This document shows positions 1 to 64,000 of a DNA stretch of 64,000 nucleotides, piece after piece. Each line of letters opens with the position of its first letter. Within the stretch, counting starts at the first letter, position 1. The position numbers and the translations under genes were made by a program. The stretch comes from Corynebacterium sanguinis (GTDB lineage: Bacteria > Actinomycetota > Actinomycetes > Mycobacteriales > Mycobacteriaceae). Under the pieces are notes generated by a model. It saw nothing but the letters and a program-made list of their open reading frames with translations, searched no databases and was not told the DNA's origin. The stretch covers positions 744,001 to 808,000 of the forward strand of contig NZ_CP038157.1 in assembly GCF_007641235.1 (NCBI RefSeq), read 5' to 3'.

Positions 1-1464
1 ACGAGCATCGCGGAATCCTCCATCACGGTCCCGCGCGTGCGCCGCGTCGTCGACTCCGGCCTGTCACGGGTGCCGCGTCGCGACGCCGCGCGCGGCATGA
101 CGGGGCTGGTCACGGTCTCGGCGGCAAAAACCAGCGCCGACCAGCGCGCGGGCCGCGCCGGCCGCCTCGGCCCCGGCACCGTCGTGCGCGCCTACTCTCA
201 GTCCGACTACCAGCACTTCGCGCCCGACATCGCCCCGGAGATCACCACCAGCGACCTCACCTCGGCCGCGCTGGCGATGGCGGCGTGGGGCTCGCCCGAC
301 CTACCTCTGCTCGATGCCCCACCGGCGCAGGCGATGGAGGATGCGAAGGCCACCCTCACAGAGCTCGGTGCGCTGGATGGTTCGGGCATCACCGAGTTCG
401 GGCGGAAGCTCGCGTCGCTGCCGCTGGATCCCCGGCTCGGTGCGGCGCTTTTGCGCCACGGAAGCGGAGCGGCGGAGACCGTCGCGGGGCTCGCGGAGGG
501 GATGGGCGGCGACCTATCGCGGGCGCGTGCCCCGCGCAACCAGGTGCGGCGCCTCGAGCGGCTTGTCCACAAGTCGGCCCCGGTCGACCCCGGTGAGGTC
601 GTCGCCACGGCCTACCCGGGCTGGGTGGCCAAGAACGTGGGGGGTGCCTACCTGCTGGCCAGCGGCACCCGCGCGACTCTGGACGCCCAGATGGGACAAC
701 CTGAATGGATCGCCGCCGCCGAGGTCCAGCTGACAAAGGGCGGCGCCGTGATCCGCTCCGCGGCACCCTACGCCCTGCCCACCGAGCGCATAGCGGAGGA
801 AACCAGGGCATCGCTTATCGACGGCGCGGTGCGCGGCCGGAAAGTCACCGCCATCGGCGCAATCGAGCTGAGCTCCACACCGGTGAAGCTGAGCCCGGAG
901 GAGGCAATGGAGGCTCTCTCCGGCGTCAACTTTGAGGCATTCCGGTTGGACGAGGGCGCGCAGCGTCTCAAGGACCGCCTCGATTTCCTTAACGCCACCG
1001 TCGGAAAGCCGTGGCCTGACGTCGCGTGCGGGGATTACGCCCCGGAGATCGCGGAGCTCGCCAGGGGGGCGTCGATAAGCAGGCTCGACATGCGCGCAGC
1101 GCTGATGCGGCAGCTGCCCTGGCCGGAGGCCGCGAAGCTGGACGAGCTCGCCCCGGAGCGCCTCGAGGTGCCCAGCGGCTCGCACCCGCGGGTGGACTAC
1201 GCTACGGGGCGGCCAGTTGTGCGCGTCAAGCTGCAGGAATGCTTCGGGCTGGCGCAGTCTCCGACGTGCGCCGGGGTGAAGGTGCTGTTCCATTTGTTGT
1301 CCCCAGCCGGGCGCGAGCTGGCCGTGACGGATGACCTGGTGAGTTTCTGGGATGGGCCCTACCAAGAAGTGCGCAAGGAGATGCGCGGGCGCTACCCCAA
1401 ACACCCCTGGCCGGAGGACCCGTGGACGGCGACGGCGACGGCGCGGACGAAGAGGAAGATGTGA
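1..1464 (+). CDS. hrpB: ATP-dependent RNA helicase HrpB, C-terminal part (5' end outside window)
   Basis: Partial gene: the reading frame is open from base 1, so the start and the DEAH core lie outside. The visible 487 residues begin inside helicase motif V (TSIAESSITV) and carry motif VI (QRAGRAGR), both typical of DEAH-box helicases. The long tail with a winged-helix/HA2-like segment and the ending WP.DPW are as in HrpB. HrpB proteins are NTP-dependent RNA helicases of uncertain physiological role in bacteria. The stop is TGA. The neighbour downstream is unrelated. Around codon 357 (base 1069) the gene uses the rare ATA isoleucine codon within a 12-base word that recurs through the window (see findings). 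Confidence 0.9.
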   Translation, partial: TSIAESSITVPRVRRVVDSGLSRVPRRDAARGMTGLVTVSAAKTSADQRAGRAGRLGPGTVVRAYSQSDYQHFAPDIAPEITTSDLTSAALAMAAWGSPDLPLLDAPPAQAMEDAKATLTELGALDGSGITEFGRKLASLPLDPRLGAALLRHGSGAAETVAGLAEGMGGDLSRARAPRNQVRRLERLVHKSAPVDPGEVVATAYPGWVAKNVGGAYLLASGTRATLDAQMGQPEWIAAAEVQLTKGGAVIRSAAPYALPTERIAEETRASLIDGAVRGRKVTAIGAIELSSTPVKLSPEEAMEALSGVNFEAFRLDEGAQRLKDRLDFLNATVGKPWPDVACGDYAPEIAELARGASISRLDMRAALMRQLPWPEAAKLDELAPERLEVPSGSHPRVDYATGRPVVRVKLQECFGLAQSPTCAGVKVLFHLLSPAGRELAVTDDLVSFWDGPYQEVRKEMRGRYPKHPWPEDPWTATATARTKRKM

Positions 1465-1488
1465 GGGACTAGACCCTTCCTGGAACCC

Positions 1489-1608
1489 TTACCCAAACCG
1501 CGGATCGCACACCGGTGACTCGCTGTCCGGCTTCGCGCACGTCACGCCACCGAAATCAATCCACTGCCCTTCCTTCAGTTCGTGTTGAGCAGGCGGGCAA
1601 CACCATAG
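1489..1608 (-). pseudogene. possible 3' remnant of a small secreted-protein gene
   Basis: The gap between the helicase and the Fic gene holds an open minus-strand frame of about 40 codons that ends in TAA. It has two cysteines spaced as in small secreted proteins (GGVTCAKP followed by SPVCDPRFG). There is no in-frame start codon or ribosome site, and an ATG with a hydrophobic start lies in another frame just upstream. It may be the tail of a broken lipoprotein or secreted-protein gene. Very uncertain. Confidence 0.2.
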
Positions 1609-1695
1609 AGTCGACAAGGGGAGTTACCCGACGCAACTGAATCCTAAGCTTTTCTCTTTACGCAGACACGAAACTATGAGCCAGTAAAATTGTGC

Positions 1696-1715
1696 GTTTT
1701 CGCTTCTGCGAAAAC
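1696..1715. promoter_or_regulatory. perfect palindrome (operator candidate) over the fic promoter
   Basis: GTTTTCGC-TTCT-GCGAAAAC is an exact inverted repeat. It lies nine bases upstream of a -10-like TATGAT (1725-1730) and covers the position of the -35 element. The predicted transcription start coincides with the A of the fic ATG at 1737, so the mRNA would be leaderless. A protein bound here would block fic transcription. The winged-helix domain at the C-terminus of the Fic protein is a natural candidate for self-repression (inference). Confidence 0.55.
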
Positions 1716-1736
1716 ATCGACTGATATGATCGCCGT

Positions 1737-2912
1737 ATGGTGTGGCCGTCTGTCGAGTACGAGGAACTGCCGTGGCATTCATCGTCGCGGGGGATGTCTC
1801 GCCGCACTGCGCGCAACGCTCCGTTGACGTACAAAAGCGCAGTAGTGCCCCGCATCGCAGATGCGCAGGTCAATCTCGATGCGGAGACCACAACGCTGCT
1901 AGAAACAGCGACTCTCGCGGTCAAGGAATTCGACCTCAGTCACGCTCACTGCATCGTCCCGTTCACCCCCCTTTTGCTGCGCAGCGAGTCGTTTGCATCC
2001 AGCCAGATCGAACAGCTCACCTCATCGGCTCGGCGGATCCTGGAAGCAGAGCTCACCGAACTCGCTGGCACCAACGCGCGGTTGATTGTGGCGAACACAC
2101 GGCAAATGCAGGAGGCAGCGTCGATCGAAGGGGCGTCGACAAGCACGCTCCTTTATATGCATGACGTCTTGCTGCGGGATTCTGCCCCGGAAATCACCGG
2201 CGTCCTACGCCAACAACCGGTGTGGATCGGGGGCCACGACTTCTACCCTCGCGACGCACTGTTCGTGCCCCCGCACCACGGTCACCTTCCCGCCCTCATG
2301 GAGGATCTCGAGGCATTCGTGGCAAGGCGAGACCTCCCAATCCTCGTTCACGCCGCTCTTGCACACGCGCAGTTCGAGACTATCCACCCATTTGCCGACG
2401 GCAACGGCCGCACAGGGCGCGCCCTCGTGCATGTGCTGCTACGACAGCGTGGTCTCACCAGGGAAGCATCACTGCCCCTCTCTGCGGGCCTCCTGACCGA
2501 AATCGACTCCTATTTCACGGCGCTCGACTCCTACAGGGAAGGCCGGCCACAGGAGATCATTGACGTCTTCATTCACTCGGCCATCAGCGCTGTGGAGCGC
2601 GGCACATGGCTTGCGGCCGAGCTCAACGTCTTACGAGGTGAGTGGGAGGGGGAAGTAAGCGCCCGTGGTGATGCGCTCGTGTGGCAGCTCATACCTTTAT
2701 TGCTGCGGCGCCCTATGGTGACTTCGAGGATTGTCGCCGAGGAGTTGAACACTACGCCGGTCAGTGCGCGCAAGGCACTGGATACACTGGAGGGCACGGG
2801 AATCCTCGCATCGGCGATGCTGGATAAACGGACGCGAGCATGGCGGGCTGTCGAGGTCCTCGACCTGCTCGACGAGTTCGCTGCCCGCGGTGGGCGCCGT
2901 CAGGCACCGTGA
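1737..2912 (+). CDS. Fic family protein with C-terminal winged-helix domain
   Basis: Fic proteins transfer AMP or another nucleotide-derived group to a hydroxyl of a target protein. The signature HPFADGNGRTGR is intact at residues 217-228, including the catalytic histidine and the phosphate-binding loop. Near residues 84-89, SSQIEQ resembles the auto-inhibitory (S/T)xxxE(G/N) helix of class II Fic proteins, with Q in the last position. Residues about 315-375 look like a winged helix (RRPMVTSRIVAEELN, then a recognition-helix-like segment), as in the common 391-residue Fic-wHTH architecture. The start at 1737 fits a leaderless transcript. No antitoxin gene is adjacent, in keeping with built-in inhibition. 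The cellular target is unknown. Confidence 0.9.
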   Translation: MVWPSVEYEELPWHSSSRGMSRRTARNAPLTYKSAVVPRIADAQVNLDAETTTLLETATLAVKEFDLSHAHCIVPFTPLLLRSESFASSQIEQLTSSARRILEAELTELAGTNARLIVANTRQMQEAASIEGASTSTLLYMHDVLLRDSAPEITGVLRQQPVWIGGHDFYPRDALFVPPHHGHLPALMEDLEAFVARRDLPILVHAALAHAQFETIHPFADGNGRTGRALVHVLLRQRGLTREASLPLSAGLLTEIDSYFTALDSYREGRPQEIIDVFIHSAISAVERGTWLAAELNVLRGEWEGEVSARGDALVWQLIPLLLRRPMVTSRIVAEELNTTPVSARKALDTLEGTGILASAMLDKRTRAWRAVEVLDLLDEFAARGGRRQAP

Positions 2913-3000
2913 GGTTGTGCCACGGGTCGGATAATCTGCCGCAGCCGTTCCACCGCATCCATTTTCTTTAATTGAGTTGCCCCCACTATTGTCGACGGAC

Positions 3001-4470
3001 ATGACGACGGACTCGAAGACCCACACTGTCACGCAGTGGGCCCTGGTCTCGCTGATCATCGGCTCCACCATCGGGTCCGGGATCTTCGCCCTGCCCCAAA
3101 ACATCGCCTCGGTGGCCAGCCCCGGCGCGATGCTCGTCGGGTGGGCAATCGCCGGCGTGGGCATGCTTTCCATCGCCTTTGTCTTCCAGATCCTCGCCCT
3201 GCGCAAGCCGAACCTGGATTCCGGGGTGTACTCCTACGTCCGCGCGGGCCTGGGCGACTTCATCGGCTTCACCTCGGGCTGGGGGTACTGGTTGGGCTCG
3301 GTGATTGCGCAGGTGGGCTACGCCAACCTGTTCTTCTCCACCATCGGCCATTACGTGCCGGTACTGAGGAACAACTTGGTGCTCGCGGTGGCGACATCCG
3401 CGCTGACGTGGGTGATCTTCGCCGCTCTCACCCGCGGCGTGAAGCAGGCCGCGCTGATGAACCTGGTGACCACGGTGGCCAAACTGGTGCCCATCGTAGC
3501 CTTCATCGTCCTAGTCGCCTTCCTCGGTTTCAGCTGGGACACCTTCACCCTCGACTTCTGGGGCGAGCGCTCGGGGGCGTCGTTTAGCGAGCAGCTCCAG
3601 GGCATCATGCTGTTTACGGTGTGGGTATTCATCGGCATCGAGGGAGCGAGCGTGTACTCCAAGCAGGCGCGCACGCGTGGCGACGTCGGCCGCGCCACCG
3701 TCATCGGCTTCCTCTCCGTGCTCGGTCTCCTCGTCGCCGTGTCCACTCTGTCCTACGGCGTGCTCAGCCGCGAGGAACTCGCCGCGCTGCCGGAGAACTC
3801 CATGGGCGCGGTCCTCGAGGCGGTCATCGGCCCGGCCGGAGGCGCGCTGATTTCAATCGGTCTGTGCCTGTCCGTGCTGGGCGCCTACGTGTCGTGGCAG
3901 ATGCTGTGCGCGGAGCCGATCGTGATGATGGCCAACGACGGTCTGCTGCCCACCCGCCTCGGCCGCACCAACTCGGCCGGCGCACCGGTGATCGCCCAGC
4001 TCATCTCCACCGCGGTGATCCAGGCCTTCGTGATTATCTTCTACGTCAGCGAGGCCTCGTACACCTCCATGGTGCAGCTCGCGACCATCATGTACCTGCT
4101 GCCGTATATCTTCTCTTCGCTCTACTTGGTGCTCCTCGCCGTGCGCGGCAAGGGGCTCACCCACCCGCACGCGGGCACGCGTTTCGACGACTCCGGGCCC
4201 ATAGTCGGTGCCCAAGAAAACCAGAGGCACCTCCTCATCGGCGTCCTCGGCGTCATCTACTCGCTGTGGCTGATCTACGCCGCCGACCCCGTTTACGTGC
4301 TCTTCGGCGCGCTCGCCGTCATTCCCGGGCTTGTCCCTTACGTGCTAACGCGGCTGAGCAGGCGCGAGAAGCTGTTCAACGGTTTCGAGTGGGCCGTCGT
4401 GGTGATCGTCGTCGCCGGCGCAATCGTCGCCGTCACCGGCTTACTCAATGGCACCCTTGCTTTTGGCTGA
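3001..4470 (+). CDS. APC-family amino-acid transporter (basic amino acid/polyamine antiporter type)
   Basis: Integral membrane protein of 489 residues with about 12-13 hydrophobic segments. The N-terminus carries the APC substrate-binding motif SLIIGSTIGSGIF and the GWAIAGVGML segment seen in ArcD/LysI-type arginine-ornithine or lysine exchangers; the exact substrate cannot be read from sequence. In-frame TTG codons occur at 2977 and 2989, but ATG 3001 is preferred because the family starts here and a -10-like TATTGT (2987-2992) would make a leaderless message. Its 3' end overlaps the convergent TetR gene by 30 bases. Confidence 0.88.
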   Translation: MTTDSKTHTVTQWALVSLIIGSTIGSGIFALPQNIASVASPGAMLVGWAIAGVGMLSIAFVFQILALRKPNLDSGVYSYVRAGLGDFIGFTSGWGYWLGSVIAQVGYANLFFSTIGHYVPVLRNNLVLAVATSALTWVIFAALTRGVKQAALMNLVTTVAKLVPIVAFIVLVAFLGFSWDTFTLDFWGERSGASFSEQLQGIMLFTVWVFIGIEGASVYSKQARTRGDVGRATVIGFLSVLGLLVAVSTLSYGVLSREELAALPENSMGAVLEAVIGPAGGALISIGLCLSVLGAYVSWQMLCAEPIVMMANDGLLPTRLGRTNSAGAPVIAQLISTAVIQAFVIIFYVSEASYTSMVQLATIMYLLPYIFSSLYLVLLAVRGKGLTHPHAGTRFDDSGPIVGAQENQRHLLIGVLGVIYSLWLIYAADPVYVLFGALAVIPGLVPYVLTRLSRREKLFNGFEWAVVVIVVAGAIVAVTGLLNGTLAFG

Positions 4471-5043
4471 CGCGACAATCGGCCACAGCATCTCCGCCAT
4501 CGCGCGGGCGTGGGCCCTTTTGTCGCGTAGGTCGAACGCCGTGCGCATGACCACGCTGCCCACCACCATGGTGGCGATGACTCCGCCGTTGACGTCGGCC
4601 GAGAAGCTGCCCACCTCAACACCCTTGCGGTAGTAGCGTGCGAAACCATCGAGCAGTTCGGAGACGACGCGCTCGCGCCACTCGCCGATAAACTCGTCCG
4701 AGCTCGACACCGTGGCGCCGATCAGGCGGATGCCGATCTTGTTCTCTAGGTGATCCTGCACGCTGGCCAGGTACTGTTCGAACCCCTTCTGCGTGGTGGG
4801 GTACTCCGTGGGGATTTCCAGCGTCACCCGGCGAAGGGCGTCGATAAGCATGTCGATGCGATCGTTGTAGCGCCTGTAGATGGTGGTCTTGGCCACTCCA
4901 GAATCTGCCACGACGGCGTCAATGGTCACCGCCGGGAACCCTTTTTCGCGCGCGAGTTTGAGCACGGAGCGGACAATCTTCTCCTCGGTCGCTGCCCGGC
5001 GCTTTGGCCGCTGACCTCGAACCGGCGTCTCAGTGTTGGTCAT
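4441..5043 (-). CDS. TetR-family transcriptional regulator
   Basis: A 200-residue protein with the TetR helix-turn-helix near residues 22-68 (ATEEKIVRSVLKLAREKG, then a segment ending TTIYRRYNDR). The remaining all-helical part would be the ligand-binding and dimer domain. It is convergent with the amino-acid transporter (30-base overlap of the 3' ends) and divergent from the AbrB-type membrane protein across a 57-base AT-rich gap. The second arrangement makes the AbrB-type gene the likelier target. The ligand is unknown. Confidence 0.9.
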   Translation of the reverse strand: MTNTETPVRGQRPKRRAATEEKIVRSVLKLAREKGFPAVTIDAVVADSGVAKTTIYRRYNDRIDMLIDALRRVTLEIPTEYPTTQKGFEQYLASVQDHLENKIGIRLIGATVSSSDEFIGEWRERVVSELLDGFARYYRKGVEVGSFSADVNGGVIATMVVGSVVMRTAFDLRDKRAHARAMAEMLWPIVASAKSKGAIE

Positions 5044-5100
5044 TGGCTAATAATGACACATCCATAGGAGCGAAAACTTAGATATAGGAAAATTTGCTGC

Positions 5101-6135
5101 TTGAGTATCATCGCCCGAGTGCACACATGGCTCAGATGGCTGATCGTCGCTCCCACATCGGTCGCACTCGGCTTCGTGCTCTCTCACCTCGGAGTCCCGG
5201 CGGCCTGGATCCTCGGCGCCATCCTCGCCTCCGGCGCAATGGCGCTGGCCAGCGGACGGGATCTGCCCGTCGACCCACGTATCCTCTCAGCCGCCCGTGG
5301 CATCATCGGGGTCATCGCAGCGCTGCCGCTGGCCAACGTGCCCCCGCGCGAGCTGCTCAGCTACCTCGCCCCGGGCGTGATGGTCGCGGTGGTGACGGTG
5401 GGCCTCGCGTTTGCCGGAGGCCTGTTTTTGGCCAGGCACGGCGTGTCGCGCGAGACGGGGATACTTTCCCTGCTCGCAGGCGGGGCGTCGATGATGCCCG
5501 CGGTCGCCGAAGACGTCGGCGGGGACCCGCGGTATGTGGCGCTGTCGCAGTACCTGCGGCTACTGGCCGTCTCGGTGACCCTGCCGCTGGTTGCCGCGTT
5601 TCTCACCGCGCCCGGCGGGACGGGCCACGCCCCTGAGGCCAGCGCGTGGTGGGTGTGGCTGCTCATCCCCGCGCTCGTCGCGGTGGGCCAGCCGCTGGGC
5701 ACACTGCTCCACATGCCGAACTCGAAGGTGTTCGGCCCGCTCGTACTCACCGCGGTTGTCGCCTCGGTTATCGACGCCCCCCTGACCCCGCCACCGGCCA
5801 TCTCGATTGTGGCCTTCCTCGCGATCGGGTGGCTCTGCGGCGGCGGCCTCAACGTTCCCGCTCTCAAGCTCTTCGCGCGCCTGCTGCCGGTCACCGTGAC
5901 CTACATCGTGGCGCTGATGGGGGCGTGCGCCGCTGTGGGCCTGGTGGTCTCGGCGTGGCTGGATATCACCTACTACGAGGGCTACCTCGCCACCAGCCCC
6001 GGCGCGATCGAGACAGTGCTGGCGCTGTCGGCGGAAGGCGGCGCGGGGCCGGCCGTGATCGCGATCCAGCTCATCCGATTGTGCGGGGTACTGATGTTCG
6101 CCGCCTACCTGCCGAAGCTGCTCAAGCGGCTATAG
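5101..6135 (+). CDS. AbrB-family membrane protein (AmoA/COG3180 type)
   Basis: Hydrophobic protein of 344 residues made of two similar halves, each with the AbrB-duplication membrane motif: the first has GVPAAWILGAILASG near residues 30-45 and the second repeats the pattern around residues 190-330. Family members are often annotated as regulators or ammonia monooxygenases, but the sequence is plainly a polytopic membrane protein, probably a transporter. The start is uncertain: TTG 5101 or GTG 5119. The gene is divergent from a TetR gene, and its stop overlaps the end of the convergent DUF885 gene by six bases. Confidence 0.75.
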   Translation: MSIIARVHTWLRWLIVAPTSVALGFVLSHLGVPAAWILGAILASGAMALASGRDLPVDPRILSAARGIIGVIAALPLANVPPRELLSYLAPGVMVAVVTVGLAFAGGLFLARHGVSRETGILSLLAGGASMMPAVAEDVGGDPRYVALSQYLRLLAVSVTLPLVAAFLTAPGGTGHAPEASAWWVWLLIPALVAVGQPLGTLLHMPNSKVFGPLVLTAVVASVIDAPLTPPPAISIVAFLAIGWLCGGGLNVPALKLFARLLPVTVTYIVALMGACAAVGLVVSAWLDITYYEGYLATSPGAIETVLALSAEGGAGPAVIAIQLIRLCGVLMFAAYLPKLLKRL

Positions 6136-7788
6136 CAGTTCCTGGGCCAGAAGGTCCATCGGCATTGAGCCGAGACGCAGGGCGCGGCCGTGGAACTCGC
6201 GCAGCGTGGCGCCCTGGGCAAGCGCTTCGTCGCGAAGCTCGAGCCAGGCGCGGTAGCCCACGGCGCAGGCGGCCGCCTGCCCCGGCCAGCCCATGTAGCG
6301 GTCCAGCTCGAAGCTGCGGCGGGTCTCAGCCATGGCGGTGTTGTCGCGCAGGAACGCCTTGGCGTACTGGGCATCCCACACGCCGGTCTTGTCCGGCGTC
6401 TTCTTGTGCAGATGGACACCGATGTCAACGATAACGCGGGCGAGCTGCAGTCGCCTCGAGTCGAGGTGGCCAAGCCGCATGGCCGGGTCCTCGAAGAAGC
6501 CGTAGGAATCCATCAGGTGCTCGGCGTAGAGCGCCCAGCCCTCGGAGTGCGCGGCGTTGACGTAGACGCTGCGGCGCCACAGGTTCAGGTTGCTGCGCTC
6601 GGTCAGCGCCGTCGCGGACTGCACGTGGTGGCCGGGCGCACCCTGGTGGAAGATGTGGGTCAGCTCGTGCCAGGTGTGCAGCGCTTGACTGCCCTCCGGC
6701 ATGGACCACCACAGGGTGCCGGGGCGGACCATGTCGTCGCTCGGCGGGGTGTAGTACAGCCCGCCGCTGCCCGTCTGGTCGATCGCGCAGTCCAGCCGCT
6801 CCACGCCCCGGGGGATGGTGAAGCAGTTGTCACGCAGCACGTCGTAGGCCTGGCGGGTGGTCTCGACCATCCAGTCGAGCAGCTCGTCGGAGGAGCGAAG
6901 CGTGTAGCGCTCGTCCTCGTTGAGCTTGCGGTACGCCGCGTGGATCGTGGTGGGTGCATCGAACATGGAGTTGGTCAGCTTCGACTGCTGCTCGACTAAC
7001 TCGCGCAGACTCTCAATGGCCCACTCATAGGTTTCATCGAGGTCGACCTTGCGGCCGAGAAAGAACTGGGAGAGGAACTCGTAGCGTTCGCGGCCCACAC
7101 CGTCGTCGTGCGGCGCCATCGGCGAGAGCTCGGTGGACAGCCAGTCTGCCATGTCCTGGAAGGCGTTCTTGGCGTCACTGACCACCGCCGCTTCAGCGGA
7201 TACACCGAGGTGCTCGAGCATCGAGCCCTCATCCCCGAGCGCTTCACACTGGCTGATCACGGCGTCGATCTGGCGGTGGGTGGCTACATCACCCTGGCTG
7301 GCCGCCTCGGCCAGCGACTCGCGGTAGCCGGCCAGCGCGTCGGCCACCTTGGACAGGCGGGATTCCACGTTGGCGATGTCGTCAGCGCTCTGCTTCGGCA
7401 TCAAACGCAAGCTGTCCCGGATGCGCTGGACAGGCGAGTCGATGTTGTTGAGCATCCGCAGGTCTTCGCCACGGTGGTGCAAGTCAAGCTCTTGGGTCAT
7501 GCGGTCGCGCAGGATCGCTGCGGTGAGCGTGTCTACCGGGTCGAAATCGTCGTCGTCGTCGGAATCGTCGGTGGAATCGTTGAGCGCATCGACGTCGGCG
7601 AGGAGGTCGCGGATGCGGTTCGCAAGGTCTTCCCAGTAGGCCGGGCTGAAGTCCTGGAGTTCGTGGTCGTGGCCCTCAATACCGATTCTCGAACCCAGGG
7701 TTGGGGAGAGCGCGACGAGGTCGTAGACGAAATCCTCACAGGTCGCGTCGAGCAGAGAGGGACTCCTTCCAGTTTGAGCAGACGTCAT
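6130..7788 (-). CDS. DUF885 family protein (zinc-peptidase-like)
   Basis: A 552-residue protein of the DUF885 family, which is related to gluzincin peptidases. The diagnostic region is HELTHIFHQGAPGHH near residues 379-393, followed by NAAHSEGWALYAEHLMDS, the second metal-ligand helix. In most family members the signature reads HEGxPGHH; here the glutamate is glutamine (codon CAG near 6639-6644), which may remove the catalytic base. There is an acidic low-complexity stretch near residues 70-85. No signal peptide is seen, so it should be cytoplasmic. It is divergent from the ROK regulator. Confidence 0.85.
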   Translation of the reverse strand: MTSAQTGRSPSLLDATCEDFVYDLVALSPTLGSRIGIEGHDHELQDFSPAYWEDLANRIRDLLADVDALNDSTDDSDDDDDFDPVDTLTAAILRDRMTQELDLHHRGEDLRMLNNIDSPVQRIRDSLRLMPKQSADDIANVESRLSKVADALAGYRESLAEAASQGDVATHRQIDAVISQCEALGDEGSMLEHLGVSAEAAVVSDAKNAFQDMADWLSTELSPMAPHDDGVGRERYEFLSQFFLGRKVDLDETYEWAIESLRELVEQQSKLTNSMFDAPTTIHAAYRKLNEDERYTLRSSDELLDWMVETTRQAYDVLRDNCFTIPRGVERLDCAIDQTGSGGLYYTPPSDDMVRPGTLWWSMPEGSQALHTWHELTHIFHQGAPGHHVQSATALTERSNLNLWRRSVYVNAAHSEGWALYAEHLMDSYGFFEDPAMRLGHLDSRRLQLARVIVDIGVHLHKKTPDKTGVWDAQYAKAFLRDNTAMAETRRSFELDRYMGWPGQAAACAVGYRAWLELRDEALAQGATLREFHGRALRLGSMPMDLLAQELL

Positions 7789-7829
7789 GAGGGCAAAGTC
7801 TAACGCAGAATTCTTCTATCCGTAAAGGC

Positions 7830-7842
7830 CAGAGCAGCTCTG
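7830..7842. promoter_or_regulatory. perfect 13-base palindrome between DUF885 and ROK genes
   Basis: CAGAGC-A-GCTCTG lies in the 113-base divergent gap. It is 46 bases upstream of a -10-like TATTAT (7889-7894), whose predicted start would give a leaderless ROK message from ATG 7902. Placement fits an operator for the divergent pair. Nothing else in the window matches it, so its role is inferred only from position and symmetry. Confidence 0.35.
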
Positions 7843-7901
7843 CCACGCTTGGTCTACCCCAAGTGGACAAAGCGGTCTATAGCGTTGCTATTATATTCAC
7901 T

Positions 7902-8969
7902 ATGAGCTCGTTTCCATTCTCCCGACCGCCGAGCCCGGCGGCAAAATGCCTGCACCTGATCAGGCTGCGGGAGCTGACGTCGAGAAGCGAGCTCGTTAAA
8001 GACACGCACCTGAGCCAGCCCACGATAACCCGCGCCGTCGCCGCCCTGGTCAAAGCGGGCTACGTCACCGAGCGCACCGACCTCACCCGCGCCGCAGGGC
8101 GCGGCCGCCCCACCGTGCCGCTAGAGCTGTCCGAACCGCGCGCCCTGCACGCCGGGATCGCCGTGGGCACCCTGTCGACCTACATCGCGCTGTTCGACCT
8201 CAAGGGGCGCACGGTGCGCAGCGTCGACATCGACGTTGAGGTCGCCGACGAAAGCCAAGACGACTTCATCCAGCGCATCATGGCCACGCTCAACCGGCTG
8301 ACCACAGGCGTAAGCCGCCCGCTGGCCACCGTGGGCGTGACCACCTCCGGCAGCGTCACCGGCGACGGCGAGGTCTACGCCCCGAACCTCGGGTGGCGCG
8401 ACGCGGAGATCGGCGCGCAGCTGCGCGAGCAATTCTCCGTACCCGTCGTGGTCACCTCGGCCGCCGCGGCGATCGTCGGCTCCGAGATCCAGTCCTCGCC
8501 CTCGCTTAACGACGAGGCCGTCCTGGCGCTATTCGCCGACGACTCTATCGGCTGCGCGCTGGCCACCGAGGAAGGCGTGCTGCCCATCGCGGTTACCCGC
8601 GACGACCTGACCACGCAGGGGCTAATCGACGCCATCGGGGAGCCGAGCATCCGCACGCTTCGCGACGCCGTGACCGACTCCGCGCACAAGCACACCACGC
8701 GCGGCGCTCTCGACGACCGCGCCCACCAGCTCGGCGAGCTCGCCGCGCAGCTCAGCTCGCAGCACGCGCCGTCGACCATCGTCGTCGCCGGCAGCGCGTT
8801 TATCGACGACCCACTGGCCCCCGCGCCCTTCGCCCGCAGCGTACGCGGCGCAGGCATCGACGTCGAGCTGCGGATGATCCCGACCCACCGCGAGGTGGTG
8901 CGCGACATCGCCCGCGCCGTGGCCCTAGACTTCGTGCTCCGCGAGCCCCTCGCGGTGGCGTCGCCCTAG
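7902..8969 (+). CDS. ROK-family (NagC/XylR-type) transcriptional regulator
   Basis: A 355-residue protein. Residues about 12-65 form a winged helix-turn-helix (LTSRSELVKDTHLSQPTITR), followed by a basic linker and a ROK/actin-fold sugar-binding domain (AGIAVGTLSTYIALFDLKG, then a phosphate-binding-like VGVTTSGSVTGDG). The zinc-binding CXCGXXGC motif of glucokinase-type ROK proteins is absent, so it is probably a regulator without kinase activity. I chose ATG 7902 over GTG 7863 because HTH-ROK proteins start near here and the -10 element supports a leaderless start. The 3' end overlaps the convergent carbonic-anhydrase-like gene by 45 bases. Confidence 0.82.
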   Translation: MSSFPFSRPPSPAAKCLHLIRLRELTSRSELVKDTHLSQPTITRAVAALVKAGYVTERTDLTRAAGRGRPTVPLELSEPRALHAGIAVGTLSTYIALFDLKGRTVRSVDIDVEVADESQDDFIQRIMATLNRLTTGVSRPLATVGVTTSGSVTGDGEVYAPNLGWRDAEIGAQLREQFSVPVVVTSAAAAIVGSEIQSSPSLNDEAVLALFADDSIGCALATEEGVLPIAVTRDDLTTQGLIDAIGEPSIRTLRDAVTDSAHKHTTRGALDDRAHQLGELAAQLSSQHAPSTIVVAGSAFIDDPLAPAPFARSVRGAGIDVELRMIPTHREVVRDIARAVALDFVLREPLAVASP

Positions 8970-9449
8970 CTCCACGTAGGACGCGGCGTGGCGCACCCGG
9001 TCGTCTCGCGAAGCCTCGTCCAGTTGTTTACGCACCTTCGCTGGCACCCCGGCCGCCACGCTGAAGCGGGGAATGTCCTGGCCCTCTAGCACCACCGCTC
9101 CCCCGCCAACGATGCTGCCCTCGCCGACGCGCGAGCGTGACAGCACCGTCGCGCTCATCCCGATCAGGCAGGCCGACTCGATGCGACAGGAGTGGACCAT
9201 GGCGAGGTGGCCGACCGTGACGTCCTCCTCAAGCACCGTCTCACCGCCCGTATCAACGTGGATGACGCTGCCGTCCTGAATGTTGGAGCGCGCCCCGATC
9301 CGGATCGGGCCCACGTCCCCGCGAATCACCGCCCCCGGCCACACGCTGACGTCCTCACCGATGGTGACGTCACCGATGATCGTTGCCTCCGGCGCGATGT
9401 ACGCGCTCGGGTGGATCGACGGGGTCTTCGACTCGAAGCGGTAAATCAC
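8925..9449 (-). CDS. gamma-carbonic anhydrase-like hexapeptide-repeat protein
   Basis: A 174-residue left-handed beta-helix protein with recurring [LIV]GxxxxI hexapeptides (IGDVTIGEDVSVWPGAVIRG) and the histidine-rich HLAMVHSC segment of the gamma-CA/YrdA family, whose histidines bind the metal. Most homologues are annotated as gamma carbonic anhydrases, but activity is often unproven. The start is GTG at 9449, overlapping the TGA of the HAD-like gene (GTGA), so translation is probably coupled. It is the last gene of the amn-sirtuin-HAD operon. Confidence 0.85.
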   Translation of the reverse strand: MIYRFESKTPSIHPSAYIAPEATIIGDVTIGEDVSVWPGAVIRGDVGPIRIGARSNIQDGSVIHVDTGGETVLEEDVTVGHLAMVHSCRIESACLIGMSATVLSRSRVGEGSIVGGGAVVLEGQDIPRFSVAAGVPAKVRKQLDEASRDDRVRHAASYVELGRRHREGLAEHEV

Positions 9450-10033
9450 GCCAGTGCCTTTCTTACGTCATCCGGGTCGGTGAACAGGATCGCACGCATC
9501 CCGAGCTCCGCTGCCGCCTCGACCCACTGCTCGCGGTGGTCGAAGTACACGGTCGAGGTCAGTTTCGCGCCCATCGCGTCGACCGCCACCCGGTAGGCGG
9601 CCGCGTCCGGCTTGTCCACGCCGATATCGCAGGAGAAGGTCACCGCGTCGAGCTCGCCCAACCACGGGTGGGTGCTGCGCAGGTGGGACGCGACGACGGG
9701 CGGGGCGTTGTCGACGATCCCGCACGTCCAGCCGTCGTCGACAAGCTCAAGCAGGCACTCCACCACGGCACGGCGCGGTTCCAAAAGGGTGTCCACATCC
9801 GCCGCGACGGCCTCGTGGACGTCGATGTCATCGATCCCGGCGCGCAGGGCCACCTGCTGCCACCAGCGGACATCGGAGACGTCGCCGACGTTGTAGGAGG
9901 GCCGGAGGTCTCTGTACACCGCCCAGAACCGCTCCGGGTCCAACGCACCCGCCGCCTGTTCCACCCGCGCCAGCGCGGCGGGCGTCCTGAGCTCCAACGC
10001 AACGCCGGAGAGCCCGAAAAGTAGAGCGTCCAT
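9446..10033 (-). CDS. HAD-superfamily-like protein lacking the catalytic aspartates
   Basis: A 195-residue protein with the layout of HAD-type phosphatases (cap domain near residues 15-85, motif III lysine in GVDKPDAAAY, motif IV region VYFDHREQ). The motif I DxD is not there: the N-terminus reads LLFGLSGVALE where FDLDGT is expected. The codons are clear on the DNA (GGG and TCC), so both the nucleophile and the acid/base aspartate are missing. It is probably not a hydrolase and may bind a ligand or a partner. It starts six bases after the sirtuin stop and overlaps the next gene by four bases. Confidence 0.8.
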   Translation of the reverse strand: MDALLFGLSGVALELRTPAALARVEQAAGALDPERFWAVYRDLRPSYNVGDVSDVRWWQQVALRAGIDDIDVHEAVAADVDTLLEPRRAVVECLLELVDDGWTCGIVDNAPPVVASHLRSTHPWLGELDAVTFSCDIGVDKPDAAAYRVAVDAMGAKLTSTVYFDHREQWVEAAAELGMRAILFTDPDDVRKALA

Positions 10034-10038
10034 GCCTC

Positions 10039-10974
10039 TTAAGCGTAGCCGAGGGCGTCGACAATCAGCTCGAGCGCGTCACCGACGTTTGCCCGCCACA
10101 CCACGTCGACCTTCGGGTCGGCGCGGCCCGGCCCAGCGTTGATCACGGCGACCTTCTTGCCCGCGGTAAGCGCGTCGAGTACCAACCGGTAGCCGCTCAT
10201 CACGGCCAACGAGGTGCCCATGGCGATCACCCCGGTGGAGTGCTCGAGCATCTCGGCCGCCCGCGCGCGGCGCTCACGCGGCACGTTCTCGCCGAAGTAG
10301 ACCACGTCGGGCTTGACGCGCGTCGAGCCGCACGAGCTGCACGCGATCATGCGGAAGCGCTCGACGTCGCTGTCGCGCAGCTCGACGTCGCCGTCGGGGT
10401 TGAGCATCGAGCCCGTGACGACGACCGATTCAACGTAGCCGGGGTTCGCGGCGGTCAGGCGGGCGTCGAAAAGCTCGCGCTGCTCGCGCGCGGAGCAGTC
10501 GAGGCAGACGACGCAGTCCATGTCGCCGTGCAGCGCGATGACGCGCTCACTGCCGGCCTCGACGTGCAGCCCGTCGACGTTCTGGGTGACAATGCCGCTG
10601 ATCAGCCCGGCGCGCTCCAGCTCCACCAGCGCGAAGTGGGCGCGGTTGGGGGCGGCTGCCCGCATGAAGCGGATGCCGACGAAAGCGCGGGCCCAGTAGC
10701 GGCGCACCGCTGTCGGCGAGTGCGCGAACTCCTGGTAGGTCATCGGGCGCCCCTTGGTCAGCCGCCCGCCCGGTGAGCGGTAGTCGGGGATGCCTGACTC
10801 GGTGGACATGCCCGCGCCCGTGAGCACGAGGACCTGCGAGTCGCGCAGCATGCCCACCACCCGGCTCAGGGCCTGCACCGGGTCGGTGGGCGTGACCGTT
10901 TCGGCGACGACGCGCTCAATGGAACGGATCGCGCTGCGGTGCGCCATCTGCACCGCGGGGTCGGAAAACTCCAT
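10039..10974 (-). CDS. SIR2-family NAD-dependent protein deacylase (sirtuin)
   Basis: A 311-residue sirtuin, which removes acyl groups from lysines using NAD. It shows the NAD-binding GAGMSTESGIPDYRSPGG, the TQNVDGLH motif, the catalytic histidine in ALHGDMDCVVC, and two zinc CxxC pairs (CVVCLDC and CSSCG). The ATG at 10974 shares its A with the TAA stop of amn (TAATG), which fixes the start; the frame runs open far upstream, but that part is the shadow of amn. Coupling to AMP nucleosidase suggests a joint role in adenine-nucleotide/NAD balance (inference). Confidence 0.9.
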   Translation of the reverse strand: MEFSDPAVQMAHRSAIRSIERVVAETVTPTDPVQALSRVVGMLRDSQVLVLTGAGMSTESGIPDYRSPGGRLTKGRPMTYQEFAHSPTAVRRYWARAFVGIRFMRAAAPNRAHFALVELERAGLISGIVTQNVDGLHVEAGSERVIALHGDMDCVVCLDCSAREQRELFDARLTAANPGYVESVVVTGSMLNPDGDVELRDSDVERFRMIACSSCGSTRVKPDVVYFGENVPRERRARAAEMLEHSTGVIAMGTSLAVMSGYRLVLDALTAGKKVAVINAGPGRADPKVDVVWRANVGDALELIVDALGYA

Positions 10975-12365
10975 TAGCGAAACGGCACTTCGCCGATCGT
11001 GCGGCGCAGCTTGCGCGTGCGCAGGCGCTCGGGGTTCTTCGCCAGCTTCTCCATCGCCTTGACCGCGCACATCACATGCGCCTCCTTCGAGTTGGAGTAG
11101 AAGGCCTGGGCGGCGGCCGGCAACTTGGGCACGGCGTGCAGCGGCAGGTCCGACACCGCGAGCAGGGTGCCATACGGAACGCGGTAGCGGTAGCCGTTGG
11201 CGGCGATGGTGCACGATTCCATGTCCACGGCGGCCGCGGTGGAGCCGCGCAGCCAGTTCCACAGCTCCTGCGGCGACTTCCACTCCCAGTTGCGGTCCCC
11301 GGTGGACAGCACGGTGCCGGTGCGCATCAGCGAGGGGTCCTCGCCGTAGATCCTCTCCACGGTCTTTTCCAGGGTGCGCTGGATCTCGGGGACGGCGGGA
11401 ATGGGCTGGTCGCGGCGGATGTGGGCGTCGAGAAGGTTGTCGTGGCGCTCGTAGGCGTTGCCCAGAATCAGGTCCCCGATGCGCATCCGCCCGTCCATGC
11501 CGGCGCAGTGGCCGATCATGATCCACGCCTCCGGGCGCAGCACGGCGAGGCAGTCGGTGATCGTCTTCGCGTTCGACGGCCCGACCCCGATGTTGATCAT
11601 GGTGATACCGTCGCCGTCCTCGGTGACCAGGTCGTAGCGCGGCATTTGGCGCGGAGAGCCGAGGTCCACGTCGCCGGGGTTCTCCCCCGGCTCCACCTCG
11701 CCCGAGGGCAGCACCAGGCGGGTGTAGCGGGAATCGGGCTTTTCCATCGCGCGCAGCCCGAACGCGACGAACTCGCGGGTGTGCATGGCGTAGTTGGTAA
11801 ACAGAATGTAGCGCTGCACCGTATCTACCGGGATGCCCGTGTAGTGCTCGATGCGCGCGCACGCGATGTCGAAGCGTTGCGGCCCGAAGTGGAACAGCGG
11901 TTTCTCCGCGCCGTGGAAAGAGTCCCACTCGCCGTCGATGATGCCGTCGTGGACGTCGTCAAGCGTGGGGCGCGGGACGGAATCGGCGTAGGAGGCGCGC
12001 ACCTCGCTCAAGCCCTTGATGCCGCGGATGTACTCCGGTGGGATGCGGGTATCCGAGTAGCCGACGCGGATCTCGCAGGGGTAGTTGGAGCACAGGGCGC
12101 GCAGCTGGTTGGTCAGGTAGGAGGCCATCAGGTCTGGGCGCGACAGCGTTGCGCTGTACGTTCCCGCCTCGTCGACGTAGCCAAACGGCTCGCGGCGATC
12201 CACCGGGACCCACTGCGTGACCTCAACGGCGATCTTCGGGTACCGCACGGCGTCGTAGCCCGAGTAATCGCCCGATGCGATGACCTCGCGCGCGAGATCG
12301 CACGACGCTTCATAGAGCTCGATTAGCTTCTCGACGCTCTCTTCAACGCTTTCGACCCTCTCCAT
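10974..12365 (-). CDS. amn: AMP nucleosidase
   Basis: Cleaves AMP to adenine and ribose 5-phosphate. The 463-residue protein matches the family along its length: the N-terminal Amn domain (DAVRYPKIAVEV; QLRALCSNYPCEIRVGYS) and a C-terminal nucleoside-phosphorylase fold with INIGVGPSNAKTITDCLAVL and AVDMESCTIAANGYR, where the M-E pair contacts ribose. A TTG at 12383 is in frame, but ATG 12365 is preferred. It is the first gene of a four-gene minus-strand operon and is divergent from the App1-type gene. Confidence 0.92.
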   Translation of the reverse strand: MERVESVEESVEKLIELYEASCDLAREVIASGDYSGYDAVRYPKIAVEVTQWVPVDRREPFGYVDEAGTYSATLSRPDLMASYLTNQLRALCSNYPCEIRVGYSDTRIPPEYIRGIKGLSEVRASYADSVPRPTLDDVHDGIIDGEWDSFHGAEKPLFHFGPQRFDIACARIEHYTGIPVDTVQRYILFTNYAMHTREFVAFGLRAMEKPDSRYTRLVLPSGEVEPGENPGDVDLGSPRQMPRYDLVTEDGDGITMINIGVGPSNAKTITDCLAVLRPEAWIMIGHCAGMDGRMRIGDLILGNAYERHDNLLDAHIRRDQPIPAVPEIQRTLEKTVERIYGEDPSLMRTGTVLSTGDRNWEWKSPQELWNWLRGSTAAAVDMESCTIAANGYRYRVPYGTLLAVSDLPLHAVPKLPAAAQAFYSNSKEAHVMCAVKAMEKLAKNPERLRTRKLRRTIGEVPFR

Positions 12366-12422
12366 GGGCGCCAGCGTACTCAAAACCCGCGCTGTGGACC
12401 CTCCCCAGTATTCTTGGTGCTC

Positions 12423-13430
12423 ATGGGTTTAGCGGATGTTGTGTGGTCAGCTGAAAGGCGCCTGGTGCGTTCCCAGGTGCGTCGTCACGCGCGCGCGGGT
12501 TGGCAACCGCGCGCCACGGGGTTTACGGGCTACGGCAGCCCAGAGCGCGCACGCGTGGTGGGCAGGGTGCTGATGCACAATCCCGCAGACAGCCACGAAC
12601 ACAGCACGGTGCAGCGCGGCTGGCGGCAGTTTGTTACTACCCCGGTGCCCGACGCCCCCGTCACGGTCGAGCTTGGCAGCCAGCGTATCGACGCCCGCAC
12701 CAACGACGAGGGTTACTTCGAGGTTCTCATCCTCGGCCACGGGCTAGAACCCGGCTGGCACGACGCCACGGTCAGCGTCGCCCTCGGCGAGAGCCACGAG
12801 GCCGCACCGGTGCACATCATTTCCGACGAGGTCACCCGCGCGATCATTTCCGATGTAGATGACACCATCATGGTCACGATGCTGCCACGCGCGGCGCTCG
12901 CGGCGTGGAACTCATGGGTGAAAAAGACCAACACCCGCCAGCCCGTGCCCGGCATGGCGCAGTTTTTCGAGGCGCTGCGCGAGTCGTCGGAGCCAGTGTT
13001 TTACCTCTCCACGGGTGCGTGGAACACCTACGACACCCTGGTGGACTTCATCGACCGCCACAGTCTTCCGCGGGGCCCGCTCCTGCTGACGGATTGGGGA
13101 CCGACCCAGACCGGCCTGTTCCGCTCGGGCCCGGAACACAAGCGCGTCCAGCTGCGCAACCTGATCATCGATTTCCCCAACATCACCTGGACGTTGGTGG
13201 GCGACGACGGCCAGCACGACCCGATGATCTACTCCGATGTCGTCTTCGAGCACCCCGACAAGGTGGAGCTGGTGGCGATCCGCGAGCTCTCGCCCTCGGA
13301 GCACATACTTGCCCACGGCAGCACCACCACCATCCAGCAGCCCGGCAATTACCAAGGCACGCCCTCGATTTCCGGCACCGATGGCTACGCGCTCGTATCT
13401 GAGTGGGACAAACTGCGCAGCACGGTTTAG
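12423..13430 (+). CDS. App1-like phosphatidate phosphatase domain protein (DUF2183)
   Basis: A 335-residue protein. The central part holds the HAD-type DxDxT motif (D144-V-D146-D-T148), then FYLSTGAWN, and later TWTLVGDDGQHDP, all diagnostic of the App1 catalytic domain. In yeast App1 this domain dephosphorylates phosphatidate. Residues 1-130 look like a beta-sandwich extension. The best start is the ATG at 12423; TTG 12414 and GTG 12417 lie just upstream. The stop is ten bases before the next gene, suggesting co-transcription with the lipoprotein. Confidence 0.85.
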   Translation: MGLADVVWSAERRLVRSQVRRHARAGWQPRATGFTGYGSPERARVVGRVLMHNPADSHEHSTVQRGWRQFVTTPVPDAPVTVELGSQRIDARTNDEGYFEVLILGHGLEPGWHDATVSVALGESHEAAPVHIISDEVTRAIISDVDDTIMVTMLPRAALAAWNSWVKKTNTRQPVPGMAQFFEALRESSEPVFYLSTGAWNTYDTLVDFIDRHSLPRGPLLLTDWGPTQTGLFRSGPEHKRVQLRNLIIDFPNITWTLVGDDGQHDPMIYSDVVFEHPDKVELVAIRELSPSEHILAHGSTTTIQQPGNYQGTPSISGTDGYALVSEWDKLRSTV

Positions 13431-13440
13431 GATTTTCGCC

Positions 13441-14253
13441 GTGATAACGCGCGCGGCGCTTCGGGTGAGCCCGCTTCTTCTACTGGTGTTCGCCACTGGC
13501 TGCACCCCGGCGGCGGTGCCCGCCCCTACCCCCGCCTACGCTACGGCCGCTACCCCCGAGGTGTTGGACGTCACCGGCACCCTGCGCGCCCTGCGCGACG
13601 ACATTGATGCCATCGAGGAGGAAACGGGCACAGAGCTGGGCATTTCGCTTTACAACGGCCACGTCAACGGCTACACCGGCACCGTCGCTACCCTCCCGTC
13701 GTGGTCCACAGTTAAAGTGCCTATCGCGTTGGCCGCCCAGGAACACTGCGACGTCAGCGACGAGGCTTTGCACACCTTGATCAAGGCCGCGATTGAGTGG
13801 TCGGACAACGACTCTGCAAGCACGCTCCTGGACTGCGTGGGCACGGAGCACGTCGAAGAGGAGGTCGCCGAGGCCGGTGCCTCCATCAATGCGAATGCCG
13901 CGTTTGGCCGCTCCGAGTGGCCGTTGGCCTCAGCGGCGCGCTACGGCTGGTACCTGTCCACCCGCGACGAAGACAACGAGGTAATCGTCGCGATGTACAA
14001 CGTGGTCGACGAGCAGCAGTGGGGTCTTGGCGCGTTCGACAACGCGGCGTTTAAGGGCGGCTGGAGCGGTGACCGGCGAGACGGGTCGTGGCATTCGCGC
14101 CAGTTCGGTTTCGTGCCTGTCGACGACACCGCGCTCGGCGTCGCCATCGCCGCGCGCTCACCGGACGGTTCCGACACCGACACCATCGAGGCGCTGGACC
14201 AGCTCACGGCCGCTTTGGCCAAACAGCTGGGGGTAGAGATTCACCCCCGATAG
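13441..14253 (+). CDS. beta-lactamase-like serine hydrolase lipoprotein
   Basis: A 270-residue exported lipoprotein. The signal peptide ends in the lipobox FATGC with C21. The mature part has the active-site motifs of class A beta-lactamase-like enzymes: S89-T-V-K92 (SxxK), S121-D-N123 (SDN) and K205-G-G207 where class A enzymes have KTG. The glutamate of the omega loop cannot be assigned. It could be a beta-lactamase, a D,D-peptidase-like enzyme or a degenerate relative; resistance should not be assumed. It starts with GTG and follows the App1-type gene by ten bases. Confidence 0.8.
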   Translation: MITRAALRVSPLLLLVFATGCTPAAVPAPTPAYATAATPEVLDVTGTLRALRDDIDAIEEETGTELGISLYNGHVNGYTGTVATLPSWSTVKVPIALAAQEHCDVSDEALHTLIKAAIEWSDNDSASTLLDCVGTEHVEEEVAEAGASINANAAFGRSEWPLASAARYGWYLSTRDEDNEVIVAMYNVVDEQQWGLGAFDNAAFKGGWSGDRRDGSWHSRQFGFVPVDDTALGVAIAARSPDGSDTDTIEALDQLTAALAKQLGVEIHPR

Positions 14254-14423
14254 CTCCCCCGGGACGAAAGTGTGACAGGCTTAAGCGCAGTCGCAATTTA
14301 TTGTACAGTGCTGAACCCTAGATTCACGTGCTCGCAAGGATTTAACAGTCGTTTTCGACTCGCAGTGGCAGTGAATCATGTTGCCACTCGTAGCATCACC
14401 AGAAGAAACTTGAAGGTAAAAAT

Positions 14424-14627
14424 ATGGCACAGGGTACTGTGAAATGGTTCAACGGCGACAAGGGCTTCGGCTTCATCGCTCCCAACGACGGCTCCGCGGA
14501 CGTGTTCGTCCACTTCTCCGAGATCCAGGGCAGCGGCTACCGCAACCTTGAGGAGAACCAGCAGGTCGAGTACGTGGTCGGCGAGGGCGCCAAGGGCCCT
14601 CAGGCCCAGCAGGTCGTAGCCCTCTAA
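14424..14627 (+). CDS. cspA: cold-shock protein
   Basis: A 67-residue single cold-shock domain that binds single-stranded RNA and DNA. Both RNP motifs are intact: KGFGFI (RNP1) and VFVHF (RNP2). The 170-base gap upstream leaves room for the long 5' leader usual for csp genes. A strong terminator follows at 14641-14678. Codon use is highly biased, as expected for an abundant protein. Confidence 0.96.
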
Positions 14628-14640
14628 GAGCTCACGAACC

Positions 14641-14678
14641 ACCGCCGCACCTTTTGAAAAAGGGGTGCGGCGGTTTTT
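14641..14678 (+). terminator. rho-independent terminator after cspA
   Basis: An 11-base-pair perfect stem (ACCGCCGCACC / GGTGCGGCGGT) with a 12-base A/T-rich loop, followed by TTTTT. It starts 14 bases after the cspA stop and separates it from the convergent bsaP gene. Confidence 0.92.
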
Positions 14679-14683
14679 GCGTG

Positions 14684-14887
14684 TTAGCGCTGCAGCCACT
14701 CCGAGCGGAACAACCCGTGGCGCGAGCACGTTGCTTCCCAGCCGACGGGGTTGAGCTTGACCACCATGCGGCGCTGGCACAGCGGGCAGATGCGCGGCAC
14801 GTCCCAGTCGCGTCCCTGTGGGTGGGTGAAGTGCGCCGCGCCGGACAGGATGGCGTCGGCAAGCTCGGTGCTCTCGGGCGCTCGCAC
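14684..14887 (-). CDS. bsaP: biotin synthase auxiliary protein BsaP
   Basis: A 67-residue protein with CPLC near residue 36 and a later CSRHG, a cysteine/histidine set for an iron-sulfur cluster. Proteins of this size placed immediately after bioB in Actinobacteria are the BsaP family, shown in mycobacteria to be needed for biotin synthase activity. It starts with GTG one base after the bioB stop, so the two are translated together. The name rests on size, cysteine pattern and context. Confidence 0.8.
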   Translation of the reverse strand: MRAPESTELADAILSGAAHFTHPQGRDWDVPRICPLCQRRMVVKLNPVGWEATCSRHGLFRSEWLQR

Positions 14888-14888
14888 G

Positions 14889-15902
14889 CTAGAGGGCCTT
14901 GATGGTGTCGTAGACCGCGGGGATACCGAGGCTGGTCACGCGGTCCACGGCGTCACGGTCGGCCTCGATTGGCCGGCCGGCGGTGGTGAGGTAGTTGCCG
15001 CCGATAATCGCGTTGGCGCCTCCGAGCAGGCCTTTCTCGGTGCCGTCGTCGCCGAGCGCGAGCTCAGTGCCGCCGGCGAAGCGCAGCTGCGCGGTGGGCA
15101 TGGCAAGCCGGAACGCGGCGACCGCGCGCAGCGCCTCGCCCTGAGGCACCAAGGGGCGGTCGGCGAAGGGGGTGCCGGGGCGGGGGTCGAGGAAGTTCAT
15201 CGGCACCTCGTGGGGTGTAACCTCGGCGAGCTGGGCGGCGAACTCCGCGCGCTGCTCGAGCGTCTCGCCGAGGCCGATGATGCCGCCGCAGCAGACCTCC
15301 ATGCCCTCGGCGCGGACGAACTCGAGGGTGTTTTTGCGCTCGTCCCAGGTGTGGGTGGTGACCACGTTGGGGAAGAAGGAACGCGCCGTTTCGAAGTTGT
15401 GGTTGTAGCGGCTCACCCCCATCTCGCGCAGCTGGCGGGCCTGGTCGCGGCTCAGGATGCCCAGGGAGGCGGAAATGGAGATGTCTACCTCTGCGTTGAT
15501 CGCCGCGATAGCGTCTTTGACCTGGTCGAGGAGGCGCTCCGTGGGGCCCTTCACCGCCGCGACAATGCAGAACTCGCTCGCGCCCATCTTGGCGGACTGG
15601 CGCGCGCCCTCGACAAGTTCTTCGATGTTGAGCCTCACCGCGCGCACGGGAGATTCGAACAAGCCGGACTGGGAGCAGAAGTGACAGTCCTCGGGGCAGC
15701 CGCCGGTTTTGAGCGAGATGATGCCTTCCAAGCTGACCTCGACACCGCAGTGCTTGATGCGCACCTCGTGGGCGAGCTCGAGGAGCTCGGTGAGGTGCTC
15801 GTCGTCAATGCTTAAGACCTCGAGGATTTCGGCCTCGCTAAGGCTCTCGCCGCGCTCGAGGACTTTCGTGCGTGCGGTGTCGAGGGTGCTGGGTGCGCTC
15901 AT
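14889..15902 (-). CDS. bioB: biotin synthase
   Basis: Radical-SAM enzyme that inserts sulfur into dethiobiotin. The 337-residue protein has the cluster motif [11 protein letters not shown] (CxxxCxxC) near residue 61, the YNHNFETA and RPGTPFAD motifs, and conserved arginine and asparagine residues binding the second cluster. An in-frame ATG lies at 15950, but the ATG at 15902 is preferred: the upstream one would precede the -10 element TATAGT (15933-15938), and a GGAG ribosome site sits seven bases before 15902, inside the second operator palindrome. The operon continues into bsaP. Confidence 0.95.
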
Positions 15903-15904
15903 GG

Positions 15905-15919
15905 TTGAACTCCGTTCAA
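15905..15919. promoter_or_regulatory. BioQ-type operator over the bioB ribosome site
   Basis: TTGAAC-TCC-GTTCAA is a perfect inverted repeat that contains the corynebacterial BioQ half-site TGAAC with three-base spacing. It lies three bases from the bioB start codon and covers its GGAG sequence, so a bound repressor would block early elongation or translation. Confidence 0.65.
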
Positions 15920-15949
15920 TTAGGTTGGCAACACTATATCCCAAACTCA

Positions 15950-15964
15950 TTAAACGGTGTTCAA
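15950..15964. promoter_or_regulatory. second BioQ-type operator upstream of bioB
   Basis: TTAAAC-GGT-GTTCAA has the same half-sites and spacing as the site at 15905-15919 with one mismatch. It lies upstream of the -10 element TATAGT (15933-15938), near the -35 position. Two boxes flanking one promoter suggest biotin-responsive repression by a BioQ regulator. BioQ need not be the TetR gene next door. Confidence 0.6.
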
Positions 15965-15971
15965 GAATCGG

Positions 15972-16547
15972 CTACGGAGTGCCGTAATCCAAGGCACTGA
16001 GCGTATCGCGAACCATCGCTAAGTCCCTGCGCACGTCCTCCAGGCTCTTCTGGTCGCGCACCGCCGCGGTGAGGCGCTCGACGACGCCACTGGCCACGAA
16101 CTCCGCCGTGCAGCGGATGTGCTCGTCAGGCTTCTGGTGGCCCGTCTCATTCAACCGCTGCGCAATCTCGCTTTCCATGATCGGCCACATGCGCTGCACG
16201 GCGAGCGAATGGACCTGCCAGTGGATCGGGCCGTCGCATAGGTTGCGCAACGAATCGCCGTAGGAGCGCGCGGTCTGATTCAGGGCTTCCACGATCTTTT
16301 GCAGCAGCTTCGTCTCATTCGACGCGGTGTAGGTCCACTCGAGGGCCGGCTCGATCATCTTCTCCGCCGCCGCGAACAAAAGTGCGTCGCGGTCGGCAAA
16401 GTGCTCGTAGAACACCTGTCGGCTCAGGTTGCCGGTCTTGACAATCTGAGACACCGACAGCGTCTCCGCGCGGTGCGTCTTCAGCAAAACGATCGTTGCC
16501 TGAATCAGCGTCGCGCGGGTGCGCACTGCTCGCGGATCGGTGCTCAT
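15972..16547 (-). CDS. TetR-family transcriptional regulator
   Basis: A 191-residue protein with an N-terminal TetR helix-turn-helix (RTRATLIQATIVLLKTHRAE, then a segment ending SRQVFYEHFADRDALL). The ATG at 16547 fits the usual distance to the HTH; the frame stays open far upstream only as the shadow of the M20 peptidase gene. It lies just upstream of bioB on the same strand and is divergent from the M20 gene across 108 bases. It could control either gene; the nearby boxes match published BioQ sites, but I cannot show that this protein is BioQ. Confidence 0.88.
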   Translation of the reverse strand: MSTDPRAVRTRATLIQATIVLLKTHRAETLSVSQIVKTGNLSRQVFYEHFADRDALLFAAAEKMIEPALEWTYTASNETKLLQKIVEALNQTARSYGDSLRNLCDGPIHWQVHSLAVQRMWPIMESEIAQRLNETGHQKPDEHIRCTAEFVASGVVERLTAAVRDQKSLEDVRRDLAMVRDTLSALDYGTP

Positions 16548-16655
16548 TTCGCGTCTCGCCACGTTCCTACCTTCCAGTTGCTCGTAATCAACGATTTTAA
16601 ATGCACCGTTACGCATATAAAGAATCCGCCACCCATCGAAACTACACTCGTTGCA

Positions 16656-17987
16656 ATGAATCAAGACACCCCCCTTGTTGAGACAACTGTCACTTTGCTC
16701 AAAGAGCTCATCCGCAACGCCTGCGTCAACGACCTCACCGCCGATTCCGGAAACGAAGTCCGCAACGCCAACACGCTGGAACGTTTTTTCGAGGGCACAG
16801 GCGTGCGGGTGCAGCGCTTCGAGCCGCACCCGTCCCGCGTCTCCATCGCCTTCACGGTTGAAGGCACCGACGCAGACGCGGAGCCGCTCACGCTGCTCGG
16901 CCACACCGACGTCGTGCCCGTCGACCCGGCCAAGTGGACGCGCGACCCCTTCGGCGCCGAGGAGGTCGACGGGCGGATCTACGGCCGCGGGGCCACGGAC
17001 ATGCTCTACATCACCGCCGCGATGGCGGCCGTCACACGCGAGGTTGCCACATCGGCAAACCGCCCGAAAGGCACCCTGACGTTCGTCGGCTGCGCGGACG
17101 AGGAGGCCCGCGGCGGGCTCGGCGCCGGGTGGATCGCCGAGCACGAACCGGACACGTTTAGCTGGCGCAACTGCCTCTCCGAAGAGGGCGGCAGCCACCT
17201 GCCCGTGGCCGACGGCAGCGACGCCGTGGTCGTCGTCGTCGGCGAGAAGGGCGCAGCGCAGCGCAGGTTGACCGTCCACGGAGATGCCGGCCACGGGTCT
17301 ACGCCCTACGGCCGCGAACTCACCGTCGGGCTCATCGCTGAGGTCGCGCGGCGTATCGCGGCGATGGAACCCGACGTGATCAGCGACGAGCTGTGGGAGG
17401 GCTACGTGCGCGCCTTCCGCTTCGACGACGCCACGCAGCAGGCGCTCATCGGCGGCTCATCGTTCGACTCACTGGGCGATCTCGCCCGCTACTCGCACGC
17501 GATGAGCCACCTAACCATCGCACCGACGGTGCTGCGCGCCGGCCGCGCCATCAACGTCCTGCCTTCAGAGGCCTACCTCGAGCTCGATATCCGGCCGCTA
17601 CCGGGTCAGACCCAGGAGGACATCGACGCCGCGTTGCGCGAGGCGCTCGGCGACCTGGCCGAGCACGTCACCATCGAGCATCTCATCACCGAGGACGCCA
17701 CCGTCTCGCCCGCCTCCGGCCCGCTTTACGACGCCATCGTGGACACCATCGGCGGGTTCTTCGACGACGCGCCCGTGGTTCCCACCATCGCCGCCGGCGG
17801 CTCCGACCTGCGCTTTGGGCGTCGCAAAGGCGGCGTGGGCTACGGCTTCGCCCTCCACCACCGCGGGCGCACGCTTGGCGACGTCCTCGACCTGCTCCAC
17901 TCCCACGACGAGTACGTCGAGGTCGCCGACGTGGAGCTCACGGTCAAGGCGTACCGCTCGCTGGTGAAGCGCTTTATCGGCGCCTAA
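16656..17987 (+). CDS. M20-family metallopeptidase/amidohydrolase
   Basis: A 443-residue zinc hydrolase of the ArgE/DapE/carboxypeptidase family. It has the metal-binding GHTDVVPVD, the GRGATDMLY aspartate bridge, CADEEARGGLGA with the catalytic glutamate pair, and a lid domain around residues 210-330 beginning at VHGDAGHGSTPYG. The substrate (a dipeptide or acylated amino acid) cannot be read from sequence. There is no signal peptide. The start ATG 16656 follows an AT-rich promoter region shared with the divergent TetR gene. The 3' end overlaps the convergent GH13 gene by four bases. Confidence 0.9.
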   Translation: MNQDTPLVETTVTLLKELIRNACVNDLTADSGNEVRNANTLERFFEGTGVRVQRFEPHPSRVSIAFTVEGTDADAEPLTLLGHTDVVPVDPAKWTRDPFGAEEVDGRIYGRGATDMLYITAAMAAVTREVATSANRPKGTLTFVGCADEEARGGLGAGWIAEHEPDTFSWRNCLSEEGGSHLPVADGSDAVVVVVGEKGAAQRRLTVHGDAGHGSTPYGRELTVGLIAEVARRIAAMEPDVISDELWEGYVRAFRFDDATQQALIGGSSFDSLGDLARYSHAMSHLTIAPTVLRAGRAINVLPSEAYLELDIRPLPGQTQEDIDAALREALGDLAEHVTIEHLITEDATVSPASGPLYDAIVDTIGGFFDDAPVVPTIAAGGSDLRFGRRKGGVGYGFALHHRGRTLGDVLDLLHSHDEYVEVADVELTVKAYRSLVKRFIGA

Positions 17988-19159
17988 GAGCCAGAGAACT
18001 CGTAGAGCGTCTCGCCGCCTGAGTGCACGCGCACGCCGACCGGGGACGTCAGCCAGGCGTCGACAAGCAGCTCGTGCTCGTCGGTGAAGCAGCGCAGCGA
18101 GATGGTCTCGTTGCTTAAGTCGGTGACTTCTACGCTCGCGCGCGTTAGCCAGGGGTGGCGGCGGCGCAGCCCGATGAGCGCCTGGTGCTCGGCGTAGATC
18201 CAGCACCCGAGCTCGGAGAGCTCCGCCGGGGTGGCCGGCAGCTCGGGGCGTACCGCATCGTCGGCCTCGAAGCCTTCCGTGCGCAGGCCCACGAAGCCCT
18301 GCTCGTCGCCGTAGTAGATCGACGGCATGCCCGGCAGCGTGAGCAGCAGGGCCGTCGCGATGACCGCCTTGTCCTGGCCGATCTTCGAGGCGATGCGGTC
18401 GACGTCGTGATTGCCCACGAACGTGTTGGGCAGGACCCGCTGCGCGATGTCCTGGTGGCGGCCAAGGGCGTGGTCGAGCTCGAAGAAGTTCGCGTCATGC
18501 AGCGAGGACCAGAGTGCTTTCCACAGCTCGTACTGCGTAACGGAGTCCATCGTGCCCGCGGTCGCGATCCCGGCGTAGTCGCCGTGGATGACCTCGCCGA
18601 GGAACATCGCGTCCGGGAACTCAGCACGAACTCGGGCGAGGACATCCGCCCAGAAATCTGCCGGCACCGAGTAGGCGACGTCGAGGCGCCAGCCGGTGAT
18701 GCCGCGGCGCAGCCAGTGGCACATGATGTCGGTGACCATGTCGCGCACGCGCGGATCGTCGTGGTGCAGGGTGGCGAGCTCGCCGTGGCCCTCCCAATCG
18801 GTGTCGCCGGCTAGGCCGTCTTGAACCGCCGGGTGCGTTCGCGCCACATGGTTGAATACCCCGTCGAGCATGACGTTGATCCCACGGGCCTGGCACTGCT
18901 CGATCAGCCAGTCGAAGTCCTCGTCGGTACCCAAGCGCGCGTCGATGGCGTAGTGGTCAAGCGTGTCGTAGCCGTGCCCGACGGACTCGAAGATCGGCCC
19001 GAGGAGCAGGCCGTTGCAACCGAGCTCGATGAGGTAGTCGAGCCAGGGGCCGAGTGTGCGCAGGCGGTGGTCCGCGTCCCCCTCGACCCTGTTGCGGATC
19101 GGCGCGCCGGTGGCCCCCAGCGGGTAGACGTGCCACCAGATGGTGTCAGCGGTGGTCAT
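17984..19159 (-). CDS. alpha-amylase family (GH13) glycosyl hydrolase
   Basis: A 391-residue compact GH13 enzyme acting on alpha-glucosidic bonds. The four conserved regions are visible: DGVFNH (I), GWRLDVAY with the nucleophile Asp (II), FLGEVIHG with the acid/base Glu (III) and FVGNHDVDR with the transition-state Asp (IV). The N-terminal WWHVYPLG is common in actinobacterial members. The start is set by AAGGAG five bases before ATG 19159; a GTG two codons earlier overlaps that ribosome site. No signal peptide is seen, so it should act inside the cell. It lies nine bases after glsA, probably in one transcript. Confidence 0.9.
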   Translation of the reverse strand: MTTADTIWWHVYPLGATGAPIRNRVEGDADHRLRTLGPWLDYLIELGCNGLLLGPIFESVGHGYDTLDHYAIDARLGTDEDFDWLIEQCQARGINVMLDGVFNHVARTHPAVQDGLAGDTDWEGHGELATLHHDDPRVRDMVTDIMCHWLRRGITGWRLDVAYSVPADFWADVLARVRAEFPDAMFLGEVIHGDYAGIATAGTMDSVTQYELWKALWSSLHDANFFELDHALGRHQDIAQRVLPNTFVGNHDVDRIASKIGQDKAVIATALLLTLPGMPSIYYGDEQGFVGLRTEGFEADDAVRPELPATPAELSELGCWIYAEHQALIGLRRRHPWLTRASVEVTDLSNETISLRCFTDEHELLVDAWLTSPVGVRVHSGGETLYEFSGS

Positions 19160-19168
19160 CAGCACTCC

Positions 19169-20818
19169 TTAGCTGTCGCGGATCAGCGGTTCGAGCTGGT
19201 CAGACAGGCGCTTTTCCCACGCCTTAGCGATCTTGTCGTAGTTTTCCTCCTGCTCGTGCATGCCGCGGTGGGTAAACGTGACCTTGGTCGAGCCGTCGTC
19301 GGCATCTTCGAGGTCGAAGATGAGGTCGGTGTCGCTCCACTGCTTGTCCTCGCGGTCGCTTCCCGACGGCTCCACGTGCCACACCAGGCGGTCCCCGGCG
19401 CGGGCCTCGGCGACGCTGAACTCCGCGTACTGCTCATCGTTGTCGAAGCGGAACTCCCCGCCCTTCTCGCCAGCGGAGCCGTCGGTGGTTTCGATGGTTT
19501 CCTCCCACCACTGGTTCGGCTGGGTAATCGCCTTGTAGACCTTGTCGCGCGGTACGTCGATAGTGAACGAGGTGGAGAAGTCCTTGACCGCTTCGAGATG
19601 CGTGCCGTCGGAGAACTCGTAGTCCGGCATCGCGGAATCCGGGTCGTAGATGGACACGTCGTAGCCGTTGTCGCGGATGGAACGCACGCCCTCCTTGATC
19701 AGCAGGCGGCCCGCCTTATTGAACGAGGTCACGTGCGACACATCAAGCACGAGCGCAGAACCCACGAGGCGGTACTCCTCCAAGTCGTGGAGGATCTTCT
19801 CAGCGGCCGCGAAGTTGATCATGCCCTGAAGCTGCACCACCGTCGCGTCCTTACGCCGCAGCACGGCCTTGATGCCGGGCGCGGAGTAGTAGTCCGAGCC
19901 CATCAAGTTGAGCCCGAGGGTGGTGGAGATCTCCTTGAAGATCTTCACCCCTCGCACCGAGTTTCCCTGCTCATTGAGCCTTGGGCTTAACGACGCTATG
20001 CCCAACTGCCCCGGCATCGTGCCGATGAGCCCTCCCGCGACGCCCGACTTCGCCGGAATACCAACGTCCACCATCCAGCGCCCGGACCCGTCGTACATCC
20101 CGGCCGAGGTCATCACCGCCTGGGTGACCTGGCTTGCCGTGGAGGACAGCACGCGCTCGCCCGTGATCGGCTGCACCCCGCCGTTGGCCAGCGTCGCGGC
20201 CATGAGGGCGAGGTCTTTGACCGTGACCATGATCGAGCACTGTTGCGTGTACGAGTTCACGGCATCGTAGGGCACGTCGTTGACAACGTCGAACTCGCTG
20301 AGCAGGTGCGCAATCGCCATGTTGCGGTCGGCCGTCTCCAGCTCGTGCTCGACTAGGTCTTCGTCGATACGCAGATCGCGGCCGGCGAGCTGGGAGAAGA
20401 ACGCGCGGATCTTCTCCACTCGATCCTCGACGCAGGAGTCGGCGCCGTTGATGAGCTGGTTCACCGCGATGGCACCGGCGTTGATCATCGGGTTCGAGGG
20501 GCGGTTGTGTTCGTCGAGGGAGATCGCGTTGTACGCGTCACCCGAGGGTTCAACGCCCACAATCCGGTGGACCTCCTCGGGGCCAAGCTCTTCCAAGGCG
20601 AGCGCGTAGGCAAACGGCTTGGAGATGGACTGGATCGAGAACTCGCAGTCGTCGTCGCCGACCGAGTAGAGGTGGCCGGAAGTCGTGCACAGCGCCAGGC
20701 CGAGCTTGTCTGGGTCGGCGTTGCTTAAGTCCTCGATGTAGTCAGCTACCTCGCCGCCGTCTTCGTTGCGGACGAGGTCAAGGATTCTGTTGAGGTACTC
20801 GGGTACAGGTGTCGGCAT
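19169..20818 (-). CDS. glsA: glutaminase fused to STAS and SRPBCC domains
   Basis: A three-domain protein of 549 residues. Residues 1-305 are a glutaminase that hydrolyses glutamine to glutamate and ammonia, with the catalytic SxxK in SIQSISKPFAY and conserved RPSNPMINAGAI and AKSGVAGG. Residues about 315-410 form a STAS domain (TVVQLQGMINFAAAEKIL; ALVLDVSHVTSFNKAG), as in other actinobacterial GlsA-STAS proteins. Residues about 420-549 resemble an AHSA1/SRPBCC domain (TIDVPRDKVYKAITQPNQWW; RLVWHVEPSG; TKVTFTHRG). The SRPBCC tail is unusual. The start at ATG 20818 is preferred over an upstream in-frame start. Confidence 0.9.
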   Translation of the reverse strand: MPTPVPEYLNRILDLVRNEDGGEVADYIEDLSNADPDKLGLALCTTSGHLYSVGDDDCEFSIQSISKPFAYALALEELGPEEVHRIVGVEPSGDAYNAISLDEHNRPSNPMINAGAIAVNQLINGADSCVEDRVEKIRAFFSQLAGRDLRIDEDLVEHELETADRNMAIAHLLSEFDVVNDVPYDAVNSYTQQCSIMVTVKDLALMAATLANGGVQPITGERVLSSTASQVTQAVMTSAGMYDGSGRWMVDVGIPAKSGVAGGLIGTMPGQLGIASLSPRLNEQGNSVRGVKIFKEISTTLGLNLMGSDYYSAPGIKAVLRRKDATVVQLQGMINFAAAEKILHDLEEYRLVGSALVLDVSHVTSFNKAGRLLIKEGVRSIRDNGYDVSIYDPDSAMPDYEFSDGTHLEAVKDFSTSFTIDVPRDKVYKAITQPNQWWEETIETTDGSAGEKGGEFRFDNDEQYAEFSVAEARAGDRLVWHVEPSGSDREDKQWSDTDLIFDLEDADDGSTKVTFTHRGMHEQEENYDKIAKAWEKRLSDQLEPLIRDS

Positions 20819-21165
20819 GTCGCCATGGTACGCGCGAATGAGCGGTTCCCGGCGGGGCACGGGAGGACCAAATACCCCCGGAATGGGGTAGGTTTCGAGG
20901 AAGTTCCGGAAAGAGATAATACCTGTACAGCGGCTATTTCTGGGAAAATTCTGACAGCAAACCTGAGAGCGGGTGCCCCCGCACGCGGGCTACGTACAGG
21001 AACTATCCAACAATTCTGTCAATTTCGGAAATTATGTAACGCCGCATACTAAGGTGCCTCTAACATTTTTTACTCACTAATTTGGTTTGCCTATTTCTTG
21101 TAGGGCCAAAACTTTCCTAAATTGAAAAGCGTCCGAACAAGCAATACACAGAAAGAGAAATCATC
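20819..21165. other. intergenic region between glsA and the 35-residue peptide gene
   Basis: A 347-base gap that must hold the promoters of both divergent genes. Visible structures are a hairpin TACCCC/GGGGTA (20873-20890), a GCGGG/CCCGC hairpin (20969-20982) and two CTGTAC/GTACAG elements about 65 bases apart. The last 100 bases are AT-rich, unlike the surroundings. I see no credible coding frame. Confidence 0.5.
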
Positions 21166-21273
21166 ATGATCGAGATCTTCCAGAACCTCATCGAGTTCCT
21201 CAACACCACCCTCAAGACCCTCGTCAACCTTCCGGTTGACCTGTCTTCCAACCTCTCCTCCACCATCCTCTAA
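21166..21273 (+). CDS. 35-residue amphipathic peptide (PorA/PorH-like candidate)
   Basis: The frame starts MIEIFQNLIEFLNTT and ends DLSSNLSSTIL. Hydrophobic residues fall every third or fourth position over residues 1-22, giving a clear amphipathic helix, with a serine-rich C-terminus. There is no signal peptide. It has an AGAAAGAGAAA ribosome-site region, an optimal codon set (CTC, ACC, AAC, GTC) and its own terminator, all pointing to strong expression. Size, helix and serines recall the corynebacterial outer-envelope channel peptides PorA and PorH, which are serine-mycoloylated, but I see no direct sequence match. A membrane-active peptide is an alternative. Confidence 0.6.
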   Translation: MIEIFQNLIEFLNTTLKTLVNLPVDLSSNLSSTIL

Positions 21274-21288
21274 GGCTGGCTGAGAGCT

Positions 21289-21319
21289 AAAAACCGCAAC
21301 CTTTTGGTTGCGGTTTTTT
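21289..21319 (+). terminator. rho-independent terminator after the 35-residue peptide
   Basis: AAACCGCAACC / GGTTGCGGTTT with a TTTT loop, followed by a run of T. It lies 17 bases after the stop codon. Confidence 0.9.
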
Positions 21320-21476
21320 CATGCCGCTTGGGCCCTTATCTGCGCGTTTATACTTTAGTTCCCTGCGCGGATCCACATGCAGGTCAAAGAGGGTACGAAA
21401 GTACATAGTGTTACGGCGAAGTCTCGTTATATCTTTGCAAGCGTTCAACCGACACCCTCCCGAAAGGAAACACACC

Positions 21477-21671
21477 ATGTCCTTCATCGCAGATCTCATC
21501 GTTGGCCTCTTCGAGTCCAGCCTCAAGCAGCTCTCCTCATCCATCGACTTCCAGGCTCTCCTGGAAACCGCTTCCTCCAAGGGCTCCTCCGCCCTCGAGG
21601 GCCTGTCCTCCAAGATCGAGGCTGGCAGCTCCGCTAAGGAAGCTGCAACCACCACCGCTGCTGCTCAGTAA
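21477..21671 (+). CDS. 64-residue amphipathic small protein
   Basis: It begins MSFIADLIVGLFESSLKQL and ends in an alanine/threonine-rich tail (EAATTTAAAQ). Residues 1-30 form an amphipathic helix; the middle is rich in serine. There is no signal peptide or cysteine. A good ribosome site (GAAAGGAAA) precedes ATG 21477, codons are optimal, and a strong terminator follows. It lies 203 bases after the 35-residue gene, in a separate transcript unit. The similar style of the two genes suggests partner peptides, like PorH with PorA; function is not established. Confidence 0.65.
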   Translation: MSFIADLIVGLFESSLKQLSSSIDFQALLETASSKGSSALEGLSSKIEAGSSAKEAATTTAAAQ

Positions 21672-21691
21672 GCTCAGCTAGCTACAGCTTC

Positions 21692-21722
21692 AACCGCGCC
21701 CCGCTAACGGGGCGCGGTTTTT
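21692..21722 (+). terminator. rho-independent terminator after the 64-residue gene
   Basis: A perfect 12-base-pair stem AACCGCGCCCCG / CGGGGCGCGGTT with a CTAA loop and a short T run. It lies between this gene and the end of convergent manA. Confidence 0.92.
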
Positions 21723-21731
21723 GCGTTCCTG

Positions 21732-22820
21732 CTACCTCACCACAAAACCTGCCGCGGCGACGCCCTCGACCGGCACGCACCCCTCGTGCGCGCCAACCCA
21801 CGACGCCTCGCCGGGGCCGAGCCTAACGTCGCCAACCGCCAGCTCACCCGCAGTATTGATCACGATGGCCGGGCCGGCGACGGGTTCGCCGCCAGATGTC
21901 GGGGAGACGCTGAAATCGTCGACCGGGACGTTGAAGGAGCCGTCGACAAGCTGCGCCGTCGGGTTATCCAGGGTGACGAACTTAAGGACCGAAAACAGCT
22001 CGTCGGAGTCAATGTGCTTGCTGGTCATCCCGCCGCGCAACACGTTGTTCGAGTTGGCCATGACCTCCACGCCCATCCCGCACAGGTAGGCGTGCAGGTT
22101 GCCGGCAGCGAGAAACAGTGCCTCACCGGGCTCGAGGGAAACGTGGTTGAGCAGCAGCGCGGCAACCACGCCGTTGTCGCCGGGGTACTCCCGCGCGATG
22201 AACGCCAGGTTGGCGGCGGTGCCTTTACACTCCGAGTCCCCCGCCGCGAGCTCGGCCGCGCGCTGCGCCACCGCCTCGGCGGCATCCACGGTCAGCGCTA
22301 GCTTCAACGCGCGGGCGAGGCGATCGGCGGTGTTGAGGGAGGCGTCGTCAAGCGTGCGCTCCAACTCGGCGAGCTGCGGCAGGTCGAAGGTGCGCAGCAG
22401 CGTGAGGGTGCGCTCGATGGGCTGGAAACCGGCAATCGCGCGAAACGGAGTCAGGGCGATGAGCAGCTCCGGCTTGTGGTTGTCGTCCTTGTAATTACGG
22501 TGGGGCGCATCGAGCGGGATGCCGGCGGCGTTCTCGCGCGCGAAGCCCTCGCGGGCCTGCTCGAGCGACGGGTGCGCCTGCAACGACAGCGGCCTTTTTG
22601 CCGCGAGGAGCTTCACCAAAAATGGCAGCTGCTTACCGGACTCGCGCTCAATAACCTCGTCGAGTGGGCCCTCGCTCGTCAGCGCAGGGGCGCTCGGGTG
22701 CGCGCCAAACCACAGCTCCGCCTCGGGCTGACCGGAAGGTGTGCGCCCCTGCAGGCCCGCGATGAGTTCCTCGTGGCCCCACTCGTAGGTGTGCATCGTT
22801 CCGGTGAGCTTCAGGGCCAC
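21732..22820 (-). CDS. manA: mannose-6-phosphate isomerase, class I
   Basis: Interconverts fructose 6-phosphate and mannose 6-phosphate, feeding mannose for mannan and lipoglycan synthesis in corynebacteria. The 362-residue protein has YEWGH near the start, SLQAHPS with zinc ligands, DDNHKPELLIALTPF with the active-site motif, and the second jelly-roll half containing LHAYLCGMGVEVMANSNNVL. The start is GTG 22820 with GGAGG upstream. It stands alone on the minus strand. Confidence 0.95.
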   Translation of the reverse strand: MALKLTGTMHTYEWGHEELIAGLQGRTPSGQPEAELWFGAHPSAPALTSEGPLDEVIERESGKQLPFLVKLLAAKRPLSLQAHPSLEQAREGFARENAAGIPLDAPHRNYKDDNHKPELLIALTPFRAIAGFQPIERTLTLLRTFDLPQLAELERTLDDASLNTADRLARALKLALTVDAAEAVAQRAAELAAGDSECKGTAANLAFIAREYPGDNGVVAALLLNHVSLEPGEALFLAAGNLHAYLCGMGVEVMANSNNVLRGGMTSKHIDSDELFSVLKFVTLDNPTAQLVDGSFNVPVDDFSVSPTSGGEPVAGPAIVINTAGELAVGDVRLGPGEASWVGAHEGCVPVEGVAAAGFVVR

Positions 22821-22966
22821 GAGGATCCTCCGTTGGTGGGACGCGTATCAGCGCACTAAACAGAAAGTGCTCCTCCACCCTACACCGATTACCCAGTGGC
22901 GAGCAGAGGTGACACATGGTTTTACCAGGGACAACACACCCTCCAGCAAGAATGGTGGGCCTAGAA

Positions 22967-23956
22967 TCAGCGGTCCTCTTTGACCAGGAATTCCGGGATC
23001 GTCGTGGTGGGCACGACCACGATGTCGTGGAGCTGGAAGTCGAGGTCTTCCAGCAGCGTTTCAATCTCGCGCAGCTTATCGACACTCACCTCATGCCCCG
23101 ACCGCGGCACCACGAACACCTCCACATGCAGCACGTGACCCAAATCGCGGAACCGCGCCGCCGCGTCGTGCACCCAGTCCACGCCCTTGACCGCATCAAC
23201 GGCCGTGTCCAGGATGGGGTGAACATTGCCGTCGAGGTCGGTCGGGCGCGCGTCGGTGAGGTCGCGGATTGCGGTGCGCAGGTTGCTGATGCCGTCGGCA
23301 ACAATAGAGAAGGACACCACGATGGCCGCCACGGCATCCGTCCACCAGATGCCGAGCCCGACGCCGAGCACGCCGACGATGGTGGCCACGCCGGTCATCC
23401 AATCCGCTTTGTTCATGTCCGCGTCGGCGTAAAGCACCTTGTCTTGCAGCGGCTCGGCGAGCTTCAGCTTCATTCGGCCGAGGATCACCGGGCCAATGAC
23501 GGACAGGGCCATCACCGCGACCATGAGCCAGCCCAGCCAGATGCTGTGGCCGAACAGTACCACGGTGCCGATGGGGGGCTTTTCCTGATTGAACAGGCCG
23601 ATCGCAGAGGAGATGAGCAGGAAACTGCCCATTGCCAGCAGCGCCGAGCCCGCCACGACGTGCCCGACTCCAATCGCCCGGTGGTGGCCGTAGGGGTGCT
23701 TCGCGTCCGGGTTTCTCCTGATGATGCGCGTGGCCACCAGAAACGCGATCGGCGGCAGCAGGGAGAGCAGGTCCTCGTACCACGCCGCCTTCATCGCCTG
23801 GGACTGGCCGGACACGATACCGACCAGGGCGATCGTGACCACGAGCACGCCGATGGTGATCCACTCCAGGCGCACCGCCTTGCGCAGTAGCTCACCCTGC
23901 TTCTCCGGCAAGGCATCGATTCCGGAGCCGGTGCTTGCTTCATCCACGCCGGACAT
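22967..23956 (-). CDS. cation diffusion facilitator (CDF) family transporter
   Basis: A 329-residue membrane protein with about five to six membrane segments and a cytoplasmic C-terminal domain of about 85 residues, the CDF layout for proton-driven metal efflux. HPYGHHR after the second segment and DADMNKADWMTG in the fifth are the conserved metal-site regions, although the canonical HxxxD spacing is altered (DxxxxxDW here), so the metal is unclear. Its ATG at 23956 shares its A with the TGA of the preceding lipoprotein gene (TGATG), showing coupled expression. Confidence 0.88.
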   Translation of the reverse strand: MSGVDEASTGSGIDALPEKQGELLRKAVRLEWITIGVLVVTIALVGIVSGQSQAMKAAWYEDLLSLLPPIAFLVATRIIRRNPDAKHPYGHHRAIGVGHVVAGSALLAMGSFLLISSAIGLFNQEKPPIGTVVLFGHSIWLGWLMVAVMALSVIGPVILGRMKLKLAEPLQDKVLYADADMNKADWMTGVATIVGVLGVGLGIWWTDAVAAIVVSFSIVADGISNLRTAIRDLTDARPTDLDGNVHPILDTAVDAVKGVDWVHDAAARFRDLGHVLHVEVFVVPRSGHEVSVDKLREIETLLEDLDFQLHDIVVVPTTTIPEFLVKEDR

Positions 23957-24438
23957 CAGATCTCTCCCTCCGCGCGCGCCAGGTAGCGCTCGAGTTCCAC
24001 CATCAGCTTGTTCTCCCCCATTGGCACGCCCATGACCATCTTCTCGTCGCTGCCGCTTTCGCTGGTCACGGTCGTATACGGGCGCGTCAGGGCCATGTGG
24101 CTCACCCAGGGCGAGGTTGCGGTGAGCCCGCCGATCATGACGTCAATCTCACCGTCCTCGATCCAACCCGCCAGCACGCTTTCCGACGCCACCTTGTACT
24201 CCACGTCCGCATCTATCGAATCCGCGAACCCGCGAATGAGCTCGGCCTCCGAGCCCGAGACCTCGCCGGTCGCATCATTCACGCTGGTCCACGGCTCGTG
24301 CTCGGACACGCCGACGACGAGCGTTCCGCCCACCGCGCGGTCGTAGGTTCCCTCAACATCGCGGGGCAACGCACCGCACCCCGCCACAAGCGAGGCGCTC
24401 AGAAGCGCCGCCCCTACAATGTGAACTAACCAACGCAT
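23956..24438 (-). CDS. one-lobed solute-binding-like lipoprotein
   Basis: A 160-residue lipoprotein: signal peptide with lipobox LVAGC and C21. The mature part aligns by eye with lobe 1 of family-3 solute-binding proteins (GTLVVGVSEHEPWTS; EAELIRGFADSIDADVEY; GEIDVMIGGLTATSPW; ALTRPYTTV) and then runs straight into a tail like their C-terminal helix (GENKLMVELERYL). The second lobe of about 90 residues is missing, so it cannot close on a ligand in the usual way. It is directly coupled to the CDF transporter gene, not to an ABC transporter. Confidence 0.75.
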   Translation of the reverse strand: MRWLVHIVGAALLSASLVAGCGALPRDVEGTYDRAVGGTLVVGVSEHEPWTSVNDATGEVSGSEAELIRGFADSIDADVEYKVASESVLAGWIEDGEIDVMIGGLTATSPWVSHMALTRPYTTVTSESGSDEKMVMGVPMGENKLMVELERYLARAEGEI

Positions 24439-24530
24439 CCCGCACCGCTTCTGTCATAAGTGGGTATTTACACAGCGGATAATACTGTGCTCTGCAGTCC
24501 GGCGGGCTCTTGAGGGACAGCGGTTGCATG

Positions 24531-25124
24531 TCAACGCCGTCGAGCGACGATCGCGCCGTGAGGCCGGGCACCCGAATCATGCCTTCTACTTGTCTGCTCG
24601 ACAACGAAACCGGAACGATCTAAGAGCAAGCACATCTGTGAGACGGGCCAGAAGAAGGCGGGGCAAACTGCGTGGCCGAATTTCTCGTGTTGGGGCCCCT
24701 CAAAGAACCCGACTAACAAAGTTCCTTCCGGGCATAGTGCCGTGTGGCACTGCTGGAGAGCTTCTACTACCTCGTACTCTTCCATGTGGATGAGCGAGTA
24801 CCAGGCGAGGATTCCATCGGCGGATTCCGGCTCAAGGTCGCTGAATGAACCCTGGCTGTATTCGACATCGGGATACAGACCGGAAGCTATCTCAATGAAG
24901 CGCTTAACGGGGTCTATTCCGCGGATGACTGCCCCGCGCCCGTGTAGGAAAGCGGACCAGTGCCCGGGGCCGCACCCAACATCAAGGATTTCACCGCATA
25001 CGCCTTCAGCCCAGCCAGCGATAAGTTTTCGGTCCGTCAGGTGAGTTGTTTTGATCGATCCGAGGAGAGCGGCGTATTCGTCGGCTCGGTCACCGTAGGC
25101 CGTTAGCGTTGGGAGGTGAGACAT
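24531..25124 (-). CDS. SAM-dependent methyltransferase
   Basis: A 197-residue class I methyltransferase. Motif I is ILDVGCGPGHWSAFL near residues 47-61; the acidic residue after beta-2 is in IRGIDPVKRFIE; motif IV is DGILAWYSLIHM. The layout is that of a small-molecule methyltransferase (Methyltransf_11/25 type), and the substrate is unknown. It is the last gene of a minus-strand operon beginning with the TetR gene, 11 bases after the DUF5808 gene. Confidence 0.88.
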   Translation of the reverse strand: MSHLPTLTAYGDRADEYAALLGSIKTTHLTDRKLIAGWAEGVCGEILDVGCGPGHWSAFLHGRGAVIRGIDPVKRFIEIASGLYPDVEYSQGSFSDLEPESADGILAWYSLIHMEEYEVVEALQQCHTALCPEGTLLVGFFEGPQHEKFGHAVCPAFFWPVSQMCLLLDRSGFVVEQTSRRHDSGARPHGAIVARRR

Positions 25125-25135
25125 CGGGCGCTAAC

Positions 25136-25489
25136 TTACTCGAGCGGGATGGCCACGGCAATGAGGACCACGGCCGGTGACAGAAGCGCCGCCAGAAGCA
25201 GCCACGCTTCAGGCCGGGCGAAGTTAAGGGTGGTGCCCATCCCGTGTTCCACTAGGACGCGTTCGTCGTCGGGGTTAGCGTAGAACATGCCCCAGCGCAG
25301 GTGCCCGTCGAGCTCGCCGGGTCCGGCCGCGGCCGCTATGCGGCGCTGCGCCACCCGCATCCGGGCAACAAACCAGATGAGCAAGAGGACGAGCGCGGAG
25401 ATGACGATCAGCGTCGACGAGCCCCCGCCGAGAAACCCGAGCAAACTGGCGGTGATGCCGCCGAGGGAGACGACCGTGATTCCGGCCAT
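25136..25489 (-). CDS. membrane protein with a DUF5808-type motif
   Basis: A 117-residue protein with one membrane segment near residues 22-42, a basic stretch, then the motif WGMFYANPDDERVLVEHG followed by NFARPEAW, the signature of DUF5808, and a last hydrophobic segment. In larger actinobacterial proteins this module follows a multi-spanning membrane domain, so this gene and the 90-residue gene before it may be separate parts of such a complex. It starts three bases after that gene's stop. Confidence 0.7.
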   Translation of the reverse strand: MAGITVVSLGGITASLLGFLGGGSSTLIVISALVLLLIWFVARMRVAQRRIAAAAGPGELDGHLRWGMFYANPDDERVLVEHGMGTTLNFARPEAWLLLAALLSPAVVLIAVAIPLE

Positions 25490-25492
25490 CAG

Positions 25493-25765
25493 CTAAGCGA
25501 TCAGCGGCATCATCTCGTTCGCGGTCGCGCGGGCGTGGTCGTCTCCGTGTTCCGCTTGGCTGTGGGTGGCGTAGAGCACCAAGGGCGTGAGCAGACCGAG
25601 CGGTACCGCACCGATTGCGAGCATGCCGAACACCGCTCCGGGAGTCTTGGAGGTGAAAGCGTCGGGCGCACCGGCGACGAGCAACGCAGCGTAGAGGGCA
25701 ACCGTGCTGTAGAGAATGATTGGCGAAGCCGCTGGCACGGGATTGAGTTCGATGTCTCTGCACAC
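25493..25765 (-). CDS. 90-residue two-span membrane protein
   Basis: Starts at GTG 25765, 13 bases after AGGA and 14 bases after the TetR stop. It has two hydrophobic segments (residues about 13-30 and 43-63) and an acidic, histidine-containing tail (HSQAEHGDDHARA). I do not recognise a family. The spacing to the DUF5808 gene (three bases) and the TetR gene indicates one transcript. A much longer open frame through this region is not real. Confidence 0.6.
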   Translation of the reverse strand: MCRDIELNPVPAASPIILYSTVALYAALLVAGAPDAFTSKTPGAVFGMLAIGAVPLGLLTPLVLYATHSQAEHGDDHARATANEMMPLIA

Positions 25766-25779
25766 TGTGAAAATCCTAA

Positions 25780-26319
25780 TTAGTGGTGGGACGCTATGTA
25801 CGAATCGACCACTATTTGGGCTTGAGTGGCGCTGAGGTCGCCGGTGAGGACGCGTTGGACGAGGCCGTCGGCAAGCGCAATGAGTGCCCTCGCGCGAGTA
25901 CCAGCATCGCTGAATCCCGCCTGAGCCATCAGCCGAGCTACCTCGGCTTCCTGACCGCGCTTTGCGTCGGTGATGATGGCGCTGATGGTGGGCTCCACTA
26001 AACCGTAGGCAACGAACGCACTCCAAATAGCTGCGCCACGGCGCGCATTGTCATCGCGCGGAATAACGTGTCCGATGGCGTACTCGAGCTGCTCGCAGGC
26101 GGTTCCGGCCTGCTCGTTATAGCGATGCTCGGCGGCTGCGACGAGTGCTCGGCACGTCTCCACGAGCAACTCGTCTTTGCTGCGGAAGTGGTGCTGAACC
26201 CGGCCGAGTGAGACCCCGGCTTCGGCGGCGACGTTGCGCATGGACAGTCCAGAAATTCCCTCCTCCGCAATTGTTTGCAAAACCGCGTAGATGATTTCTG
26301 TGCGGCTGTCGAAAGTCAT
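25780..26319 (-). CDS. TetR-family transcriptional regulator
   Basis: A 179-residue protein with a BetI/PfmR-like architecture: HTH near residues 8-50 (TEIIYAVLQTIAEEG; SLGRVQHHFRSKDELL) and an all-helical C-terminal domain. It leads a four-gene minus-strand operon (TetR, 90-residue membrane protein, DUF5808 protein, methyltransferase) and is divergent from an alpha/beta hydrolase. Two palindromes in the 61-base gap (26335-26371) are its probable operators. Confidence 0.88.
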   Translation of the reverse strand: MTFDSRTEIIYAVLQTIAEEGISGLSMRNVAAEAGVSLGRVQHHFRSKDELLVETCRALVAAAEHRYNEQAGTACEQLEYAIGHVIPRDDNARRGAAIWSAFVAYGLVEPTISAIITDAKRGQEAEVARLMAQAGFSDAGTRARALIALADGLVQRVLTGDLSATQAQIVVDSYIASHH

Positions 26320-26334
26320 GTTGCAAGCATACCA

Positions 26335-26371
26335 ATACGACCGTATCGTTGGCGGCAATACAAACGTATTG
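26335..26371. promoter_or_regulatory. paired TetR-type operators between regulator and hydrolase
   Basis: ATACG-AC-CGTAT (26335-26346) and CAATAC-AAAC-GTATTG (26356-26371) share the half-site ATAC/GTAT. They fill most of the gap between divergent start codons, and the second abuts the hydrolase ribosome site GGAG (26371-26374). This is the classic arrangement for a TetR protein repressing itself and its neighbour. Confidence 0.65.
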
Positions 26372-26380
26372 GAGATCACT

Positions 26381-27373
26381 GTGACACTTCGCTCTGCCCC
26401 TAAAACCCTTGCCCTTCTGCTTGCCCTCCTCGTAGCGCATCGCGTCTTTCTGGCGTGGACCACACCTCCCGACGTCGGCCACTGGCGCTCGAGCACAGGC
26501 CGCGACACCTATACGGATGCGTACGACGCTGCCTTGGCAGTGGGACCCACCCCGTATCGGAGCGTTTACGTGCCCACCCGATTCGGCACGGCACATGTCG
26601 TCGTCTGGGAACCGGATGTCGACCACGGTGAAACGCCAGTTCTTCTCACCCCGGGGCGTGCTTCGGGCGCGCCGATGTGGAACGAGCTGCTCCCCTATAT
26701 CGGAAACGCCCGCACCGTCTACGCCGTCGACGCGATCGGAGATGCCGGGTTATCCGCACAAAGCTCGCCGATCACCTCGAGCACCGACCAAGCGCAATGG
26801 CTGTCGGAGACCCTGGAAGGCTTGGGAGTTGACTCAGCCCACGTCGTGGGACACTCATTCGGCGGGGCAACGAGTGCAGCCCTCGCAGTCGAGCGCCCCG
26901 ACCTCGTAGCCTCCATTGCGTTGATCGAGCCCGCGTTCACCCTCGTCTACCCGCCACCCGCCACATTCTTCTGGGGCACGGTGATCTTGCTCCCTGTGCC
27001 CCAATCACTGAAAGACCGAGCGCTCGCCGAGATCGGAGGCACGACGGCGGAGGAAGTCCGCCAGGACGATCCCGTCTCCACCATGATCGACCTCGGATCT
27101 CGGCACTTTAGCGCCGCCCTCCCTACCCCGAAGCCTCTGAACAGTGCCCAGCTAGAGCGCCTGAGCATGCCCGTCTACGTGGCTATCGCAGACACTGATT
27201 CGCTCGCTGGCGGGGAGGTCGCCGCGGAAAGGGCACGGCAAGCGATTCCCGACGCCATCGTCCACGTCTGGCCAAACACGACTCATTCACTGCCGTTCCA
27301 AGTCCCGCAGGAGCTCAGTGCCGAGCTGGAGTCGTTCTGGGCGGCAGGATCGGGCGGGGCGGTGAGCCGTTAG
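26381..27373 (+). CDS. alpha/beta hydrolase
   Basis: A 330-residue protein with an N-terminal hydrophobic anchor or signal (TLALLLALLVAHRVFLAW) and an alpha/beta-hydrolase fold. The nucleophile elbow is GHSFGG, the oxyanion region is LLTPGRASGAPMW, and the late TTHSLPF supplies the catalytic histidine. The substrate is unknown; esterases of lipids, antibiotics or signal molecules share this layout. It starts at GTG 26381 with GGAG seven bases upstream. It is controlled by the divergent TetR, judging by the operators in the gap. Confidence 0.82.
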   Translation: MTLRSAPKTLALLLALLVAHRVFLAWTTPPDVGHWRSSTGRDTYTDAYDAALAVGPTPYRSVYVPTRFGTAHVVVWEPDVDHGETPVLLTPGRASGAPMWNELLPYIGNARTVYAVDAIGDAGLSAQSSPITSSTDQAQWLSETLEGLGVDSAHVVGHSFGGATSAALAVERPDLVASIALIEPAFTLVYPPPATFFWGTVILLPVPQSLKDRALAEIGGTTAEEVRQDDPVSTMIDLGSRHFSAALPTPKPLNSAQLERLSMPVYVAIADTDSLAGGEVAAERARQAIPDAIVHVWPNTTHSLPFQVPQELSAELESFWAAGSGGAVSR

Positions 27374-27526
27374 CTACTCTGCATCGCGCCAGGGCCAAAG
27401 AGTGGTGCTACCAGGAGCCCGACTCCTCCAGCATCCTCGGAGACGTACCCGCTGCGGTGGGCAACTATACTGCCGAAAACGGAGCGATTCGTGTCAGCCG
27501 TGGTTGTCTACGCGCTGGGACAGTGG

Positions 27527-27982
27527 TTACGCATCGGCAACTTCGTTCACGTCGCGGAGGCGACGCGGACGCGACGTGGCCAGCGCACCGAGCAGCGCCA
27601 CACCCCACAGGACGAACAGCGGATCCCAGAGGAAGGCGTGCCCGATCATTCCAGCGCGGTCGATACCACCCTTCGGGATGTATACCCCCGCGAAGACGGC
27701 GAGCGCAATGACGGTGCTCAGTCCGCCCCACACCACCAGCACGAAACCGCCCACCCAACTCACACCGCGGATAAGCGGGTTGTCCGGAGCGAGCAACGGA
27801 ATCACGGCCGCGAGCGCCTTGATACCCGCGACGATCCACAACACCCAGGTCATCGATTCAAACTGCTCCACCATTGTCTGACCTGCGGTGGCCAACGACC
27901 AGGTTCCCCCAGCCGCCCAGTAAGCACTGAAAGCGGCGTGGGTTAGCCCCGCGATGCAGGCAAGGGCGAAAAGCGCGCGCAC
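27527..27982 (-). CDS. DUF3995-like membrane protein
   Basis: A 151-residue hydrophobic protein with four membrane segments (residues about 1-20, 45-65, 75-100, 115-140). SAYWAAGGTW near the N-terminus and the overall length match DUF3995 proteins, which have no known function. It starts with GTG 27982. Just upstream the IS3 element begins (28012), so its promoter may have been replaced by or moved with the insertion. The 153-base gap to the hydrolase holds nothing I can identify. Confidence 0.7.
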   Translation of the reverse strand: MRALFALACIAGLTHAAFSAYWAAGGTWSLATAGQTMVEQFESMTWVLWIVAGIKALAAVIPLLAPDNPLIRGVSWVGGFVLVVWGGLSTVIALAVFAGVYIPKGGIDRAGMIGHAFLWDPLFVLWGVALLGALATSRPRRLRDVNEVADA

Positions 27983-28080
27983 GATGCCAATCCTAACGGA
28001 ATCTGGCGAAGGGACCTGACCCCTTGTTGGTGGACATAGGCTAGCCCCGGTTGACAGCCGGAGGAGGGTAGTCTCAGTTC

Positions 28081-28386
28081 ATGCCTCGTAAGTCCTATAC
28101 TGAGGAGTTCAAGCGCGACGCGGTCGCGATGTATGAAGACACAGACGGTGTGTCTCTTAATTCGGTTGCTCATGATCTCGGTGTTAACCGTGGCAGTCTC
28201 GCTGCCTGGGTCAAGCGCTATGGCACGGGCAAAAAAGCCCGCGCGATTGATGCTGCAGCTCGAGCCCGGACATCATCGGATTTAGAGCGGATCCGACAAC
28301 TCGAGAAGCAGAACCGGCTTCTTCAAGAAGAGCGAGACATCCTTCGCAAGGCGGCGCAGTATTTTGCGAAAGAGATGGGCTTGTGA
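28081..28386 (+). CDS. IS3-family transposase OrfA
   Basis: A 101-residue DNA-binding subunit: helix-turn-helix (RKSYTEEFKRDAVAMYED; SVAHDLGVNRGSLAAWVKRY) followed by a leucine-rich coiled coil (LERIRQLEKQNRLLQEERDI). Intact. The stop TGA overlaps the GTG start of orfB (GTGA), so orfB could be translated by coupling or by frameshifting. Confidence 0.93.
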   Translation: MPRKSYTEEFKRDAVAMYEDTDGVSLNSVAHDLGVNRGSLAAWVKRYGTGKKARAIDAAARARTSSDLERIRQLEKQNRLLQEERDILRKAAQYFAKEMGL

Positions 28387-28997
28387 TCCGCTTCAAGTTC
28401 ATCCGGGACCATCGCACCGAGTATCCGGTCAAGCGGATGTGCCACGTGCTGAAGGTGCGGCGATCTTCCTATTACAAGTGGAAAAACACACAGGCCGCGC
28501 GCCGCCAGAAGGTTCTTGACGATGCTGTTCTCGGTGCTCGTATCCGCACTGTGTTCCGTGAGGAACACGGACTCTACGGAGCTAAGCGCATCGCCGCGGC
28601 GTTGAACGATCCTGATTCGGGGGCGCATGCGGTGGTCAATCACAAACGCGTTGCACGCATCATGAAGACTATGGGCATCCAGGGGTTCACGAAGAAACGT
28701 CGCGTGCGCACCACCGTGGCAGATGCTGGCCGTGGTGTCTTTCCAGATCTTGTTTGCAGGCAGTTTCATGCCCCGGCGCCGAATCGCGTGCTCGTCGGCG
28801 ACATTACCTACCTGCCGGTATCCGGTGGCGGCAATATGTATCTTGCCACCGTGATCGATTGTTATTCCCGCAGGCTGGTGGGATTTTCTATTGCTGACCA
28901 CATGCGCGTCGATCTGGTTATCGATGCGCTGGACTCAGCACAGCGCGCCCGAGGCAGTCTGAAAGGAGCGATTTTTCATTCAGATCACGGCAGTGTC

Positions 28998-30496
28998 GGC
29001 GGATTCAACTGGTCGTCGCAACACCTTGAGGTGAGAAAGGTGTTCAAGGATGGCGACCAAGGACTGGAGCATGAAGACCAGCGAGGTCCCGGAGGGGATG
29101 CGGCGGCAGTGGCGCGCGGACCGGGCGTTGCGGCCAGCAATGCGCTCTCCGGGCAGACCGCAGCCATCGAGGGCGGTGCAGCGACAATTCTGGCGCCTGA
29201 TCGCGGCCGGGGTCACGACAGCGGAGGCAGCGCTGGCGGTGGGGGTGTCGGTGCCGGTCGGATCACGGTGGTTCCGTCACGCTGGCGGTATGCCACCGCT
29301 GACGTTGACGGAGCCAACTGGTCGTTATCTCAGTTTCGAGGAGCGAGAGGAGATCGCGATCTTGCGTGCTCAGGGACGCGGTGTCCGGTCGATCGCGCGT
29401 ACCCTTGGGCGGGATCCGGGCACGATCAGTCGGGAGTTGCGCCGCAACGCTGCTACCCGCAGCGGGAAGCTGGAGTATCGCGCCACGGTGGCCCAATGGA
29501 AAGCCCAAGAGGCCGCGAAACGACCCAAGACCGCGAAGCTGGTGGCCAACCTGCGGCTTCGCGACTATGTCCAGGACAGACTCTCTGGGAAGGTCACTGG
29601 CCCGGACGGGACGCCGGTGGAAGGGCCGGTCACGCCGACGTGGAAGGGGTTGAACAAGCCTCGTCGGCAAGATCGACGGTGGGCCACCAGTTGGAGCCCG
29701 GAGCAGATCAGTCACCGCTTGAAGCTGGATTTCCCTGATGATGAGTCAATGCGTATCAGTCATGAGGCGATCTACCAGGCGTTGTTCATCGAAGGCCGCG
29801 GCGCGCTGAAGCGTGAGCTGGTGGCTTGCCTGCGAACGGGCAGGGCGTTGCGACAGCCCCGTGAGCGTTCCCGGAACAAACCCGGCGGTCATGTCGGCGC
29901 CGAGGTCGTGATCAGCCAACGCCCCGCAGAAGCCGCTGATCGCGCTGTTCCAGGACACTGGGAAGGTGACCTGGTCATCGGGACCGGCCGCTCTGCGATC
30001 GGGACCTTGGTCGAGCGTCGCAGCCGCGCGACGATCCTGGTCCGCTTGCCCCGCCTCGACGGCTGGGGCGAGCACCCTCCGGTTAAGAACGGCCCCGCGC
30101 TGGGCGGCTACGGTGCAGTCGCGATGAACGCGGCTCTGGCCGCTGCGATCACGACCCTGCCCCAGCAGTTACGCAAGACGATCACCTGGGACCGCGGCAA
30201 GGAACTATCAGGACATGCCGCGTTCACTCTTGAGACTGGCACCAAGGTGTTCTTCGCTGATCCGCACTCCCCGTGGCAACGGCCCACCAACGAGAACACC
30301 AACGGCCTGCTACGTCAGTACTTCCCCAAGGGCACCGACCTGTCCCGCTGGAGCGCAGACGACCTCGAAGCGGTGGCCCACACCCTCAACAACAGACCCC
30401 GCAAGACCCTCGGCTGGAAGACCCCCGCCGAAGTCTTCGGTGAAGCACTACAATCCCTGAAACAGGCCGGTGTTGCAACCACCGGTTGAACCTGCC
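28998..30496 (+). mobile_element. IS30-family insertion sequence (1,499 bp) inside IS3 orfB
   Basis: Terminal inverted repeats of 28 bases with five mismatches lie at 28998-29025 (starting GGCGGATTCAAC) and 30469-30496 (ending GTTGAACCTGCC). The target duplication is GTC at 28995-28997 and 30497-30499. It contains one intact transposase gene. Confidence 0.93.
29050..30489 (+). CDS. IS30-family transposase
   Basis: A 479-residue transposase. An N-terminal HTH lies near residues 90-140 (LSFEEREEIAILRAQGRGVR; ARTLGRDPGTISREL), typical of IS30, then the DDE core with GHWEGDLVIG (first Asp), TWDRGKEL (second Asp) and PWQRPTNENTNGLLRQYFPKG with the catalytic Glu. It appears intact. The stop lies inside the right inverted repeat. 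ATG 29071 is an alternative start. Confidence 0.93.
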   Translation: MATKDWSMKTSEVPEGMRRQWRADRALRPAMRSPGRPQPSRAVQRQFWRLIAAGVTTAEAALAVGVSVPVGSRWFRHAGGMPPLTLTEPTGRYLSFEEREEIAILRAQGRGVRSIARTLGRDPGTISRELRRNAATRSGKLEYRATVAQWKAQEAAKRPKTAKLVANLRLRDYVQDRLSGKVTGPDGTPVEGPVTPTWKGLNKPRRQDRRWATSWSPEQISHRLKLDFPDDESMRISHEAIYQALFIEGRGALKRELVACLRTGRALRQPRERSRNKPGGHVGAEVVISQRPAEAADRAVPGHWEGDLVIGTGRSAIGTLVERRSRATILVRLPRLDGWGEHPPVKNGPALGGYGAVAMNAALAAAITTLPQQLRKTITWDRGKELSGHAAFTLETGTKVFFADPHSPWQRPTNENTNGLLRQYFPKGTDLSRWSADDLEAVAHTLNNRPRKTLGWKTPAEVFGEALQSLKQAGVATTG

Positions 30497-30958
30497 GTCT
30501 ATACCTCGAAGGCATTTAGCTCACGATGCACGATGCTAGGGGTGACCCAATCGATGGCAGCGGTGGGAACCAGCGCAGACAACGCGCTAGCGGAGTCGTT
30601 CAACGCGACATTGAAACGCGAGGTGCTGCAAAACCGGAAATGCTTCGACTCACTGCTGCACGCCAGACGGGACGTCTTCGCGTGGTGTGTGCGCTACAAC
30701 CAGAAGCGCAGACACTCATGGTGCGATTATCTGTCGCCCCTCGAGTTCGAAAACCGCACCTGCGGTAAACTCACCTTGACCGCATAAGTTCAATTCCCTG
30801 TGTCCACTTTCCAGGGGTCGGGCCCGTTTACCTGAGCGGAGGACACATACCTCGAAACGCAATCCAGTGATTAAAGTTTCATCCGCTTCAAGACAAGCCA
30901 GAACTCTCCCCCACAAGTCCCCGCCCACACAATCCACCTCCACCTCCCCCGGAAAACG

Positions 30959-31004
30959 CGAAAAACCGGAGGTCACACCCTCTTTCGAGTTTGTGACCTC
31001 CGGT
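30959..31004 (-). terminator. rho-independent terminator of the tRNA-Leu transcript
   Basis: A 13-base-pair perfect stem ACCGGAGGTCACA / TGTGACCTCCGGT at 30965-30977 and 30992-31004. On the minus strand it is followed by TTTTTCGCG, and it lies 27 bases downstream of the tRNA 3' end. Confidence 0.9.
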
Positions 31005-31030
31005 GCTTGCAGTTCGAGAACCGCACACTG

Positions 31031-31114
31031 TGCCCGGGGGGGGACTTGAACCCCCACGTTCTTGCGAACACTGGCACCTGAAGCCAGCGCGTCTGCCAAT
31101 TCCGCCACCCGGGC
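31031..31114 (-). tRNA. tRNA-Leu (anticodon CAG)
   Basis: An 84-base cloverleaf with acceptor stem GCCCGGG/CCCGGGC, D-arm GGCGGAATTGGCAGACGC, anticodon stem CTGGC/GCCAG with loop TTCAGGT (CAG), the long class II variable arm and T-arm GGGGGTTCAAGTCCCCC. CCA is not encoded. It reads CUG codons. Confidence 0.96.
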
Positions 31115-31299
31115 GGGCGACTGACTTAATATATCACCCGGCCGCAATCAAAATACAAATCCGCAGCTGAACCATTATTTATTCGCTTATCGACGCCCGT
31201 TTCCCACGTTCGCGTCTAGGTTCATGGCGGTCACACATTTATACTGTCCTAGTTATCTCAACGTATTCGCAACCGGAGCTGGAAAGGAGGTGCGGGTAG

Positions 31300-32190
31300 A
31301 TGTCAATTATGGACAGGCTGGCGAAGCTCGATTCGTCGATGCAGCGCGGCCTTGACAATTCGATGGCGGCGCTGTTCGGCGGCAAAGTTGTCCCAGCCGA
31401 GGTTGAGGAACTGCTCAAGCAGGAAACGCAAGACAGCCTGATTATGACGGACCGCGACGAGCTGATTGCGCCGAACGTGTTCGCCGTGGGCGTGTCCAGC
31501 AAGGATTTGGAGAACCTCTCCCAGGACCGGTTGCTGCCCGCACTTTTCGCCGACCAGCTAACCCGCTTCGTTCGTAACCAAGGCTGGCGCTTTGAGGGCC
31601 CCGCCGTGGTGCGCATCGCCGAGGAATCGGGATTGCGCACCGGGCAGCTTCGGGTGTCCTCGTACATTGACCAGCAACCGGACGTGGCAAGCGGCTTCGA
31701 CGCAATCGTGGCCGAGCCCTCGAACACCACTGACCGCGCGAAGCGCACCAGCAACCAGGAGGATGCAATGTCCGAGCCCACCACCGCCACCGGCGAACCC
31801 ACCGTGAGCCTGCTTCTGCAGGACGGTTCCTCGCGCACCTACCTGGTGCGCCAAGGCTCTAACATTCTGGGCCGCTCCAATGACGCTGATTTCCGCCTTC
31901 CGGACACGGGTGTGTCGCGCCAGCACGCGGAGATCACCTGGGACGGCCAGGTTGCCGTCCTGGTTGACCTCGAATCCACCAACGGCACCACCGTCAACGA
32001 CGAGCCCGTGGATAACTGGATGCTTGCCGACGGTGACGTGATCACCGTCGGGCACTCCCACATCGAGGTGCGGATCGTGGAGCCGCGCAGCGAACGCCCC
32101 CTCCACGATGCCGGCCATAACCCCGAAGAGATTGCCCACCCCAGCACTGAGTACTTCCGGGGCCCGCAAACGGATCACCGTCCGCGATAA
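31300..32190 (+). CDS. fhaA: FHA-domain protein FhaA
   Basis: A 296-residue protein with an N-terminal DUF3662 domain (MDRLAKLDSSMQRGLDNSM; VVPAEVEELLKQE) and a C-terminal FHA domain near residues 185-270 with the phosphothreonine-binding GRSNDADFRLPD, SRQHAEI and STNGT. In mycobacteria FhaA binds phosphorylated MviN and links kinase PknB to peptidoglycan precursor export. It is the first gene of the plus-strand kinase/elongation operon. AAAGGAGGT upstream is a near-perfect ribosome site, and a -10-like TATACT lies at 31240-31245. Confidence 0.93.
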   Translation: MSIMDRLAKLDSSMQRGLDNSMAALFGGKVVPAEVEELLKQETQDSLIMTDRDELIAPNVFAVGVSSKDLENLSQDRLLPALFADQLTRFVRNQGWRFEGPAVVRIAEESGLRTGQLRVSSYIDQQPDVASGFDAIVAEPSNTTDRAKRTSNQEDAMSEPTTATGEPTVSLLLQDGSSRTYLVRQGSNILGRSNDADFRLPDTGVSRQHAEITWDGQVAVLVDLESTNGTTVNDEPVDNWMLADGDVITVGHSHIEVRIVEPRSERPLHDAGHNPEEIAHPSTEYFRGPQTDHRPR

Positions 32191-32199
32191 GGAGCGTTC

Positions 32200-32646
32200 A
32201 TGGATTCAGCCATCATTCTCGGCGCACGCTTCGGCCTGCTCATCCTTTTGTGGGTATTCATTCTGTTCGTGCTCTGGGTCGTTCGCAAGGATGTGGTCGC
32301 GGCGGCAGGTGTGCGTCGACAAGCAGTCTCCGCAACCCCCATCAGGCGCGAGAAAGCACGCGAGCTTGTGGTGGTTGAGGGCCCGCTCAAAGGTTCCCAC
32401 ATGGAAATTGCCAGCGTGGAGGACTTAACTCTGGGGCGTGCAAACTCTTCCGACTTCGTGCTCGGCGACGACTTCGCCTCCAGCACGCATGCCCGCCTGT
32501 TCCGCCGCGGCAGCGAGTGGTTCATCGAGGACCTGGACTCGCGCAACGGCACCTTCGTCCAAGGGTTGCGCATCGACCAGCCGGAACGCGTCACCGTGGG
32601 CACTGACATGAAGATGGGGCGCACGACCCTGAGGTTGATGCCATGA
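32200..32646 (+). CDS. fhaB: membrane-anchored FHA-domain protein FhaB
   Basis: A 148-residue protein: one membrane segment at residues 5-29 (GARFGLLILLWVFILFVLWVV) and a cytoplasmic FHA domain (LGRANSSDFVLGDDFASSTHARL; DLDSRNGTFV). Homologues (FhaB/FipA in mycobacteria) bind phosphorylated partners at sites of division and elongation. Its TGA overlaps the ATG of pstP. Confidence 0.92.
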   Translation: MDSAIILGARFGLLILLWVFILFVLWVVRKDVVAAAGVRRQAVSATPIRREKARELVVVEGPLKGSHMEIASVEDLTLGRANSSDFVLGDDFASSTHARLFRRGSEWFIEDLDSRNGTFVQGLRIDQPERVTVGTDMKMGRTTLRLMP

Positions 32647-34001
32647 CCAACTTGAAGCTGAATTTCGTCGCGGCCTCCGACCGCGGCCTGGTACGCACCA
32701 ACAATGAGGACTCCGCCTACGCGGGCCCTCACCTGCTCGTGCTTGCCGACGGCATGGGCGGCCACGCTGCCGGCGAAGTCGCCTCGCAGCTGATGGTCAG
32801 GCATATGGAGCACCTCGACGCCGATCCCGGTGATGCCGACATGCTCGCCCTCCTCGGCGCGGCAGCCGACGACGCCAACGCCGCCATCGAATCCTCCGTG
32901 GAGGAAAACCCCGAGCAGGACGGCATGGGGACGACCCTGACGGGCCTGATGTTCAACGGCTCCCAACTCGGCCTGATCCACGTCGGCGACTCGCGCGGCT
33001 ACCGACTGCGGGAGGGAACCCTCGCCCAGATCACCGAGGACGACACGTTCGTCCAATCGCTGGTCAACGAGGGCAAGCTCGACGCCAGCGAGGTGTCCTC
33101 CCACCCGCAGAAATCGCTGATTCTCAAGGCCTACACTGGCCGCCCGGTCGAGCCGCACCTCGAGCTTCTCGACGCCCAGCCGGGCGATCGCTACCTGCTG
33201 TGCTCCGACGGCCTGTCCGACCCCGTGACTGCGGAAACCATCGCCACGACGCTCGGCACCGGCACGCCCGAGGTCGCCGCGCAACGGCTCATCGAGCTTG
33301 CGCTGCGCTCCGGCGGGCCGGACAACATCACGGTCGTCATCGGCGAGGTCGTTGACGCGGAAGCCGCCGACGCGCCGGTGCTGCCGCGCAAGGCCGTGCT
33401 CGCCGGCGCGCTGACCCCGGACTTTGAATCGACGCACCCGAACTCGGCGGCGAGCCGCGCCGCCGCATTGATGCGCCCCGCGGACGCCGGCGAGCGCGCC
33501 ACGAGGGCGTCGACAAGCGAAGCCGCCTCCCCCGAGGACACTGAGACCGTCAGCGACGAGGAGGATCACCCCCGCCGCACAGTCTGGCTCTGGATCGTCG
33601 GCGCGCTGGCAATCGCACTCGTAGCGACGCTCGGTTTCGCGTTCTTTATCAGCCGCGACGACGCGACGTACTTCCTCGCCACCAACGAGAACAACGAAAT
33701 TGTCATCGAGAACGGCAGCCGTAACGCCCTGTTCGGCGAGGTCAGGCACACGCCGATCCAGGTCGCCTGCATCAATGCCCGTAACGAGCTGCAAATTTCC
33801 CCGATCGACGACACGCCGCCCGACTGCACGGTCTTTTCCGTAGACGACTTGCCCCCATCGCAACAAGGCGCGATTGAGGGGCTGAGCGAGGGCAGCTACG
33901 ACGACGTCGTCGCCCAGCTCAACAGGCTGGCCGACGAGGCGCTGCCAGCGTGTGTTGACGACAAACCGGAAGCCACCAACGACTGCAGGACGGTGAACTA
34001 A
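32643..34001 (+). CDS. pstP: PP2C-type Ser/Thr protein phosphatase PstP
   Basis: A 452-residue membrane phosphatase that reverses PknA/PknB phosphorylation. The metal-binding motifs are SDRGLVRTNNEDSAY, LLVLADGMGGHAAGEVAS, LCSDGLSD and GGPDNITVVI in residues 1-240. A variable linker (about 245-305) precedes the membrane segment (WLWIVGALAIALVATLGFAF), with an extracellular tail of about 125 residues. It is translationally coupled to fhaB by the ATGA overlap. Confidence 0.94.
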   Translation: MTNLKLNFVAASDRGLVRTNNEDSAYAGPHLLVLADGMGGHAAGEVASQLMVRHMEHLDADPGDADMLALLGAAADDANAAIESSVEENPEQDGMGTTLTGLMFNGSQLGLIHVGDSRGYRLREGTLAQITEDDTFVQSLVNEGKLDASEVSSHPQKSLILKAYTGRPVEPHLELLDAQPGDRYLLCSDGLSDPVTAETIATTLGTGTPEVAAQRLIELALRSGGPDNITVVIGEVVDAEAADAPVLPRKAVLAGALTPDFESTHPNSAASRAAALMRPADAGERATRASTSEAASPEDTETVSDEEDHPRRTVWLWIVGALAIALVATLGFAFFISRDDATYFLATNENNEIVIENGSRNALFGEVRHTPIQVACINARNELQISPIDDTPPDCTVFSVDDLPPSQQGAIEGLSEGSYDDVVAQLNRLADEALPACVDDKPEATNDCRTVN

Positions 34002-34002
34002 C

Positions 34003-35355
34003 GTGAGCAGAATTTTCTCCCGCACCCGGGAGCTTGGTCTCCTCGTGTGCTCCGCCCTGCTGCTACTGCTCATGCTGTTCGGGCTCGAATTGTCGCAGGG
34101 ACGCACCCTCACGGGCGAGATGCTGTGGCTCGTCGGCGGGTTCATCGGTGTCTACGCCATCGCCCACCTCGCGATCCGCCTCACCGCCCCCTACGCTGAC
34201 CAGGTGCTTTTGCCCGTGGTGGCCACGCTCAACGCGATCGGTCTGGTGATCATCTACCGCCTTGATCTCGCCGAGCGCGCCGGTTACGGTGCACTGGCCG
34301 ACCGGCAGGTTCTGTGGTCTTTCGCCGGCGTCGTGCTGCTCGTTCTCACCCTCGTGATCGTGCGCGACCACAAGTCGCTCTCGCGCTACTCCTACATCCT
34401 CGGGTTGCTCGGGTTGTTCTTCCTCGCCCTGCCTCTGGTATGGCCACAGCCCGCCGAGTTCGCCGACGCGCGCATCTGGATTTGGATCGGCCCGTTCTCC
34501 ATCCAGCCGGGCGAGTTCTCGAAGATCCTGCTGCTGATCTTCTTCGCCCAGCTCCTGGCACAGAAGCGCTCCCTTTTCACCGTGGCCGGCAAACGCTTCG
34601 CAGGACTCGTCTTCCCCCGCCTGCGCGACCTCGCACCGATCATGGTGGTGTGGGCCATCGCCATTTTGATCATGGCGATCTCCAACGACTTCGGCCCCGC
34701 GCTACTTCTCTTTGCCACCGTGCTGGCGATGGTCTACTACGCCACCGGCCGCACCAGCTGGTTGCTCATCGGGATCGGGCTCCTCGCCGTCGGCGGGTAC
34801 GCCGTCTACCAGGTCTCCGACAAGATCCAGGAACGCGTCACCAACTTCCTCGACCCCCTGGCCAACTACGACACCACCGGCTACCAACCATCCCAGGCCC
34901 TGTTCGGGCTCAGCTGGGGCGGGGTCACGGGCGTCGGCCTCGGCCACGGCCACCCCGAGCTCGTGCCCGTCGCCCACTCCGACTACATCCTCGCCGCCAT
35001 TGGCGAGGAGCTCGGGTTCGCTGGGCTCGCGGCGGTTTTGTGCCTGTTCCTCATCTTTGTCAACCGCGGTTTCCGCGCCGCCATGCAGGTCCGCGATTCC
35101 TACGGCAAGCTGCTGGCGGCCGGCCTTGCAACCACGATCATCATCCAGATCTTCGTGGTCATCGGCGGAATTTCCGCTCTCATGCCGATGACCGGCCTGA
35201 CCACCCCGTTCATGTCCGCGGGTGGCTCAGCGATTATGGCGAACTACATCCTGCTCGGCCTGCTTCTGCGCATCTCCAACAGCGCTAACCGGCCGGCCGA
35301 CATCGATAAAGGGGCGTCGGCACTCGATCTCGTCGGGGCGGAGGCAGCGCGATGA
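34003..35355 (+). CDS. rodA: RodA/FtsW-family peptidoglycan polymerase
   Basis: A 450-residue SEDS glycosyltransferase with about ten membrane segments. Conserved parts visible are DARIWIWIGPFSIQPGEFSK with the family's QPGEF(A/S)K, the long extracellular loop with GLSWGGVTGVGLGHGHPELVPVAHSDYI, and the final GLTTPFMSAGGSAIMANYI. It pairs with the downstream class B PBP for polar elongation. It starts with GTG 34003, one base after the pstP stop, and overlaps pbpA by ATGA. Confidence 0.94.
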   Translation: MSRIFSRTRELGLLVCSALLLLLMLFGLELSQGRTLTGEMLWLVGGFIGVYAIAHLAIRLTAPYADQVLLPVVATLNAIGLVIIYRLDLAERAGYGALADRQVLWSFAGVVLLVLTLVIVRDHKSLSRYSYILGLLGLFFLALPLVWPQPAEFADARIWIWIGPFSIQPGEFSKILLLIFFAQLLAQKRSLFTVAGKRFAGLVFPRLRDLAPIMVVWAIAILIMAISNDFGPALLLFATVLAMVYYATGRTSWLLIGIGLLAVGGYAVYQVSDKIQERVTNFLDPLANYDTTGYQPSQALFGLSWGGVTGVGLGHGHPELVPVAHSDYILAAIGEELGFAGLAAVLCLFLIFVNRGFRAAMQVRDSYGKLLAAGLATTIIIQIFVVIGGISALMPMTGLTTPFMSAGGSAIMANYILLGLLLRISNSANRPADIDKGASALDLVGAEAAR

Positions 35356-36791
35356 ACAAATCCATCCGCCTCGGTGCCGTCCTGTCTCTCCTGTTGACGG
35401 TCGTGCTGCTGATCAACCTCACCGTCGTGCAAACCCTGCGCGAGGACAAGTACGCGCAAAACCCGCTGAACTCCCGCAACTTCATCGAGATGAAGCAGGT
35501 CGACCGCGGCCCGATCAACGCGGGCGGACAGATCGTCGCCGACTCCACGCAAGACACCAACGGCTTCTACCAGCGCGTCTACCCGAACATGCCCTACTCT
35601 TTCGGACCGGTGCTGGGCTACGTCTCCGATCAGTTCGGCGTCGGCGGGCTCGAAGCCGAGTACAACTCGGTGCTCAACGGCGAAGGCAGCGCGAGCGGCA
35701 GCAGGTTTTTGCGCACCGGGTTAGAGCGCGACCGCGCAGGCGACGCCGTGGAGCTGACCATCAACCCGCAGCTACAGGCCCTGGCATACGAGAACCTGTC
35801 CAACCGCGGCTACGAGGGGGCCGTGGTGGCGATTCGGCCGTCGACAGGCGAGGTGCTGGCCATGGCGTCGTCGCCCTCCTACGACCCGAACCTGCTGGTC
35901 AACCCCGACACCGCGCAGCAAACCTGGGACAGCCTGAGCAACGATCCGCAAAACCCGCTGCTCAACCACGCCAGCCAGGACCAGCTTCCGCCCGGGTCCA
36001 TCTTCAAAATCGTCACCACCGCCGCCGGTCTGCGCAACGGCTACACCCCCGACTCCCAACTCACCGGCGAAGCACGCATCCCGCTTCCCGGCACCGACGC
36101 GTTCGTGCCCAACTACGGCGGCCAGGCCTGCGGCGGCTCTACCGTAACCACGCTGCGCACCGCGTTCGCGCTGTCGTGCAACACCGCCTTCGTGCAGATG
36201 GGCATCGACATCGGTGCGGACGCGCTGCGCGACGCGGCGGCGCGTTTCGGCATCGGAGAAGACTACGACCCCGGCCTGCCCACCGCCTCTGGCTCGCTGG
36301 GCGATCTGCCAGGGGCCGCGGAGCTGGGCCAGTCCGCGATCGGGCAGCGCGACGTGACCATGACCGCCCTGCAGGCAGCCGTGATGGCGGCGAGCGTCGC
36401 CAACGAGGGCAAGCGCATGGCACCCTACGTGGTCGATCGCGTGGTCACACCCGACCTCAACGTGGTCTCGGAGACGCAGCCGCGCCAGGTCGGCGAGGCG
36501 CTCACGCCGGAAGAATCCCAGACCATAACCGAGCTGATGTACGCCTCGGAGCGCTCCACCTCCGGCTACGACGGCAACGGGTATGCGTCCAAGACGGGTA
36601 CCGCGGAGCACGCAGAGGACGCCGCCCCGCACGTCTGGTACGTCGCCTTCGACCCCCAAAACGACGTGGCAGTCGCCGTGGTGGTCAAAAATGGTGGGCA
36701 GCTCGGAGCTAGCGCGACCGGCGGCCAGGTGGCCGCCCCGATCGGGCGCGCGGTGCTCGGCGCCGCTGCAGCCAACGGAGAGGGAAACTAA
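35352..36791 (+). CDS. pbpA: class B penicillin-binding protein PbpA
   Basis: A 479-residue transpeptidase with one N-terminal membrane segment (AVLSLLLTVVLLINLTVVQTL) and a dimerisation domain. The transpeptidase motifs are S216-I-F-K219 (SxxK), SCN (in LSCNTAF) and KTG (SKTGTAEH). It acts outside the membrane as the crosslinking partner of RodA, and mycobacterial homologues are PknB-regulated. The TAA stop shares its last A with the ATG of pknA. Confidence 0.94.
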   Translation: MNKSIRLGAVLSLLLTVVLLINLTVVQTLREDKYAQNPLNSRNFIEMKQVDRGPINAGGQIVADSTQDTNGFYQRVYPNMPYSFGPVLGYVSDQFGVGGLEAEYNSVLNGEGSASGSRFLRTGLERDRAGDAVELTINPQLQALAYENLSNRGYEGAVVAIRPSTGEVLAMASSPSYDPNLLVNPDTAQQTWDSLSNDPQNPLLNHASQDQLPPGSIFKIVTTAAGLRNGYTPDSQLTGEARIPLPGTDAFVPNYGGQACGGSTVTTLRTAFALSCNTAFVQMGIDIGADALRDAAARFGIGEDYDPGLPTASGSLGDLPGAAELGQSAIGQRDVTMTALQAAVMAASVANEGKRMAPYVVDRVVTPDLNVVSETQPRQVGEALTPEESQTITELMYASERSTSGYDGNGYASKTGTAEHAEDAAPHVWYVAFDPQNDVAVAVVVKNGGQLGASATGGQVAAPIGRAVLGAAAANGEGN

Positions 36792-38215
36792 TGAACACCG
36801 ACAACCGCGAAGACCTGCAGCGCCTCATCGGCGACGATTACACGCTGCAGTGGATCATCGGCCACGGTGGCATGTCCACCGTGTGGCTTGCCGACGACAA
36901 CGTCGCCGACCGCGAAGTGGCCATCAAGGTTCTGCGTCCGGAATTTTCCAACAACGAGGAGTTCCTCACCCGCTTCCGCAACGAGGCCCACGCCGCTGAA
37001 GGAATCGACTCTCCCAACGTCGTCGCCACCTTCGATTACCGCGAGGTGGACTCCCCGGCCGGGTACACCATGTGCTTCATCGCCATGGAATACATACGCG
37101 GCGAGTCCCTGGCAGACCTCATCGCCCGCGAACACCGGCTCGACGAGGCGCTGGCGCTCGACGTCCTCGAACAGGCCGCCCATGGCCTGGCCGCGATTCA
37201 TCTCATGGGTCTTGTCCACCGCGACATCAAGCCCGGCAACCTCATGATCACCCAGAACGGCCAAGTCAAGATCACCGACTTCGGTATCGCCAAGGCCGCC
37301 GCCGCGGTGCCGTTGACCCGCACCGGCATGGTGGTGGGAACCGCCCAGTACGTCTCGCCGGAACAGGCTCAGGGTCACGCGGTCAGCGCCGCGTCCGACG
37401 TGTACTCCCTCGGCGTGGTCGGCTACGAGATGCTCGCGGGCCGGCGCCCCTTTACCGGGGACTCCTCGGTGTCGGTCGCTTTGGCACACGTCTCTGCGGA
37501 GCCGCCGGCGCTGTCGACTGCGGTATCCGCCCCGGCGCGCGAGCTGATCGGCATCGCGCTGCGCAAGGATCCGGGCATGCGGTTTAGCGACGGAAACGCG
37601 ATGCAACTGGCCGTCGCCCAGGTGCGCGATGGCCGTCGCCCGACGCAACCGGTGGGGGTGGCCTCGACGAAGGTGGCGATGGAACCGTCGCCCACCGAGT
37701 CCACGCAGATGCTCGCCTCGGTGGCCCAGCCCACCACCGTGCGCCCGGCGGCTGCGCGGGTCGCACCGGTTGCTCCCGTCGCTGCCCCTCCGGCTCCGGT
37801 GCGCGAGAAGAAGAAAGGCGGCTTTGGGTTAGGTCTCCTCATCGCCCTTCTGCTCATGCTGCTCGGCGGCGGCGTGGTGTGGGCTTTCGCCAGCGGCGCC
37901 TTCGGCGGCTCTTCGCCGACAACCACGCCGGAGCCTCAGCCAACCCCGACGGTGATCACTCAGACCCAGGTGGTCACTCCGACGGTGACGACCACCACGT
38001 CTCGCCCCCAGACGAGGCCGCAGCAGCCGCCTAGCTCCGCGCCCGGCACGGTGAGTTTCGTAGAACCCCCGTCGAGCCTGGCTCCGCCGCCGAATACCCC
38101 GGCTCCGGCTCCGTCGCCCGTCGTTCCAACAGAGGCTCCTCAGCCCACTGAAGCACCGAACGACCCAGCGAACCCGATTGATGACTTTGTAAACCAGCTT
38201 GGCGGAGGTGCCTGA
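36791..38215 (+). CDS. pknA: Ser/Thr protein kinase PknA
   Basis: A 474-residue kinase: catalytic domain at residues 10-280 with GHGGMSTVW (P-loop), VAIKVL (lysine), HRDIKPGN (catalytic loop), DFG and a GTAQYVSPEQ activation-segment end. A membrane segment follows near residue 350, and the extracellular tail of about 100 residues is rich in Pro/Thr with no PASTA repeat. PknA controls cell shape and division together with PknB. The 3' end precedes pknB by four bases. Confidence 0.95.
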   Translation: MNTDNREDLQRLIGDDYTLQWIIGHGGMSTVWLADDNVADREVAIKVLRPEFSNNEEFLTRFRNEAHAAEGIDSPNVVATFDYREVDSPAGYTMCFIAMEYIRGESLADLIAREHRLDEALALDVLEQAAHGLAAIHLMGLVHRDIKPGNLMITQNGQVKITDFGIAKAAAAVPLTRTGMVVGTAQYVSPEQAQGHAVSAASDVYSLGVVGYEMLAGRRPFTGDSSVSVALAHVSAEPPALSTAVSAPARELIGIALRKDPGMRFSDGNAMQLAVAQVRDGRRPTQPVGVASTKVAMEPSPTESTQMLASVAQPTTVRPAAARVAPVAPVAAPPAPVREKKKGGFGLGLLIALLLMLLGGGVVWAFASGAFGGSSPTTTPEPQPTPTVITQTQVVTPTVTTTTSRPQTRPQQPPSSAPGTVSFVEPPSSLAPPPNTPAPAPSPVVPTEAPQPTEAPNDPANPIDDFVNQLGGGA

Positions 38216-38219
38216 GATA

Positions 38220-40196
38220 ATGCTGATCGGTAACCGTTACCAGCTCGGTTCCACCATTGGAACCGGAGGCATGTCCGACGTCTACGCCGCGACCGATACC
38301 GTGCTCGGGCGCGATGTCGCGCTGAAGATGCTCAAGACAGACATGGCGCGCGACGAAAGTTTCCGCGAGCGGTTTCGCCGCGAGGCCCAAAACTCCGCGC
38401 GCCTGAACCACCCGAACATCGTGTCGGTCTACGACACCGGTGACGTGGACATCGACGGGCTTGCGGTGCCCTACATCGTGATGGAGCGCGTCCACGGCCG
38501 CAACCTGCGCGACATCGTGCGCGAGGACGGCCCTTTGAGCCCACAGCAGGCCGCTGAGCTGCTGATTCCGGTGACCCGTGCGCTGCAGGCCAGCCACGAC
38601 GCCGGTATCATCCACCGCGATGTCAAGCCCGCGAACATCATGGTCACCAACACCGGCGCGGTCAAGGTCATGGACTTCGGCATCGCTCGTGCGCTTGATG
38701 ACGCCACCTCAGCGATGACCCAGACCTCCGCGGTGATTGGAACGGCGCAGTACCTCTCCCCGGAGCAGGCGCGTGGGAAACCCGCGGACGGTCGCAGCGA
38801 CGTCTACGCCCTCGGCTGCGTCATGTACGAAGCGGTCACAGGCCGCCCGCCGTTCGAGGGTGAGACCCCGTTCGCGGTTGCCTACCAGCACGTTCAGGAG
38901 GAGCCCGAAGCGCCGAGCACGCTTATCGACGCTCTGGACAACGCCGACGTTTTCGCCGACGCTATGACGGATACCGAGGCTGTCAACGTGGATTCGGTGA
39001 TCTTGACGGCCATGGCCAAACACCCGGCCGACCGCTACCAGTCCGCAGCGGAGATGGGCGCGGACCTGGAGCGTCTCGGGCGTGGGGCGGTGACCACCGC
39101 GGCCCGCAGTTACCTCGCGACGTACGACGAGGACCCGACGGTCGTGGTGGAACCCGCCACGCCCGTTGCCCCGGTTGCTGTCGCTGCGCCTGCCGCCAAC
39201 CGCTACACCCAGCACCGACGCGCCAACGAGAAACAACCGAACAATTGGATGAAGTGGGTCGCGGCCTTGCTCGGCCTGGTGTTGCTCGCGTCCGCAGGCG
39301 TGCTCGCCTACAACTACTTCACCCCCGCTGACACGGATGAGTCCACGACTACCCCGACAATGCTCACGGTGCCCGATGTCACGGGCAAAGTCCGCGAGGA
39401 GGCCGTCGCCGAGCTTGAGCGCCTCGGCTTCCAGGTTGCGGTGAACGACGTCCCAAGCCCCGATCGCCCCCGCGGAGAGGTGCTGGGCACCAACCCCGTG
39501 GCCGGATCGCAGTTGCAGCCGGGGACGATGGTGACAGTTGCGGTGTCGTCGGGCCGCGAAATCACGGACGTGCCGGATGTCACGGGCATCCGGCCGCAGG
39601 AGGCCGCCGAAGTACTGGCAGGTGCGGATCTGGAGCTCGACCCCGAGATCCGCCGCGAGAACAGCGACGAGGTCCCGGAGGGGATGATCATCTCGCAGAA
39701 CCCGGCCGCCGGATCGCAGCTGTCGAAGGGCTCGCAGGTTTCGGTGGTTGTGTCCGAGGGTCGCGAGAAGGTGCAGATCCCTTCGCTGGTGGGCATGAAC
39801 GCCAACCAGGCCGCGGCGACGCTGAACTCGCTGGGGCTCAATTCGACGGTCACTCCCGTGGATTCGCGCCGGCCGACCGACGAGGTCCTCGCCGTCGCCG
39901 GTGAGAACACCGAAGTGGAGACGGGTACCACGGTGGAGCTCCGCGTCTCCAACGGCATGCTCGTGGAGATGCCTGATCTGACCCGCATGACCCCGGCAGA
40001 GGCGGAGCGCGTGCTGCGCGGCACGGGGTGGAACGGCAAGTTCGTCACCGGGCCCGCGGTGCCCACCGGAGCGCTGGTGGACCAGGGACTTGTCGCCGGC
40101 CAGAGCGTTCCACCGGATCAAGACATACGCAAGGACCAGGAAATCGGATACAACATCTGGCGCTTCGATGTCGCCGAGCTCAACCCGCTGAGGTAG
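38220..40196 (+). CDS. pknB: Ser/Thr protein kinase PknB with four PASTA repeats
   Basis: A 658-residue kinase: catalytic domain 5-275 (GTGGMSDVYAA; VALKML; HRDVKPAN; DFG; GTAQYLSPEQ), juxtamembrane linker, a membrane segment near residues 343-366, and four extracellular PASTA repeats starting with VPDVTGK, VPDVTGI, IPSLVGM and MPDLTRM, which sense muropeptides and lipid II. ATG 38220 puts the family's NRYQLG at the N-terminus; TTG 38199 and GTG 38208 are in frame, but the latter overlaps the GGAGG site. The trpG-like gene that follows pknB in C. glutamicum is absent here. Confidence 0.95.
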   Translation: MLIGNRYQLGSTIGTGGMSDVYAATDTVLGRDVALKMLKTDMARDESFRERFRREAQNSARLNHPNIVSVYDTGDVDIDGLAVPYIVMERVHGRNLRDIVREDGPLSPQQAAELLIPVTRALQASHDAGIIHRDVKPANIMVTNTGAVKVMDFGIARALDDATSAMTQTSAVIGTAQYLSPEQARGKPADGRSDVYALGCVMYEAVTGRPPFEGETPFAVAYQHVQEEPEAPSTLIDALDNADVFADAMTDTEAVNVDSVILTAMAKHPADRYQSAAEMGADLERLGRGAVTTAARSYLATYDEDPTVVVEPATPVAPVAVAAPAANRYTQHRRANEKQPNNWMKWVAALLGLVLLASAGVLAYNYFTPADTDESTTTPTMLTVPDVTGKVREEAVAELERLGFQVAVNDVPSPDRPRGEVLGTNPVAGSQLQPGTMVTVAVSSGREITDVPDVTGIRPQEAAEVLAGADLELDPEIRRENSDEVPEGMIISQNPAAGSQLSKGSQVSVVVSEGREKVQIPSLVGMNANQAAATLNSLGLNSTVTPVDSRRPTDEVLAVAGENTEVETGTTVELRVSNGMLVEMPDLTRMTPAEAERVLRGTGWNGKFVTGPAVPTGALVDQGLVAGQSVPPDQDIRKDQEIGYNIWRFDVAELNPLR

Positions 40197-40252
40197 GTTG
40201 CGCCGGTGGTAGAGTTCCGGGCAAGCAGAACACAACGAAGGAAGTAGGCACC

Positions 40253-40525
40253 ATGCCCAAGGCGAAAATTACCAAGGACAACCTCCCGGTACAGTCCGCG
40301 TCGACCGCTACCTCCCGCACGCCTGTCAAGATCAACACGGGCGGCACGCCCATGTGGTATAAGGTGATCATGTTTGGCCTGCTCATCCTGGGCCTTGCTT
40401 GGCTTATCGCCTTCTATGTCGCGGGTGATCAAGTCCCGTTCCTCGCTCAGCTCGGCCCGTGGAACTACCTGATCGGATTCTCCGCCATCATCGCCGGGCT
40501 CCTGATGACCATGGGATGGCGCTAA
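40253..40525 (+). CDS. crgA: cell-division protein CrgA
   Basis: A 90-residue protein with a basic N-terminal tail and two membrane segments (VIMFGLLILGLAWLIAFYVA and NYLIGFSAIIAGLLMTMGW), the CrgA layout. In actinobacteria CrgA bridges FtsZ, FtsQ, FtsI and CwsA at the septum. It follows pknB by 56 bases and is closed by a hairpin at 40555-40596. Confidence 0.93.
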   Translation: MPKAKITKDNLPVQSASTATSRTPVKINTGGTPMWYKVIMFGLLILGLAWLIAFYVAGDQVPFLAQLGPWNYLIGFSAIIAGLLMTMGWR

Positions 40526-40554
40526 AGAGACAAAAGTATAATTTTGCACAGCTA

Positions 40555-40596
40555 AACACCCCCGTTTCATGACCTCGTCAACGAAACGGGGGTGTT
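40555..40596 (+). terminator. hairpin terminator after crgA
   Basis: A 14-base-pair stem AACACCCCCGTTTC / GAAACGGGGGTGTT with a 14-base loop, followed by GCGCATTT. The stem is strong but the T-tract is poor. It lies 29 bases after the crgA stop and likely ends the kinase operon. Confidence 0.75.
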
Positions 40597-40735
40597 GCGC
40601 ATTTCCAGCAACCTGGGAAAAAGATGAACGACGGGTGTACCCTTTCGTTCCCCCCTCGCTCAACGCGGCGCTGCCGGCGTATTTCTACCTGACGAAATCA
40701 CTGCTCCGCCCCGCTTGAGAAAGGCCCCGAAGACC

Positions 40736-42094
40736 ATGAAGTTCACACGCGTTTCGCGCTCTGTGGCAGCGCTGTCTGCTGTTGCCACGCTGACCGTCGG
40801 CGCTGCCCCGGCTTTCGCGCAAACCCTGGAAGAATCCGCGCCGGAGACCCCCGCCACCAACGACGCCCTGCCGATCGTTCACACCTACCGTGGCTCCGAC
40901 CACATCAAGGCGAACATCCTCAACCCGCGCCCGGTGTGCAACTCCACCGAGGACTACCGCACCATCGTGTACAAGGTCACCGACAACTTCCTGCCGGTGG
41001 GCACCATCTCCACGACAAACCTGTCGAACAATACCGTGCCGCTGACCCAGGACCTGTCGCGCACCCAGTCGATCACCGCGTCCGTCAATGGCTCCAAGAC
41101 TGAAACGCTCAACCTCGGCGGCCAGGCGTCGCGCGAGGGCCTGCAGGGCACCATCGGCTACGCGATGGCCAAGACCCTCGGCTTCTCCGTCTCCGGCACC
41201 CTGTCCTGGAACGTCGGCCAGAAGATCGGCCCCTACGAGGTTCCCGCCGGCCACACCGGCGAGGCTACCTACGGCTTCCGCACCGTGACCATGACCGGCA
41301 CCCAGCAGCGCTGCCGCCCCAACGGCACCTGGGCAACCCCGACCGCCTGGATCGCCAACATGCCGGTGAAGAACGAGGTGCGCGTGAGGAACTACGCCAC
41401 CCCGGCCGACTCCTGGGCGCCGAACAAGGGCGCACAGATCACCGAGACCAAGGACAATCCGAACCCGGCCTACGCGAGCGACCTGGAGAAGGTTACCGAG
41501 GGCGAGCCGCTTAACGACGTCGCCCCCGTCGCCGACGACGTCAAGGCAGACATCACCGACGGTGCCGCAGCCACAAACTTCGACGCCGTTTCCGACGAGA
41601 CCGTCAAGGTCATCGCCCCCGAGTACGATTTGCAGCCGTACTTCACCACCTCGAACCTTAAGGCCCCCGGCTTCGTCGGCTCCGTGGCCCTGCGCGTGAA
41701 GAACGTCGGCACCAAGCGTTACTGGGCTGAGTTCCCGGTGGTCACCTTCCGCGTTGAGGTCAAGCGCGAGGTTGGTCCGGAGGGCGTCGATAGGCTGATG
41801 ACCTCCTTCGGTGCCAACGGCTCCCACGTCCGCGACCTGGGTTACAACTTCGACACCAACGCCCGCGTCTTCGAGGTGACCCTGTCCAACCCGGTCAACG
41901 TCGGCGACGACATGCTGCTCGTCGCCTTCAGCTTCGGCGACGGCAAGACCCGCGAGGGCCGCTTGATCAACTACATGACCGTCACCCAGACCGGACGTAT
42001 CTCCGGTGACTCGTCTACCGGAAACGACCAGAACGTCGACTCCCGCCAGGTGACCCGGAGCGACGGCGGCCGCAAGAACCCGGGTCTCTTCTAA
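40736..42094 (+). CDS. secreted protein of unknown function with a beta-pore-forming-like middle
   Basis: A 452-residue exported protein. The signal peptide ends in AAPAFA, with cleavage before Q. Residues about 75-190 show long stretches alternating Ser/Thr with hydrophobic residues (SRTQSITASVNGSKTETL; GFSVSGTLSWNVGQ), then YEVPAGHTGEATYGF and TVTMTGTQQRC. This resembles the amphipathic strands and conserved loop of aerolysin/ETX-MTX2-type pore-forming proteins. Two cysteines (near residues 69 and 192) may pair. The C-terminal third has beta-rich segments ending in a basic tail. No enzyme motif is seen. It is strongly codon-optimised, alone between crgA and a convergent rhomboid gene. Confidence 0.75.
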   Translation: MKFTRVSRSVAALSAVATLTVGAAPAFAQTLEESAPETPATNDALPIVHTYRGSDHIKANILNPRPVCNSTEDYRTIVYKVTDNFLPVGTISTTNLSNNTVPLTQDLSRTQSITASVNGSKTETLNLGGQASREGLQGTIGYAMAKTLGFSVSGTLSWNVGQKIGPYEVPAGHTGEATYGFRTVTMTGTQQRCRPNGTWATPTAWIANMPVKNEVRVRNYATPADSWAPNKGAQITETKDNPNPAYASDLEKVTEGEPLNDVAPVADDVKADITDGAAATNFDAVSDETVKVIAPEYDLQPYFTTSNLKAPGFVGSVALRVKNVGTKRYWAEFPVVTFRVEVKREVGPEGVDRLMTSFGANGSHVRDLGYNFDTNARVFEVTLSNPVNVGDDMLLVAFSFGDGKTREGRLINYMTVTQTGRISGDSSTGNDQNVDSRQVTRSDGGRKNPGLF

Positions 42095-42144
42095 GACTCC
42101 CTCCATCTAGCCCCATCCGGTTCTCCACCGGGGTGGGGTTAGTT

Positions 42145-42339
42145 TTATCCACAGGCTGTGCATAGCTGTGTGGATTATCCGCTTGTCCACACTTGTGGAT
42201 AACTCTGTGCACTATTTCCACACTCGATTTTGTGCCTACTGCAGGTGCGTTGAACTGGTCCTTAGAGTTTTTCTTCGGCGCGGCGTTCTAGAAATTACAT
42301 CTCTGTAGTTATCTACAGTGTGCACAACTCTGGGGATAA
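42145..42339. promoter_or_regulatory. cluster of six DnaA boxes in a convergent intergenic gap
   Basis: Two perfect TTATCCACA boxes (42145-42153 plus; 42194-42202 minus) and four with one mismatch: TAATCCACA (42169-42177 minus), TTGTCCACA (42183-42191 plus), TTATCTACA (42309-42317 plus), TTATCCCCA (42331-42339 minus). They lie between the ends of two converging genes, where no promoter is expected. The whole 245-base gap holds no other feature except a weak GC hairpin after the secreted-protein gene. Confidence 0.75.
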
Positions 42340-42933
42340 CTAGTGCCTGGGGATAGGCGGTGAAAAGGTCAGTGGCCACGCCAACAGGACACCCGCCGCA
42401 AGGCCACCCAAGTGCCCCCACACGCTCACACCGGGCGCGATAAAGGTGAACGCGACGTTGAGCACCAGTAAGGCGATGGGGGCGCGCAGGTCGGAGGAGC
42501 GTCGATAAGCAATGGCGACCAGTACCGCAAGCAGGGCGAACAGGGCGCCCGAGGCCCCGGCCGTGGGCGTGCCAAAAGCCATCGCGAGCACCGCCGCCGA
42601 CGACGCGAGCGTGCCGACGACCCAAGCAACAACGAAGCGGGCGGTGCCAATAGAGCGCTCGATCTCGCCACCGATCAGCACCAGCATCAGCATGTTAACG
42701 AACAGGTGCGACAGGTCGAGGTGCAGAAAGCCAGCGGTGAGCAGGCGCAGCCAGCCGAGCGGGCCCTCGGCGACGAAGGGACCGTAGAGCACCATGCGGA
42801 TGCCCAGCGGTGAGCCCCAGACCGTGTTGCTCAGGGAGGAGGACTGCGCCGCGGCGATGGCGAAGACGGCGATGCACAGCGCGGCAATGGCGGCGGTGGC
42901 GGGGGCGCGGTAAAAGATCGTGCGAAGGTTCAT
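42340..42933 (-). CDS. rhomboid-family intramembrane serine protease
   Basis: A 197-residue protein with six membrane segments. The catalytic serine is in GASGALFALLA (GxSG) and the catalytic histidine in VWGHLGGLAAG on the last segment; HLFVNMLML is the conserved HxxxN region. Rhomboids cleave membrane proteins within or near their helices; the substrate is unknown. The position next to ppiA is conserved in corynebacteria. Confidence 0.92.
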   Translation of the reverse strand: MNLRTIFYRAPATAAIAALCIAVFAIAAAQSSSLSNTVWGSPLGIRMVLYGPFVAEGPLGWLRLLTAGFLHLDLSHLFVNMLMLVLIGGEIERSIGTARFVVAWVVGTLASSAAVLAMAFGTPTAGASGALFALLAVLVAIAYRRSSDLRAPIALLVLNVAFTFIAPGVSVWGHLGGLAAGVLLAWPLTFSPPIPRH

Positions 42934-42986
42934 AAGCGAAAACCCCCGGCACGTTACGTGCGCGGGGGTAGGCAGTGTTTGCGGGG

Positions 42987-43511
42987 CTACTTCTGGATGT
43001 CGATGGACTCGATCACAACGTCCTCGACCGGGCGATCCATCCGGCCGGTGCGCACGTTGGAGATCTCGGTGACAACCTTCTGCGACGCCTCGTCCGTGAC
43101 CTCGCCGAAAATCGTGTGGCGATTGTTCAGGTGCGGCGTCTTGTCCACGGTGATGAAGAACTGCGAACCGTTGGTGCCCGGGCCGGCGTTCGCCATAGCC
43201 AGGAGGAACGGGCGATCGAACTGCAGCTCCGGGTGGAACTCGTCAGCGAACTGGTAGCCCGGGCCGCCGGTGCCGGTGCCGGTCGGGTCGCCGCCCTGGA
43301 TCATGAAGCCCGGGATGATGCGGTGGAAGATCGCACCGTTGTAGAACGGGCCCTCGTTGCTACCCGACGCGTTCTGCGCAGAGTAGTTCGCCTCACCAGT
43401 GGCCAGGCCGATGAAGTTCTCGACGGTCTGCGGGGCGTGGTTGCCAAACAGATCAATGACAATGTCGCCGTGGTTGGTGTGCAGAGTTGCTTTCGCAGTT
43501 GAATCAGTCAT
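42987..43511 (-). CDS. ppiA: cyclophilin-type peptidyl-prolyl cis-trans isomerase
   Basis: A 174-residue single-domain cyclophilin that speeds proline isomerisation. It has the active-site [14 protein letters not shown] (catalytic Arg), the NGSQFFI stretch and the HTIFGEV motif. There is no signal peptide, so it is cytoplasmic. ATG 43511 gives the usual short N-terminus; an ATG three codons upstream (43520) is possible. The adjacent 413 bases carry palindromic repeats. Confidence 0.95.
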
Positions 43512-43564
43512 GGTGACCATTGTAGATGCATCCGGGGGGTTGGTGCTTTTGCGGGTTGGGGGTT

Positions 43565-43903
43565 GTTGATCGTGACATTGCGCAGATCAAACTGCGCAGT
43601 GCCGGGTGAGATGTCACGGTCAGCGCCGATTGACCAGTAAAATCCCAGGTCGTCGGTGGCGCAAAACCGTTGACCGTGACTTTGCGAAGCAACAGCTGTG
43701 CAGCCAGGGGCTGGTGGGACACCGGTAGTCGTTTGAGGTCTCCAAGGCCCGGTCAGATGTCACGGCCAACGGTTCCTAGGCGGCAAAACCGCAGGTCAGT
43801 GCTGGCGCACAACAGTTGACCGTGACATTGCGCAGACCAATCTGCGCAGTAACCCGGTCAGATGTCACGGCCAGCGCTAACCAACCGGCAAAACCCCAGG
43901 TCG
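43565..43903. repeat. three tandem palindromic intergenic repeats
   Basis: Copies begin at 43565, 43669 and 43815 with GTTGA(T/C)CGTGAC. Copies 1 and 3 contain an outer pair CGTGACAT / ATGTCACG and an inner pair TGCGCAG / CTGCGCA, so each can fold into a long two-part hairpin. All end with a conserved (G/A)(C/T)AAAA(C/T)C..CAGGTC block. Copy 2 is longer and its inner stem has decayed. They fill the gap between metE and ppiA; I see no gene there. Confidence 0.85.
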
Positions 43904-43933
43904 GGAACAGAGAACTGACCCGACCCGGAACAA

Positions 43934-46195
43934 CTACAGCGAAGCCGCAACCTCGTCACGCGCGGCGACCAGGTTCTTCAGCGACGGCTCGACCTCGGCG
44001 TAGCCGCGGGTCTTCAGGCCGCAGTCCGGGTTCACCCAGAGGCGGTCGGTGGGCACGTTTGCGAGTGCGGCGCGGATCAGCTCGACCATCTCCTCGGTGG
44101 ACGGCACGCGCGGGGAGTGAATGTCCCACACGCCCGGGCCGATCTCGGAGTGGAAGGTCTCGTCGATGTCTTCGAGCAGCTCCATCTTCGAGCGCGCCGC
44201 CTCGATGGAGGTGACGTCGGCGTCGAGGCCGGCGACGGCGTCGATGATCTGACCGAACTCGGAGTAGCACAGGTGGGTGTGGATCTGGGTCTCCGGCTGC
44301 GCCTCGAGGGCAACGAGGCGGAAGGCGCGAACGGCCCAGTCGAGGTAGGCGGGGCGCTCGTCGGCACGCAGCGGCAGTAGCTCGCGCAGGGCCGGCTCGT
44401 CGATCTGGATCACCTTGATGCCTGCGGCCTCGAGGTCGCTGACCTCGTCGGCAAGCGCGAGTGCGATCTGGTCAGCGGAGACGGACAGGGGCACATCGTC
44501 GCGCTTGAAGGACCACGCGAGGATCGTGACCGGGCCGGTGAGCATGCCCTTGACCGGCTTGTCGGACAGCGACTGGGCGTACTTGGCCCACTCCACCGTC
44601 ATCGGCTCCGGGCGGGAGACGTCGCCGAAGACGATCGGCGGGCGGGTGCAGCGCGAGCCGTACGACTGGACCCAGCCGTTTTCGGTGGCGACGAAGCCGT
44701 CGAGAAGCTCCGCGAAGTACTGCACCATGTCGTTGCGCTCGGGCTCGCCGTGGACGAGGACGTCCAGGCCGATCTCCTCCTGCAACTCGATGACGCCCTT
44801 GATCTCCTTCTTCAGCGCCTCGGTGTACTCGGCGTCGGTCAGTGCGCCGTTCTTGTGGTCGGCGCGCGCCTTGCGGATCTCGGTGGTCTGCGGGAAGGAG
44901 CCGATCGTGGTGGTCGGCAGGTCCGGTAGGCCGAGCGCCTCACCCTGGATGCGCTTGCGCTCAGCGAACTCGGGAGCGCGCTTGACCTCGCCCGCCGGCA
45001 GCTGCGCAACGCGATCCGCCACGGCAGAGTTGTGGATGTGATCCGACTCGGTGCGGGTGCGCACCGCGCGGTCGGAGCGTGCGAACGCCTCCGCGGCAGC
45101 CTCCTCACCCGCAACGAGCGCCTGAATCTCGGCGATCTTTTCATCGGCGAAGGACAGCCAGTTGGCCACGTCGATCGGCAGGTTCTTCTCCGCGTTCAGG
45201 GTGTGCGGCACGTGCTGCAGCGATGTCGAGGTCGACAGTGCCACCTCGCGCCCGCCCGAGCGCAGGACCTCAAGTACCTCGGTGCGCTCGCGCAGGTTCG
45301 CGGCCCACACGTTTCGGCCGTCAATGATACCGGCAACCAGCTGCACCTTCGGGCCGATCATGTCGGCGACGCGCTTCGGGTAGTCCGCATCCGAATCCAG
45401 GGTCCACGGGGACAAGTCCACGTGCAGGGCCTCGGGCTCGAGCGCACCGAGCACGGACAACGCCTTGCGCGTCGCGCCGTAAGGCGTGGTCAAGTACAGG
45501 TTCGGGCGCTCGGCGGTGTCGATGGCCAGAAGCTTCGACCAGGCCTGCTCGAGGTAGACGGCGAGCTCCTCGTCGGTGGTGGACAGGTCGGCGACCAGGG
45601 CCGGCTCGGCGAGCTGGACCCACTCCACGCCCGCGCCCTTCAGGGCCGCGAGAATTTCGGCGTAGGCGTCGGTCAGGGTGTCGAGAAGCGAGAACTCGAC
45701 TGGCTTGGACAGCGCGAGCAGGGTGACCGGGCCGACGAGCGCGGGGCGCACAACGTGGCCAGCCTCACGGGCCTCCTCGACCAAGCGCAGGATGCGCTCC
45801 GGGGCGGGGGTGATCTCCTGGCCGGCGGCGACCTCGGGCACGAGGTAGTGGTAGTTGGTATCGAACCACTTGGTCATTTCCAGCGGCACGCGCGTATCGT
45901 TGCCGCGGGCAAGGGCGAACTCCTCATCGAGGTCGGTGCCGCCGGGGATCAGGCCGACCGTCAATGCGGTCTCGAGCACCTGGTCGTAGTAGGCGACATC
46001 GGCCGGGATGGCGTAGTCCTCGGTCAGGCCCAGGTCGCGCAGGTGGTTGTAGGTGTCCACGCGCAGCGCGTGGGTGGTGGAGCGGAAGGTGTCGGCGTCG
46101 ATGCGACCCGCCCAGTAGGACTCAAGCGCGCGCTTGAGCTCGCGGTTCGCGCCGATGCGCGGGTAGCCTTCGATCGTTGCCTTGGGGAAGTTCAT
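43934..46195 (-). CDS. metE: cobalamin-independent methionine synthase
   Basis: A 753-residue enzyme that moves a methyl group from methyl-tetrahydropteroyl-triglutamate to homocysteine. The N-terminal domain starts FPKATIEGYPRIGANRELK. The C-terminal domain carries the zinc and homocysteine site: DEPALRE, IHTHLCYSEF (His and Cys), and WVNPDCGLKTR (Cys). It lies 15 bases downstream of metF in one operon, with AAAAGGA before the ATG. Confidence 0.96.
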   Translation of the reverse strand: MNFPKATIEGYPRIGANRELKRALESYWAGRIDADTFRSTTHALRVDTYNHLRDLGLTEDYAIPADVAYYDQVLETALTVGLIPGGTDLDEEFALARGNDTRVPLEMTKWFDTNYHYLVPEVAAGQEITPAPERILRLVEEAREAGHVVRPALVGPVTLLALSKPVEFSLLDTLTDAYAEILAALKGAGVEWVQLAEPALVADLSTTDEELAVYLEQAWSKLLAIDTAERPNLYLTTPYGATRKALSVLGALEPEALHVDLSPWTLDSDADYPKRVADMIGPKVQLVAGIIDGRNVWAANLRERTEVLEVLRSGGREVALSTSTSLQHVPHTLNAEKNLPIDVANWLSFADEKIAEIQALVAGEEAAAEAFARSDRAVRTRTESDHIHNSAVADRVAQLPAGEVKRAPEFAERKRIQGEALGLPDLPTTTIGSFPQTTEIRKARADHKNGALTDAEYTEALKKEIKGVIELQEEIGLDVLVHGEPERNDMVQYFAELLDGFVATENGWVQSYGSRCTRPPIVFGDVSRPEPMTVEWAKYAQSLSDKPVKGMLTGPVTILAWSFKRDDVPLSVSADQIALALADEVSDLEAAGIKVIQIDEPALRELLPLRADERPAYLDWAVRAFRLVALEAQPETQIHTHLCYSEFGQIIDAVAGLDADVTSIEAARSKMELLEDIDETFHSEIGPGVWDIHSPRVPSTEEMVELIRAALANVPTDRLWVNPDCGLKTRGYAEVEPSLKNLVAARDEVAASL

Positions 46196-46210
46196 AGAGG
46201 TGTCCTTTTT

Positions 46211-47167
46211 CTAAAGGTTGATTCTGGAAAGTAGGTCGCGGGTCACCGCGAGGTTGTTGTGCGTGTAGATGTGTAGCCCGCCCGTGCCCGCGTCGAGGAT
46301 TTCTCGTGTGAGCTCGGCCGACATCGCCATGCCGATCTCGTACTCCTCGTCGGGGGTTGAAGCCTTTGCCAGTCTGTCGGTGACGCGCTGCGGCACCGTG
46401 ATCCCGGACAGCACACCCATGCGCTCAACCCTGCGCAGGCTGGTCATGGGCATGATGCCCGGGATCAGGGGGATGCGCACGCCGGCCAGGCGGGACCGCT
46501 CGACAAAGTCGAGGTAGTCCTGGGCCTCGAAGAACAGCTGGGTAATCGCGAAGTCGGCGCCGAGGCGCTGCTTGGCCAGCAGCACGTCGAGATCCATGTC
46601 CGCGTTTTTCGATTCCGCGTGGCCCGAGGGGTAGCACGCCACGGACAGGGCGAGTTTGCCCGCCGCGAGGCGAAACGCCTGCTCGTCCTGGACTTCCTGG
46701 ATGAGGTTGAGCAGGTCGGTGGCGTACGGCAGGTAACCCTCGGGCAGGCTCGTTTCGCCCTCGGGGAGGTCACCGCGCAGGGCGAGGAAGCCGCGCACGC
46801 CGGCGTCGATAAGCGTGCGGATCCACTCGGTGAGCTCGTCGCGGGTGCCGGCCGTGCACGCGAGGTGGGCGATCGGTTTCAGGTCGGTGGTTTCCGCGAT
46901 GCGCTTGATCAGCGCCGCAGTCCCCTCGAGCCAGTCGGAGCGGCGTGACGACGTCACGGAGACGTAGTCCGGGTTGTACTCGGCAAGTCCGGCGATGAGG
47001 TTGTCCAGCAGCGCGGTGTCGGCGTCGTGGCGCGGCGGGATGAGCTCGAAGCTCAGCGCGGTGCGCGTGGAGCGACGCGGCGCTGCTGCGCTGGGGTTTA
47101 CGTCTTCGTCGAGGCGATCTAGCGGGGCGGAGGCAGAAAGCCGCGTCGAAGTAAGTCTCTGGTACAC
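46211..47167 (-). CDS. metF: 5,10-methylenetetrahydrofolate reductase
   Basis: Makes 5-methyl-tetrahydrofolate for MetE. The 318-residue FAD-dependent barrel has ALSFELIPPRHDADT near the N-terminus, FLALRGDLPEGE (FAD/folate region), SVACYPSGHAES and DFAITQLFFEAQDYLDF. The reading frame is open upstream, but GTG 47167 follows AAAGG at a suitable distance and gives the normal length. First gene of the metF-metE operon. Confidence 0.93.
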   Translation of the reverse strand: MYQRLTSTRLSASAPLDRLDEDVNPSAAAPRRSTRTALSFELIPPRHDADTALLDNLIAGLAEYNPDYVSVTSSRRSDWLEGTAALIKRIAETTDLKPIAHLACTAGTRDELTEWIRTLIDAGVRGFLALRGDLPEGETSLPEGYLPYATDLLNLIQEVQDEQAFRLAAGKLALSVACYPSGHAESKNADMDLDVLLAKQRLGADFAITQLFFEAQDYLDFVERSRLAGVRIPLIPGIMPMTSLRRVERMGVLSGITVPQRVTDRLAKASTPDEEYEIGMAMSAELTREILDAGTGGLHIYTHNNLAVTRDLLSRINL

Positions 47168-47239
47168 CAGAACATACCTTTCATGTTGACACGGGTTGCC
47201 TGGCCGGGCTCGGCGCTTACGGTTTGTCGTTGACTCAAG

Positions 47240-47277
47240 AATGTATTTACGCACCACGGTATAGACAACTCTGTTCA
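47240..47277 (-). promoter_or_regulatory. metF promoter with a possible McbR-like site
   Basis: On the minus strand TTGTCT (47263-47268) and TACATT (47240-47245) form -35 and -10 elements 17 bases apart. Overlapping the -35 is TAGAC-N6-GTTCA (47262-47277, plus strand reading), which keeps one perfect half and the spacing of the McbR operator TAGAC-N6-GTCTA that represses sulfur and methionine genes in C. glutamicum. The second half-site is weak. Confidence 0.4.
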
Positions 47278-47390
47278 CTCGGGTGGTGCTTTCGCAGCAG
47301 GTCATCCGCCTGCGCGGGTATGAATTTAAATCAGCCGGTGGCGAAATCGCTACGCTGGTAGGCGAGAAAACCCAAACGAAAGGATCCACC

Positions 47391-48023
47391 ATGAACCCGT
47401 TCACCATCCGCCTCGCTTACAAGGGCGCACGCTCGGCGATGAACTACTACCGCAAGCTCGACGACGAAAAGAAGCGCGAGATCTACGACTCCGTTGTCGA
47501 CGCCGTAAAGAAGGACAAGGTCGACGACAAGCTCGACGGGCTTTACGACGTCGCCCGGCGCGAGGCCGGAATCCTCACCCGCGACTCCCACGACCGCCTC
47601 GACCGCCACCGCGCGCAGTTCGCCGCCGCGGGACCGGAGCGGGCGGAGCGTCGTAAAGCACTGAAGAAGCAGGCCAAGGAGTCAAAGAAGAAGTCGAAGC
47701 GCTCGCCGCTCAAGGCGATCCTCGGCATCGGCGCCGCCGTGGCCGCCGCCTGGGCTGCGTGGGAGTTCTGGCTCAAGGGCAAGGTGACCGGCGCCGACAA
47801 GAAGGACGTCACCTACACCCACGTCGCGCCGCGCAAGGAAACCTCTCCGAGCGGCAAGACCACCTTGGTCTACTCCACCCGCACGGAGGACGACCGCGAG
47901 AAGGCCGCCGGCCCGCTCGGCGAGGAGCCGGCGGAGCGCGACGAGCAGCTTCTCAGCTCCATCGACGAGCAGCTGACCACGCTGGACACGCTTGACGACG
48001 ACCAGCGCGACGCCACCCGCTAA
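47391..48023 (+). CDS. membrane-anchored hypothetical protein
   Basis: A 210-residue protein: a charged helical N-terminal half (residues 1-100; KLDDEKKREIYDSVVDAV) with a lysine-rich stretch (KKQAKESKKKSKRSP), one membrane segment near residues 104-126 (ILGIGAAVAAAWAAWEFWL), and an acidic C-terminal part ending LDTLDDDQRDATR. I recognise no enzymatic motif. GAAAGGA precedes ATG 47391. It is divergent from metF and convergent with a TetR gene (four-base overlap). Confidence 0.75.
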   Translation: MNPFTIRLAYKGARSAMNYYRKLDDEKKREIYDSVVDAVKKDKVDDKLDGLYDVARREAGILTRDSHDRLDRHRAQFAAAGPERAERRKALKKQAKESKKKSKRSPLKAILGIGAAVAAAWAAWEFWLKGKVTGADKKDVTYTHVAPRKETSPSGKTTLVYSTRTEDDREKAAGPLGEEPAERDEQLLSSIDEQLTTLDTLDDDQRDATR

Positions 48024-48595
48024 GGGCGAGCTGTTCTCGGGCGCTTCCACGCCGTCAGAAGGTGCTGGACCAGCCTGTTGCGCACGTCCGGGAACAGCTC
48101 ATTAATCGTGCGCGTTTGCGGGCGGGTGATCACCATGAGCTCCGCGGCGATCTCGCGTGCCGTTAAGTTCGGGTCGACCAAGCCGTGATGCGAGGCCTTG
48201 CGCACCAGGAGCTGGAACTGCTCGATTACCTGCTCGAGCTTGGTCAGAAGCAGCGGGGAAATGTCGCCTGAGCGCTGCTGGGCAAGCGCTGCGACGAGCA
48301 TACCCGTGCCCTGTTCCACCATGCGCCAGATGAGTTCCTCCCAGTGGTGCTCGGGGTCCTCCTCAAAGGTGGCCAGGCTCTCATTGAGCCCCGCCTCGAG
48401 CGAATCCAGCAGGTCGACGGCGCAGGCGATGTGGAGGTCGCGGCGCGTCGGGAAGTGCCGGTACAGGGTGGCGATCCCGACCCCCGCGTCCTTGGCGATG
48501 CCCTCGAGCGTGATGGAAGCATCGGGAACAGTGCGGAAAGTGTGGCTGGCGGCATCTATGACTAGTTGGCGCTTGCGCTGCGCGTCGGCTCGCAT
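48020..48595 (-). CDS. TetR-family transcriptional regulator
   Basis: A 191-residue protein with a TetR HTH at residues 6-50 (RKRQLVIDAASHTFRTV; AGVGIATLYRHFPTRRDL). It is divergent from the ATPase-remnant/YhgE unit across 88 bases, which it most likely regulates. Regulators placed beside YhgE/Pip genes often respond to membrane-active compounds, but no ligand can be named here. Confidence 0.9.
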   Translation of the reverse strand: MRADAQRKRQLVIDAASHTFRTVPDASITLEGIAKDAGVGIATLYRHFPTRRDLHIACAVDLLDSLEAGLNESLATFEEDPEHHWEELIWRMVEQGTGMLVAALAQQRSGDISPLLLTKLEQVIEQFQLLVRKASHHGLVDPNLTAREIAAELMVITRPQTRTINELFPDVRNRLVQHLLTAWKRPRTARP

Positions 48596-48683
48596 GATCG
48601 CTCATGCTAACACTTGACATTCGACGACGGTAAAGGCAGCATTTTCGGCTAAGTGATAGTCCTTCCTACGCTTAAGGACCCGA

Positions 48684-49299
48684 ATGACCTCCCCTATCCT
48701 CCGCGTCAACGATCTCATTGTGCGACCCGAGGACCCGCAGCTCACCTTCGAGTGCGCCGCTGGGTTGACTCTGCTTGTCTGCGCGCGTGAATCCGGTGCC
48801 TCCACCCTAAGCATGACGCTGGCCGGGCGCTTCACACCCGCCTCCGGCGACATTGACATCTCCGGGGCCCGCACCACCCGCGAGCGCTTCCGCGCGGTCG
48901 CGCTCGGTGACCGTGCGCGAAGTTATCCGCGAGCAAGTCGCGTGGGCACAGCCCTGATACAAGCGCGTGCCCAAGGACATCCTGACCCACCCGCTGGTTG
49001 AACCGTGGCTCGAGCCGATGGACTTGAGCGAGCTCGACCCCTCCTTAAGCGTCGCCGAGCTGGACACGCTGACGCGGCTGAGGCTGCGCGTGCTCCTAGC
49101 TTTGACGTCGCGCCCCAACGCGTCGCTGCTCGTCGTCGACGACCCGGACCAGCTGCGCAACATTGAGCTGCGCGGCGCGCTGCTTGAGAGCCTGCGGGGC
49201 GTTGCGCAGACGCTGCCCGTGGTGGTCGCCTCCGTCAACCCGGACATCGGCGACCACGCCGAGCACGTCATCGATCTGCGAGAAGGGGCCACGCTATGA
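48684..49299 (+). pseudogene. ABC-type ATPase-like gene, broken by frameshift and nonsense mutation
   Basis: The first frame (48684 to about 48905) encodes an ABC-like N-terminus whose P-loop is degenerate (ARESGASTLSMTLAGRF; no GK). It then loses frame. The next frame continues with TVREVIREQVAWAQP, a TGA at 48955-48957, and resumes as KRVPKDILTHPLVEPWLEPM to a Walker-B-like LLVVDDPDQL and the stop at 49299. An internal deletion not divisible by three and one nonsense codon explain this. The ATG of the YhgE gene overlaps the final stop, showing a former operon. A GTG at 48967 might still give a 110-residue product. Confidence 0.8.
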
Positions 49300-51392
49300 T
49301 CTCCGGCTTCCACATTGGCAGCAACTTCCGCCGCTTCGCCCACGGTTTCTTGCCCCCGGCCGCCATCGCGGTCGTGATGCTGATCCCGCTCATCTTCGGT
49401 GGCCTGTTCGTCTGGTCCTACTACGACCCGATCGGCAACCTGAACCGCATGCCCGTGGCGTTGGTCAACTCCGACGAGGGTGACGCGGGCCAGCGCGTTG
49501 TCGACGGCCTGCTGGAGCGCAAGCCTTTGGACTTCTATGTCGTCGACGCCGACGAGGCCCGCCAAGGCATCGCCGACGGCACGTACTACATGGGCGTGGA
49601 GATCCCGAAGGACTTCACGCAGTCCGTGACCTCGGTAAACACGCCCGACCCGCACCAGGCGAAGCTCAACGTCACGCTGAACGAAACCAACGGTTTCATC
49701 CCGACGATGCTGGGCAACCAGGCCGCAACCATCATGACGTACACCGTGTCCAACACGGTGGGTGAGCAGGTGGCCAACCAGCTCTTCATCGGCTTCAACA
49801 CCGTCGGCGAGGGCCTCACCGAGGCCGCGGACGGCGCCAAACGGCTCAACGAGGGCGCCGCCGAAGCCTCCGACGGTGGCCAGCAGCTTGACAGCGGCGC
49901 GGTGCAGCTTAACGACGGCGCGCGCACCCTCAACGACGGCCTCGGCAAGCTCAGCGACGGCGCCACCCAGCTCGACGACGGTGTCAGCCGACTCCAAAAC
50001 GGCGCCACCCGGCTGGACGAGGGCATCGGCGCGGCCTCGGCCGGCGCAGACCGCCTGGCGGACGGCATGGTGAAGCTTTCCGACGGCACCAGCCAGCTCG
50101 GCGATGGCGCCGAGCAGATCGCCGGCGGCGTGGACACCATCGCCTCCGTCGCCCCGCAGCTCTCCCAGGCCCAGAAAGTCTACGGCGACATCCTCGGCGC
50201 GGTTGACAAGGTCGCCGCCGACCTCGACGCCTCGACGGTGCCGGGCACCGAGGGGCTCGCCCAGCAGGCGCACGCGATCGCCGCGCAGCTGCGCTCGGGC
50301 GATCTGGCCACCGCCATGGACCCCTCGACGCTGACCAAGCTCAAGGCCCTGCAAGCCGGCGCGCACGAGGTGTCCCGTCAGCTCAACGACCCGAACGCCG
50401 AATATCGCGCGGGCGTGGACGAGGCGACCGCCGGCGCCCAGGCCCTGGCGGACGGTCTGTCGCTGCTCAAGGACGGTTCCGGGACGCTTGTGGCGGGCGT
50501 CGCAACGCTCAAAGATGGCTCCTCGCAGCTGGTGGTAGGCGCCCGCGCCGCCGCCGACGGCTCCTCCCAGCTCGCCGCCGGCACCGACCAGCTCGTTGTC
50601 GGCGCGCGGGCCTTAAGCGATGGGCTTGTCCAGCTCGACGGCGGCTCGGGCGAGCTGGCCATGCGGCTTGGCGACGGCGCCACCCAGGCTCCGCGCTGGT
50701 ACGACGCGCGCCTTGACGCCGCCTCCCAGGCCGCGGGCCAGCCCGTCACCGCGAACTCGATCGGCGACGCGGTGACCTACTTCGGCAAGGGTCTGTCCCC
50801 CTTCTTCCTCTCGCTGGCACTCTGGTTCGGCGGCCTGGTGATGTTCATGGTGATGCGGCCGATGTCCCGGCGCGCCGTCGACTCCGGCGTCACCCCCTTC
50901 AGGGCGCTGCTGACCACCTTGATCCCCGCCTTCATCATCGGCTTCGCTCAGGCCGCCTTGTTGTGGCTGGTGCAGATCGTGTTCATCAACGTCTCCCCCG
51001 CCCACCCCGGCGCGATGTTCCTGTCCCTGTGGTTCGTGTCCTGGGTGTTCATCTCCATCATCTTGGCGATCAACGTCATCCTCGGCGTAGCCGCGGGCCG
51101 ACTGGTCACCATGGCGCTGATGGCGCTGCAGCTTGTGGCCTCCAACGGCCTCTACCCGCCGGAGGTGCAGCCGCGGTTCATCCAATGGGTGCACGTCGTC
51201 GACCCGATGCGTTTTAGCGTCGATATGCTGCGCTACAGCCTCTTCGGTCACAGCCCTGGCCACCAGCGCCTGATGACCGCGATCATGGTGCTCACGCTCT
51301 TCGCCCTGGCCGCCTGGGTGATCTCCTCGCTTGGGCTGTGGAAGCACCGCGTGATCATGCGCAAGGACATCCACCCGGAGCTAGAGATCTAG
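49296..51392 (+). CDS. YhgE/Pip-family membrane protein
   Basis: A 698-residue protein with one N-terminal membrane segment (residues about 20-42), a long extracytoplasmic region and five to six C-terminal segments of the ABC-2 membrane type. Residues about 170-270 and 370-450 are made of repeated L.DGA..L..G units forming extended helices. The family includes the lactococcal phage-infection protein Pip and is related to EsaA. The role here may be export or envelope stress. The presumed ATPase partner upstream is broken. A divergent TetR gene probably controls it. Confidence 0.88.
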   Translation: MISGFHIGSNFRRFAHGFLPPAAIAVVMLIPLIFGGLFVWSYYDPIGNLNRMPVALVNSDEGDAGQRVVDGLLERKPLDFYVVDADEARQGIADGTYYMGVEIPKDFTQSVTSVNTPDPHQAKLNVTLNETNGFIPTMLGNQAATIMTYTVSNTVGEQVANQLFIGFNTVGEGLTEAADGAKRLNEGAAEASDGGQQLDSGAVQLNDGARTLNDGLGKLSDGATQLDDGVSRLQNGATRLDEGIGAASAGADRLADGMVKLSDGTSQLGDGAEQIAGGVDTIASVAPQLSQAQKVYGDILGAVDKVAADLDASTVPGTEGLAQQAHAIAAQLRSGDLATAMDPSTLTKLKALQAGAHEVSRQLNDPNAEYRAGVDEATAGAQALADGLSLLKDGSGTLVAGVATLKDGSSQLVVGARAAADGSSQLAAGTDQLVVGARALSDGLVQLDGGSGELAMRLGDGATQAPRWYDARLDAASQAAGQPVTANSIGDAVTYFGKGLSPFFLSLALWFGGLVMFMVMRPMSRRAVDSGVTPFRALLTTLIPAFIIGFAQAALLWLVQIVFINVSPAHPGAMFLSLWFVSWVFISIILAINVILGVAAGRLVTMALMALQLVASNGLYPPEVQPRFIQWVHVVDPMRFSVDMLRYSLFGHSPGHQRLMTAIMVLTLFALAAWVISSLGLWKHRVIMRKDIHPELEI

Positions 51393-51421
51393 CACGACGT
51401 CAGGCTCGTAAACTGGGGTCC

Positions 51422-51964
51422 ATGCGCAAATACTTCTCTATTGCTCTCGCCGCTTCCCTGCTCGCGCCGTTGGCGGCGTGCGGCAGCGAAAGCAAGCCCG
51501 CGGCAACCCAGCCCGCGGATCACGCTCAACACCAGCACCCGGCCGACGGCGGGCCCGTTCCCGCCGGGATGGTCGAGGCCGCAAACCCCACGTACGCGGT
51601 CGGATCAAACGTGACTCTCACCGCCGACCACATGCCGGGCATGGAGGGCGCGCCGGCAACGATCGTGGGCGCCTACGACACCACGGCCTACGAGGTGACC
51701 TACACGCCCGCCGGCGGCGGCGAGCCGGTGCGCAACCACAAGTGGGTGGTGCAGGAAGAGATCAAGGACGCCGGTAGTGAGCGCCTCGCCGACGGCACCG
51801 CCGTGGTGCTCGAGGCCGACCACATGGACGGCATGCAGGGCGCGCAAGCCACCATCGACTCCTCCACGACAGAGACGGTCTACGTGGTCGATGTCCACGC
51901 CGACGGGATGGAAATGACCAACCACAAGTGGGTCGTCGAAAGTGAGATCCAGCCGGCCAATTAG
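51422..51964 (+). CDS. YdhK-type lipoprotein with two DUF1541 repeats
   Basis: A 180-residue lipoprotein with lipobox LAAC (C20) and a His-rich linker (DHAQHQHP). Two tandem DUF1541 domains follow, each with the pattern DHM.GM.GA.ATI and ending NHKWVV.EEI/SEI (residues about 55-115 and 118-178). The His/Met-rich pattern suggests metal (copper) binding, as proposed for relatives near copper genes; unproven. It lies 29 bases after the YhgE gene. Confidence 0.85.
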   Translation: MRKYFSIALAASLLAPLAACGSESKPAATQPADHAQHQHPADGGPVPAGMVEAANPTYAVGSNVTLTADHMPGMEGAPATIVGAYDTTAYEVTYTPAGGGEPVRNHKWVVQEEIKDAGSERLADGTAVVLEADHMDGMQGAQATIDSSTTETVYVVDVHADGMEMTNHKWVVESEIQPAN

Positions 51965-52042
51965 CAAATCTCACTACCATGGATGTTGTCGCGCACGTTA
52001 GCGTACGCGCGACGACCACACGAATATTCTCAAGGAGAGTCA

Positions 52043-52504
52043 ATGTTTAACCCCCTCAAAGTGATCCCGACCGGCATCTTTACCAAGCAGGACGAGACCA
52101 ACTTAGGCTTCGCCTCGGCGGCCCTGCGTATCCCGACCGGCCTGTTCGTCCTGAACTCCGGCCTGGGCAAGTTCCAGGCTGACAAGGGCACCGCCGAGTG
52201 GCTGCGCAACGCTGCCTCGACCGGCCTGCCGTTTGTCAAGGAGATGGACGCCGAGAACTTCGCCAAGCTCCTCGCCTCCGCTGAGACCGGCCTCGGCGTT
52301 GCGCTGCTGCTTCCGTTCGTATCCAACCGCCTCGCTGGCGTAGGCCTGACCGCGTTCGCTGCCGGCTTGCTGTCCATGTACTTCGGCGATGACAACATGA
52401 CCGAGGACGACGGCATCCGCCCGAGCCAGGACGGCCTGTCGCTGGCTAAGGACTCCTGGCTGGCCGGCATCGGCGCCGCGCTGACCGCGATGCCGAGGAA
52501 GTAG
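52043..52504 (+). CDS. DoxX-family membrane protein
   Basis: A 153-residue protein with three to four membrane segments (ALRIPTGLFVLNSGLGKF; TGLGVALLLPFVSNRLAGVGLTAFAAGLLSMYF). DoxX proteins act with redox partners such as superoxide dismutase and sulfurtransferase in mycobacteria. AAGGAG precedes ATG 52043, a GTCGCGC/GCGCGAC hairpin lies just upstream (51988-52013), and a terminator follows. Confidence 0.82.
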   Translation: MFNPLKVIPTGIFTKQDETNLGFASAALRIPTGLFVLNSGLGKFQADKGTAEWLRNAASTGLPFVKEMDAENFAKLLASAETGLGVALLLPFVSNRLAGVGLTAFAAGLLSMYFGDDNMTEDDGIRPSQDGLSLAKDSWLAGIGAALTAMPRK

Positions 52505-52533
52505 GTACACGCTCCAGCCACTTAGTGAAACGG

Positions 52534-52566
52534 AACTGCCCCAGCTTTCGCCGGGGCAGTTTTTTC
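52534..52566 (+). terminator. rho-independent terminator after doxX
   Basis: AACTGCCCC / GGGGCAGTT with a ten-base loop and a run of six T, 29 bases after the doxX stop. Confidence 0.92.
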
Positions 52567-52571
52567 TTAAG

Positions 52572-52644
52572 TGGAGCATAGGGGAATCGAACCCCTGACC
52601 TTCGCATTGCGAACGCGACGCTCTACCAACTGAGCTAATGCCCC
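52572..52644 (-). tRNA. tRNA-Ala (anticodon CGC)
   Basis: A 73-base cloverleaf: acceptor GGGGCAT/ATGCTCC with the alanine identity pair G3-U70, D-arm TTAGCTCAGTTGGTAGAGC, anticodon stem TCGCG/TGCGA with loop TTCGCAA, T-arm AGGGGTTCGATTCCCCT. CCA is not encoded. Confidence 0.95.
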
Positions 52645-52818
52645 TCGCACCGAAAAACGGTACTCCTGTCCCCGTGGAACTTAAAATCGCGTCCGTGCAT
52701 CTGCTGGAGGTTCTCCCTCTAGCGGTTATTGACGCAAAGGCCCGCCTTGTGCCCGAACACTGGTTAAGATTCCGCGGTGAGTCCTTCATGTGGCTCAGCA
52801 GCGACTGAAAGGGACAAC

Positions 52819-54060
52819 GTGAGTACTGAAATCCAACTCATTACCGACGGAGACGGCGTCGCAGTTTTTGGTGACCCGCGCGAGGTTGAGAACTTCCTCA
52901 CTTCGAACGGGATCGCCTCGAAGGAGCTCGACATGGGCCGGTTCCTCGGAAACGCGTTCAGGACGGCTGCCGGTGCAACCCAGGTAGGTTCGGAGCTTGC
53001 GGCAAATTCAGGGCGCTGGGTCAAACTGACCGAAGAGTCAGCGAAAGCGCTCAAACTAGGCAGGGCCATGAAGGGTTCATCAGACGGTCTCAGCAGGGCC
53101 ATCGCCACCACCAAAGGCGGCAAGATCACGAAGATCTTGGAATTTTCGAAACCGGGCTCCGCCGGCATGTTCCTGACTAGTCCGTTAGCGCTAGCTGGAG
53201 CCGCATCAATCATGTCCCAGATGGCCATGCAACAGTCCATTGATGAGATCACAGAGCATTTAAAGGTCATTGATGAGAAGGTTGATGAAATCCTACGGGC
53301 TCACAAGGATGCCGCACTCGCCGAGATGATCGGAATCGGACTAGTGATCGACGATGCGATGCTGAAGCGAGAGCACGTTGGCCGCGTCTCCGAGGTCACC
53401 TGGTCCAACCTGCACGGAGCCAGTCAGACGATTGCAGCAACCCAGTCCTACGCCCTGCGCCAGCTCGACGCCGTGGCGGAGAAGCTGGAGAAGAAAAGTA
53501 AAGTCGCCGACCTAGCTAAAGTTTCAGCTCGCGCCGAAACGGAGGTCGAAGAATGGCTGGCGGTCTTGGCACGCTGTTTCCAATTGCAGGACAGCCTTAA
53601 CGTTTTGGAACTGGACCGTGTCATGGATTCTGACCCCCGCGATTTAGACCGCCACCGGGAGGCAATACGCGCCGCGCGTGGGCGCCGGCGTGATCTCATC
53701 TCTGCGACAACTCAACGGCTTTTGGAGAGAATCGAAGCAGTTGCTGGTGTTGCAAACAGCAAAGTTCTTACTCACCCGCAAAGAGCTAAAGCGATCGTAG
53801 CGTCAGGCAACGAGGTCAGTACGGAGGTCGTTGCCTTCAACGAGCTGCTCGGCGTCCAGCAAGAACGGGCTGAGCTCGAGGCGAGAAAGTGGACTCAAGC
53901 AGTTGGTGATGTGCGGAGCAAAGCCGTCCAAGCGGTCGGAACCGGTGCAAGCGCAGCCGCCCGTTTTGGCACGGAAACTATCACGCAAGTCTCAGAGCGG
54001 CTTCCACGATCTGAGAAAACGGACAAGGAAAACAAACCCAAACGTCAAAAACAGAAGTAG
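52819..54060 (+). CDS. 413-residue coiled-coil protein of unknown function
   Basis: Starts at GTG 52819 with AAAGGGA upstream. The N-terminal 100 residues contain a helical, Ala/Gly-rich part. Residues about 115-135 form a weak hydrophobic segment (AGMFLTSPLALAGAASIMSQ), followed at once by a coiled coil (SIDEITEHLKVIDEKVDEIL), a pattern seen in membrane-perturbing or membrane-attached proteins. The rest is mostly helical and ends in a lysine-rich tail (KPKRQKQK). No enzyme motif is seen. It lies alone between two tRNA-Ala genes, with lower GC and different codon use from its neighbours, and a partial second copy lies just downstream: signs of acquisition. Confidence 0.75.
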   Translation: MSTEIQLITDGDGVAVFGDPREVENFLTSNGIASKELDMGRFLGNAFRTAAGATQVGSELAANSGRWVKLTEESAKALKLGRAMKGSSDGLSRAIATTKGGKITKILEFSKPGSAGMFLTSPLALAGAASIMSQMAMQQSIDEITEHLKVIDEKVDEILRAHKDAALAEMIGIGLVIDDAMLKREHVGRVSEVTWSNLHGASQTIAATQSYALRQLDAVAEKLEKKSKVADLAKVSARAETEVEEWLAVLARCFQLQDSLNVLELDRVMDSDPRDLDRHREAIRAARGRRRDLISATTQRLLERIEAVAGVANSKVLTHPQRAKAIVASGNEVSTEVVAFNELLGVQQERAELEARKWTQAVGDVRSKAVQAVGTGASAAARFGTETITQVSERLPRSEKTDKENKPKRQKQK

Positions 54061-54229
54061 GCCGACAGAAGCGGTCACGATCACATCCCGCTTAATCAAC
54101 CAGCTCGGTGCCGAATCGTCCCGAACCCCACAACGACGAAACCGGCCTCTAGAACCAGAGTGCCGGTGCGAATAGAAGTCGGAGACGCATTCGGGAAGCT
54201 TCTGCCACACGTTTGCAAGCTCGGGGACA

Positions 54230-54372
54230 TTCAAGGGGTTGGCACCCGCATAGTAGATCCGAACAGCTGGGTCAGCGACCGTCGGAACCAGTGCAAGCGC
54301 AGTCGCCCATTTTGGAACGGAGACTATCACTTAAAAACGGCCAAGAGAGGCAAACCCAAACGACAAAAACCG
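54230..54372 (+). pseudogene. 3' remnant of a second copy of the 413-residue gene
   Basis: GTCGGAACC-GTGCAAGCGCAG...TTTTGG-ACGGA-ACTATCAC at 54280-54335 repeats the 3' part of the gene at 53935-53985 with scattered changes. It encodes VGTSASAVAHFGTETIT and then a stop, against VGTGASAAARFGTETIT in the intact gene. The lysine-rich end (CCCAAACG-CAAAAAC) is also repeated. No start or upstream domain survives. It shows that a paralogous copy once stood here. Confidence 0.75.
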
Positions 54373-54397
54373 GCCTCCATGCGCGGAGACCGGTTTT
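54365..54397 (-). terminator. terminator downstream of tRNA-Ala(TGC)
   Basis: AAAACCGG-C-CTCC / GGAG-A-CCGGTTTT with a six-base loop and T/A runs on both sides, so it can stop transcription from either strand. On the minus strand it is 18 bases after the tRNA. Confidence 0.85.
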
Positions 54398-54415
54398 CGC
54401 GTTTACGCTATTGCG

Positions 54416-54488
54416 TGGAGCATAGGAGAATCGAACTCCTGACATCCTGCTTGCAAAGCAGGTGCTCTACCAACTGAGCTAATGCCCC
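54416..54488 (-). tRNA. tRNA-Ala (anticodon TGC)
   Basis: A 73-base cloverleaf with the same acceptor stem as the other alanine tRNA (GGGGCAT/ATGCTCC, G3-U70), anticodon stem CCTGC/GCAGG with loop TTTGCAA and T-arm CAGGAGTTCGATTCTCCT. It lies 12 bases downstream of tRNA-Ile, as usual for this pair in Actinobacteria. Confidence 0.96.
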
Positions 54489-54500
54489 TTTTCGTTCCTG

Positions 54501-54574
54501 TGGGCCTAGCAAGAATCGAACTTGCGACCTCATCGTTATCAGCGATGCGCTCTAACCGACTGAGCTATAGGCCC
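54501..54574 (-). tRNA. tRNA-Ile (anticodon GAT)
   Basis: A 74-base cloverleaf: acceptor GGGCCTA/TAGGCCC, D-arm TAGCTCAGTCGGTTAGAGC, anticodon stem CATCG/CGATG with loop CTGATAA, T-arm GCAAGTTCGATTCTTGC. It is the first gene of an ile-ala tRNA pair downstream of gyrA and DUF3566. Confidence 0.96.
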
Positions 54575-54626
54575 TGGGAACGAGTTAGAACATTACCCAA
54601 CCGGTATCGCGAACGACAAATCGCCT

Positions 54627-54694
54627 GCTTATCGACGCTCTTGCCACCGTTTCCCCGTAACTTTTGGCGCCACGCTGGGTTGAGCGTCGATAAG
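54627..54694. repeat. inverted pair of the 12-base word GCGTCGATAAGC
   Basis: GCTTATCGACGC (54627-54638) and GCGTCGATAAGC (54683-54694) are exact reverse complements 44 bases apart, between tRNA-Ile and the DUF3566 gene. The same word recurs elsewhere in the window. No T-run follows, so a terminator role is not obvious. Confidence 0.8.
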
Positions 54695-54698
54695 CGAG

Positions 54699-55037
54699 CT
54701 AGCGGTTAGTCAGTGTGACCGTGATTCCGCCGGTGAGGTTGGCGATCGCGTTGTAGATCACCGCCGCCAGCGGCGCGAGCACCGCGGCGACCACGACGCC
54801 GACTAGCCCGAACAGGGCGGCGGTGGAGAGCGCGAGCGCCGCATCCACGACGGGCTCGCCGCCGACGCCCGCGATCAGCGAGTTCACCGATTCGACCACT
54901 CCCGTTTGAGCGAGGAAGAAGTAGACCAGCGCCGCGCCGATCATCCAGGCGACGAACCCCGCCAGCGCCATCAGCGAGACGACCCGGAACGCGGAGGCCG
55001 GATTGATGTGGGACACGGTCAGTTTTCGTGCGGCCAT
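54699..55037 (-). CDS. DUF3566 transmembrane protein
   Basis: A 112-residue protein with two membrane segments (VVSLMALAGFVAWMIGAALVYFFL; AALFGLVGVVVAAVLAPLAAVIYNAIANL) and the conserved tail TGGITVTLTNR. DUF3566 proteins follow gyrA throughout Actinobacteria (Rv0007 in M. tuberculosis has a longer N-terminus), and mycobacterial CwsA and related genes nearby affect cell shape. It lies three bases after gyrA. Confidence 0.92.
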   Translation of the reverse strand: MAARKLTVSHINPASAFRVVSLMALAGFVAWMIGAALVYFFLAQTGVVESVNSLIAGVGGEPVVDAALALSTAALFGLVGVVVAAVLAPLAAVIYNAIANLTGGITVTLTNR

Positions 55038-55040
55038 GGA

Positions 55041-57647
55041 TTACTCCTCATCCTCGTAATCGTGGGTCGGGCCGACCGGGTCCGTCTCCACGCTGTTGAC
55101 GTTGACCGGGGAGGCGCTCGAGGTCACTTCCTGGGCCTCGGCGAGGGTCTTCTCGCCCTTCGCCACGGCGGTCGCTTCCTCCTCGCCCTCGTCCTCGACG
55201 TTCTTGTCGATCGCCAGCAGCTCCACGTCCTCGGCCAGGTCCACGAGGCGCACGCCCATGGTGGCGCGCGAGCTCGGGCGGATCTGCGCGACCTCGGTGC
55301 GGATCACACCGCCGGCGGACGTGATGGCGAAGATCTGGTCTTCCTCCTCCACGGCCAGGGCGCCGATGAGTTTGCCGCGCTTCGGGGTGTACTTGAACGT
55401 CATCACGCCCAGGCCGCCGCGGCCCTGGGTGGCGTACTCACCAATCGCGGTGCGCTTGCCGTAGCCGCCGGAGGTGGCCACGAGCAGGAAGTCGTTGTCG
55501 TGCACGACCGTCATGGCCAGCAGCTGGTCGTCGCCGCGGAAGCGCATTCCCTTGACACCGGCGGTGGCGCGGCCCATCGGGCGCAGCTGCTCGTCGTCGG
55601 CGGTGAAGCGGATCGCCTGTCCCTGCTCGGAGACGAGCAGGACGTCGTCGTCGTCGCTGGCCAGCACAGCTCCGATGAGCTGGTCGCCCTCGTTGAGGTT
55701 GATCGCAATCAGCCCGGCGGAGCGCGCGGACTCGTAGTCGGTCAGGCGCGACTTCTTCACGCGGCCTTCGCGGGTGGCCAGGACCAGGTAGGGAGCGTCC
55801 TCGTAGGACTGGATCTGGATCACCTGGGCGATGCGCTCCTCCGGCTGGAACTCCAGCAGGTTAGCCACGTGCTGGCCGCGCGCGGTACGCCCCGCCTCCG
55901 GCAGCTCGTAGGCCTTAAGCCGGTAGACACGGCCGAAGTTGGTGAAGAACAGGATCCAGTCATGCGTGGAGCAGATGAAGAAGTTCTTCACCACGTCGTC
56001 CTGCTTCAGCTCGGCGCCGCGCACGCCCTTACCGCCGCGCTTCTGCGCCTTGTACGCGTCGACCTTGGTGCGCTTGGCGTAGCCGGTGGAGGTAATGGTG
56101 ACCACGACGTTCTCGCGGGCGATCAGGTCTTCCTCGGAGACGTCACCGGTGGCGGCGATGAGCCGGGTGCGGCGGTCGTCGCCGTAGCGCTCGACAATCT
56201 CGGCGAGCTCGTCGGCCACGATGGCGCGCTGGCGCTCCGGGCTGGCCAGGATGTCCTTGAGGTCGGCGATCTGAAGCTCGATCTCGGCGAGGTCGTCGAC
56301 GATCTTCTGGCGCTCGAGCGCTGCGAGTCGGCGCAGCTGCATGGAGAGGATTTCGTTGGCCTGGATCTCGTCGACGTCGAGAAGCTCCATCAGGCCCGTG
56401 CGCGCCTCGTCGACCGTCGGTGAGCGGCGAATCAGCGCGATGACCTCGTCGAGCATATCGAGGGCCTTGACCAGGCCGCGCAGAATGTGGGCGCGCTTTT
56501 CGGCCTCGTCGAGGCGGTACTGGGTGCGCCGGACGATGACCTCGATCTGGTGCTTGACGTAGTAGCGCAGCATCTGGTCAAGCCGCAGGGTGCGCGGCAC
56601 GCCATCGACGATGGAGAGCATGTTCGCCGAGAAGTTCGTCTCCAGCTGCGAGTGCTTGTACAGGTTGTTGAGCACCACGCGCGGCACGGCGTCGCGCTTC
56701 AGCGAGACGACGATGCGCATGCCCACGCGGTCGGAGGACTCGTCGTCGATACGCGAGGCGCCCGGCAGCTTGCCGTTGGCGATGTGGTCGGCGATGTTCG
56801 CGATGAAGTTATCGGGGTTGACCTGGTAGGGCAGTTCCGTGATCACGATGACCTGGCGCGAGCCGATCTCCTCGATCTCGGTGACTCCGCGCATGCGGAT
56901 CGAGCCGCGGCCGGTGGTGTAGGCGTCCTTGATGCCGGTGTCGCCGACGATCAGGCCGGAGGTGGGGAAATCGGGGCCCTTGACGCGCTCCATCACGGCC
57001 TCGAGGGTGGTTTTCTCGTCCGCGTTGTGGTTGTCCAGGATCCAGTAGATGGCCTCGGCTAGCTCGCGCAGGTTGTGCGGCGGGATGTTTGTGGCCATGC
57101 CGACGGCGATGCCGCCGGAGCCGTTCATCAGCAGGTTAGGCACGCGCGAGGGCAGGATGTCCGGCTCTTTGGTCTTGCCGTCGTAGTTCGGCGAGAAGTT
57201 GACCGTGTTTTCGCGGATGTCGCGCACCATCTCCATCGCCAACGGGGTCAGCTTGCACTCCGTGTAGCGCATTGCGGCGGGGCCGTCGTTGCCCGGGGAG
57301 CCGAAGTTGCCCTGGCCGTCAACAAGCGGGTAGCGCATGGACCAGGGCTGGGCCATGCGCACCAGGGTGTCGTAGATCGCGGAGTCACCGTGCGGGTGCA
57401 GGTTAGCCATCGTCTCACCCACCGGCTTGGCCGACTTCACGTAGGAGCGCTCGGGGCGGTAACCGCTGTCGAACATGGTGTACAGAACTCGCCTGTGCAC
57501 CGGCTTGAGACCGTCGCGCACGTCGGGCAGGGCGCGCCCGACGATGACGCTCATGGCGTAGTCGATGTAGCTGGTCTGCATCTCATCATTGATGTCAATG
57601 GGTTGGATGTGGTCGTAGCCGTCACCAGTGAGGGTGTCGTCGCTCAA
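55041..57647 (-). CDS. gyrA: DNA gyrase subunit A
   Basis: An 868-residue subunit that cuts and rejoins DNA in the supercoiling reaction. The catalytic tyrosine is Y128 (AMRYTE), and the quinolone-resistance region reads [10 protein letters not shown] with Ser89 and Asp93, the susceptible form. The C-terminal domain has six beta-pinwheel blades with the GyrA box QKRGGKG, and the tail is acidic. The start codon is TTG 57647, with AAAGG seven bases upstream. Confidence 0.97.
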
Positions 57648-57730
57648 AGGCTTACCTTTCTATTTGGTTACTCGGGGCATTCTACCGCGTTGTGCGGGCT
57701 TTCGGCGCCGGCGTGCGGTATCAAAGTGGT

Positions 57731-57955
57731 ATGGCTATGACACTTAGACTCACCACAGACGAGGATCACGCGCTGGTTCTCCTCGCCTCCGCGTGGGGTT
57801 GCTCGAAGCAGGAGGCGGCGCGGCGGTCGGTGGTCACCGCCGCTGCGCGCTTGCTTGACGACGCCCACGTCACCGCCCTCGCACGCACCCATTCGGCGGC
57901 CTACGCCGCGACCGAGGCGCGAATCCGGCAGGCACGCGGCGATGAGACCTCTTAA
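57731..57955 (+). CDS. ribbon-helix-helix (CopG/ParD-like) protein
   Basis: A 74-residue protein: an N-terminal strand (MTLRLTTDED) followed by two helices (HALVLLASAWGCSKQEAARRSVVTAAARLL), the ribbon-helix-helix DNA-binding fold of many antitoxins. Start at ATG 57731 or 57737. It overlaps the Doc-like gene by 14 bases, the usual antitoxin-toxin arrangement. Divergent from gyrA. Confidence 0.8.
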   Translation: MAMTLRLTTDEDHALVLLASAWGCSKQEAARRSVVTAAARLLDDAHVTALARTHSAAYAATEARIRQARGDETS

Positions 57956-58211
57956 CCCGGAGCAGCTCCTCGCCATTGCCGACGAGTACTGCGTGGTGGC
58001 GGGCATGCGCGTGCGGTCGTTTTCTGCCCTGTGCGCTGCGGCCGCGGTACCGGGCGCGCGGGTGCACGGGGTGCCGGTTTTTGATTCGGCACCCGCCGCC
58101 GCAGAGGCCCTTCGCGCCACGATCTCGCGCTTGCACCCCCTGACCGGGTCTAACGACGGCTTCGCCGAGGTTGCCCACCGGGTCTACTTGGACTGGGTGG
58201 AACAACACTAA
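57942..58211 (+). CDS. Doc-like protein with a degenerate Fic motif
   Basis: An 89-residue protein whose layout follows Doc (death-on-curing) toxins: LNPEQLLAIADEYCVV, then PVFDSAPAAAEALRATISRLHP where Doc proteins have a tyrosine-rich segment, A-rich helix and HPF. After HP, the DGNKR nucleotide-binding loop is replaced by LTGSND. The catalytic His is present but the phosphate-binding Gly-Asn-Lys/Arg is lost, and the C-terminal helix is short. It is likely inactive as a kinase/AMPylase toxin. Paired with the RHH gene. Confidence 0.65.
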   Translation: MRPLNPEQLLAIADEYCVVAGMRVRSFSALCAAAAVPGARVHGVPVFDSAPAAAEALRATISRLHPLTGSNDGFAEVAHRVYLDWVEQH

Positions 58212-58466
58212 GGAGTGGCGCTGGCGCCGCCGCGTTACGCATGTTAATTTTGTTACTGTTGTGGCTGCAGTTGCTTGTGTGATTTCCGCTGGGCGCTGTG
58301 GCGGAAGAGCTGCAACCTGCGCGTGCGCCGCCTGCTTCCGACGGGATCATTGAGCGGCGCACGCGCTCCCTTTGCTGTGTTGTGCAGCGCATTCATCGTC
58401 GTACGGCGGTTATCTGTGGTCTACCTTATGATTGGCTTAGACATAACCCGTGTCAAAGAGAGCCCC

Positions 58467-58712
58467 ATGAAAGTTCGCAACGTCGTTGCCCCCGAGCCCT
58501 CTTCCGACGTGGAGATCCCCGCTTTCGTCACCGACTTCGCCGCCGGCATCTCTCCGGTGTCCCGCGAGGAGACCGAGCAGTCCCTGAAGATCGCCGCCGG
58601 CTCCGTCGTCTACGGCGGAAAGGGCATCTCCGCGGCCCTCGCCATCTACAACATCGTCACCTCGAGCGCGCCCGTCGCCGGGGTAAGCTCCCTGATCCGC
58701 CTGGCTGCCTAG
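58467..58712 (+). CDS. 81-residue hypothetical protein
   Basis: It starts MKVRNVVAPEPSSDVEIPAF, with an acidic middle and a hydrophobic, glycine/alanine-rich C-terminal half (GSVVYGGKGISAALAIYNIV). No signal peptide. AGAGAG precedes the ATG and a -10-like TATGAT lies at 58427-58432. Codon use is optimal (CTC, GTC, ATC, GCC), pointing to good expression. I recognise no family. The 255 bases upstream hold nothing else I can identify. Confidence 0.6.
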   Translation: MKVRNVVAPEPSSDVEIPAFVTDFAAGISPVSREETEQSLKIAAGSVVYGGKGISAALAIYNIVTSSAPVAGVSSLIRLAA

Positions 58713-58771
58713 CCCGCCCACCAAACCCCGTTGCCACCGCAGGTTCGCGCAATCCGTCTATGCTCGATGAA

Positions 58772-59209
58772 ATGAGCGACCTGACAAAACTCCTCGACGA
58801 CACCACCCGACCGACCGTGGTCAACGACCTCGCCGACTTGGCCAACCGCACAATCGAATCCCAGTCTGGCCTGACCGGGATAGCGATTAAGTCCGCTGTT
58901 GCGGGCATCAAGAAGGCGAACGCCGATGCGATCTCCAAGGGCGTCGACCGCGCCCTGCCCTCCATCATCGAATCGCTCACCCCCTACTGGAACGACTACA
59001 CCCCAGAGAACTCAGCCGGGTTTGGCAACTACCTCGCCTCGCGCGAAGAGGAGATCACCCGCGACGTTCTCTCTCTCGGCGACCGCTTCGCCCAGCAGGG
59101 CCCCGCGGCGGCGCAGAAGGTGTACTCCAGCCTGCGCGGCAAGGCCGGCAAGATCATCGCTCCCGCTCTGCCCGAGTTCGGCGATATCATCGAGCGCCAC
59201 GCCAAGTAG
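58772..59209 (+). CDS. DUF6918-like hypothetical protein
   Basis: A 145-residue all-helical soluble protein beginning MSDLTKLLDDTTRPTVVNDL and containing the repeated helix pattern SGLTGIAIKSAVAGIKKA, as in a small actinobacterial family of unknown function (DUF6918, by memory). A -10-like TATGCT at 58759-58764 would give a leaderless start at ATG 58772; ATG 58760 is an alternative. The 3' end stops three bases from the convergent hydrolase gene. Confidence 0.7.
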   Translation: MSDLTKLLDDTTRPTVVNDLADLANRTIESQSGLTGIAIKSAVAGIKKANADAISKGVDRALPSIIESLTPYWNDYTPENSAGFGNYLASREEEITRDVLSLGDRFAQQGPAAAQKVYSSLRGKAGKIIAPALPEFGDIIERHAK

Positions 59210-59212
59210 CGC

Positions 59213-60070
59213 TTAGGCGAAGTTCTCCTCGTAGAACCGGATGAACCGCCGGCCCACGATCTCGGGCTCGCGCGCCCAGCGATTGTGCCCGAGGTCGCCC
59301 TGAAGCTCCTCGACCTTGGGGTGAGCCGTCGGGATGTGCTCGGCCAACGCCTCGGCAGACGCAATGGTGCAGTCCTCGTCGTTATTGAACCGGGTGTAGA
59401 GCACCGGCGCGGTGACATTGAGCAGCGCGCTCGTGTAGTCGTTACCGTCGATGTGGTCGACCAAGTTGGTGCGCGACAGCCTCGCCCACTCCCCCACGTG
59501 CTTGCCCGACTGACGCCCGTAGCCGGCGATGTCGAGCCGACCGTCCGGCCAGTACCCCAACACGCGCGACACCGCGGCCATGAACCCCGCGCCAATAAAG
59601 AGGCGGCGCTTGGTCGCCGGGTTGAAGGTTTTGAAGTACGGGCTGCCCGTGCCCACGCCCATCAGACCTAAAACGTTGAGCTCCTGTGCCACACTATTGG
59701 CGAAGAACAGGGTTCCAATCTGCCCACCCATCGAGTGGGTCAAGAAAATCACCGGGTGGTCGTGGGGCAGGCCGAGGCTGTCTTTTGCCGCCGTGATTGT
59801 CAGCGGGTAATCCTCCGTCGCCATGGTGTGGTAGCTCCACGATTGGCTCCGGCTCGCAACCGCAGTGCTTGTTCCCTGCCCGCGAAGCTCACCGACAGCA
59901 GCGGGAAAACCCCTCTCCGCCAGCCACTCCGCGATGGGGCGGTAGTAACGCGCGCCCATTCCGAACCCTGGCCAGATAACCACGAGAGGCTTTCCGCTGT
60001 TCGGCGCCGGGTACAGCGCAACGGTGCTCGTCGAGTTGTCAGGAAGGGTGATATCTACGTTGTTTGCCAT
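59213..60070 (-). CDS. alpha/beta hydrolase (lysophospholipase/serine aminopeptidase type)
   Basis: A 285-residue hydrolase: oxyanion-hole region VIWPGFGMGARYYRPIA, then GELRGQGTS, the nucleophile elbow THSMGGQ, the catalytic Asp region TRFNNDEDCTI and the late His in GDLGHNRWA. The substrate is unknown. ATG 60070 is chosen; a TACACT -10-like element 12 bases upstream suggests a nearly leaderless message. It lies downstream of gyrB on the same strand. Confidence 0.85.
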   Translation of the reverse strand: MANNVDITLPDNSTSTVALYPAPNSGKPLVVIWPGFGMGARYYRPIAEWLAERGFPAAVGELRGQGTSTAVASRSQSWSYHTMATEDYPLTITAAKDSLGLPHDHPVIFLTHSMGGQIGTLFFANSVAQELNVLGLMGVGTGSPYFKTFNPATKRRLFIGAGFMAAVSRVLGYWPDGRLDIAGYGRQSGKHVGEWARLSRTNLVDHIDGNDYTSALLNVTAPVLYTRFNNDEDCTIASAEALAEHIPTAHPKVEELQGDLGHNRWAREPEIVGRRFIRFYEENFA

Positions 60071-60141
60071 GGCAAAAGTGTAGACAACGCTGCCCTGTCT
60101 GCGCCGATCGGCCAGCAGGATCCACACCCGCGTGACGACTC

Positions 60142-62232
<2,091 letters not shown>

Positions 62233-62329
62233 TTAACCCGTCCAATCCTACACCCTGTAGGGGTAATTGCCCGCACCAGCCAATCCTGCGAGAGGGCGTT
62301 TCACGCGCGAATTTCGGGGTGCGCCCCTT

Positions 62330-62935
62330 TTACCCGTACGTGTCGCGCGGCCCGCGGCCCTTGACGTGCAGCGGTCCCTTGCGCCAACTTTTGGTCTTCG
62401 GCGGGTAGACGTGCAGCTTCGTAATCACCCCGGGCCCGATCTTGTCCGCAATCGCAGACAGCACCGTGGCCTGCATGTACTTCAGCTCCGTCGCCCAGGC
62501 CGTCTGGTCGCAGCTGATGAACACCTCGCCATCTTTGATCATTTGTACTTCGGTGTGCTGGGCGATCTTCTCGCCGACGAGGCCCGCCCAGTTGCCCATC
62601 ACCCAGCCGAACGCCATCTTCTCCGTCCAGGCGCGCTTTTTGATCTCCGTGCGAACCAGCGAGCCGAACCCCTTGACCGGTACACCGCGCGGCAGCGCCC
62701 GGCCGTCCGGCCCGGTGGGCCTTCCCGGTCCTGACCAGGTTTTCCGCTCGGCGTCGTCCAGTTTCAGGCCCGGCACGCGTATGGACGCCCCCTCCACGCC
62801 GTCACTCAACGACACCGCGCGCGCCCGCCGCGGAACCTCCGACCGACCCTGGCGCCGCAGGTCAGGAACACTGCCGCCCCGCTGCCGAGCCGTGGCGCGC
62901 AGGGTTTCAAAGGTGGAGCTCACGAGGTCAGCCAT
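62330..62935 (-). CDS. dciA: DciA-like protein (DUF721)
   Basis: A 201-residue protein with the DUF721 fold in its C-terminal half ([58 protein letters not shown]) and a basic, disordered N-terminus. DciA loads or activates the DnaB helicase in bacteria lacking DnaC. ATG 62935 overlaps the last eight bases of recF, the arrangement usual in Actinobacteria; an ATG at 62965 is further upstream. Confidence 0.93.
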
Positions 62936-64000
62936 TGCTGGCCTCCAGTGTTGAGACCCCGTCATTCATGGTGACAAGGTAGCGGGCCGACACCGCGTCG
63001 GCGAGGTTGCCGGGCAAATCGTCACCCACCGCCGCAGTGATCAACACCTGCTCGGCGCTTTGCGCCACGGCGACGAGGCGCTGGCGGCGAAGCGCATCCA
63101 GCTCGGCGAACACGTCGTCGAGGATAAGCACGGGGTGCGAGCCCTCGGAGGCGAGCAGCGCGTACTCGGCCAGGTGCAGCGAAAGCGCGTAGGACCAGGT
63201 CTCGCCGTGGCTGGCGTAACCCTTGGCCGGGGTGTCCCCGAGCATGAGCACCATGTCGTCGCGGTGCGGGCCAACAAGCGTGGTGGCGCGCTCGATTTCC
63301 TCCCTGCGCCGCCGCGCGAGTTCGGTGAGCATCGCGGCCTCGATAACACCCGGCTCGCGGCTGGGCTCGCCGGAAAGAGCGCGCACCGCGTCGTCGACGG
63401 TAGAGGAATAGGACACGGATGCGGGGCGCGATTCGGGCGCGACCGCCGCGTAGGACTCGGCGATGTGCGGGGTGAGGACGTCGAGAAGCTCAAGCCTGCC
63501 CGCGGTGACTTCCGCGCCGAGCCGCGCGAGCTGGAGATCCCACACGTCCAGGGTGGCCAGGGCGCTCGCGCCGGTGTCGTCGCTGTAGCCGCGGCGCAGC
63601 TCGTGAGAGGAGCTGCGCAGCAAGGCGTTGCGCTGTCGCAGCACCTTGTCGTAATCTGCCTTCGCCCCGCCGAGGCGCGGGGCGCGCGATGCCGCGAGCT
63701 CGTCGAGGAACCGGCGCCGCTCCGCAGGCTCGCCCGCTACCAGCTTGAGGTCTTCGGGCGAAAACATCACGGTGCGCAACACACCGAGCACCTCTCGCGC
63801 CGATTTCAGCCTGGTGCGGTTGATTTGGGCCTGGTTGGCTCCGTTGACCTTGATCAACAGATGGGTTGTCAGCTCCCGGTCGTCGTTGACGGTGGTGACG
63901 GACACGCGGGCATCCCCGCACCCGGAGCGGATTAGCGGGGCGTCCGTTGACACCCGATGGCTGCCGAGCGTGCTGGTGTAGTGCAGCGCCTCGACGATAT
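62928..64000 (-). CDS. recF: recombination protein RecF (5' end outside window)
   Basis: SMC-like ATPase of gap repair. The visible 356 residues start at [17 protein letters not shown], just after the Walker A region, and include [32 protein letters not shown], the ABC-type signature region [14 protein letters not shown], and Walker B ([13 protein letters not shown]) with QVLITAA. The N-terminal 30-40 residues lie beyond position 64000. dnaN should follow upstream. Confidence 0.95.

What the first reader, a model, noticed from the sequence alone, without database searches (positions are those of the whole stretch)
42145..42339. DnaA-box cluster in a convergent gap about 22 kb from the recF end of the window
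Two perfect and four one-mismatch DnaA boxes lie within 195 bases, in both orientations, between the 3' ends of two genes. Promoter regulation by DnaA is therefore unlikely. The true oriC is expected beyond position 64000. This could be a DnaA-titration site (as datA in E. coli), a DnaA-reactivating site or a secondary origin. The distribution of boxes is seen directly; the role is inference.
Basis: partly seen in the sequence, partly recalled or inferred. Interest (0 to 1): 0.72.

Follow-up and report, generated by a model that had tools for sequence, protein, structure and literature searches.

The report
Ancient DnaA control site near oriC
The cluster looks like a real docking site for DnaA, the protein that starts DNA copying, and a similar small element sits beside the gene crgA in most sampled families of the same bacterial class; it probably helps control when chromosomes are copied, and its tuberculosis counterpart is known to bind DnaA.

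Summary
In detail: six DnaA boxes (two exact) lie in 42145-42339, in a convergent gap 23 kb from the dnaA-dnaN region. Genome-wide, TTNTCCACA forms only four clusters (three or more within 400 bp): this gap, dnaA-dnaN, rpmH-dnaA and upstream of dnaB. The gap cluster is conserved: 42 of 55 Corynebacterium genomes with the rhomboid carry it. Outside the genus, 67 of 92 loci 3' of crgA have the palindrome AATNACA-N4-TGTNATT with a DnaA box nearby (33 of 43 families; shuffles 1 of 1840); 38 of 92 have the full grammar palindrome, box(+), box(-), box(-), mostly 1 and 4 or 2 and 3 bp apart (shuffles 0 of 920). Its mycobacterial counterpart is the Rv0010c-Rv0011c site, shown in print to bind DnaA, under convergent clinical mutation, of unknown function and with 'no obvious correspondence' elsewhere (PMC7738170). 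The core topology (two boxes in tandem, one opposed) is that of E. coli DARS, with other spacing. I read it as a trans-acting site that tunes DnaA, most likely DARS-like, with an unknown palindrome-binding partner. GC skew does not cleanly exclude an origin role. DnaA binding was not tested here.

The parts
42293..42310 (.). 18-bp palindrome AATTACA-TCTC-TGTAGTT (class consensus AATNACANNNNTGTNATT); putative site of an unknown partner protein
   Evidence: sequence; 11 of 14 scored positions in this genome; aligned across the genus and 62 loci of 31 other families
42309..42317 (+). DnaA box TTATCTACA (one mismatch), first of the head-to-head pair
   Evidence: register
42319..42327 (-). degenerate DnaA box TTGTGCACA, second of the head-to-head pair, 1 bp from the first; TTATCCACA in many corynebacterial relatives
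   Evidence: sequence; relatives
42331..42339 (-). DnaA box TTATCCCCA (one mismatch), tandem to the previous, 3 bp away; abuts the rhomboid stop codon
42203..42292 (.). spacer between the two modules; in relatives the next box(+) lies 126-150 bp from the pair in 45 of 46 named loci
42145..42153 (+). exact DnaA box TTATCCACA (second module)
42169..42177 (-). DnaA box TAATCCACA (one mismatch)
42183..42191 (+). DnaA box TTGTCCACA (one mismatch to TTATCCACA)
42194..42202 (-). exact DnaA box TTATCCACA, 2 bp from the previous, head-to-head
42107..42143 (.). G+C-rich hairpin after the left gene, terminator-like; not part of the conserved element
   Evidence: fold; role is inference
42340..42933 (-). 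rhomboid-family gene (PF01694), convergent neighbour and synteny anchor
42987..43520 (-). ppiA-like peptidyl-prolyl isomerase gene (PF00160), second anchor
40253..40522 (+). crgA (PF06781), the anchor of the element in the other families; here separated from it by one inserted gene
   Evidence: G000:C1:784253-784522

Best explanation
The gap is a non-coding, oriC-proximal DnaA control site that acts on the DnaA pool in trans and not on its neighbouring genes. DnaA binds a head-to-head pair of boxes plus a third box in tandem; a second, still unknown protein probably binds the adjoining palindrome and helps build the complex. In Corynebacterium a second box module about 125 bp away adds to it. 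The mechanism I think most likely is DARS-like: opposed DnaA molecules on the core lose ADP and leave as apo-DnaA that reloads ATP. I put that sub-mechanism at about 0.35; the reverse, datA-like ATP hydrolysis, at 0.2. The confidence below is for the broader claim, a trans-acting DnaA control site. Shown here: boxes, grammar, synteny, conservation, rarity of such clusters. Shown by others for the mycobacterial counterpart: DnaA binding in vitro and in vivo, and a cell-length phenotype of site variants. Inferred: DnaA binding in corynebacteria, the partner protein, the effect on nucleotide state.
For: Only four dense clusters in the genome; four of the five high-affinity DnaA sites reported for M. 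tuberculosis (oriC, Rv0010c-Rv0011c, upstream of dnaB, Rv3843c-RVnc0040, rpmH-dnaA; PMC7738170, section read) have a counterpart among them. 42 of 55 rhomboid-bearing Corynebacterium genomes have four or more boxes beside the rhomboid gene, one of them displaced to 1.2 kb; 35 of 55 match the composite at 26 or more of 34 positions, one mononucleotide shuffle of each reaches 21 at most. A strict pattern scanned in the collection of 84,980 species genomes gives 46 stretches with one match each, 45 titled Corynebacterium and one a Mycobacteriaceae MAG; the rhomboid lies beside it in 43 of 46, and in the other 3 the match is within 240 bp of the stretch's edge. The cassette is inverted relative to the rhomboid in 5 of those 43. 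In other families palindrome plus box lies 3' of crgA in 67 of 92 loci (shuffles 1 of 1840; upstream windows 0 of 58), the full three-box grammar in 38 of 92 (shuffles 0 of 920). The topology equals the DARS1 and DARS2 cores (PMC5742627 passages). Neighbours vary while the element stays: in 12 of 52 loci the rhomboid match ends within about 500 bp (convergent), in 11 of 52 a codirectional PH-like gene was detected. In print, neither Rv0010c nor Rv0011c expression changes in dnaA mutants, while site variants lengthen cells (PMC7738170 passages).
Against: Box spacing differs from DARS (mostly 1 and 4 or 2 and 3 bp here, 5 and 3 bp there). DARS activity, DnaA nucleotide state and binding in corynebacteria were not testable. 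13 of 55 Corynebacterium genomes lack the cluster, 20 of 55 score under 26 of 34 for the composite, and 25 of 92 other loci lack palindrome plus box, 54 of 92 the full grammar, so it is dispensable, replaceable or variable. The early-replicating position is closer to datA than to DARS2 in E. coli (recalled). Five of 13 strict palindrome-plus-box matches in the class sample sit in nrdR and nrdJ promoters, a transcriptional setting. The window's own copy scores 28 of 34, in the lower third of the 35.
Confidence: 0.58

Rival explanations
1. Plain titration reservoir: the boxes only soak up free DnaA right after the site is duplicated, early in the round, and so delay re-initiation.
For: Dense exact boxes, 23 kb from the dnaA region; many boxes in some corynebacteria, up to 14. 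Titration by clusters outside oriC is an established idea (recalled: B. subtilis DnaA-box clusters, Streptomyces clusters).
Against: 74 of 92 non-Corynebacterium loci have one to four boxes with up to one mismatch, 9 have none and 9 have five to eight, few for a sink beside oriC; a register shared across families and a non-box palindrome are not needed for a sink.
Confidence: 0.2
2. DnaA with a partner regulates transcription: of crgA, of the downstream PH-like or rhomboid gene, or of an unannotated RNA; or the inverted boxes serve as terminators.
For: In 11 of 52 loci a PH-like gene follows codirectionally; 5 of 13 strict palindrome-plus-box matches lie in nrdR or nrdJ promoters.
Against: In the window and in 12 of 52 other loci the gap is convergent with a rhomboid; the cassette can be inverted (5 of 43); no Rfam match in the gap; published expression of Rv0010c and Rv0011c is unchanged in dnaA mutants (PMC7738170 passage). 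A terminator would not need DnaA consensus letters in one register.
Confidence: 0.12
3. Secondary or true replication origin.
For: Cumulative GC skew over 84 kb has its minimum at 786,129, on the gap; the minimum is at or within about 600 bp of the gap in 4 of 9 genomes (G000, G041, G043, G028).
Against: In 4 of 9 the minimum is 3.6-5.2 kb into the numbering that starts at dnaA and in 1 it is 6.9 kb before dnaA. In the genome with the strongest skew, G042, the dnaA-to-gap stretch has the sign of the far side (intergenic -0.117, +0.111, +0.076). Pooled intergenic skew is -0.029, +0.017, +0.041, bootstrap 0.79 in favour of an origin at dnaA, so weak. Runs of four or more DnaA-trios occur in dnaA-dnaN of 3 of 9 and in the gap of 0 of 9. 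Genes converge on the gap.
Confidence: 0.05
4. Chromosome organisation or segregation site that merely uses DnaA as an architectural protein.
For: It lies in the ori domain; one palindrome copy lies between xerD-like and parA-like genes in G014 (names recalled from sequence).
Against: In 8 of 8 other genomes the parS-like sites (up to 2 mismatches) lie on the other side of dnaA; the only exception is one 2-mismatch site in G016, about 6.5 kb beyond the gap; none was found in the 84 kb of the window's own genome.
Confidence: 0.05

Closest known systems
M. tuberculosis / M. smegmatis Rv0010c-Rv0011c DnaA-binding site (Hicks et al. 2020, PMC7738170)
   Same: Same place, 3' of crgA (that Rv0011c is crgA is recalled); palindrome then boxes. 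In a mycobacteria-like locus (L188) the palindrome ends 66 bp before the start of the PH-like gene (counted by hand); the paper puts its palindrome 65 bp upstream of the Rv0010c start. That the two are the same palindrome is my inference; the paper describes its palindrome as two sequences resembling DnaA boxes.
   Different: In the window the gap is convergent, one gene separates it from crgA, there is a second module, and two boxes are exact. The paper reports no obvious correspondence of the site in other bacterial species and no mechanism.
DARS1 and DARS2 of E. coli
   Same: Core of three boxes, one opposed head-to-head to two in tandem: + n5 - n3 - in L106 and L107, + n1/2 - n3/4 - here; intergenic; DARS2 needs partner proteins (PMC5742627 passages).
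   Different: Spacing; IHF or Fis sites were not looked for; position near oriC; ADP release untested.
datA of E. coli
   Same: Box cluster in an intergenic region, described as near oriC, with a partner protein, IHF (PMC10380432 passage).
   Different: Other box order, tRNA context absent; ATP hydrolysis untested.
B. subtilis DnaA-box clusters and Streptomyces clusters outside oriC
   Same: oriC-proximal clusters proposed to titrate DnaA (recalled; the Streptomyces paper is not held).
   Different: No shared synteny or palindrome known to me. Eight of 8 genomes of a Streptomyces-like family (f27; label from size and G+C) have two or more boxes in the crgA-rhomboid gap, 4 of 8 the palindrome at 10 or more of 14; whether this is one of the published clusters I could not check.

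Membership tests
Counterpart of the mycobacterial Rv0010c-Rv0011c DnaA site | Lies 3' of crgA near dnaA | tested here: met
   67 of 92 other-family loci with palindrome plus box within 350 bp of the crgA stop; in the window crgA is 1.6 kb away with one gene between
Counterpart of the mycobacterial Rv0010c-Rv0011c DnaA site | Palindrome plus DnaA boxes in one register | tested here: met
   full grammar 38 of 92 other loci, 26 of 55 Corynebacterium loci at up to 2 mismatches per box and 37 of 55 at up to 3
Counterpart of the mycobacterial Rv0010c-Rv0011c DnaA site | Bound by DnaA | not testable with these tools
   shown in print for mycobacteria only
DARS | Three-box core, box I opposed to boxes II and III | tested here: met
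DARS | Core spacing shared by DARS1 and DARS2 (5 and 3 bp) | tested here: not met
DARS | Stimulates ADP release from DnaA | not testable with these tools
   biochemistry
datA | Stimulates ATP hydrolysis by DnaA with IHF | not testable with these tools
   biochemistry; IHF site not searched for
oriC | Skew inflection at the site | tested here: inconclusive
   4 of 9 genomes at or beside the gap, 4 of 9 within 3.6-5.2 kb after the dnaA start, 1 before it
oriC | DnaA-trio or unwinding element | tested here: inconclusive
   runs of four or more trios: dnaA-dnaN 3 of 9, gap 0 of 9
MtrA binding site | (A/G)TAACAAT direct repeat with 3-bp linker (PMC3353115 passage) | tested here: not met
   the palindrome is an inverted TNACA-N4-TGTNA, compared by eye
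FtsR binding site | 25-bp motif AACCCTAAAGTAAAGGTTGAGGGTA (PMC6683498 passage) | tested here: not met
   compared by eye

The most novel reading that the evidence does not exclude
This is a founding element of replication control in Actinomycetes: a DnaA-reactivating or inactivating locus held beside crgA since the ancestor of the class, working with a dedicated palindrome-binding protein. The same palindrome sits next to DnaA boxes in corynebacterial oriC and in some nrdR and nrdJ promoters, so that protein would couple initiation to nucleotide supply. It would be the missing counterpart of DARS/datA in a phylum where none is described to my knowledge, and would give a reason for the clinical selection on the mycobacterial site.
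Probability: 0.25. Interest if true: 0.93.

Novelty: new variant of a known kind. Interest (0 to 1): 0.8.

Why it matters
How actinobacteria time replication is poorly known. A site found beside the same gene in 33 of 43 sampled families, with a recurring grammar, gives a concrete and testable handle in harmless hosts, and gives an evolutionary frame for a mycobacterial DnaA site that matters in tuberculosis and that its discoverers could not connect to other bacteria.

Tried and rejected
Gap as primary oriC: suggested by the skew minimum, not borne out across genomes. MtrA and FtsR as palindrome binders: published motifs do not fit. NrdR as binder: a lead only; strict matches lie in nrdR and nrdJ promoters, but the palindrome's centre is shorter than that of the NrdR box as I recall it. 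Other strict palindromes lie near fbiA-, whiB2- and parA-like genes (names recalled from sequence), which points to no single regulon. Sharing of the palindrome with oriC: 11 to 13 of 14 positions in 9 of 9 corynebacterial dnaA-dnaN regions; as a control, the best score in the rest of each 84-100 kb is 11 or 12, and in 8 of 9 that best place lies 73-603 bp before dnaA, so the score alone is not exceptional; in 6 other-family dnaA-dnaN regions only one reaches 11 and the others 8 or 9, so the sharing is not class-wide. The pattern TCCACA-N(0-30)-TGTAAYT has a match at oriC or where oriC is expected in 16 of 16 genomes (position checked against dnaA in 9) and at the gap in 8 of 16, but its total (43) is not far above the reversed control (32); only the places are informative. 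Opposed box pairs sought in 26 further genomes: 7 of 26 have a match. Rfam: nothing. Phylum search: crgA in 47 of 100 genomes; of those outside the class only 3 loci were read, each with a palindrome-like stretch and box-like 9-mers. No paper found that describes the element outside mycobacteria, in the listings; the library lacks most subscription papers. The 6 genus genomes without a rhomboid match were not examined for the cluster, apart from the pair search.

Full report
Observation. The six boxes are exactly as listed. The gap lies at 786.1-786.3 kb of a one-contig 2.36-Mb genome of which the window is 744,001-808,000. dnaN and dnaA are at 808.1-811.5 kb, with box clusters on both sides of dnaA. 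Genome-wide the gap is one of only four clusters of three or more TTNTCCACA within 400 bp, and the densest; the others are dnaA-dnaN, rpmH-dnaA and the region before dnaB. Ten places hold two or more exact boxes within 300 bp; among those ten, only these four have five or more boxes with up to one mismatch.

Conservation in the genus. The rhomboid next to the gap was found in 55 of 61 genomes. With loci of all 55, 41 have four or more boxes from 100 bp before to 700 bp after the rhomboid stop, one more has five boxes 1.2 kb away, and 13 have none or one. A ppiA match stays beside the rhomboid in 52 of 55. The composite TTATCCACA-N-TGTGGATAACTACATT-N-TTGTAATTT scores 26 or more of 34 in 35 of 55; one mononucleotide shuffle of each reaches at most 21. 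A scan of the collection of 84,980 species genomes with a strict pattern gave 46 stretches, one match each, 45 titled Corynebacterium and one a Mycobacteriaceae MAG. In 43 of 46 the rhomboid is beside it; in the other 3 the match is within 240 bp of the stretch's edge. Counted from the pair (1+, 11-), a box(+) at 126-150 is present in 45 of 46 and a box(-) at 186-230 in 46 of 46; 5 of the 43 cassettes are inverted relative to the rhomboid. This set overlaps with the genomes.

Conservation in the class. crgA was found in 81 of 81 genomes of the order sample and 117 of 118 of the class sample. Of about 186 such genomes outside Corynebacterium I read 92 (loci). Within 350 bp after crgA, 83 of 92 have a box with up to one mismatch (shuffles 8.4%, upstream windows 2 of 58), and 67 of 92 have the palindrome at 10 or more of 14 with a box nearby (shuffles 1 of 1840, upstream windows 0 of 58). 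Per family 33 of 43 have at least one; f8, f9, f10, f12, f15, f16, f19, f25, f32 and f37 have none by this count. Nine of those ten were sampled once, f25 three times; f9, f10, f19 and f25 do have two or more boxes, and f16 is probably a miscount. The full grammar (palindrome, box(+), 0-3 bp, box(-), 2-6 bp, box(-), each box within 2 mismatches) is present in 38 of 92 loci of 16 families, shuffles 0 of 920; the commonest spacing is 1 and 4 bp (21), then 2 and 3 bp (10). In Corynebacterium it is 26 of 55, or 37 of 55 with 3 mismatches. Some other families (for instance L223, L233) show, by eye, box(+) n4 box(+) n1 box(-), which again is two in tandem and one opposed. Sixty-two loci of 31 families could be aligned on the palindrome; 54 have the palindrome on the crgA side and the boxes beyond it, the orientation also seen in the window. 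The palindrome score and the grammar were designed after I had looked at these loci, so they are not blind tests; the shuffles and upstream windows are the controls.

Link to published work. PMC7738170 (outline, passages and section 9 read) maps DnaA in M. tuberculosis by IDAP-seq and in M. smegmatis by ChIP-seq. [quoted passage not shown] Rv0011c is crgA (recalled). Site variants lengthen cells and affect isoniazid survival; expression of the two flanking genes is unchanged in dnaA mutants; the authors mention titration or nucleotide exchange as possibilities and see no obvious correspondence in other bacterial species. The four clusters of the window's genome are counterparts of four of the five. 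The exact boxes and the dnaB cluster were in hand before I met that paper, the count of four clusters was made after it. This makes DnaA binding in the window likely, without showing it.

Mechanism. The core is two boxes in tandem and one opposed, 3' ends facing. E. coli DARS1 and DARS2 cores have the same topology, read here from K-12: + n5 - n3 -, and a review names the head-to-head contact as the prominent feature (PMC5742627 passages). Spacing differs, so it is not filed as a DARS. I rank a DARS-like effect first because of topology, because few boxes per site (one to four in 74 of 92 loci) argue against a sink, and because the published site variants lengthen cells as the dnaA variants do. 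A datA-like effect is next, given the early-replicating position.

Origin question. Skew minima fall at or within about 600 bp of the gap in 4 of 9 genomes, 3.6-5.2 kb into the dnaA-based numbering in 4 and 6.9 kb before dnaA in 1. Coding-corrected and intergenic skew are weak and lean towards dnaA; the strongest genome, G042, is clear for dnaA. I hold an origin role at 0.05.

The partner. The palindrome also scores 11 or more of 14 in dnaA-dnaN of all 9 corynebacterial genomes compared, but comparable scores occur elsewhere in the same regions, in 8 of 9 just before dnaA. Strict palindrome-plus-box matches in the class sample are 13 in 13 of 118 genomes: 8 beside crgA and 5 in nrdR (3) or nrdJ (2) promoters. 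In a strict palindrome search of nine genomes there were 14 places in 7 genomes: 4 in dnaA-dnaN, 1 before dnaA, 3 at the crgA or gap site and 6 elsewhere. The binder is unknown.

Noticed in passing
G000:C1:902365-902712 (L035, L276): DnaA-box cluster of six boxes with up to one mismatch (four TTNTCCACA) upstream of dnaB, counterpart of the published mycobacterial site upstream of dnaB.
   Followed up: partly
L271, L272, L273, L274, L275: Palindrome plus DnaA box (strict match) upstream of nrdR (3) or class II ribonucleotide reductase nrdJ (2), next to what looks by eye like another inverted repeat; possible joint DnaA control of nucleotide supply.
   Followed up: partly
L032:1400-1830 and eight other dnaA-dnaN regions: Corynebacterial oriC carries one or two copies of a similar palindrome close behind DnaA boxes just after dnaA.
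   Followed up: partly
window 40715-42094: Secreted-protein-like gene of 459 aa without a Pfam match, inserted between crgA and the DnaA site; a relative of it was found at this place in 7 of 55 loci.
   Followed up: no
G000:C1:1297059-1297084: Two exact, opposed DnaA boxes 8 bp apart upstream of a gene for a single-strand-binding-family protein (PF00436).
   Followed up: no
L287, L288: Palindrome copies near fbiA- and whiB2-like genes in two mycobacteria-like genomes (gene names recalled from sequence).
   Followed up: no
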